Origin: Minisyncoccota bacterium | GTDB taxonomy: Bacteria; Patescibacteriota; Minisyncoccia; Minisyncoccales; Minisyncoccaceae | Length of the DNA: 35,118 nucleotides | NCBI GenBank assembly: GCA_028716905.1 | Contig: JAQUOX010000001.1 | Coordinates: 9,820 to 44,937, forward strand | Direction: 5' to 3' | Shown here: piece after piece, positions 1 through 35,118 of the stretch | Numbering within the stretch: position 1 is the first letter of the stretch | Layout of the letters: each line of letters begins with the position of its first letter | The notes under the pieces: generated by a model | What the model was told of the DNA's origin: nothing | Database searches by the model: none | What the model saw: only the letters and a program-made list of their open reading frames with translations | Made by a program: the position numbers and the translations under genes

Positions 1-273
1 GATATTTATGCCGAAATTGCCGTCGAGATAGAAGAAGGAAGTGTGGTTGTCGGAGATATTGCTTTCGCCCACGCTTTAACAAACCACGGTCTTATTCGTG
101 GAAACGTTCAGGAGGTTCGACACGTGAGAAACTTCGGAGAGATCGTGGGGGATATAAAGTACTCTTCGGTGCCGAATAACGGCTGGACCTTGATTTCCGG
201 GAAAGCAAGCAGGCAGGCTCGCATTCTCAATTATCTTGAGCCGAGCTCCTTTGTGTGCGTAACGGAAAAATGA
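1..273 (+). CDS. 3' part of a hypothetical protein (truncated by window edge)
   Basis: Frame 1 is open from base 1 to the TGA at 271-273 (DIYAEIAVEIEEGSVVVGDIAFAHALTNHG...); no family recognised. Confidence 0.55.
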   Translation, partial: DIYAEIAVEIEEGSVVVGDIAFAHALTNHGLIRGNVQEVRHVRNFGEIVGDIKYSSVPNNGWTLISGKASRQARILNYLEPSSFVCVTEK

Positions 274-281
274 TGCATTTA

Positions 282-310
282 TTGCGTCTTTTTTATTGTT
301 CTGGTATAAT
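282..310 (+). promoter_or_regulatory. Sigma70-like promoter of pilin-LamG gene 1
   Basis: TTGCGT (282-287) - 17 nt - TATAAT (305-310), 6 nt before ATG at 317. Confidence 0.6.
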
Positions 311-316
311 AATCTA

Positions 317-1183
317 ATGAATAAATCATTCACTTTAATTGAGATATTGGTGGTTATCGTCATAATCGGAATCCTTTCCGCTTTCATCATCGTTTCCATG
401 GCCGGGGTTTCTTCCAAAGCCACCATTGCCAAGGGCCAGGCGTTTTCAAGCTCTTTGAAGAACGCCCTACTTCTCAATATGATTACTCAATACAAGCTTG
501 ATGGCGATGCCAGCGACAGCTGGGGAAGCCATACCACCGGAACCGTCAACGGAGCTTCTTCTTATTCTTCCTGCATTCAAAGTACTTGCTATAACTTTGA
601 CGGTATAGATGATTACATTGAACTGGTTGATTCTTACGACTTAAGAATGACTACCGGAGGGACCATTTCTGTGTGGATTTATCCGAGAACACTGGGAGAG
701 GCGAGCGCTGGGAGAGTAATTGATAAAAGTACGAGCACTACGGGGGCGAATGGCTACTGTATTTTTTTAGTAGGAAGCAATGCTATTGCTTTTAGAATTA
801 ATGCCGAAGCGTCATATTTAAACTCTTCAAGCGATGCGATAACTCTTAATCAGTGGCAATTAGTAACAGTTACTTTTAATGCCGCTGGAAGAAAAATATA
901 TGTTAATGGGGTTGATAAAACAGCAAGTGGTGGAAGTTTAACAGCATTGCCACCAGACATTGCGGGAGTTGTTACGATTGGAAATCGGGCAGGAGCGACA
1001 GACAGAACTTTTGACGGATACATTGACGAAGTTAGGATATACAATATGGTTGTACCCAGTTCTCAAATCCAACAAAACTATTATTCCGGCCTGAGCAGAT
1101 TATCGGCCAAGAATCAGGTTGATTTTGAAGAATACCGGGCAATGCTGGCAGAATTAAAAGAATCCCTTGTTGTGGATAAATAG
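317..1183 (+). CDS. Type IV pilin-like N-terminus fused to LamG/concanavalin-like domain
   Basis: MNKSFTLIEILVVIVIIGILSAFI prepilin signal (FTLIE); LamG-type text (FDGIDDYIEL, ISVWIYP, YVNG, DGYIDEVRIYN). Start set at 317 instead of the track's 296 because of promoter position and the pilin motif. Confidence 0.85.
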   Translation: MNKSFTLIEILVVIVIIGILSAFIIVSMAGVSSKATIAKGQAFSSSLKNALLLNMITQYKLDGDASDSWGSHTTGTVNGASSYSSCIQSTCYNFDGIDDYIELVDSYDLRMTTGGTISVWIYPRTLGEASAGRVIDKSTSTTGANGYCIFLVGSNAIAFRINAEASYLNSSSDAITLNQWQLVTVTFNAAGRKIYVNGVDKTASGGSLTALPPDIAGVVTIGNRAGATDRTFDGYIDEVRIYNMVVPSSQIQQNYYSGLSRLSAKNQVDFEEYRAMLAELKESLVVDK

Positions 1184-1330
1184 GCTTGATAAAAAGGGGT
1201 ATTCCTTGGTATAATCCATTAAACAAAGAATGGCATAGCTCCATTTTTTGGATAATAAATTAAAGTCGTAATCAATTATTATAAAATTAACAGCTCCTTT
1301 TTCTTTTTATTAAAGAATGGGGGAAAACAT

Positions 1331-2014
1331 ATGGTAGGAGATTGGACAGATATTACTCTTCTGGCTTTGAAAAACGCTTGGGAGAGCATTATTCTCTTTT
1401 TGCCGGAATTATTGGGCGCAATCATCGTCTTCGTTATCGGCTGGATAATCGCCATTTGGATTGGCAGATTGGTGGCCGGCATCTTGAGCAAGGTGATGTT
1501 TGACAAGCTTTTCGAGTCATCTGGCTGGAAAGAAGCCCTGGAAAGAGCGGACATCAAGGTAATGCCGTCAGAATTCATTGGCGCAATCACCAAATGGATT
1601 CTTATCATCATTTTCTTGGTCGTTGCCGCTGATATCCTGGGCTGGGTTGCTTTTGCCGCTTTATTGGCAAAACTGTTGGCCTGGGTACCTAATTTGATTG
1701 TTTCCATCGCCATCTTCATTGTGGCCGTGGTCGTGGCTGACATTCTGGAAAAGATGACCAGAGCCTCAACCAAAAAAATCGGCGTGAGCTTGAACAATTT
1801 CGTGGGAACGGCCGTGAAATGGGCAATATATATCTTTGCCGCCTTCGCCGTCCTTCTTCAGTTGGGAATCGCTCCGGCGATAGTCAACACTTTGGTTATG
1901 GGTTTTGTGGGAATGCTTGCTTTGGCTTTCGGCCTGGCATTCGGATTGGGAGGAAAAGAAACCGCCGGTCGCTTGATTGAAGAAACACGAAAGAAGATGT
2001 CTGACAAAGAATAG
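1331..2014 (+). CDS. TM-helix-repeat / small-conductance mechanosensitive channel-like membrane protein
   Basis: Several hydrophobic helices; glycine-rich C-terminal LAFGLAFGLGGKETAGRLIEE, typical of MscS-related conserved TM-helix proteins. Confidence 0.65.
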   Translation: MVGDWTDITLLALKNAWESIILFLPELLGAIIVFVIGWIIAIWIGRLVAGILSKVMFDKLFESSGWKEALERADIKVMPSEFIGAITKWILIIIFLVVAADILGWVAFAALLAKLLAWVPNLIVSIAIFIVAVVVADILEKMTRASTKKIGVSLNNFVGTAVKWAIYIFAAFAVLLQLGIAPAIVNTLVMGFVGMLALAFGLAFGLGGKETAGRLIEETRKKMSDKE

Positions 2015-2028
2015 TTTGTTTTAAAAGG

Positions 2029-2055
2029 GCGCGCCGTTAAAGCGGCGTGCTTTTT
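2029..2055 (+). terminator. Rho-independent terminator
   Basis: GCGCGCCG-ttaaag-CGGCGTGC stem (8 bp, one G.U) followed by TTTTTG. Confidence 0.8.
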
Positions 2056-2057
2056 GT

Positions 2058-2086
2058 TTGACTCTTTCAAGGTATTTTAGTATATT
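2058..2086 (+). promoter_or_regulatory. alaS promoter
   Basis: TTGACT (2058-2063) - 17 nt - TATATT (2081-2086), 6 nt before ATG 2093. Confidence 0.7.
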
Positions 2087-2092
2087 TATACT

Positions 2093-3898
2093 ATGGAGTC
2101 AGAAGAATTGAGGCAAAAGTTTCTTGATTTTTTTGAAAAAAGAGGGCACTTGATAGTTCCTTCTTCTTCGCTTTTGCCCTCCGACAATTCTGTTTTGTTC
2201 ACTACCGCCGGCATGCAGCAATTTTCTTTGTATTTGGCCGGGGAGAGGGACGTGGTTAAGGATTTCCAATCAAGACATCTGGCCTCCTCCCAGAAATGCT
2301 TCCGGACCGATGACATCGACGAGGTGGGAGACGATACCCATCATACCTTCTTTGAAATGCTCGGCAACTGGTCAATCGGCGAAGACGACAAAGGATATTT
2401 CAAGAAAGGGGCGATTGAATACGCTTTGGAGTTTTTGGTTGACGAACTGGGCCTGGACAAGAACAAACTTTGGGTGACGGTATTCAGGGGAGAGGGAGGC
2501 ATTAAAAGGGACGAGGAAGCGATTGGTATTTGGAAAGAAAACGAAATACCCCTGGACAGGATAAAAGAATTTGACAAAAAGGACAATTTTTGGGGTCCGG
2601 TGGGAGAGACCGGTCCTTGCGGTTCCTGCTCCGAGATATATTACGACCGGGGAGAGGGGTTCGGCTGCGGCCGGTCCGACTGCGGGCCCAATTGCGATTA
2701 TTGCAAAAGATTCGTTGAGATTTGGAACCTTGTTTTTATGGAGTATTTTAAGAACGAAAAAGGGGAATACGAGATTCTGCCCCAAAGGAACATTGATACG
2801 GGCATCGGCTTTGAAAGGCTGGTTTCTTTGCTCCAGGGAAAGGATTCGGCTTACGAATCGGATATTCTCGTTAACGCTGTTTTAAAACTGGAAGAGATAT
2901 CCAAGCTGAAATACCTTGAGAACAAAAAACCCTTTCGCATAATCGTTGACCACGCCAGGGGAGCGGTTTTTCTGGCCAGCGAGGGAATTGTTCCTTCCAA
3001 TGTCTTGCAGGGTTATGTGTTAAGAAGAATCTTGAGAAGAGCCATCCGTTACGGGAAATTGTTGGGAGTGGAGCAGGAATTTTTGGTTCCTTTAATGGAT
3101 TCAATAATTGAAAAATACAAAGGGGTTTATCCAGAGGTTTTTAATAAAAGGGAAGAGATTGTCAGGGCGGTTAAGGAAGAAGAGCTGAAGTTCGAGAAAA
3201 CCCTGCAGAGCGGGTTGGCGATAATAGAGAAGCTGCTCGACTCAAAAAGCGACAAGCGAATAACAGGGGAAGAGTCCTTTGATTTGTATCAAAGCTACGG
3301 CTTCCCTTTGGAGCTGATAGAAGAAATCGCCGAAGAAAAAGGATTTTCCGTTGATAAGAAGGGGTTTAACGAAGCCCTGGCAAAGCATCAGGAGATTTCC
3401 CGGGCCGGAGTGGAAAAGAAGTTCGGGGGCGTGGGAAAAGAGGGCGGAGAGAAGGAAGCCGGATTGCATACCGCCACCCATCTTTTGCACAGCGCCTTGA
3501 GGAATGTTCTGGGAGAGCACGTTCAGCAAATGGGCTCGGATATTACTCCGGAGAGATTGAGGTTTGACTTCAAGCATCCTCAAAAATTGACCGAAGAAGA
3601 GAAAGAAAAGATTCAAGAATTGGTGAATCAGAAAATCAAACAAGAAATGGAAGTAAAGAAAGAAGAAATGGCCTTGGTTCGGGCTTTAGAATCTGGCGCT
3701 TTGGCTTTTTTCAAGGAGAAATATCCGGAAACCGTGTTTGTCTGGACCATCTATGACCCGAAAACGGGCGAAGTTTTCTCCAAAGAAATCTGCGCCGGCC
3801 CTCACGTCCAGAGCTTGAAAGATTTGGGAAATTTTGAGATTATCAAAGAAGAGAGTTCAAGCGCGGGGATAAGAAGAATAAAGGCGATATTAAAATGA
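2093..3898 (+). CDS. alaS: Alanyl-tRNA synthetase, reduced form (601 aa)
   Basis: N-terminal MESEELRQKFLDFFEKRGHLIVPSSSLLP; FFEMLGNWSIG; editing-site HTATHLLH and CAGPH. Much shorter than the ~875 aa canonical enzyme. Confidence 0.95.
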   Translation: MESEELRQKFLDFFEKRGHLIVPSSSLLPSDNSVLFTTAGMQQFSLYLAGERDVVKDFQSRHLASSQKCFRTDDIDEVGDDTHHTFFEMLGNWSIGEDDKGYFKKGAIEYALEFLVDELGLDKNKLWVTVFRGEGGIKRDEEAIGIWKENEIPLDRIKEFDKKDNFWGPVGETGPCGSCSEIYYDRGEGFGCGRSDCGPNCDYCKRFVEIWNLVFMEYFKNEKGEYEILPQRNIDTGIGFERLVSLLQGKDSAYESDILVNAVLKLEEISKLKYLENKKPFRIIVDHARGAVFLASEGIVPSNVLQGYVLRRILRRAIRYGKLLGVEQEFLVPLMDSIIEKYKGVYPEVFNKREEIVRAVKEEELKFEKTLQSGLAIIEKLLDSKSDKRITGEESFDLYQSYGFPLELIEEIAEEKGFSVDKKGFNEALAKHQEISRAGVEKKFGGVGKEGGEKEAGLHTATHLLHSALRNVLGEHVQQMGSDITPERLRFDFKHPQKLTEEEKEKIQELVNQKIKQEMEVKKEEMALVRALESGALAFFKEKYPETVFVWTIYDPKTGEVFSKEICAGPHVQSLKDLGNFEIIKEESSSAGIRRIKAILK

Positions 3899-5124
3899 AA
3901 AAAATATACGACATCCTTCCGCCCGATATGGCGGAAAAAGAATTAAAGCCGAGAGAAGAGCCGATTAAGAAAGCGAAAAAGAGAATCAAATTTTCCCTTA
4001 AGTGGATCGGGGGGATTGTTTTGGTTTTGCTTTTGGCCGCTTTTTTCGTTGAGGGCAGGTCTGAAGTGACCATTTATCCCAAGACAAACGAGATTGGCGG
4101 GGAAGAAACAGTCACGGCCAGTTTACAGCAAGGGGCCTTGGACGAGGAGAACAAAATCATCCCGGCCATTGTTTTTTCCAACATTCTGGAAGTGAGCGAC
4201 AGTTATTCGGCCACGGGCAAGACCGACAAGGACAAGAAAGCCAAAGCAGTGATAAGGGTGTTCAACAAATACAAGCCGGAGAAATCCCTGACTCTAATCA
4301 AGGGAACGAGGTTTCTTTCCGTTCCCGGAGAGCTGATTTACCGGGCCATTGGCGCTTTCACCATTCCTCAGGCCAAAACAATAGACGGGAAATTTACCCC
4401 CGGTTATGTGGATGTTGAGGTGGAAGCTGATGAAGCCGGAGAAAATTACAATCTCTCCTCGGCCACTTTTTCCGTGCCCGGACTGAGCGGCACCGAGTAT
4501 TATTCGAGCATCTGGGCGGAAACCATAAATCCCATTGAGGGAGGGTTCAAGGCGGAGGTGAGCGTGGTTTTGGAAAAAGACATTGAAAACGCCCAAGCGG
4601 CCTTCAGGGAAAAGTTCTTGGCCCAAGGGAAGGAAGAGCTGAAAAATAGCATGCCTGCCAACTATATTTTCTTTGAAGAAAAGTTTGTTTCCGAGGTCAG
4701 CAACATGACTCTCAGCGCCAAAAAAGGAGAAGAAGTCGCTTCTTTCAGCGTTTCCGGCAAAATCAGGACGGAAACAGAGGTTTTTAGAAAGGAGGATTTG
4801 GAAACATTATTGACCGATAGCATTAAAAATCTGACTTCGGAAACGAAAAAGCTTGTTCCCGGCAGTTTGAGCTACGAAATTATTGAAAAAAAGAGCAAAG
4901 GGGAAGACGGCTTGGAACTCAAAGTTTCTTTTGCGGCAAAGACCTATTGGCTTCCCGAAGACGCTTTTCTTCTGCAGAACATTTTGGGAAAGAACAAGGA
5001 TTACGCCATCTCTTTGCTGGAGGGCCTGCCCGAGGTGGAGAGGGCGGAAATAAAGCTCGTTCCTTTTTGGAAAACCAGTAATCCAAGCAATAAAGACAAG
5101 GTGGAAGTCAAATTAGGATTCTAG
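3895..5124 (+). CDS. Single-pass membrane protein with baseplate-J-like extracellular region
   Basis: One TM (WIGGIVLVLLLAAFFVEG) then beta-rich region with GYVDVEVEADEAGENYNL, which resembles baseplate J-like domains; family call is inference. Confidence 0.5.
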   Translation: MKKIYDILPPDMAEKELKPREEPIKKAKKRIKFSLKWIGGIVLVLLLAAFFVEGRSEVTIYPKTNEIGGEETVTASLQQGALDEENKIIPAIVFSNILEVSDSYSATGKTDKDKKAKAVIRVFNKYKPEKSLTLIKGTRFLSVPGELIYRAIGAFTIPQAKTIDGKFTPGYVDVEVEADEAGENYNLSSATFSVPGLSGTEYYSSIWAETINPIEGGFKAEVSVVLEKDIENAQAAFREKFLAQGKEELKNSMPANYIFFEEKFVSEVSNMTLSAKKGEEVASFSVSGKIRTETEVFRKEDLETLLTDSIKNLTSETKKLVPGSLSYEIIEKKSKGEDGLELKVSFAAKTYWLPEDAFLLQNILGKNKDYAISLLEGLPEVERAEIKLVPFWKTSNPSNKDKVEVKLGF

Positions 5125-5177
5125 TTCCCTTGACCAAAAGCGGAATTTCTGATAATGTTTTATTATCTCAAAATTAA

Positions 5178-5399
5178 ATGACGAAAAAGGAAGATAAAAT
5201 CAAGAAAGAGGGGACAGTAACAGAAAGTCTGCCAGATGGTTTTTTTAGGGTTCAAATGGAAGATGGCTCGGAAATTTTGGCCCATTTGGCCGGAAAACTA
5301 AGAATCTATAAGATTAAAGTCCTTGCCGGAGACAAGGTTACTGTTGAATTGACTCCTTATGACAAAAGACGAGGAAGAATCGTTTTTAGAAAGAAATAA
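5178..5399 (+). CDS. infA: Translation initiation factor IF-1
   Basis: [73 protein letters not shown]. Confidence 0.95.
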
Positions 5400-5401
5400 T
5401 C

Positions 5402-5521
5402 ATGAAAGTCAGACCATCGGTTAAAAAAATTTGCAAAGATTGCAAAATCGTCAAAAGAGAAGGACGAATTTATGTGGTTTGCAAAAAAAACCCGAAACAT
5501 AAACAAAGACAAGGAGCGTAA
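5402..5521 (+). CDS. rpmJ: 50S ribosomal protein L36 (not in supplied ORF track)
   Basis: Translated by eye: [40 protein letters not shown]-x2-C ... C ... H zinc pattern, infA-rpmJ-rpsM synteny. Confidence 0.95.
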
Positions 5522-5533
5522 TATGTTAAATTT

Positions 5534-5923
5534 ATGGCCAGAGTCGCAGGTGTAAACATACCAGACGAAAAAGCATTAGCCATCGGTCTCACGTATATTT
5601 ACGGGATTGGTTTGTCTTTGAGTAAGAAAATTATAGCTCAGGCCAAGATTGACCCGAAAAAGAAAGTAAAAGAGCTGTCTTCCGAAGAGCTGAATGCCCT
5701 GAAGCAGGTTATTGAAAAGAACCACAAGGTGGAGGGAGAACTGAAAAGGGAAGTCATAGTGAACATTAAAAGGCTGAAGGATATTTCTTCCTGGAGAGGA
5801 GCAAGGCACGCCAAGGGCCTGCCGGTAAGAGGCCAGACCACCAGAATAAACAGCCGTACCGTGAGAGGGAACGTGAGGAAAACAGTCGGTTCGGGAAGAA
5901 AAGCTCCTCCTTCGCCTAAATAA
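5534..5923 (+). CDS. rpsM: 30S ribosomal protein S13
   Basis: MARVAGVNIPDEKALAIGLTYIYGIG; RGARHAKGLPVRGQTTRINSRTVRG. Confidence 0.97.
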   Translation: MARVAGVNIPDEKALAIGLTYIYGIGLSLSKKIIAQAKIDPKKKVKELSSEELNALKQVIEKNHKVEGELKREVIVNIKRLKDISSWRGARHAKGLPVRGQTTRINSRTVRGNVRKTVGSGRKAPPSPK

Positions 5924-5929
5924 TAAACT

Positions 5930-6379
5930 ATGGGAAAAAAACACGTTATTGCCAAAAGTGAAGAAGAGATGATCAAGGAGGGCGAAGCAGTTGAGAAAGC
6001 CCTGGGAAAAGACGTCAAGGTTTCAAAAACTTCGGGCCGGGAAGCCAGGCTTTATATTTTTAGCTCTTACAACAATACGATTATCAGTTTGGCTGATTTA
6101 AACGGCAATGTTTTGTCTTCCCGTTCGGCCGGCAGAATCGGATTCAAGGGAACGAAAAAGTCAACCCCTTTCGCCGCCTCCAAGACGGCCGAAGCCCTGG
6201 GCCAGATGGCCGAGAAAATGGGAGTCAAAAAAATTCACGTTGTCATGAAAGGAATCGGCTCGGGAAGAGATTCGGCTTTAAGGTCGATTGCCAACCAGGG
6301 GTTTGAGATTTTATCAATCAAGGACGCTACGCCCATTCCTCATAACGGTTGCCGTCCTCCTAAGCCAAGAAGATTGTAA
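5930..6379 (+). CDS. rpsK: 30S ribosomal protein S11
   Basis: IFSSYNNTIISLADLNGNVLSSRSAG; GIGSGRDSALRSIANQG; IPHNGCRPPKPRRL. Confidence 0.97.
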   Translation: MGKKHVIAKSEEEMIKEGEAVEKALGKDVKVSKTSGREARLYIFSSYNNTIISLADLNGNVLSSRSAGRIGFKGTKKSTPFAASKTAEALGQMAEKMGVKKIHVVMKGIGSGRDSALRSIANQGFEILSIKDATPIPHNGCRPPKPRRL

Positions 6380-6380
6380 T

Positions 6381-7010
6381 ATGAACACAAAAAAGTGTAA
6401 ATCTTGCAGAAGGTTGGGCGAAAAGCTTTTCTTGAAAGGCGATCGCTGCACGTCAGCCAAGTGCGCCATGGTGAAAAGAGCTTTTCCTCCGGGACAAAAA
6501 CCCAAGAAAAGAAGGGGCAGTTTTTCCGAATACGGCAAAGAATTGAGAGAAAAGCAGAAAATGAAGAAGTGGTATAATTTAAGCGAATCCCAAATAAAAA
6601 AATATGTTCAAGGAGTGGCGGAGAAAAGAGGAAGGGTGGAAAACGTGGCCGATGCCCTTATTCAAAAAATGGAAAGCCGACTGGATAACATAATTTTCCG
6701 TTTGGGCTGGGCCAAATCCAGAGCTCAGGCCTCCAAGCTCGTTTCTCACGGCCATTTCACGGTTAACAACAGAAAAGTGGACATTCCCTCTTATGAAGTA
6801 AAGACAGGGGACGTCATTTCCCTGAGGCCCGGCTCTAGAAAGAAAGAGCCGTTAAAGGATTTGGAGGCAATAATGAAAAATTACAAATTGCCCGAATGGC
6901 TTGCTTTTGACAAAGACAAAGGAGAAGGCAAGGTTGTAAGAAAACCCACTGCAGAAGAAGTTCAGCTGCCGGTGGAAATCGCCACTCTTTTTGAGTATTA
7001 TTCAAGATAA
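6381..7010 (+). CDS. rpsD: 30S ribosomal protein S4 (Cys-containing N-terminus)
   Basis: MNTKKCKSCRRLGEKLFLKGDRCTSAKC...; S4 domain MESRLDNIIFRLGWAKSRAQASKLVSHGHF. Start at 6381, not the track's 6288. Confidence 0.95.
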   Translation: MNTKKCKSCRRLGEKLFLKGDRCTSAKCAMVKRAFPPGQKPKKRRGSFSEYGKELREKQKMKKWYNLSESQIKKYVQGVAEKRGRVENVADALIQKMESRLDNIIFRLGWAKSRAQASKLVSHGHFTVNNRKVDIPSYEVKTGDVISLRPGSRKKEPLKDLEAIMKNYKLPEWLAFDKDKGEGKVVRKPTAEEVQLPVEIATLFEYYSR

Positions 7011-7026
7011 TAATTAAAAAAGCATT

Positions 7027-7779
7027 ATGATTCCATTGCCAACTTCAATTAAAAGCAGGAAGACCGCGGACAATTGCGAGGTCTTTGAAATAGAGTCGCT
7101 TTATCCGGGCTATGGGGTAACGATAGGAAACGCTTTAAGAAGGGTTCTTTTGTCTTCTTTAAATGGCGCGGCAGTGACCGAAGTGAAAATCAAGGGAGCG
7201 CCGCACGAATTTTCCACCCTTTCGGGCATAAAAGAGGATATTTTGCACGTTTTGATGAATCTGAAGCAGCTGAGATTCAAGATGTTCAGCGAGGAGCCCC
7301 AGACAGCCGTTCTTAAAATTAAAGGAGAGAAAGAAGCGACCGGCAAGGACTTTGAATTCTCTCCCGAATTAAGGTTGGCCAATCCCGATTTGCACATTGC
7401 CCAGCTGACCGACAAAAGCTCTGAGCTGGAAATCGAGATAAAGATTGAGAAAGGCGTGGGTTACGTTTTTCAGGAAGAATCCAAAGAAAAAAAAGGAATC
7501 GGAGTGATTGGATTGGACGCGGCCTTTACTCCCGTTGTCAGGGCCAATTACGTGGTGGAGAACATGAGGGTCGGAAAAAGGACTGATTTTGAGAAAGTTT
7601 CTCTGGAAATTGAGACTGACGGCACCATCTCTCCCAAAGAGGCCCTTAAAGAATCGTTAAGTATTTTGATTTCCCACCTCGGCTTTTTGGACAGCGAAAT
7701 CCAGATAGAAAAAGAGGAAGTAACGGAAACTCCAACCAAGAAGAAGACGACCAAGAAAACAACCAAGAAGAAAAAATAG
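7027..7779 (+). CDS. rpoA: RNA polymerase alpha subunit, N-terminal domain only
   Basis: LYPGYGVTIGNALRRVLLSSLNGAAVTEVKIKGAPHEFSTLSGIKEDILHVLMNLK; protein ends after LISHLGFLDSEI plus Lys/Thr tail. Confidence 0.95.
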   Translation: MIPLPTSIKSRKTADNCEVFEIESLYPGYGVTIGNALRRVLLSSLNGAAVTEVKIKGAPHEFSTLSGIKEDILHVLMNLKQLRFKMFSEEPQTAVLKIKGEKEATGKDFEFSPELRLANPDLHIAQLTDKSSELEIEIKIEKGVGYVFQEESKEKKGIGVIGLDAAFTPVVRANYVVENMRVGKRTDFEKVSLEIETDGTISPKEALKESLSILISHLGFLDSEIQIEKEEVTETPTKKKTTKKTTKKKK

Positions 7780-7782
7780 TTT

Positions 7783-8130
7783 ATGAATAAGCAAAAAAAA
7801 GGAAGAAAACTTCACCGGAAAAGAGATGTCAGAAAAGCGTTGCTGAAAACAATGGCTACTTCTTTGATTCTTAAAGGAAAAATCAAGACCACCGAAGCCA
7901 AAGCCAAGGAGCTTTCTCCTTTTATTGAAAAGAAAATCACCAAAGCCAAAAAAGGAGGCGTGGCCACATTGAGATATCTGAGGACGTTCTTTTCGGAAAA
8001 GACGGCCAAAAAGCTGATGGAGGAAATAGTGCCCAAATACCAGGAAAGGAAAGGAGGCTATACCAGGATTGTCAGGACGGGAAAAAGGAAATCAGACAGT
8101 TCGAAAATGGCGATAATAGAATTAATTTAA
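7783..8130 (+). CDS. rplQ: 50S ribosomal protein L17
   Basis: KLHRKRDVRKALLKTMATSLILKGKIKTTEAKAKEL...YTRIVRTGKRKSDSSKMAIIEL. Confidence 0.95.
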   Translation: MNKQKKGRKLHRKRDVRKALLKTMATSLILKGKIKTTEAKAKELSPFIEKKITKAKKGGVATLRYLRTFFSEKTAKKLMEEIVPKYQERKGGYTRIVRTGKRKSDSSKMAIIELI

Positions 8131-8134
8131 CGAC

Positions 8135-8497
8135 ATGGAAAAGGCAAAAAGCAAAAAAGAAACGCACGTCATTGACGCCAAAGGCAAGGTCTTGGGACGG
8201 TTGGCTTCCCAAGTGGCTTTGATTTTGCAGGGAAAGACCAGCCCGGATTATATGCCCAACAAGGACAAAGAAGTTTTTGTGGTCGTGAAAAATGCGGAGA
8301 AGATAAAGCTTACGGGCAGAAAAATGGAAGACAAAACGTATTTCCGCCACTCCGGTTATCTGGGGGGGGAAAGGCATGTTCCGGCCAAAGAAATATTTGA
8401 AAGAAAGCCGGGAGAACTTTTAGTCATGGCCGTTTCCGGCATGCTTCCCAAAAACAGATTGCGAGACAGAAGATTAAAAAGAATTAAATTTGAGTAA
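8135..8497 (+). CDS. rplM: 50S ribosomal protein L13
   Basis: HVIDAKGKVLGRLASQVALILQGK...YFRHSGYLGGE...VSGMLPKNRLRDRRLKRIKFE. Confidence 0.95.
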   Translation: MEKAKSKKETHVIDAKGKVLGRLASQVALILQGKTSPDYMPNKDKEVFVVVKNAEKIKLTGRKMEDKTYFRHSGYLGGERHVPAKEIFERKPGELLVMAVSGMLPKNRLRDRRLKRIKFE

Positions 8498-8500
8498 GAT

Positions 8501-9025
8501 ATGGTTAAAGAAAAAGCCAAAGCCAAAGCCAAGCCGACAAAAAAGAAAGCGCCGGTGAAAAAAAAGAAAGCGCCGGTGAAAAAAGCAGTCAAGCCCAAAA
8601 AAGAAGAGAAACCCGAAGCCGCACCTAAGATTCGCGCCGAATATTTTGAAGGAACGGGAAGAAGAAAAACGTCCGTGGCCCGGGTCCGCCTTTATAATAA
8701 AAAGAGCGGTTTGGTGACAATAAACGATAAAAAGCTGGAGGAATATTTTCCGACCGAGGCCTTGCAAAAAACAGCCCTTTCCGCCCTGGACAAGATGAAG
8801 TCCTTGGACCGGTTTGAAGTGAGGGTCGTGGTCAGGGGAGGAGGAATCAATTCCCAGGCCGAAGCAATCAGGCACGGAATTGCCAGGGCCCTGGTGGTTT
8901 CCAATGCGGAATACAAAAAGAGATTGAAGAAATCCGGATTCCTGACCAGGGATTCAAGAATGAAAGAGAGAAAGAAGTTCGGATTGAAAAGAGCGAGGAG
9001 AGCGCCTCAATGGTCGAAACGTTAA
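8501..9025 (+). CDS. rpsI: 30S ribosomal protein S9 with Lys/Ala/Pro-rich N-terminal extension
   Basis: YFEGTGRRKTSVARVRL ... VRGGGINSQAEAIRHGIARALV ... LTRDSRMKERKKFGLKRARRAPQWSKR. Confidence 0.95.
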   Translation: MVKEKAKAKAKPTKKKAPVKKKKAPVKKAVKPKKEEKPEAAPKIRAEYFEGTGRRKTSVARVRLYNKKSGLVTINDKKLEEYFPTEALQKTALSALDKMKSLDRFEVRVVVRGGGINSQAEAIRHGIARALVVSNAEYKKRLKKSGFLTRDSRMKERKKFGLKRARRAPQWSKR

Positions 9026-9035
9026 TACGTAAAAG

Positions 9036-9057
9036 CACACCCTCAGGGGTGTGTTTT
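9036..9057. terminator. Bidirectional terminator between convergent rpsI and PEGA gene
   Basis: AAAAG-CACACCC-tcag-GGGTGTG-TTTT: 7-bp stem with A run on the left and T run on the right. Confidence 0.8.
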
Positions 9058-9059
9058 GA

Positions 9060-10400
9060 TTAAGGATTAAACTTATTCGAGGCGTATATTTTATTGCCGC
9101 TTAAGGCGTAGATTGTTTTTTCTTTTTCGTCAAACCAGAATTTTGTTATTGCCAGGTCGGATACAATAAAGGCGTTTATGTCGTCCCTGTTGTCTATTTC
9201 GCTTACCAGAAGATTGCTGTTGGAAGCGTACAGGAAATAGTCGTTATTGAACCAGGAAAGGCTGTCTATTTTTGACGAAAACCTTGAAAGAAAAACCAGG
9301 GCGCCGCTTTTTTGGAAGAAAGGGGTTTCAAAATCCCTTAAAAGCAGAAGCCATAATTCGTAGCCGTTGCTGAAAATGATTTTGTCCGGCAGGATGTCGT
9401 AATTGATATTGCCGCTTGTCTTGAGAAAGGGCTCGAATTCTTTTTTGCTCTCATTGAAAAGATGAAGCGAGGAAGAGCCGTCAAAAACGAATATTTTGTC
9501 CGAAATCATCAATAATTTATACTCGTCCAGCTCCAGGGGCTTTTCCGACAGAGTTTCCTCGTTCTTGGACAAGAGGTTGGTCCTGGTCAGGATTTTATCC
9601 TCAATGGCGTAAATGCTGTAATAGTCCTTCATAGCAAAGGCGCTGGCCTTGGTTTTAATTACTTCGCTTGTTTTGGCGGTTAAATTATACCTCAAGATTT
9701 GATTTTTTGATTTATAGACGATGCTTTGTTCTTCCAGGGCGTAATCTTCTATTCCTTCCAGGACTTTAAGGTAAGCCAAAGACGACGGCTTGGTCGTGTC
9801 AAGATAATAATACACGGTTCTGCCCTGAGAATTCGTTCCCTTGATTAATATTTTTTCCTCGTCGGCGAAGAATTTGATTTCTTGTATCTTGGAAAAGTAT
9901 TTTTTGGCCTCGGCGGAGCCGAGGATAATGTCATCTTTACTGGAAATGATTTGATTGTCCTCGGTTAAATAAAGAATGGTTTTCTTGTCTTCTGACAGGA
10001 AGAAGTTTTTGACGTTTTCTTTATGGGGGCTGAAGGAAATTTCTTCGGGAAAAAGATAAATGCTTTCCGCTTTGGTTACTTTTTTCTCTTCAACTCCCAG
10101 GGTTTTTTCCCAGGCGCGGTAGCCGGCTTTTTCCACCCTTATTTTATACTCGTCGGGAGCCAGGTTTTGGACCAGCAGGTCTTTGGTAAAAGACGATGTT
10201 TTGTTTTTGTATTGGCCGTCGACAAAAACGTTCACTTCGGGAGCAGAGGCCTTGATGCTCAGCCCTCCTGTTTCCACCAATTTCATTTTTTCAAAATCGA
10301 AGCGGTACCCCTGGACGTTAAGGATTAAAATCGGGATGGTGGCGAAAAAGGCCAGAACTAAAACGAAAAACGCTATTTTTTTGACAGTGCTCTTTTCCAT
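9060..10400 (-). CDS. Membrane-anchored PEGA-domain protein with beta-propeller-like C-terminal region
   Basis: N-terminal TM; ETGGLSIKASAPEVNVFVDGQYKNKT...LAPDEYKIRVEKAGYRAWEKTL is PEGA-like. Confidence 0.75.
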   Translation of the reverse strand: MEKSTVKKIAFFVLVLAFFATIPILILNVQGYRFDFEKMKLVETGGLSIKASAPEVNVFVDGQYKNKTSSFTKDLLVQNLAPDEYKIRVEKAGYRAWEKTLGVEEKKVTKAESIYLFPEEISFSPHKENVKNFFLSEDKKTILYLTEDNQIISSKDDIILGSAEAKKYFSKIQEIKFFADEEKILIKGTNSQGRTVYYYLDTTKPSSLAYLKVLEGIEDYALEEQSIVYKSKNQILRYNLTAKTSEVIKTKASAFAMKDYYSIYAIEDKILTRTNLLSKNEETLSEKPLELDEYKLLMISDKIFVFDGSSSLHLFNESKKEFEPFLKTSGNINYDILPDKIIFSNGYELWLLLLRDFETPFFQKSGALVFLSRFSSKIDSLSWFNNDYFLYASNSNLLVSEIDNRDDINAFIVSDLAITKFWFDEKEKTIYALSGNKIYASNKFNP

Positions 10401-10442
10401 ATCTTATCCATTGTTATACAAGTTTAAGGAAAAATCAAGGCC

Positions 10443-10471
10443 TTGCCAATTTGTCTTTTTTTGGCTACAAT
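10443..10471 (+). promoter_or_regulatory. Promoter of mreB paralog 1
   Basis: TTGCCA (10443-10448) - 17 nt - TACAAT (10466-10471); ATG at 10480. Confidence 0.65.
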
Positions 10472-10479
10472 GGATTTGT

Positions 10480-11481
10480 ATGAAAATAGGAGTTGACCTG
10501 GGAACCAAAAACTCGCTTGTTTTTATACCCCACAAGGGGGTGATTTTAAACGAACCATCGGTGGTGGCGGTTTCTTTGACGGAAAACAAGATTTTGGCAG
10601 TGGGAAAAGAAGCCAAAGAAATGATTGGCCGAACTCCGGATACCATTCAGGTGTTCAGACCCTTGAAAGAGGGAGTGATCGCCGATTACAGAACGACCCA
10701 GGCCATGCTCAAGTATTTTATCAATAAAGTGAATACCGGATTGAGTAAATTTTTCAAGCCCGAACTTTTGGTGGGCGTGCCGGCCGGGATTACTTCCACT
10801 GAAAAAAGAGCGGTGATTGAATCCGGGATTTTGGCCGGAGCCAGAGAGGTATATCTGGCCAAAGAGCCGATTCTTTCGGCCATCGGCGCGGGCATTCCCA
10901 TTAATTCTTCTTCGGGGCATTTAATTATTGATATCGGCGGGGGGACGACCGAGGTGGCGGTAATTTCTTTGGGGGGTATGGTAACCTTTCAGTCTTTGCG
11001 CGTGGCCGGAGACAAACTTGACCAGGCCATTGCCGAATATATCAAAGAAGTCCACAACCTGGCGGTGGGAGAACAAACGACGGAAGAAATTAAGATAAAG
11101 ATAGGAACGGCAATCAATGAAAAGAATCCGAAGGTTTTGGAAATAAGGGGGAGGGACTTGATGTTGGGCCTGCCCAAAACCATTAAAATCAATTCCAACG
11201 AGGTTTGTCGGGCTATAGAAGAGCCGCTCAAGGAAATCATGCAATGCATCAAGAGCGTTCTCAGGGAAACTCCGCCCGAATTGTCGGCGGACATAATGGA
11301 TAAGGGTATGATTATCGCCGGCGGTGGAGCCTGCTTGAGGAATATCGCTTCCCTGGCTTCCAAGTCAACCGGCGTTCCCTGCTTTGTCGCCGATGATCCT
11401 TTAAGCTGCGTGGCCAAGGGAACGGGCGTGGTTCTGGACAATTTGGATGTTTATAAGAAAAGCGTGATGTCTAAAAAATAA
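10480..11481 (+). CDS. mreB: Rod-shape determining protein MreB, paralog 1
   Basis: MKIGVDLGTKNSLVFIPHKGVILNEPSVVAV...IDIGGGTTEVAVISLGG...GMIIAGGGACLRNI. Start moved from the track's 10183, which lies inside the divergent PEGA gene. Confidence 0.9.
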   Translation: MKIGVDLGTKNSLVFIPHKGVILNEPSVVAVSLTENKILAVGKEAKEMIGRTPDTIQVFRPLKEGVIADYRTTQAMLKYFINKVNTGLSKFFKPELLVGVPAGITSTEKRAVIESGILAGAREVYLAKEPILSAIGAGIPINSSSGHLIIDIGGGTTEVAVISLGGMVTFQSLRVAGDKLDQAIAEYIKEVHNLAVGEQTTEEIKIKIGTAINEKNPKVLEIRGRDLMLGLPKTIKINSNEVCRAIEEPLKEIMQCIKSVLRETPPELSADIMDKGMIIAGGGACLRNIASLASKSTGVPCFVADDPLSCVAKGTGVVLDNLDVYKKSVMSKK

Positions 11482-11482
11482 A

Positions 11483-12763
11483 ATGGAGGAAGAGAAATTA
11501 ATAATTTTCGGTCAGAATAAAATCAAGGGAGAGATTTCGGCTACCGGAGCCAAGAACGCCGCTTTTCCCGTGCTGGCCGCCGCGCTCTTGACCGGCGAGG
11601 ATTGCATTATCGGCAACATTCCTTTGATTGAGGACGTATTCAGGCTTATTGAAATTTTCCAAAGCATGGGAGTGGATGTTTCCTGGGTGGGAGAGAGGAA
11701 AATAAAAATCAACGCCAAAAGAATGAACCCCGGGAAAATAAACAACGAGATAGTTTCAAAATTCAGGGGAGCGATTATTCTTTTGGGAACGATGCTCGCC
11801 AGATTCAGGAAAGCTTCTTTGGCCCAGCCCGGTGGCTGCTTAATCGGGCCCCGGCCGATTGATACTCACCTTGATGCTTTTAGAGAGATGGGAGTTTCGG
11901 TCAAAAAAAGCAACAATAACGTCCAGCTTTCTTTCAGGGGTTTGCCAAAGAGCAATACGGTGATTTTAAATGAATTCAGCGTGACCGCCACTTCCAATAT
12001 AATGCTTTTTGCCGCGTCCTTGACCAAGCCGACTTTAATCAAGACGGCTGATTTGGATTATCCCAATCAGGAATTGATGAAGGTTTTGAATAAAATGGGA
12101 GCCAGGGTGAAAACAACGGGGCCTCACGAAATCAGGGTAGAGGGAAAAAACAAATTAAAAGGGTTTAAGCACGATTTGATTTTCGACCCCATTGAAGCGG
12201 GAACATTTATTATCATGGCCGCAGCGGTCAAGGGGGATGTTCTGGTGAAAAACGTGGAATACCCTTTTTTGAGTTTTGTTTTGAAAAATCTGAGAGATGC
12301 CGGGATTCCTTTGGAAATAAAAATGAAAGGAGGGGAAAAAGCGGAAGTGCGGGTCAGGCCCTGGAAGTCCCTGAAGATAAAAAAGGTTCAAAGCCTGCCT
12401 TTCCCCGGTTTTCCTTCAGACCTCTTGTCGGTAATGGGCGTTTTGGCCACTCAGTCCGAAGGCCAGACATTGATTCACGACCCCCTGTACGAAGGCAGAT
12501 TAAAGTATCTGGAAGGATTGATTAAAATGGGAGCCGATGTTTTCTTTTCCGACCCGCACCGGGCCACCATTAACGGCTTGACTCCTCTTTACGGGGAAGA
12601 TTTGGGCTCGTTTGATTTGAGAGGCGGGGCGGCTTTGATTATCGCCGGCCTTATTGCCGAGGGCAAGACGACCATCAGCAATGTCTATCAAATAGACAGG
12701 GGATACGAGAAAATAGAGGAGAGATTGAAAAAGCTGGGGGCGGATATCAAAAGAGTCAAATAA
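11483..12763 (+). CDS. murA: UDP-N-acetylglucosamine 1-carboxyvinyltransferase
   Basis: GEISATGAKNAAFPVLAAALLTGEDCIIGNIP...AQPGGCLIGPRPIDTHLDAFREMG...DLRGGAALIIAGLIAEGKTTISNVYQIDRGYE. Confidence 0.96.
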   Translation: MEEEKLIIFGQNKIKGEISATGAKNAAFPVLAAALLTGEDCIIGNIPLIEDVFRLIEIFQSMGVDVSWVGERKIKINAKRMNPGKINNEIVSKFRGAIILLGTMLARFRKASLAQPGGCLIGPRPIDTHLDAFREMGVSVKKSNNNVQLSFRGLPKSNTVILNEFSVTATSNIMLFAASLTKPTLIKTADLDYPNQELMKVLNKMGARVKTTGPHEIRVEGKNKLKGFKHDLIFDPIEAGTFIIMAAAVKGDVLVKNVEYPFLSFVLKNLRDAGIPLEIKMKGGEKAEVRVRPWKSLKIKKVQSLPFPGFPSDLLSVMGVLATQSEGQTLIHDPLYEGRLKYLEGLIKMGADVFFSDPHRATINGLTPLYGEDLGSFDLRGGAALIIAGLIAEGKTTISNVYQIDRGYEKIEERLKKLGADIKRVK

Positions 12764-12767
12764 TAAA

Positions 12768-13634
12768 ATGGATATTATCGGCCACGAAAAACAAAAAGCG
12801 ATACTTCAAAGGATAGTTGAGCAGGGAAACATTCCCCATGCTCTTCTTTTTTCCGGGCCGGAAAAAGTGGGGAAGAAAAAAATAGCCCTGGAGTTCGCTA
12901 AAATGATTTTCAAGGAAGCATCCGACATTGATTTGATTGAAAACCCCGATTTCTTTATGGTTTCTTCCGTCGGCCGGGAGATAAAAATAGAACAAATCAG
13001 GCAGTTGCAGGAAAAGCTTTCTTTAAAACCCTATTCCCATTCTTTTAAAATCGGCATAATCGACAATGCCCACTTGATGAAAAAAGAAGTTCAGAGCGCT
13101 TTTTTGAAAACACTGGAAGAGCCGAGAGGGAATTCAGTCCTGATTCTGGTAACCCCTTATCCCCACATGCTTTTGGGCACGATTCGTTCCCGTCTTCAAG
13201 AGCTTAAGTTTTCTCTGGTTCCCCGGGAAGACATTGAAAAGCATTTGGTTGAGCTGGGAGCTTCCGAGAGCAAGGCGAAAGAGATTTCTTTGATTTCTTC
13301 GGGTCAGATCGGGAAAGCCGTTGATTATTTCCACAGCCCGGAGAAAATGGAGATTTTCAACCAAGCCCTTAAGGATATCGCTTTTCTTTCCCGGGCCGAT
13401 TATCACCAAAGATTTAATTACGCCAAAAAGATGTGCGAATTGGAAAACATTGACGAGATAATCGATATTTGGGAGAGGTTTTTCAGGCGGGAAATGATTC
13501 TTGAGGCGATGAAAAAAGATTCTCTGAAAGAAACAACGGAAATAATCAAAAACATAGAAAGGTCAAGATTTTTAATCAATTCAACCAATGCCAACAAAAA
13601 ATTGGTCTTGGAAAATTTATTTTTAAGGATATAA
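12768..13634 (+). CDS. holB: DNA polymerase III delta'/clamp-loader-like subunit
   Basis: GHEKQKAILQRIVEQGNIPHALLFSGPEKVGKKKIALEFAK...IGIIDNAHLMKKEVQSAFLKTLEEP. Confidence 0.85.
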   Translation: MDIIGHEKQKAILQRIVEQGNIPHALLFSGPEKVGKKKIALEFAKMIFKEASDIDLIENPDFFMVSSVGREIKIEQIRQLQEKLSLKPYSHSFKIGIIDNAHLMKKEVQSAFLKTLEEPRGNSVLILVTPYPHMLLGTIRSRLQELKFSLVPREDIEKHLVELGASESKAKEISLISSGQIGKAVDYFHSPEKMEIFNQALKDIAFLSRADYHQRFNYAKKMCELENIDEIIDIWERFFRREMILEAMKKDSLKETTEIIKNIERSRFLINSTNANKKLVLENLFLRI

Positions 13635-13641
13635 TAGAATT

Positions 13642-14196
13642 ATGCATGAAGAAATAATCAAAAAAACAGAACCGGAATTGGAAAAAGCCGTTGATTTCGT
13701 CCAGAAGAAACTGGCTTCCGTCAGAACGGGCCGCGCTTCGCCGATTTTGGTTGAAGACATCAAGGCGGATTGTTTCGGAGAAATGCTGCCCATAAAGCAA
13801 TTGGGAGCGATTTCCGTTCCTTCTCCGAGGCAGATTATGATTCAGCCCTGGGACAGGTCGTATATCGAGTCAATTGAAAAAGCCCTGGCCAGAGAGGCCT
13901 CGGGATTGTCTCCGATTGTCGAGGGGCCCAATATTATCATCAATCTTCCCTCCATGTCCGAAGAGCTGAGAAAAGAAATGGTTAAGATAATTTTCCAGGC
14001 CGAAGACAACGCCAAAAAAACGATAAGGAAGTTCCGGGACGAGGCCTGGTCGGAGATACAAGAAAAAACCAGGGAGGGGCTGATCAGGGAGGACGACAAA
14101 TTCAGAGCCAAAGACAAGCTTCAGGAACTGGTGGACAAGTATAACAAGAAAATAGACGAACTGGTGGAAAGAAAGAAAAAAGAATTAGAAGGATAA
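13642..14196 (+). CDS. frr: Ribosome recycling factor
   Basis: LASVRTGRASPILVEDIKADCFG...LGAISVPSPRQIMIQPWDRS...LPSMSEELRKEMVK. Confidence 0.96.
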   Translation: MHEEIIKKTEPELEKAVDFVQKKLASVRTGRASPILVEDIKADCFGEMLPIKQLGAISVPSPRQIMIQPWDRSYIESIEKALAREASGLSPIVEGPNIIINLPSMSEELRKEMVKIIFQAEDNAKKTIRKFRDEAWSEIQEKTREGLIREDDKFRAKDKLQELVDKYNKKIDELVERKKKELEG

Positions 14197-14199
14197 TTT

Positions 14200-15321
14200 A
14201 TGTTAATCGCTGATTTAATCATTTTCATTGTCGTTTTGAGCAGCGTGGTCATCGTGCATGAGTTCGGGCATTTCTTTTTCGCCAAAAAGACCGGGGTTAA
14301 GGTTGAAGAATTCGGAATCGGCTTCCCGCCCAAACTTTGGAAAAAAATAAAGAACGGCACGGAATATTTTATCGGCTTGATTCCCTTCGGAGGGATGAAC
14401 AAGATATACGGCATGGATGAAATTGACGACGAAAAAGACAAAGACCCGCAAAGCTATGAAGGCAGGGGGCCTTTGGCCAAGTCATTGATTTGCCTCGGCG
14501 GCGTTTTCATGAATCTGGTTTTCGCCGTAATTTTGTTCTACCTTCTTATCGTTTCTTCTTCTTTCCAAATGTCCCAAAACATGGTTTTGTCCCAGTATCA
14601 TTTTCCTTTCGGAGAACAAAAGAATTATCCCTTGATAGTCGAGGTTTATGAAAACACTCCGGCTGAAGCGGCCGGAATACAACCCAAAGACATCATTCTC
14701 GCCGTTAACGGCCGAGATACCGCCAACGGCGACGTTCTTGATTTTGAAACCGAAAACAACCCGGGCAAGGAAGTCAGCTTGACCGTTCTGAACAAGCAGA
14801 CGAAAGAGGTTGAAGAGCTGAAAGTGACCCTGGGCGCGGACAAGGAAAAACCTCTGGGCATTGCTTACGGCGAGATGGCTTTTATCAGTTACAACACCTT
14901 AAGCGAAAAAGTTTTTTCCGGATTTTTGCATTCCTGGAATATCCTTGATTATTCTTTCAGCGTTTTCGGAAGCCTAATCGGCTATTCTTTCGAGAATAGG
15001 ACGGCCAAGCCCCTGGCTTATTCAATGACCGGACCGGTCGGGATTTACGCCATAACCAAGATAATATCCCAGGACGGCTGGTTCCAGACCGTTAACCTGA
15101 TAGCTATTTTGTCCCTGGCTCTGGCTTTTTCCAACCTTCTTCCTCTGCCGGCTTTGGACGGAGCGAAATTTATTTTCATCGTTTTAAGCGTCATTAATAA
15201 GAGGGTTTTTTCCAAGAAGCTGGAAATGGCGATAGAGCAAGCGGGAATGTTTCTTCTTATCTTTCTGGCGGTGTTTGTCGTTTTCAAGGATTTTGTGCAG
15301 TTCAAAGAAATAATCTTTTAA
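14200..15321 (+). CDS. rseP: Site-2 zinc metalloprotease RseP family
   Basis: VVIVHEFGHFFFAKKTGVKVEEFGIGFPPKLW; one PDZ-like region; NLLPLPALDGAKFIF. Confidence 0.9.
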   Translation: MLIADLIIFIVVLSSVVIVHEFGHFFFAKKTGVKVEEFGIGFPPKLWKKIKNGTEYFIGLIPFGGMNKIYGMDEIDDEKDKDPQSYEGRGPLAKSLICLGGVFMNLVFAVILFYLLIVSSSFQMSQNMVLSQYHFPFGEQKNYPLIVEVYENTPAEAAGIQPKDIILAVNGRDTANGDVLDFETENNPGKEVSLTVLNKQTKEVEELKVTLGADKEKPLGIAYGEMAFISYNTLSEKVFSGFLHSWNILDYSFSVFGSLIGYSFENRTAKPLAYSMTGPVGIYAITKIISQDGWFQTVNLIAILSLALAFSNLLPLPALDGAKFIFIVLSVINKRVFSKKLEMAIEQAGMFLLIFLAVFVVFKDFVQFKEIIF

Positions 15322-15325
15322 ATTT

Positions 15326-16540
15326 ATGCGCCAAACGGAATTGTTTTCAAAAACTTTCAAGGAAAACCCCAAAGACGAAAAAAGCCTGAATGCCCAGCTG
15401 TTAATCAGGGCCGGTTTCGTCGATAAATTGTCTTCCGGTATTTATTCTTTTCTGCCCCTGGGATTAAGGGTTATTAAGAACATCGAGAAAATCGTCAGGG
15501 AAGAGATGGATAAAATCGGAGCTCAGGAAATATTGATGCCCGTGCTTCATCCCAAAGAAAATTGGGAAATTACCAAGCGCTGGGGAGTCGAGGAGATGTT
15601 TAAAATCAGGGACGAGGAACTTGGCTTGGGCTGGACTCATGAAGAAATAGCGGCGCCCTTGATGAAAAAGCACATTTTATCTTACAAGGATTTGCCCAAG
15701 TACGTTTATCAGATTCAGGTTAAGTTCAGAAACGAGCCCCGGGCCAAATCGGGGATTTTAAGGGGAAAAGAATTCATCATGAAAGACCTTTATTCCTTTC
15801 ACGACAGCGAAGACGATTTGATTCAGTATTATGAAAAAGTTAAGAAGGCCTATGCCAACGTTTGGGAAAGATGCGGGATAAAAGAAAAAACCTATTTGAC
15901 CCTGGCTTCGGGCGGAAGCTTTTCCAAGTATTCCCACGAATTTCAGACGGTTACCCTATCCGGGGAAGATACGATATATATTTGCCAATCCTGCGGTACG
16001 GCAATCAACAAGGAGATTAATGAAGGAACTTGTCCCAACTGCGGGAACGAAAGCCTCAACGAAGCTAAGTCAATCGAGGTCGGGAACATTTTCAAGTTAG
16101 GCGCGAAATATTCCGAACCTTTTAATTTAAGAGACGAGAAAGGAAGGCCGATTTTGATGGGTTGCTACGGTCTGGGCATCAGCCGGTTAATGGGCGCCAT
16201 TGTTGAGGTCAGCAGCGACGAAAAAGGAATAATCTGGCCCGTCTCAGTTGCTCCCTTTTCAATCCATTTGCTTCTTTTGGATGACGGGAACAAGAAAAAA
16301 GCTGACGAAGTTTATGAGGTTTTACAAAAAGGGAATTTTGAAGTATTATATGACGACAGGACTGACAAGACGGCCGGTGAGAAATTCAACGATTGCGACC
16401 TGATGGGTATTCCCCTGAGGATGGTGGTCAGCAAAAAGACGGGGGATGACATGGTTGAAATCAGGGGCCGAAAAGACAAGGAAATCAAATTAGTAAAGAT
16501 AAAAGAATTAATGAAAAATGTGGAAGGATTTTTTCAATAA
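15326..16540 (+). CDS. proS: Prolyl-tRNA synthetase (404 aa, INS editing domain absent)
   Basis: MRQTELFSKTFKENPKDEKSLNAQLLIRAGFVDKLSSGIYSFLPLGLRVIKNIEKIVREEMDKIGAQEILMPVLHP; motif 3 GCYGLGISRLMGAIVE. Confidence 0.95.
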   Translation: MRQTELFSKTFKENPKDEKSLNAQLLIRAGFVDKLSSGIYSFLPLGLRVIKNIEKIVREEMDKIGAQEILMPVLHPKENWEITKRWGVEEMFKIRDEELGLGWTHEEIAAPLMKKHILSYKDLPKYVYQIQVKFRNEPRAKSGILRGKEFIMKDLYSFHDSEDDLIQYYEKVKKAYANVWERCGIKEKTYLTLASGGSFSKYSHEFQTVTLSGEDTIYICQSCGTAINKEINEGTCPNCGNESLNEAKSIEVGNIFKLGAKYSEPFNLRDEKGRPILMGCYGLGISRLMGAIVEVSSDEKGIIWPVSVAPFSIHLLLLDDGNKKKADEVYEVLQKGNFEVLYDDRTDKTAGEKFNDCDLMGIPLRMVVSKKTGDDMVEIRGRKDKEIKLVKIKELMKNVEGFFQ

Positions 16541-17597
16541 AACCGTTTCCAGCATCTCTCAGGATATAGCGATTGATTTGGGCACCGCCAACTGCCTTGT
16601 TTACGTGAGGGGCAGGGGAATTATTTTGTCAGAGCCGTCGGTGGTGGCCGTAAACAGGAAAACAAACCAGGTTTTGGCTATTGGCCGGGAAGCGGAAAAA
16701 ATGGTGGGCAAGACCCCGGGCCATATCGTGGCCATCAGGCCCTTGGTCTCCGGAGTGATTTCCGACTTTGAAGTAACCGAACAGATGCTGAGGTATTTGA
16801 TTCAGAGAGCCCAGCAGGAAAAATTTTACTTGTTAAAACCTAGGGTTATTGTCGGTATTCCTTCCGGAGTCACGGAAGTGGAGAAAAAAGCGGTAATTGA
16901 CGCTACCAAATCCGCCGGCGCCAGAGAGGTGTTTCTGATTGAAGAGCCCATGGCTGCGACCATCGGAGCGAGAATGCCCGTCCATGACCCGGCCGGAAAC
17001 TTTATCGTTGACATCGGCGGAGGAACGACCGAAGTGGCGGTAATCTCTTTGGGAGGAATTGTTGTTTCCAAAAGTTTGAGAATAGCCGGAGACAAGTTGA
17101 ACCAGGATATCGTTAATTACGCCCAAGAGAAATACAGGCTGCTCGTAGGAGAAAGGACGGCGGAAAGGATTAAGATAAGCATCGGGGCGGTGTTTTTTGA
17201 AAAAGAGCCGAAGAGCAAAGGCGACCTTAAGGAAATGCCCATGAGGGGAAGGAATCTGGTCAGCGGTCTGCCTGAAGAAGTGGTTATCAATCAAGCGGAC
17301 GTCAAAAAAGCCATGGAAAGGTCAATCAACCAGATAATCACCGAGATTAAGAATGCCATTGAAATCACTCCTCCCGAGCTTTTGTCCGATATTATGAAAA
17401 AGGGGATTTGCCTGGCCGGCGGAGGAGCCCTTTTAAGGGGACTGGACAAACTGATAACCAAAGAAACGAAAATACCTTGTTATGTGATGGAAGACCCCAT
17501 GACTTTGGTGGCCAGGGGAGCGGGATTGGTCCTGGAGAATTTGGACGAATTCCACGACGTTTTGGTGGAGCTGGAAGAGTTGCAGTCGCCGAGATAA
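16518..17597 (+). CDS. mreB: Rod-shape determining protein MreB, paralog 2
   Basis: SQDIAIDLGTANCLVYVRGRGIILSEPSVVAVN...VDIGGGTTEVAVISLGG...GICLAGGGALLRGLD. Overlaps proS 3' end by 23 nt. Confidence 0.95.
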   Translation: MWKDFFNKTVSSISQDIAIDLGTANCLVYVRGRGIILSEPSVVAVNRKTNQVLAIGREAEKMVGKTPGHIVAIRPLVSGVISDFEVTEQMLRYLIQRAQQEKFYLLKPRVIVGIPSGVTEVEKKAVIDATKSAGAREVFLIEEPMAATIGARMPVHDPAGNFIVDIGGGTTEVAVISLGGIVVSKSLRIAGDKLNQDIVNYAQEKYRLLVGERTAERIKISIGAVFFEKEPKSKGDLKEMPMRGRNLVSGLPEEVVINQADVKKAMERSINQIITEIKNAIEITPPELLSDIMKKGICLAGGGALLRGLDKLITKETKIPCYVMEDPMTLVARGAGLVLENLDEFHDVLVELEELQSPR

Positions 17598-17616
17598 AAC
17601 AAAGCTTTTTTCTTAC

Positions 17617-17644
17617 TTGACAAATAATTTTAATCTGCTAAATT
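17617..17644 (+). promoter_or_regulatory. Candidate rRNA promoter
   Basis: TTGACA (17617-17622) - 16 nt - TAAATT (17639-17644), about 180 nt upstream of 23S. Confidence 0.6.
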
Positions 17645-17689
17645 ATTAACAGGCATGTTAAATAATAAGACCATATTCAAAAACAAAAG

Positions 17690-17749
17690 GCGGTTGTAAA
17701 AGTAGCTTTTATTTTGCTATTTTAAGCCGCTGCGAAGCGGTCTTTTTAT
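17690..17749 (+). promoter_or_regulatory. Two overlapping hairpins (terminator-like and alternative) in 23S leader
   Basis: Terminator-like CCGCT-GCGA-AGCGG + TCTTTTTATT (17727-17749); alternative longer stem GCGGUU(g)UAAAA(g)UAGC/GCUAUUUUAAGCCGC (17690-17706 with 17716-17730). The CCGC strand is shared. Confidence 0.5.
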
Positions 17750-17793
17750 TTGGAAAGCATCTTGAAAAACTAATAAGGAAATAATCAAAGAAG

Positions 17794-17820
17794 AATAAGG
17801 TTATTATTTGCTAGTCAAAA
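17794..17820 (+). promoter_or_regulatory. 5' arm of pre-23S processing stem
   Basis: AATAAGGTTATTATTTGCTAGTCAAAA is nearly complementary to 21925-21953 (TTTTTTGGCTAGCAATTAATAGCTTTATT). Confidence 0.7.
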
Positions 17821-18318
17821 TTGTGATTTTATTTTAAGGGCAAATGGTGGATGCCTTGGGACCAAAAGCGATGAAGGACGTGGCGTAGCTGCGATAAGCC
17901 TCGGGGAGATGTTAGCAATCTTTGATCCGGGGATCTCCGAATGGGGAAACCTAACTTTGCAAAACAAAGTTGTCGTAACAGAAGCTAACCCGCTGAAGTG
18001 AAACATCTCAGTAGGCGGAGGAAAAAGATAACAACAGTTATTCCCTTAGTAGCGGCGAGCGAAGGGGGAAAAGCCCAAACTCATTTGTGTTTTTGCATAA
18101 ATGAGGGTTGTAGGGAAACGGCGTCTATTAAATTAGAGGAAGTAAAAAATATGGCTTAATTAGCTGAATCTCTCTGGAAAGAGGAACCATAGACGGTGAA
18201 AGTCCGGTAAGCAAAAATTGAGTCATGCTTCTTGCTGTTTTACCTGAGTACCATCGGAACAAGACGAGCCGGTGGGAATCTGGCGGGACTACCCGCTAAG
18301 GCTAAATATAATTTGGTC

Positions 18319-18357
<39 letters not shown>

Positions 18358-19795
18358 CAGCCCGGTGAGGGCGGTGAAATAGAACCTGAAACCATTATGC
18401 CCACAAAGAGTCAGAGCTGAATTTATTCAGTGATGGCGTGCTTTTTGCAGAACGAGCCAACGAGTTTCTTTTACTAATTTGTCTAAGCGCTTATGGCGTG
18501 GAGGCACAGGGAAACCGAGTCTTAAAAGGGCGAATTTAATTAGCAGAGGAAGACCCGAAGCCAGACGAGCTTGCCATGGCCAGGATGAAGCTTCTAGAAA
18601 TAGAAGTGGAGGTCCGAACCCGTAGACCGTACAAAATCTTGGGATGAGCTGTGGCAAGGAGTGAAAAGCTAATCGAGTTTGGTAATAGCTGGTTCTTCCC
18701 GAAATAGTTTTAGGACTAGCCTCTCTGATATTTGTCTTTGGAGGTAGAGCACTGGAAGAAATACCGCGGCTTCGGCTAGGTATTTTTACCAAACTCCGAA
18801 TGCCGAAGATATTACAGGGGGAGTCAGACTACGGGGGCGAAGCTCCGTAGTCGCGAGGGGAACAACCCAGACCATCATCTAAGGTCCCTAAATTTAGGCT
18901 AAGTGTTAGTAAGGAGGTGAAATTTCTCAGATAGCTAGGAGGTTAGCTTAGAAGCAGCTACCCTTTAAAAAGTGCGTAACAGCTTACTAGCTAAGAGATT
19001 TTGCGCCGAAGATTTCCGGGACTAAAGCCTAGTGCCGAAGATATGGCTGAATACGTTTTTCGTATTCGGGGTAGGGAAGCGTCTTTATTGCACTGAAGCT
19101 GAACCGCGAGGTTTGGTGGAGCGATAAGGAGTGAGAATGTTGGCATGAGTAACCACAATTGCAGTGAGAGTCTGCAACACCGTAAACCCAAGGTTTCCTT
19201 GGCAATGGAGATCATCCAAGGGTTAGGCGGGCCTTAGGAGAAGCCGAAAGGCGTATCTGATGGACAGCCGGTTAATATTCCGGCCCTCCAATATTTTTCC
19301 GTAGGGTGACGCAATTTAGTAGTTTGGGCGGGTTATTGGATTCCCGTCGACTATCTGAGGGGCAACCCAAGGGTAGGCGTGAAGCCTGTCGCAAGACAGG
19401 TGAAATCAAATGAGCAAGTTGCCCAGAAAAACCCGCAGGGTTAAGGATATTGGATCCGTACCGTAAACCGACACAGGTGGGTGGGCACAAGTGTGCCAAG
19501 GTGAACAAGTGAAAGGTCCTGAAGGAACTCGGCAAAAAAGTGGTCGTAACTTCGGGAGAAGACCTCCCTTTTAAGTTTTTTGCTTTTGCAATTTATATAA
19601 AAAGGGCGCAGCGAGCGTATCTCTAGCGACTGTTTATCAAAAACACAGGTCCCTGCTCAACTCGCAAGAGGAAGTATAGGGGCTGAGGCCTGACCAGTGC
19701 CAGAGTGTTAAAAGTGGTTGTTGTTTCAGCAATGGGACAGCTGTCCGCTCCAAGCCTCTGGTGAACGTCCGCGGTAACTCTGACCGTGTTAAAGT

Positions 19796-20049
19796 AGAAC
19801 AACGCACTGCTTTAGTAAAATCTGGCTATATGCTGGAAAACCTGGTGTATCCGGCGTTACTCGGGTAATTTTACCCAGTGAAAAAACGTCCGGTGCAGGC
19901 AATCAGCAGGAAAGACTCCGTACCATATATTGGAGAATCCTCAGAGACTATACGCCGGACTCATTTAAAGAAAACTGTTTAAGTGAGAAGATATAGTCCG
20001 AACTTCATGGCGACATGAAGAGTTCCACGAAAGTGGATATAACATATTG
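19796..20049 (+). ncRNA. Group I intron without ORF in 23S at E. coli position 1931 (254 nt)
   Basis: Exons rejoin as ...TTAAAGT|AGCGTAATCCCTTGTCGG. 5' exon ends in U and intron ends in G. IGS GCTTTA (19809-19814) pairs with exon TAAAGT. R/S-type elements CAGAGACTATA and AAGATATAGTCC. Confidence 0.9.
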
Positions 20050-20624
20050 AGCGTAATCCCTTGTCGGGTAAGTTCCGACCCGCATGAAAGGCTTAACGAC
20101 TAGAGAACTGTCTCCAGGACTTGCTTGGTGAAATCGCAATAGGGGTGAGAATGCCCCTTACCTGTGGCTAGACAGAAAGACCCCGGGAGCTTTACTATAC
20201 CCTGACATTGAGTTTTGATATTAAATGCGTAGCATAGGTGGGAGACTTTGAAATCGTTCTTTCGGGAGCGGTGGAGTCGTCAGTGAAATACCACTCTTTT
20301 AACGTCAGAATTCTAACTTTGTTTGTTGAGAAGACAAACGGAAGACAGTGTTTGGTTGGTAGTTTAAGTGGGGCGCTTTTCTCCTAAAAGGTAACGGAGA
20401 AGTTTAAAGGTCAGCTAGCTCCGGATGGAAATCGGAGTGGTCCTGTAAAGGGAAAAGCTGGCTTAACTGCAAGACGGATATGTCGCGCAGGTGGGAAACC
20501 AGAACTTAGTGAACCGACCATGGTTCGTAGGACCGTGGAAGATCATCAGACAAAAGTTACCCCGGGGATAACAGGCTGGTAGTGCCCGAGAGTCCACATC
20601 AACGGCACTGTTCGGCACCTCGAT

Positions 20625-21549
20625 AAAATAGCCGATTGTCGAGGATAAACCAACTCATAACGGAGAAAACCATATACAATAACCCAGTAATTTGTTATAA
20701 TTTATATACAATTAGAGCAAATACCAGTATATGGTCAACACCGTGGGAAGTTGCGAAAGTAAACATTGGCACAAAAAATGGATTCCGATCAAAGAATCTC
20801 TTAGCTTAAATTTAAGACAAAGAGAATTGATTGTCGGGTCCCTTCTTGGTGATGGAACAATGCGTTTGGGCAAAGGTGCTCAAAATGTCAACTTTAAAGT
20901 AGAACATGGATTAATGCAAAAAGAGTATGTGATATGGAAATATCGAATACTTAAACAATTCGTTTTTACTGAACCAAAGATAAGCTATAGATACGATAAG
21001 AGCGGAAGACGATATGAAAAATCTTGGTGGTTCAGAACGATAAGGCATCCAGGTTTTACAAAAATATACAGAGAATTCTACGAAGGAGAAAGTTATAGGA
21101 ATGGTAAAAAAATTATTCCTGCAAAAATTGAGAAATATCTTACTCCATTGGTATTAGCTGTATGGATTATGGACGATGGTTCATTTTCCAGAAATAGAGT
21201 TGATATAAGTACGCATTCCTTTTCTTTGTTAGATATAAATATTTTGCAAAGATGTTTTAAAGATATCTTTAGCCTCAATGCAAATTATTACAATGATTTT
21301 GACAGAGGACACAGAATTTATTTCAATCAAGAAGAAACGAAAAAATTAGTAAAAATTATCGGTCCATATATCATCCCTTCGATGATGTATAAGATAAATT
21401 TCGCAACCCCGTAACGACTGGATTCTCGTCAATGCCAAAAAGGCGAGATGAAGATAGTATTTTTGGAAATACTATAACACGTTGGTATCTAGAACGGACA
21501 CTCTAGATAAAGGTATAGTCTGCGCTATTAGTAATAATAGAATTTAGTG
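20625..21549 (+). mobile_element. Group I intron with homing endonuclease ORF in 23S at E. coli position 2504 (925 nt)
   Basis: Exons rejoin as ...GGCACCTCGAT|GTCGGCTCATCACATCC. Terminal exon U and intron G. IGS GTCGAGG (20638-20644) pairs with exon CCTCGAT over 7 bp. S-like AAGGTATAGTC near 3' end. Confidence 0.92.
20731..21414 (+). CDS. LAGLIDADG homing endonuclease (intron-encoded)
   Basis: Two LAGLIDADG-type motifs: LIVGSLLGDGTM and LAVWIMDDGSF; lies wholly inside the 23S intron. Confidence 0.9.
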   Translation: MVNTVGSCESKHWHKKWIPIKESLSLNLRQRELIVGSLLGDGTMRLGKGAQNVNFKVEHGLMQKEYVIWKYRILKQFVFTEPKISYRYDKSGRRYEKSWWFRTIRHPGFTKIYREFYEGESYRNGKKIIPAKIEKYLTPLVLAVWIMDDGSFSRNRVDISTHSFSLLDINILQRCFKDIFSLNANYYNDFDRGHRIYFNQEETKKLVKIIGPYIIPSMMYKINFATP

Positions 21550-21924
21550 GTCGGCTCATCACATCCTGGGGCTGTAGAAGGTCCCAAGGGTTTGGCTGTT
21601 CGCCAATTAAAGTGGTTCGTGAGCTGGGTTCAGACCGTCGTGAGACAGGTTGGTCCATATCTACCACAGGCGTTAAGTTTTGAGGAGAGTTGTCCTTTGT
21701 ACGAGAGGATCAGGATGAACTAACCTCTGGTGTATCAGTTGTCGCGCCAGCGGCATTGCTGAGTAGCTATGTTAGGACGGGATAAGAGCTGAAAGCATCT
21801 AAGCTCGAAGCCTCCTCCAAGATTAGAACTTTTACCCAGGTTAAAGACTATGACCTTGATAGGGCGCAGGTGTAAGCTTCGTGAGGAGTTGAGCCGAGCG
21901 CTACTAATTGGGTTTAAAAATCTC

Positions 21925-21953
21925 TTTTTTGGCTAGCAATTAATAGCTTTATT
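21925..21953 (+). promoter_or_regulatory. 3' arm of pre-23S processing stem
   Basis: Reverse complement AATAAAGCTATTAATTGCTAGCCAAAAAA matches 17794-17820 with few mismatches. Confidence 0.7.
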
Positions 21954-21977
21954 CTTTCAATTCCTTTTTGTTTTTAA

Positions 21978-22086
21978 TATGGGGGTAATACTGGAAGTGC
22001 TCCACCCGATCCCATTCCGAACTCGGAAGTGAAATCTTCCCAGGCCGATGATAGTGGTTTCCGCGAAAGTAGGTCGCCCCCGTATT
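21978..22086 (+). rRNA. rrf: 5S rRNA
   Basis: TGGAAGTGCTCCACCCGATCCCATTCCGAACTCGGAAGTGAAA...GATGATAGTGG...AAAGTAGGTCGCCCCC with terminal helix ATGGGGG/CCCCCGTAT. Confidence 0.92.
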
Positions 22087-22107
22087 AAAGATTGAAAGGA
22101 GTTTTTG

Positions 22108-22136
22108 TTTACAAAAGCGTTTTGTCGTGGTATACG
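22108..22136 (+). promoter_or_regulatory. Promoter of small Cys-rich ORF
   Basis: TTTACA (22108-22113) - 17 nt - TATACG (22131-22136). Confidence 0.6.
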
Positions 22137-22162
22137 TTAAATTAGTTCGTAAAGGAGGAATT

Positions 22163-22312
22163 ATGCAAACCTGCAAAGAGAGATGCGGAATCACTTTCTG
22201 GCAATGTACATGGAGAACTATTTGCTGTCTCGCCGCAGATTTAAGGAAACGAGCCCTGCAAACCTGCAAAGAGAGATGCGGAATCACTTTCTGGCAATGT
22301 GTGCGGAGGTGA
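22163..22312 (+). CDS. Candidate 49-aa cysteine-rich repeat peptide
   Basis: AAAGGAGG SD-like (22151-22158) then ATG; MQTCKERCGITFWQCTWRTICCLAADLRKRALQTCKERCGITFWQCVRR*; followed by terminator. An overlapping frame is also open, so coding status is uncertain. Confidence 0.45.
   Translation: MQTCKERCGITFWQCTWRTICCLAADLRKRALQTCKERCGITFWQCVRR
22164..22207 (+). repeat. 44-bp perfect direct repeat, copy 1
   Basis: TGCAAACCTGCAAAGAGAGATGCGGAATCACTTTCTGGCAATGT. Confidence 0.95.
22257..22300 (+). repeat. 44-bp perfect direct repeat, copy 2 (93-bp offset)
   Basis: Identical to 22164-22207; the 93-nt offset keeps the reading frame. Confidence 0.95.
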
Positions 22313-22329
22313 TTATCTGCCCTACATTT

Positions 22330-22352
22330 AAGAGCTCATGGGCTCTTTTTTT
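22330..22352 (+). terminator. Rho-independent terminator after small ORF
   Basis: AAGAGC-tcatgg-GCTCTT followed by a T run. Confidence 0.75.
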
Positions 22353-22376
22353 ATTTGCTTTTTTTGGCAGATTTAA

Positions 22377-22382
22377 TATAAT
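22377..22382 (+). promoter_or_regulatory. -10 box of mreC promoter
   Basis: TATAAT exactly 6 nt before ATG 22389; weak -35 TTGCTT at 22355. Confidence 0.55.
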
Positions 22383-22388
22383 AACCCT

Positions 22389-23180
22389 ATGAGCTATAAC
22401 CCCGTTAAAAAAAGGCTATTGATTCTATTTCTCCTCCTGATTGTTTTCGCCGTTCTGGCATTGTTTTCCGGTCAGATTAAGAGTTTTTTTTACAATAAAT
22501 CTTTGAACCTGCAGTTCATGTTCTGGCAGTCGGGCAGAGCCCAAAAGACGGACGAAGCCGTTGCAAAGCTGGTTGAAGAAAACCAAAAACTTTTGTCCCA
22601 GTTGACTGATTTGGAAACAACAAAGAAAGAAAACGAATTTTTTCGTCAGGCTCTGGGGTTGGGCCTGGAAAAAGAATTTGATTTGATTTTGGCCCAGGCC
22701 ACGGCCAAGAACACTTTTACTTTTAAGGGGATTACTTTCGAGGACTCGATATTAATCAATAAAGGAAAAAATGACGGGATAAGGAAGGATTTTCCGGTGA
22801 TATTGTCCGATAAGATTCTGGTCGGAAAGGTGGCCGAGGTTTACGATTCTTTCTCCCGGGTTGTTTTGATTTCCAACAAGGACAGCATGATTGACGTTGA
22901 GATTCAGGACACCGGCCTTTTCGCCCTGGCCAAAGGAGAAGGGAATTTGAAAATCGTTCTGGATTTGTTTCCCAAAGACAAGGAATTAAACGAGGGAACA
23001 TTGGCGTATACCAGCGCTTTGGGCGGCATTTATCCTTCGGGCCTGGTTTTGGGGCAAATCAGGAATATTAAGAAAATAGACAATGAGGCCTTTATCAGGG
23101 CGGATATCGAGCCGGCCTTTGATTTGGCCCAGCTGGACCGGGTTTTTGTCATTAAAACAGCGAAAATAGTCAATGATTAA
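22389..23180 (+). CDS. mreC: Rod shape-determining protein MreC
   Basis: N-terminal TM, coiled coil, beta region (ILVGKVAEVYDSFSRVVLISNKDSMIDVEIQDTG...GLVLGQI); followed by mreD/mrdA. Confidence 0.85.
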   Translation: MSYNPVKKRLLILFLLLIVFAVLALFSGQIKSFFYNKSLNLQFMFWQSGRAQKTDEAVAKLVEENQKLLSQLTDLETTKKENEFFRQALGLGLEKEFDLILAQATAKNTFTFKGITFEDSILINKGKNDGIRKDFPVILSDKILVGKVAEVYDSFSRVVLISNKDSMIDVEIQDTGLFALAKGEGNLKIVLDLFPKDKELNEGTLAYTSALGGIYPSGLVLGQIRNIKKIDNEAFIRADIEPAFDLAQLDRVFVIKTAKIVND

Positions 23181-23472
23181 AGGCATGTTAAAATTTTTAT
23201 TTCTCGGCATATTTTTTTATCTTCTCTATTTTCTCCAGATGAGCTTTTTGCCTTTTTTAAACGTCTTTCAGTTCAATTTCGTCGTCCTTCTGGTTCTGTT
23301 CATAAATATCTTCGAGGACCCGAAATCAAATACCGGTCTTTACTGCGCTTTTTTTGTTGGCATCCTTTCCGATATTTTTTCTCCCTATTTTTTCGGCCTG
23401 ACAACCTTAATCCTTTTTTCCACGGCGATTTTAATAAAATTCATTTTATGGAAATATGTTAGGATTCCCTAA
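23173..23472 (+). CDS. mreD: MreD-like small membrane protein (99 aa)
   Basis: Hydrophobic, multi-TM, between mreC and mrdA; GILSDIFSPYFFGLTTLI. Confidence 0.7.
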   Translation: MIKGMLKFLFLGIFFYLLYFLQMSFLPFLNVFQFNFVVLLVLFINIFEDPKSNTGLYCAFFVGILSDIFSPYFFGLTTLILFSTAILIKFILWKYVRIP

Positions 23473-25345
23473 GAACAATTTGAGAATAAAGAGGCCGGGA
23501 GGAGAAATCGAAACAGGCGATATTTTTTTGGACGCCCTGGCCAAGAAAAAAGACAAGCATTATGAAAAGATAGAAACTTCTTTGTCCGACAGGAATTTCC
23601 GCCTGCTTTCTTTGTTTTTCGCTTCGGCCTTTTTTCTTTTACTTTCCATGTCTTTTTATCTCCAAATAGTAAAAGGCGGTTATTACTCGGAAAGAGCGGA
23701 TAAGAACAAATTTGTTTTTAAGGAGATCGAAGCCCAAAGGGGAATCATCTACGACCGCAATCTCAAACAGCTGGTTTTTAACGCCCAGAGCTTTGATTTG
23801 GTTTGCAGCCCGGATTTGTTTTCAAAAGACGAAGCGGCCAGAGAAAGGGAAACAAACGAAGCGGCTAAGATTTTAAACATGCCCCCGGCCGATTTAAACG
23901 CTTTAATTCGGGGAAAAGAAGGAAAAGGAGAATTTACCGTTTCTTTTGATTTGGACAAAGAAAAAGTCATCGTCTTCAAGGCGAGGGCGGAAGAATTTGG
24001 CGCTTTTTCCATCAAAAAGAATCAGAAAAGAGAATATATCTATCCTATGGATTTCGCCCATATTCTTGGTTTCGTTTCAAGAGCCGATGAAAAAGGAGGA
24101 GCGGGGATAGAAGAGTATTACGATGAAGAGTTGAAAGAAATTGCCGGAATCATTGAAACGGAAAAGGATGTTTATGGGAATATTGTTAAAGAAGAAATGA
24201 GCCGGTCTCCGGAGTCGGGCGAAAATATCGTTTTGAACATTGATATGGATTTGCAGGAAAAGGCGGCGGAGATTATGGCTCCGATAATCAGGGACTCGGG
24301 AGCCAAATCGGGAACGGTTATCGTCATGGACCCCAATACCGGAGCTGTCTTGACCATGCTTACTTTTCCTTCTTATGACAACAATGTTTTTTCAAAAAAT
24401 TTGACGGACGAGGAATATCAAAAGATGCTTGACGACCCCAATACCTCGTTTTTCAACCGGGCCGTTTCCGGCGAATACGCCATCGGGTCAACGGTCAAGC
24501 CCTTTCTTGCTTCAGGAGCCCTGAAAGAAGGAATTATTACCCCTGAAACAACGATTTATTGCCAGGGCGGGATTGCCTTGAAGGACGGAACTTTCAAGAA
24601 CGACTGGAAAGCCCATGGTTACGTGGACCTTAAAAAAGCCATTGCCGAATCCTGCGACGTCTATTTCTATACCATCAGCGGAGGGTACGAAAGCTTTAAG
24701 GGCTTGGGCATCGAAAAGATAGATGACTATCTTCAGCTGTTCGGCTTCGGGGAAAAAACAGGGATTGACATAAACGGGGAGATAGCCGGGTTTGTTCCCA
24801 CTCCGGAATGGAAAAAAGAAGAAACCGGATACAGCTGGTATCCGGGCGACACCTACAACATTTCCATCGGCCAGGGGTACCTTAGAGCCACGCCTTTGCA
24901 ATTGGCCGTGGCCGTTTCCGCCATTGCCAACGGCGGGAAGATAGTCAAGCCCCAGCTGGTCAAAAGCATTTTAGACAGCGACAACGAAGTAATCACGGAA
25001 TTTTATCCGGAAATAATCAGGGAGGGGATTATTGAAGACGGCTTTCTAAGCGAGGTCAGGGCGGGGATGAGGGAAACCGTTTTGTCTTCTTCGGGAACGG
25101 CCCACTCTTTGAGCTATCTGTCCGGCACCTCGGCGGCCAAAAGCGGAACCGCGGAAACTTCCAAGAAAGAGGTTTATCACAATCTTTTGACCGTCTTCGC
25201 TCCCTATGAAAATCCGGAGATAGTGATATCGGCTGTCATTGAAAGTGTTCCTTACGAACAGCTTCTGGTCAATGTAATCGTCAGGGAGCTGCTTGCTTAT
25301 TATTTCGACCGAAACGCCGCGGAAGAGACGTCTTTGGGGTATTGA
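23456..25345 (+). CDS. mrdA: Penicillin-binding protein 2 (transpeptidase)
   Basis: EAQRGIIYDRNLKQL; SxxK in YAIGSTVKPFLASGAL; SCDVYFY; KSGTAET. Confidence 0.92.
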   Translation: MLGFPKNNLRIKRPGGEIETGDIFLDALAKKKDKHYEKIETSLSDRNFRLLSLFFASAFFLLLSMSFYLQIVKGGYYSERADKNKFVFKEIEAQRGIIYDRNLKQLVFNAQSFDLVCSPDLFSKDEAARERETNEAAKILNMPPADLNALIRGKEGKGEFTVSFDLDKEKVIVFKARAEEFGAFSIKKNQKREYIYPMDFAHILGFVSRADEKGGAGIEEYYDEELKEIAGIIETEKDVYGNIVKEEMSRSPESGENIVLNIDMDLQEKAAEIMAPIIRDSGAKSGTVIVMDPNTGAVLTMLTFPSYDNNVFSKNLTDEEYQKMLDDPNTSFFNRAVSGEYAIGSTVKPFLASGALKEGIITPETTIYCQGGIALKDGTFKNDWKAHGYVDLKKAIAESCDVYFYTISGGYESFKGLGIEKIDDYLQLFGFGEKTGIDINGEIAGFVPTPEWKKEETGYSWYPGDTYNISIGQGYLRATPLQLAVAVSAIANGGKIVKPQLVKSILDSDNEVITEFYPEIIREGIIEDGFLSEVRAGMRETVLSSSGTAHSLSYLSGTSAAKSGTAETSKKEVYHNLLTVFAPYENPEIVISAVIESVPYEQLLVNVIVRELLAYYFDRNAAEETSLGY

Positions 25346-25394
25346 TTTGTTTTTGATATGTGATATATTGTTCAAATAACAATAAAATACCAAC

Positions 25395-25853
25395 ATGGAA
25401 GAAAAATACATAACCCAGGAAGGCCTGGACAAGCTCAAGAAAGAACTGGAAAGGCTGAAAAAAGAAGAGAGAATTAAAATCTCCGAAGAATTGAAAGAAG
25501 CAATTTCTTTCGGAGACCTTTCCGAGAACGCCGCTTACGACGAAGCCAAGGAAAACCAGGCTTTTTTGGAAGGGAAAATAGCGGAGCTGGAGAAGTTGGT
25601 TAATGCCGCCAAACTGATTAAGAAAGACAATCACAACGGCTGGATTCAAATCGGCTCTTTGGTCACTTTGTCCGACGGAAACGGCGAACACTGTTTTGAA
25701 ATCGTGGGAGAAGAAGAGGCTGACCCCATTGAAAATCGTCTTTCCTTCAAGTCCCCTCTGGGACAGGCGCTTTTAAACAAGCCCCGGGGAGCGCAAGTGG
25801 AAATAACCACCCCCAAGGGAGTTACCAAATACAAGGTTTTGAAGATTGGCTAA
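25395..25853 (+). CDS. greA: Transcription elongation factor GreA
   Basis: YITQEGLDKLKKELERLKKEERIKISEELKEAISFGDLSENAAYDEAKENQAFLEGKI; SPLGQALLNKPRGAQVEITTP. Confidence 0.95.
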   Translation: MEEKYITQEGLDKLKKELERLKKEERIKISEELKEAISFGDLSENAAYDEAKENQAFLEGKIAELEKLVNAAKLIKKDNHNGWIQIGSLVTLSDGNGEHCFEIVGEEEADPIENRLSFKSPLGQALLNKPRGAQVEITTPKGVTKYKVLKIG

Positions 25854-27309
25854 TATGTCGACATCCGACGAAATCAGGCAAAATCGAATAGAAAAAAGAC
25901 AGAAGCTTGAAAACCTCGGTTTTTCTCCTTATCCCATAAGCATTAAAAGAACCCATCAAATCAGCGAGGCCTTAAAGGATTTTGATAAAATTGGCTCTCA
26001 GGAAGTTTTCTTGGCGGGGAGAATAAGGACGATCAGGTCTCACGGCGCTTTGACCTTTTTTGATTTTGAAGACGGCGCGGGAAAGATTCAGGCCATGTTC
26101 GCCAAAGACCGGCTGGGAGAGAAAAGCTATCAGTTTTTTATTGATTATTTCGACATCGGCGACTTTATCGAAGTGAGGGGAACCCTTTTTAAGACCAAAA
26201 GGGAAGAAAAGACGATTGAGGCCAGCGATTTCAAGATGATTGCCAAAAGCCTGAGACCCTTGCCCGAGAAATGGCACGGCCTGAAAGATATTGAAGAAAG
26301 ATACAGAAAAAGATATCTGGATTTGATTTTTTCTCCGGAGGTCAGGAAGAAATTCGAGCTTCGTTCCAGCTTAATCAAGGAAATCAGGAGCTTTTTGGAC
26401 AAGAAGGGGTTTTTTGAGGTGGAAACTCCCATACTGCAAACAATCTACGGGGGAGCGAGAGCCAAGCCGTTCAAGGCCCATCTTAACGCTCTGGACATAG
26501 ATTTGTTTTTAAGGATTTCTCCGGAATTGTATTTAAAGAGATTGCTGGTGGGCGGGTTTGAGAAGGTCTATGAAATCGGCAAGTGCTTCAGGAACGAGGG
26601 CGTGGATAAGTTCCATAATCCCGATTTCACCATGTTGGAGTTTTACTGGGCTTATGCCGACTACAAAGAGCTGATGAAAATGACCGAGGAGATGTTTGAA
26701 AAGGTGTTGAAAAAAGTCGTGGGAAAGACGGAAATCGAATACGGGAAGAAAACGATTAATTTCAAGAAGCCCTGGGAGAGGATTGAGTTTTTCGCCCTAC
26801 TTGAGAAATACACGGACATTAAATACGAGGATATGAACGAGGCGGCTTTGGTCAAAAAAGCCAAGGAGCTGGGAATAGAAACACTGAAAGGGGCGGACAA
26901 GGCCAATATTGCCGACGAGATTTATAAAAAATACTGCAGGCCGAAGATAGTCCAGCCGACTTTTGTCATTAATCATCCTTACGGCTTCCAGCCGCTGGCC
27001 AAGAATATTGACCACGAAAAATTGGCCAGCTTTCAACTGGTGGTTGCCGGCGCCGAAATCGTTAACGCTTTTTCCGAATTGAACGACCCCATAGAGCAGA
27101 AAAAGAGATTCAAAGAGCAGGAAAAGATGTTTAAGGGAGGATTTGAAGAAGCTCAGAGGTCTGACGAGGAATTTATTGAGGCCCTGGAATACGGAATGCC
27201 TCCGGCCGCCGGTTTCGGGCTGGGTATTGACCGCTTGGTTTCCCTTATCACCGACTCGGATTCTTTGAGGGAGGTTATTCTGTTTCCTCTGATGAAGCCG
27301 AAGGAATAA
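25846..27309 (+). CDS. lysS: Lysyl-tRNA synthetase, class II (alternative start 25855)
   Basis: FFEVETPILQTIYGGARAKPFKAHLNALDIDLFLRISPELYLKRLLVGGFEKVYEIGKCFRNEGVD; GFGLGIDRLVSLITDSDSLREVILFPLMKP. Confidence 0.95.
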   Translation: MANMSTSDEIRQNRIEKRQKLENLGFSPYPISIKRTHQISEALKDFDKIGSQEVFLAGRIRTIRSHGALTFFDFEDGAGKIQAMFAKDRLGEKSYQFFIDYFDIGDFIEVRGTLFKTKREEKTIEASDFKMIAKSLRPLPEKWHGLKDIEERYRKRYLDLIFSPEVRKKFELRSSLIKEIRSFLDKKGFFEVETPILQTIYGGARAKPFKAHLNALDIDLFLRISPELYLKRLLVGGFEKVYEIGKCFRNEGVDKFHNPDFTMLEFYWAYADYKELMKMTEEMFEKVLKKVVGKTEIEYGKKTINFKKPWERIEFFALLEKYTDIKYEDMNEAALVKKAKELGIETLKGADKANIADEIYKKYCRPKIVQPTFVINHPYGFQPLAKNIDHEKLASFQLVVAGAEIVNAFSELNDPIEQKKRFKEQEKMFKGGFEEAQRSDEEFIEALEYGMPPAAGFGLGIDRLVSLITDSDSLREVILFPLMKPKE

Positions 27310-27332
27310 AAAAACGGCCTCTTGGTTAGAAG
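27302..27332 (-). terminator. Terminator for minus-strand membrane protein gene
   Basis: On minus strand: CGGCTTCT-aacc-AAGAgGCCG followed by TTTTTTT, overlapping the stop codon. Confidence 0.65.
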
Positions 27333-27760
27333 CCGAAGTAGAAGAATTTCCAGAAGAACAGCTGGAAAGCGATAGATATGAGTGCCGCGATTATGAAGAA
27401 ACCGCCAATAAGGACAGCGATAAAGCCGATGGCCTGAAGGTTGTCGTCTTGTTTTTTTTGGCATAATCTCCATCCAGCAAGGACAAGGATAGCGCCTATG
27501 GGCATGTCTATCATGACTTTTCCGTCCGCTAAAGCCACCATCATAATCAGCCAGGCTCCGGAAATTATGGCGAAGCAAGATACAAGAAGAGCAATTGGTT
27601 TCAGGACCTCTATCGTCTCCGGCATTTTCGTCAAGGACTTCAAGAGTTTTGATTCCACTGGTGTTTCATTTAGCCACACAGTAAGTCCTTTCCAGCCAAG
27701 GTAGCAGGAAAGGGCGCCCACGATTAAGCCAATTACGACTGGCAAGATGTTAAAGGGCAT
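27326..27760 (-). CDS. Hypothetical multi-pass membrane protein (144 aa)
   Basis: Four hydrophobic segments; own terminator and divergent promoter region; no overlapping better ORF. Confidence 0.65.
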   Translation of the reverse strand: MPFNILPVVIGLIVGALSCYLGWKGLTVWLNETPVESKLLKSLTKMPETIEVLKPIALLVSCFAIISGAWLIMMVALADGKVMIDMPIGAILVLAGWRLCQKKQDDNLQAIGFIAVLIGGFFIIAALISIAFQLFFWKFFYFGF

Positions 27761-27787
27761 ATTTTTGCAATATCACTTTTTGAATAT

Positions 27788-27830
27788 TTGTCAAGAGGGG
27801 TTTGACAAGTGTTTTTTCTTTTGATATACG
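27788..27830. promoter_or_regulatory. Divergent promoter region with inverted repeat
   Basis: Plus: TTGACA (27802-27807) - 17 nt - TATACG (27825-27830). TTGTCAA (27788-27794) and TTGACAA (27802-27808) form an inverted repeat whose left arm is a minus-strand TTGACA. Confidence 0.65.
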
Positions 27831-27856
27831 GACTCTAGCCCCTTTAAATCCTGGCG

Positions 27857-28507
27857 GTGATAAAAATGCTGACTGAAGAAAGAATTATTGAAATTTTCAA
27901 GAAACGCAATGCCTTCTGGGCTCACAGCGGAGACCCCAAAGACCCCCATGCCGAATTGACCACCGGCCTTTGCAGCAACGCTTACTTCGACTGTTCAAGA
28001 GTTCTGTGCGACCCTATTGTGTGCGAGGCCTTGGCCATTGCTCTCTGCGACAAGCTGTATGAGTCCGGGATAGAAGATAGTTTTCCTGACTGGGTGGTCG
28101 GCTCTGCTTACGCAGCCATTACCTTTTCTTACGAGGTGGCAAAGCAGCTGGGTGCTGAGCACGCTTTTGCCGAAAAAACTCTCGTGCCCCACAAGATGTC
28201 TTTCAAGAGGGTGGAGATTCCCGAAGGCTCCGTGGTTCTGCAGGTGGAAGAGCTTATTACCAGCTTAAGAACAGTGAACGCGGTGAGAGAAGCGGTCCTG
28301 ACTCAGAACGAGCATTGGGTGGAATTTCTGCCCTTTGTCGGAACCATTGTTTACCGGCCGTCTAAATTGCCTGGTAATCGCAATATCGTTGCTCTGGTCA
28401 AGAGAGAGGTCTGGGCGGCTTCCCAAGAAGAGTGTCTGCTTTGCCGGCAGGGCTCTGTCCGCTACCGGCCCAAGGAAAACTGGGACAAACTCGTTGTCAA
28501 GAGGTGA
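27857..28507 (+). CDS. Orotate phosphoribosyltransferase-like protein (GTG 27857 or ATG 27866 start)
   Basis: AELTTGLCSNAYFDCSRVLCDP and WVVGSAYAAITFSYEVAKQLGAEHAFAEK resemble OPRT; PRPP-loop position reads VVLQVEELITSLRTVNAV. Confidence 0.65.
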   Translation: MIKMLTEERIIEIFKKRNAFWAHSGDPKDPHAELTTGLCSNAYFDCSRVLCDPIVCEALAIALCDKLYESGIEDSFPDWVVGSAYAAITFSYEVAKQLGAEHAFAEKTLVPHKMSFKRVEIPEGSVVLQVEELITSLRTVNAVREAVLTQNEHWVEFLPFVGTIVYRPSKLPGNRNIVALVKREVWAASQEECLLCRQGSVRYRPKENWDKLVVKR

Positions 28508-28530
28508 TTTATTCACCTTGTTTTTTTATT
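28502..28530 (+). terminator. Rho-independent terminator
   Basis: AGGTGA-tttat-TCACCT followed by TGTTTTTTTATT; overlaps stop codon. Confidence 0.75.
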
Positions 28531-28576
28531 CCCAACCTGTTATTATATACTTAATTACACTAATCAAGCTTGGATT

Positions 28577-29845
28577 ATGTTGGATATCAAATTCATAAAA
28601 GAAAACCCCGAAAAGGTCAAAGAGGCCTGCCAGAAGAAGAAGATTGATTTTGACGTTGAGTATCTCCTGAAGCTGGAAGAGAAGCGGAGAGAAATGATGA
28701 AGGCGATTGAAGAGCTTAACGCCATAAAGAACCAGGCCAACAAAAGGATACAGCTGGCTCAAAGCGAAGCGGAAAGAAAGGACATAATCTCCCAGATGCA
28801 GGAGCTGGACAGGAATTCTGACAACCAGGAAAAAGAATTCAAAACAGCGGACGAAGAGTATAAGAGGTTGATGCTTTTGGTCCCCAATATCCCCGACGAT
28901 TCCGTTCCCGTGGGCGATTCTGATTTGGACAATGCAGAGGTAAGGAAATGGGGAAAGATTCCCGGTTTTAATTTTACGGTTAAGGACCATGTTCAATTGG
29001 CCAAGGATTTGGATTTGATTGATTTCGAGAGAGGAGCCAATGTGGCCGGATTCAGGGGATACTTTCTGAAGAAAGAAGCGGCGCTTTTGTGTTTCGCCAT
29101 CTGGCAGTACGCCATGGACGTTTTGAGAAAAAAAGGTTTTACGCCCATGATTGCTCCTTCTTTGGTCAAGGAAAGCGCCCTTGTCGGGACCGGATATCTG
29201 CCCCAGCAGAAAGACGAGGTTTATTGCGCGGGAGAGGACATGTATCTGGCCGGCACTTCCGAGGTTCCGGTTATGAGCTATCACGCCGGCGAAGTTTTAA
29301 AAGAAGAAGATTTGCCTTTGAAATATCTGGGATTTTCTCCCTGCTTCAGGACGGAAATAGGGAGCTACGGCAAGGACACCCAGGGCATTTTCAGGGTCCA
29401 CGAATTCATGAAGCTGGAGCAGGTGGTTTTTTGCCGGAACGACAAGGAAGAATCAGTCAAGCTCCACGAAGAAATAACCAGGAACGCCGAGGAAATCCTC
29501 CAGGGACTGGAAATTCCTTATCATGTTGTCCTGAATTGTACCGGCGACTTGGGCTTGGGCCAGGTCAAGAAATATGACACTGAATGCTGGGTTCCTTCCC
29601 AGGAGCGCTATCGGGAAACCCATTCTTCTTCGTATTTCTTTGATTTCCAAACCAGGCGCCTGAACATCCGCTACAAAACGAAAGAAGGGGAAATCAAATT
29701 CGCTCATTCTTTGAACAACACGGGCATTGCCACGCCGAGGATTCTGATGCCTCTTTTGGAGAATAACCAGCAAAAGGACGGAAGCGTCAGGATTCCCAAA
29801 ATCTTATACCAATATTTGGGATTTAAGGAGATAAAAAGAAAATGA
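28577..29845 (+). CDS. serS: Seryl-tRNA synthetase
   Basis: MLDIKFIKENPEKVKEACQKK; TGYLPQQKDEVYCAGEDMYLAGTSEVPVMSYHAGEVL; FRTEIGSYGKDTQGIFRVHEFMKLEQVVF. Confidence 0.96.
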   Translation: MLDIKFIKENPEKVKEACQKKKIDFDVEYLLKLEEKRREMMKAIEELNAIKNQANKRIQLAQSEAERKDIISQMQELDRNSDNQEKEFKTADEEYKRLMLLVPNIPDDSVPVGDSDLDNAEVRKWGKIPGFNFTVKDHVQLAKDLDLIDFERGANVAGFRGYFLKKEAALLCFAIWQYAMDVLRKKGFTPMIAPSLVKESALVGTGYLPQQKDEVYCAGEDMYLAGTSEVPVMSYHAGEVLKEEDLPLKYLGFSPCFRTEIGSYGKDTQGIFRVHEFMKLEQVVFCRNDKEESVKLHEEITRNAEEILQGLEIPYHVVLNCTGDLGLGQVKKYDTECWVPSQERYRETHSSSYFFDFQTRRLNIRYKTKEGEIKFAHSLNNTGIATPRILMPLLENNQQKDGSVRIPKILYQYLGFKEIKRK

Positions 29846-30627
29846 GCGTTGAACTGAGAGAAAAAACAATAACGGTCTCGGGAATCAATACGAGATACCG
29901 GGTGGTTGGCCAAAGCGAAGAAAAAGTTTTGATTCTGCACGGCTGGAGCGCGACTTCCTATTCCTGGAGAAGCGTATCTTATTATCTGGCCGATAGGGGA
30001 TTTGAGGCCATTGCCCTTGATTTGCCGGGTTTTGGCGAAACCCCTGCGCCGAAAGACGCTTGGGGAAGCGACGAATATGTCCGCTTTATTGAAGCTTTTG
30101 TCAAAGAATTGAATTTGGACGGATTTTATCTTGTCGGTCATTCTTTTGGCGGGGCTTTGGCCTTGAAATTTACCCTGAAGAACGGCCAAGCGGTTAAAAA
30201 ATTGGCTTTATGCGCCGCCGTGGTTATCAGAAAAGAGAGGCTGAGTTTGAGGCAGAAGGTTTCCAAATTTTTGGCGAAATGGGGCTCCAAGATAATTGAC
30301 AAAACCCCGGTTTATCCTTTTTTTGAAAAAATCGCCTACAGGATGGCCGGGGCTTACGATTATTATCACGCCAGCCCGATAATGAAAGAAATATTCAAAA
30401 AAGTGATTGTTGAAGATATGAGCGATTTGGCGGAGAAGCTGGACAAGCCCTGTTTGATTGTTTGGGGGGAGCACGACCAAGCCGCTCCCTTGGAAGACGC
30501 CTTTGCTTTAAACGACTTGATAAAGAATTCCGAATTGAAAATCATCAGGAATGCGGGGCATAATCCTCACCGGGGACATTACGAGGAGTTGTCCCGGGAC
30601 CTGATTAACTTCTTTAAGAAACAATGA
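29842..30627 (+). CDS. Alpha/beta hydrolase
   Basis: LILHGWSATSYSWRSV; nucleophile elbow VGHSFGG; C-terminal RNAGHNPHRGHYEELSRDLINFF. Confidence 0.9.
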   Translation: MSVELREKTITVSGINTRYRVVGQSEEKVLILHGWSATSYSWRSVSYYLADRGFEAIALDLPGFGETPAPKDAWGSDEYVRFIEAFVKELNLDGFYLVGHSFGGALALKFTLKNGQAVKKLALCAAVVIRKERLSLRQKVSKFLAKWGSKIIDKTPVYPFFEKIAYRMAGAYDYYHASPIMKEIFKKVIVEDMSDLAEKLDKPCLIVWGEHDQAAPLEDAFALNDLIKNSELKIIRNAGHNPHRGHYEELSRDLINFFKKQ

Positions 30628-32204
30628 TGACTTATTTGGAATTGATATTTTTTTTGGCCGCTATATCCTGGTTTTTGAAACAGGTTAAAAATTATCTTTT
30701 TTGGCTGTATCTCTGGCAGCTGAAAAACTATCATTTCGGCAGGTTTCTGGCCCACTTTAAGACAGAGGCCGGAAAAAGAATAATATCGGGCTGGCTTTTG
30801 TTTTTTGCTTTTTTCGCGCTAGCCTCTTTCTTGATTTTTTACCCGTTAAGCGATTATTTTTATCCGGCTTTTCTCGTCTTTTTTTGCTTGGTTTTCGTGA
30901 TGGAGGGACTCGTTTTCCTTAAAAATTTGTTTACGGGAAAATTAAAAAGGCCGGAATTCACCAAGAAAATAGTTTTTCTCGGATTTTTCAGCTTGGCTGT
31001 TCTTTTGTTTTTCGTCTTTGATGTTTTTAATAATTCTTCGGAGGCTTCCTTTTTCGCCATTGCTTATCTGTTTTTGCTGGACCTTCTGGCTCCCCTCGTT
31101 GTTTCTTTTATCGTGATTGTTTTCCAGCCCCTGACAATAGTTTTGCGGAACAGGATAATTAAGAAAGCCATTAGAAAAAGAGAAAAGCTGGAGAACCTTT
31201 TAAGCATCGGCATTACCGGAAGCTTCGGCAAAAGTTCGGTTAAGGAATTCTTGAAAAACATTCTTTCTTCCGATTTCAAGGTTGCGGCCACGGAAAAGAA
31301 CGAAAATTCGGAAATGGGTGTTTCCGAATACATTTTGAAAAGCCTTAACGAAGAGCACGAAATTTTCATTTGCGAAATGGGTGCCTATAACCAGGGAGGG
31401 ATAAAATTGCTCTGTTCCATCGCCAAGCCGAAGATAGGAATAATTACCGGAATCAACAATCAGCACTTGGCCACTTTCGGCTTGCAGGAAAATATCGTCA
31501 AAGCCAAGTTTGAATTGATTGACTGCCTGCCCGAAGAGGGTTTGGCGGTTTTGAATTGGGATTCGGAACTGGTAAGGAGGGGATTCAAAAAAAACATTTC
31601 CAATCTGAAATACGGCATTTTGAACAAGGAAGACATTTGGGCCGAAGACATCAAGGTTGAAAAAAACAAACTCAGCTTCAGAGCCTGTTTTAAAAACAAG
31701 GATTCGGTTAGAATAGAGGCAGGCGTGGCGGGAGAGCAAAACATTCCCAATCTTTTGGCCGCCATTGCCGTGGCCAGGAAATTGGGCATGGACCTCAAAG
31801 ACATTGCCTCGTCCTGCCGGAAAATCAAGGATGAGGATAATATATTTTCTTTCAAGGGAATCGATGTTCTTAATTTCAGCTATTCTTCCAATCTCAGCGG
31901 AGTTTTGGCTCATTTGGAACACTTGAAGCATTGGCCCGGCAAAAAGGTTGTGGTCATGCCCTGTTTGATTGAACTGGGAAGAGATTCGAAGATTGCGCAT
32001 AAAGAGATCGGAAAGAAAATCGCCGAGGTTTGCGATTGGGCCGTCATCGCCAATAAAGAATGTTTCCGGGCAATAGGAGGAAAGGCGGTTTTCATGAACA
32101 ACCCTTTGAAGATATATGAAAAGATAACAAAGGAGCTGGCTCCGGGCGATGTCGTTCTTTTGGAGGGCCGGGTTCCGGAAAAATTAATCAATCTTTTGAA
32201 ATGA
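30624..32204 (+). CDS. Membrane-fused Mur ligase (MurF-like)
   Basis: About 180 aa of hydrophobic segments, then GITGSFGKSSVKEFLKNIL, EMGAYNQGGIKLLCSIAKPKIGIITGINNQHLATFG, FSYSSNLSGVLAHLEHLKHWPGKKVVVMPCLIELG. Confidence 0.8.
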   Translation: MMTYLELIFFLAAISWFLKQVKNYLFWLYLWQLKNYHFGRFLAHFKTEAGKRIISGWLLFFAFFALASFLIFYPLSDYFYPAFLVFFCLVFVMEGLVFLKNLFTGKLKRPEFTKKIVFLGFFSLAVLLFFVFDVFNNSSEASFFAIAYLFLLDLLAPLVVSFIVIVFQPLTIVLRNRIIKKAIRKREKLENLLSIGITGSFGKSSVKEFLKNILSSDFKVAATEKNENSEMGVSEYILKSLNEEHEIFICEMGAYNQGGIKLLCSIAKPKIGIITGINNQHLATFGLQENIVKAKFELIDCLPEEGLAVLNWDSELVRRGFKKNISNLKYGILNKEDIWAEDIKVEKNKLSFRACFKNKDSVRIEAGVAGEQNIPNLLAAIAVARKLGMDLKDIASSCRKIKDEDNIFSFKGIDVLNFSYSSNLSGVLAHLEHLKHWPGKKVVVMPCLIELGRDSKIAHKEIGKKIAEVCDWAVIANKECFRAIGGKAVFMNNPLKIYEKITKELAPGDVVLLEGRVPEKLINLLK

Positions 32205-33451
32205 AAAAAGTTATTTCCAGCATTCTTTCTCCCAATTTTGAAAAAGACGACGTGGCTTTGAGCTTAAAGCTTGTTTTTTCTCCCTGGCATTGGAAAAAGG
32301 GGGAAAAGATTCGGGAACTGGAAAGAACCTTTAAAGAAAAATTCGGGTTGGGCGATTGTTTTTCCTTCAACAGCGGACGGAGCTGTCTTTTGGCTGTTCT
32401 TCGGGCCATGGACATCAAAGAAGGGGACGAGGTCATTGTCCAGGGCTTTACCTGCAATGCGGTGGTCAATCCGATTATCAAAACCGGGGCCAGGGCGGTT
32501 TTCGTTGATTTGAAAAAAGACTTGAACATTGACGAGAAGAGAATAGAGGAAAAGATTTCTTCCAGAACCAGGGCGGTGATTGTCCAGCACACTTTCGGCT
32601 GGCCGGCGGAGATTGAGCCGATTAAAGAAATTTGCCAAAGAAACAACCTATATTTAATTGAGGACTGCGCCCATGCTTTGGGAGCGAAATACGACAACAA
32701 ATATTGCGGTTCTTTCGGCGACGCCAGCTTTTTCAGCTTCGGCAAGGACAAAATCGTTTCTTCGGTTTTTGGGGGAATGCTGACAATCAACAATCAAAAG
32801 CTTGTTAATAAGGTTAGGGAAATATATGAGAAATCTCCTTTCCCTTCTTCTCTTTGGATTTTCCAGCAATTGTTTTATCCTTTTTTAATGGAATACTTTT
32901 TTCTTCCTTTATTCAGGTTCAGATTGGGAAGGATTTTCTGGTCACTGATGTTCGAGTTGAACGTTTTTTCTTTAAGGTCGGTCACCAAGAAAGAGAACCG
33001 GGGGGTTTTGCCTTCTTCTTTCGGCAAAAAGCTTCCCAATGCTCTGGCCTGTTTGGCCCTGAACCAGCTGAACAAGCTGGATAGGTTTAACGGCCATAGA
33101 AGGGAAATAGCCCGGATATATTTTAAAGAGTTAAGGGATATTTCCGTTTTTAGCGAAGATTTTAATGAAAGAGAGCCGGTTTTTATGAGGTTTCCCTTGT
33201 TAACCGATAAGTCCTCGCTGATTATTTCAGAGCTGAGGAAATCCAATGTGTTTTTGAACGACGGGTGGAGGGGAACGATTGTGGTTCCTCCGAAAACCTT
33301 TCAGGAAAAGATGGGCTATGAAAAAGGGGAGTGCCGATTGGCAGAGAAAGTGTCTAAGAACATCGTTTCTTTACCCACCCATATCAAGGTTTCTCTTGAA
33401 GAAGCAGAGGAAATTGCTTCAATCATCAGGTCGCTTGTCAATAAGGGGTGA
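32201..33451 (+). CDS. DegT/DnrJ/EryC1/StrS-family PLP aminotransferase
   Basis: FNSGRSCLLAVLRAMDIKEGDEVIVQGFTCNAVVNPI; LIEDCAHALGAKYDNKYCGSFGDASFFSFGKDK. Confidence 0.85.
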   Translation: MKKVISSILSPNFEKDDVALSLKLVFSPWHWKKGEKIRELERTFKEKFGLGDCFSFNSGRSCLLAVLRAMDIKEGDEVIVQGFTCNAVVNPIIKTGARAVFVDLKKDLNIDEKRIEEKISSRTRAVIVQHTFGWPAEIEPIKEICQRNNLYLIEDCAHALGAKYDNKYCGSFGDASFFSFGKDKIVSSVFGGMLTINNQKLVNKVREIYEKSPFPSSLWIFQQLFYPFLMEYFFLPLFRFRLGRIFWSLMFELNVFSLRSVTKKENRGVLPSSFGKKLPNALACLALNQLNKLDRFNGHRREIARIYFKELRDISVFSEDFNEREPVFMRFPLLTDKSSLIISELRKSNVFLNDGWRGTIVVPPKTFQEKMGYEKGECRLAEKVSKNIVSLPTHIKVSLEEAEEIASIIRSLVNKG

Positions 33452-33464
33452 TTTGTAGTAAAAT
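33435..33464 (+). promoter_or_regulatory. Promoter of pilin-LamG gene 2
   Basis: TTGTCA (33435-33440) - 18 nt - TAAAAT (33459-33464), 6 nt before ATG 33471. Confidence 0.55.
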
Positions 33465-33470
33465 ATATAA

Positions 33471-34358
33471 ATGCATAAAAGTTTTACCTTAATCGAAATA
33501 CTGGTCGTCATCGTCATTGTCGGAATCATTTCCGCTTTCATCATCGTTTCCATGAGCGGGGTTTCGGACAAGGCAAGGATTGCCAAAGGACAGGCTTTTT
33601 CCAATTCATTGAAGAATTCTTTACTCATGAACCTAGTTTCCGAATGGAGGTTGGATGATGCTTCGGGAACCACGGCTCAGGACCAATGGGGAGCCAATAC
33701 CGGCACCTGGTATGGAGCCGGAGGAGGGAACTACACCTCCCCTTCCTGGAGAACATCGTCCGAGTGCGTTTCCGGGGGCTGTCTGGCTTTTGACGGCACG
33801 GATGATTATGTGGATTGTGGAAGCGATAGTAGCCTAGATATAACAGATGCAATCACTATAGCGGGATGGTTTTATAGGATTGGGCCGAATATAAGGGCCT
33901 ATACTGAAGACTGGATAGGAAAACGTAGTGGTGGCAGTAAATATGTGGTAAGCGGGACTAGTTCAGCAAAACTTGTTCTTTCTGTTGATGGCGTCCAGGA
34001 TACCACAGCAACACATAGTGTTCCAATCTCAAGTAATACATGGACCTATTTAGCTTATACATATAATTCTTCAACGGCAACTGGTAGGGCCTATAAAAAT
34101 AGCTTACAGTACGGAGAAGATTTTGTGTTGAGCGGAAAAACTTCATATAAAATAGACAGCTTTCCTGCTGTTACCTTAAAATTATCTAGTTCAGCATATA
34201 CGGTTAACGGAAAATTAGACGACGTCCGGATATATAACTCAGTGATTCCCACCTCTCGAATTCAGCAAAACTATTATTCCGGTTTAAGCAGATTGTTAGT
34301 CAACAAGATTATTGATTCTCAAGAATACGTTAAGCGCCTTGCTTTGGGAGAAAATTAA
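33471..34358 (+). CDS. Type IV pilin-like N-terminus fused to LamG domain, paralog of 317-1183
   Basis: MHKSFTLIEILVVIVIVGIISAFIIVSMSGVSDKARIAKGQAFSNSLKNSLLMN; FDGTDDYVDCGS; GKLDDVRIYNSVIPTSRIQQNYYSGLSRLL. Confidence 0.85.
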   Translation: MHKSFTLIEILVVIVIVGIISAFIIVSMSGVSDKARIAKGQAFSNSLKNSLLMNLVSEWRLDDASGTTAQDQWGANTGTWYGAGGGNYTSPSWRTSSECVSGGCLAFDGTDDYVDCGSDSSLDITDAITIAGWFYRIGPNIRAYTEDWIGKRSGGSKYVVSGTSSAKLVLSVDGVQDTTATHSVPISSNTWTYLAYTYNSSTATGRAYKNSLQYGEDFVLSGKTSYKIDSFPAVTLKLSSSAYTVNGKLDDVRIYNSVIPTSRIQQNYYSGLSRLLVNKIIDSQEYVKRLALGEN

Positions 34359-34364
34359 TATAAT
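34359..34364 (+). promoter_or_regulatory. -10 box upstream of ebfC-like gene
   Basis: TATAAT 6 nt before ATG 34371; no convincing -35. Confidence 0.4.
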
Positions 34365-34370
34365 AATGAT

Positions 34371-34628
34371 ATGTTTGATAAAATACAACAATTAAAGAAA
34401 CTGAAAGACCTTGAAGACGGTCTGGGGCGGGAAAGGCTGGAGGAAGAGATTAACGGCGTAAGGGTGGTCGTTAACGGCAAGGCGGAAATAGTCAGCATTG
34501 AATTGAATCAGGAATTGAGTAAAGAAAAGCAGGAGGAAGTTTTAAAGGAGTGCATCAACAAGGTTTCTCGGGAAGCGAAAATGCTAATGGCAAGAAAGGC
34601 CTCAGAAATATCAGGTCTTAATTTTTAA
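34371..34628 (+). CDS. YbaB/EbfC-like nucleoid-associated protein
   Basis: MFDKIQQLKKLKDLEDGLGRERLEEEINGVRVVVNGKAEIVSIELNQEL...; length and pattern match YbaB/EbfC. Confidence 0.75.
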   Translation: MFDKIQQLKKLKDLEDGLGRERLEEEINGVRVVVNGKAEIVSIELNQELSKEKQEEVLKECINKVSREAKMLMARKASEISGLNF

Positions 34629-34632
34629 TTCC

Positions 34633-35118
34633 ATGAACATATTACCCACCATTACTACGACGTTTAACGCCAACTGGAAAGGCAAAATCAAAGAAGCCCA
34701 GCTGTTTGAACTTGAGGAGATAGCCCTTTTTCCCACCTGTCTTGATAAAAGCGAGAGGAGGAAAATGTACGACCTTGTTTCCAAATCAAACATTAAGAGT
34801 ATTCCTTTCGTTCACCTGAGAGAAGACATGGAGGTCCAGGAATTGGAGTTTTTCATCAAAAAGTACAACACTCAGATATTTTGCGCCCATTCCGCCAAAG
34901 AATATCCCATTCACCTTGAATGGATAAAATATGCCAATATTATTGCCATAGAAAATACTTCGGGGGTGGGATTTGAAGAAAACGAAATCAAGAGGTTCGG
35001 GGGCATTTGCCTTGATTTCGCTCATTTGGAGAATGACCGGATAACGAATTTGGAAAAGTTCAACAGCGATTTTGCTTTTTTGAACAAGTTTCCGGTAAAG
35101 TGCAATCATATCAGCGCC
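34633..35118 (+). CDS. Partial protein, possibly TIM-barrel / sugar-isomerase-like (runs off window)
   Basis: Open from ATG 34633 to window end: MNILPTITTTFNANWKGKIKEAQLFELEEIALFPTCLDKSERRKMYDLV...; absent from ORF track because no stop is reached. Confidence 0.45.
   Translation, partial: MNILPTITTTFNANWKGKIKEAQLFELEEIALFPTCLDKSERRKMYDLVSKSNIKSIPFVHLREDMEVQELEFFIKKYNTQIFCAHSAKEYPIHLEWIKYANIIAIENTSGVGFEENEIKRFGGICLDFAHLENDRITNLEKFNSDFAFLNKFPVKCNHISA

Follow-up and report, generated by a model that had tools for sequence, protein, structure and literature searches.

The end of the rRNA operon and the unit behind it

The window, by which we mean the whole stretch of 35,118 nucleotides that was analysed, comes from a genome of 508 kb in 30 contigs. 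An interrupted 23S rRNA gene and a 5S rRNA gene are followed in it by a short unit with a 49-aa ORF, and then by a putative mreC homologue. The features are as follows.

17824..21925, + strand: 23S rRNA gene, interrupted (Rfam RF02541, 2162 bits)
21978..22085, + strand: 5S rRNA gene (Rfam RF00001, 77.5 bits)
22086..22107, + strand: conserved 3' flank of the 5S gene, ending in ...GATTGAAAGGAGTTTTTG, near-identical in G009, G013, G014, L106 and G015
22108..22136, + strand: promoter-like TTTACA-N17-TATACG with a TG extension (read from the sequence)
22151..22158, + strand: Shine-Dalgarno sequence AAAGGAGG (read from the sequence)
22163..22312, + strand: 49-aa ORF with eight Cys and an internal 14-residue repeat (translation; possible orthologue in G013)
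22164..22207, + strand: exact 44-nt direct repeat, copy 1 (repeat search)
22257..22300, + strand: exact 44-nt direct repeat, copy 2, in frame (repeat search)
22330..22353, + strand: terminator-like hairpin AAGAGCT-CATG-GGCTCTT with a T run (terminator scan)
22389..23180, + strand: putative homologue of mreC that has a separate -10 box, TATAATAACCCTATG (protein matches, seen in 16 of the 21 genomes of the family)

The initial annotation had placed the unit between 5S and mreC, and this is right, as judged from the Rfam identification of 5S and from protein matches of mreC in relatives. The name mreC itself is taken from that annotation and is not based on a family model. The homologue in the window is 86% identical to that of G009, a genome of the same genus. 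The flank at 22086..22107 probably belongs to the stem of the 5S precursor.

The 23S gene has insertions of its own. A group I intron lies at 19765-20020 (Rfam RF00028, 74.5 bits), and a second insertion, which is probably a further group I intron uncalled by Rfam, contains an ORF for a LAGLIDADG_2 homing endonuclease (20731-21414, E 6e-44). For the rRNA genes of CPR in general, such an occurrence of an intron and an endonuclease ORF has been described (PMC11270868). There is neither a 16S rRNA gene nor a tRNA gene in the window, and the 23S-5S pair has no adjacent 16S (17550-17824).

The expression signals that had been pointed out are all present. TTTACA occupies 22108-22113 and is followed, after a spacer of 17 nt, by TATACG at 22131-22136 with a TG before it (TGG-TATACG); the -10 box matches the consensus at four of six positions, and the combination was below the pass level in the promoter scan of the window. 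AAAGGAGG precedes an ATG at 22163, from which the ORF runs to the stop codon TGA at 22310-22312. This exact sequence is found 3-10 nt upstream of only one of the 793 ATGs in the window, and GGAGG is found there for 1.1% of them. Since most local genes lack a Shine-Dalgarno sequence (an SD-like 4-mer is seen for only 3 of 25 window genes), such a signal is not the local norm. The stem-loop of the terminator lies at 22330-22347, with the T run after it; terminator-like sites in the scanned stretch are about as frequent as the chance expectation of 0.9 +/- 0.9. We also considered a leader-peptide attenuator for mreC and dropped it, because past the terminator there is a separate -10 box for mreC.

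A slot with fixed flanks and variable content

The 5S gene and mreC adjoin each other also in G013, G014, G015, G017, G018 and G020, and the G009 contig starts inside the same conserved 5S flank. The synteny is conserved in the family, and what lies between the two genes is variable. G009 is the nearest relative in which the site was read, and the gene found there, which encodes a type IV pilin-like N-terminus and a Laminin_G_3 domain (L031, 1900-2820; two N's near the start of the gene sequence), differs from the ORF of the window. In G013 the interval holds a 46-aa ORF and a 62-aa ORF. In G014 there is, by eye, a reverse-strand gene (L053, about 560-1240), while in L106 a 129-aa ORF and a terminator are followed by a reverse-strand gene at 2104-2784. 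In G015, G017, G018 and G020 the interval is roughly 85-105 nt; the two of these short intervals that were read contain a hairpin and the mreC start region. Hairpins between 5S and mreC were seen in G020, G015 and G013.

Directly 3' of 5S the sequence is nearly invariant in the relatives, and in several of them a promoter-like site then follows at the same place. This site is TTTACA-16-TATAAT in G009 (11 of 12 matches), TTGCCA-17-TATTTT in G013 (9 of 12) and, by eye, TTGACA-17-TATAAA in L106. The interval is a swap slot. It resembles other variable slots with orphan small ORFs in its fixed flanks (5S and mreC) and interchangeable contents, in the relative-free short ORFs that it holds, and in the fixed place of its promoter-like site; it differs in the exact internal repeat of the window ORF. 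Signs of mobility, such as an integrase or a tRNA site, were not seen there.

Two side observations can be added. The reverse-strand slot genes of G014 and L106 encode products of about 225 aa of unknown function, distantly alike by eye. L106 (JAQTSA010000143.1) is filed under an Omnitrophota MAG, yet it has the 5S-mreC arrangement and the 5S flank of this Patescibacteria family; the contig is probably misbinned.

The unit had been called autonomous, which is doubtful. No terminator was seen from 5S to the start of the ORF, so rRNA read-through is likely, and the 23S gene is likely the upstream part of the same transcription unit as the ORF. The terminator of the window sits at the position where insert-free relatives carry a hairpin after 5S, and is therefore likely to end the rRNA transcript too. 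The unit is a resident of a slot behind rRNA genes, rather than an isolated autonomous unit.

The 49-aa ORF, its repeat and its possible orthologue

The translation, 49 residues with eight Cys, is as initially quoted. The duplicated 14-residue motif is there as well, encoded by the exact 44-nt repeat. The two copies are 100% identical, and because their spacing of 93 nt equals 31 codons they share one reading frame. Apart from this one, the whole window has just one close direct repeat of 24 nt or more; it measures 25 nt and lies inside a coding region. The 44-nt repeat is certainly beyond chance. A search of the window's own genome that allowed as many as 3 mismatches to the core of the repeat found no second site.

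Does the ORF look translated? Shuffles that preserve the A-B-A repeat structure gave an open frame of its length in 23% of cases, so that the open frame alone is no more than chance. An open frame with at least eight Cys is rare, coming up in 0.035% of shuffles for that frame and in 0.19% when every forward frame is admitted. By a codon model for which 25 genes of the window were the training set, the ORF frame is worth -0.28 bits per codon. None of the 155 equally long gene segments scores so low, and the value is of the kind usually seen when reading off frame. The codon score clearly does not favour translation. It is partly driven by richness in Cys and Trp, and the small ORF of G013 scores low too (-0.04), so that for peptides of this kind it is a weak test. 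The +2 frame, which stays open over roughly 22153-22392, scores higher than the ORF frame (0.065), surpassing more than 99% of off-frame segments. We rejected it as a real gene and put the matches found for it down to chance. Its matches in family f192 have E 2e-3 or weaker. Those inspected (L091, L093) concern a short CSEVIICP-like stretch of one kind of protein, which we take to resemble the YbeY endoribonuclease. A match in the window's own genome (C1:3204-3311) differs from the YbeY-like protein, and the +2 frame has no significant relative in phages, plasmids or the PDB.

A DNA-level search of 382 genomes of the phylum found no relative of the unit; matches of 31 and 21 nt in G312 and G334 were rejected, for they sit in unrelated sequence. 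DNA similarity searches gave no more than chance-level matches in phages and plasmids and none in E. coli, and the exact 44-mer does not occur in viral contigs. At the protein level no convincing relative was found in 247 genomes of the order, and scans of viral and GTDB contigs returned pattern matches of which none was confirmed.

The initial annotation had suggested a secreted or metal-binding micro-protein, or a structured RNA whose ORF is incidental. The 49-mer has a net charge of +7 and a maximum KD19 of 0.77, and hydropathy reveals no hydrophobic signal or transmembrane stretch, hence no sign of secretion; the suggestion of a secreted peptide is unsupported. Its cysteines are spaced C-x3-C-x6-C-x5-CC-x12-C-x3-C-x6-C, six of the eight falling in the two copies of C-x3-C-x6-C. 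Pairs of the CxC or CxxC kind are typical of metal sites. Clusters of them would be expected in metallothionein-like peptides, whereas the 49-mer has neither, and judged by this spacing metal binding appears unsupported. The AlphaFold model is helical and of low confidence (mean pLDDT 59, pTM 0.30). No solved-structure relative was found in the PDB and no match in PADLOC, and the best PHROG match (E 0.018, unknown function) was counted as none.

The Pfam profile of Toxin_21 (PF08091), a spider insecticidal peptide, reaches 21.7 bits, where the family cut-off is 21. The match consists of two short stretches, the best of 15 residues over profile positions 14-28 of 40, and it is this Cys-containing stretch that lifts the score past the cut-off. 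The 49-mer differs from the toxins in its bacterial origin and in having no signal or propeptide, and the full six-Cys framework of a cystine knot over about 40 residues is absent. We rejected membership: the match is driven by composition in a Cys/Trp-rich sequence and is no evidence of a toxin.

The possible orthologue is the 46-aa ORF of G013 (L052), found at the same place after 5S. It starts MSCESRIGISWWQRVKR, and copy 2 in the window reads QTCKERCGITFWQCVRR; the two are identical at 8 of 17 positions and similar at 13 of 17 (BLASTP E 3e-5). When the G013 spacer was shuffled by dinucleotides, 10 of 10,000 versions scored as high as this pair (51), as did 6 of 40,000 residue shuffles. The match spans only 17 residues. 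It was spotted by eye when about four spacers were compared, and correcting for this puts the probability at a few in a thousand. Counting the shared start position would improve it somewhat: the ATG lies 68 nt past the 5S end in G013 and 78 nt in the window, on the same strand. A pattern made from both motifs has exact matches only in the two window copies and in G013 among 247 genomes of the order, a test that is partly circular because the pattern derives from the pair; no third member turned up in these genomes. The G013 ORF differs in having one copy of the motif, in which just the first Cys of three is kept, and at its C-terminus the G013 peptide has a hydrophobic helix (maximum KD19 2.73) that the window peptide (0.77) lacks. 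We regard the case for orthology of the two ORFs as suggestive.

What the unit might be

Because the slot holds different small genes in relatives, we consider it most likely that the unit is a mini-gene, young and lineage-specific, with putative expression and belonging to no known peptide family or RNA. We give about even credence to a lineage-specific orphan small ORF residing in a gene-turnover slot between 5S and mreC of this Patescibacteria family. Its origin would be a short ORF with the QTCKERCGITFWQ-VRR segment, in which 93 bp were recently duplicated in tandem (A-B-A); the N-terminus of the predicted membrane peptide of 46 aa in G013 is maybe the single-copy counterpart of that segment. 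Transcription would come from rRNA read-through and from the 5S-proximal promoter and would end near 22353, and the strong Shine-Dalgarno sequence would let ribosomes make a 49-mer that is soluble, strongly basic and rich in Cys and Trp. Since this 49-mer lacks the membrane helix of G013, it may be a fast-evolving peptide that acts at the face of the membrane, or else an ORF that is being lost. The young orphan ORF is possibly decaying.

The serious rival is that we are looking at non-coding spacer or gene debris, in which the ORF is incidental, the repeat is a product of slippage, and promoter and terminator are left from the last gene in the slot. The off-frame-like codon score, the ease with which shuffles leave the frame open and the failure of the searches to find relatives all agree with this; so does the -10 box, which is degenerate beside that of G009 (TATACG vs TATAAT), and the more coding-like +2 frame may be what is left of a vanished gene, although no relatives of it are confirmed. 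Against debris stand the strong, well-spaced Shine-Dalgarno sequence, the eight Cys beyond composition and the likeness, close to the start, to an ORF at the same site in G013. We consider debris a real though lesser possibility. If the unit were instead a structured or base-pairing small RNA of two 44-nt modules, the promoter-like start, the terminator and an exactly repeated module of sRNA size would find an explanation. Yet fold energies equal those of shuffles (the z-score is -0.13 when the entire unit is folded, -0.28 when one repeat is, and +0.17 when the two repeats are folded together with their spacer), no Rfam family exceeds its gathering threshold at the unit (the best sub-threshold match has 19 vs 41 bits), and the search of the genome that tolerated 3 mismatches met the repeat core nowhere else. 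The proposal of a structured RNA fails on these grounds, and we regard a small RNA of any such kind as highly improbable.

A functional cysteine peptide, metal-binding or disulfide-bonded and possibly secreted, would account for the density and the repeated spacing of its Cys and for the Toxin_21 score. The hydropathy, the Cys spacing, the shortness of the Toxin_21 match, the low-confidence model with no relative of solved structure and the loss of two of the three motif cysteines in G013 speak against it, and it seems to us improbable. Somewhat less so, but still unlikely, is that the interval serves as a dedicated expression slot, with a promoter on the 5S side for captured genes, and that the 49-mer is functional and founds a new family with the G013 peptide. 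The kept promoter would then drive whichever lineage-specific small membrane, surface or pilin-like gene arrives, and the 49-mer would be a functional, recently internally duplicated Cys-rich peptide. Of the initial interpretation, the micro-protein is what stands: the Shine-Dalgarno sequence, the Cys enrichment and the possibly orthologous G013 ORF make it the best single reading, while its secreted, metal-binding and RNA variants find no support.

Orphan small ORFs of CPR genomes are mostly unannotated. The peptide alone changes little unless its expression is demonstrated. A slot with fixed flanks and a fixed promoter-like site is a tractable place to follow how short genes are gained, duplicated and lost.
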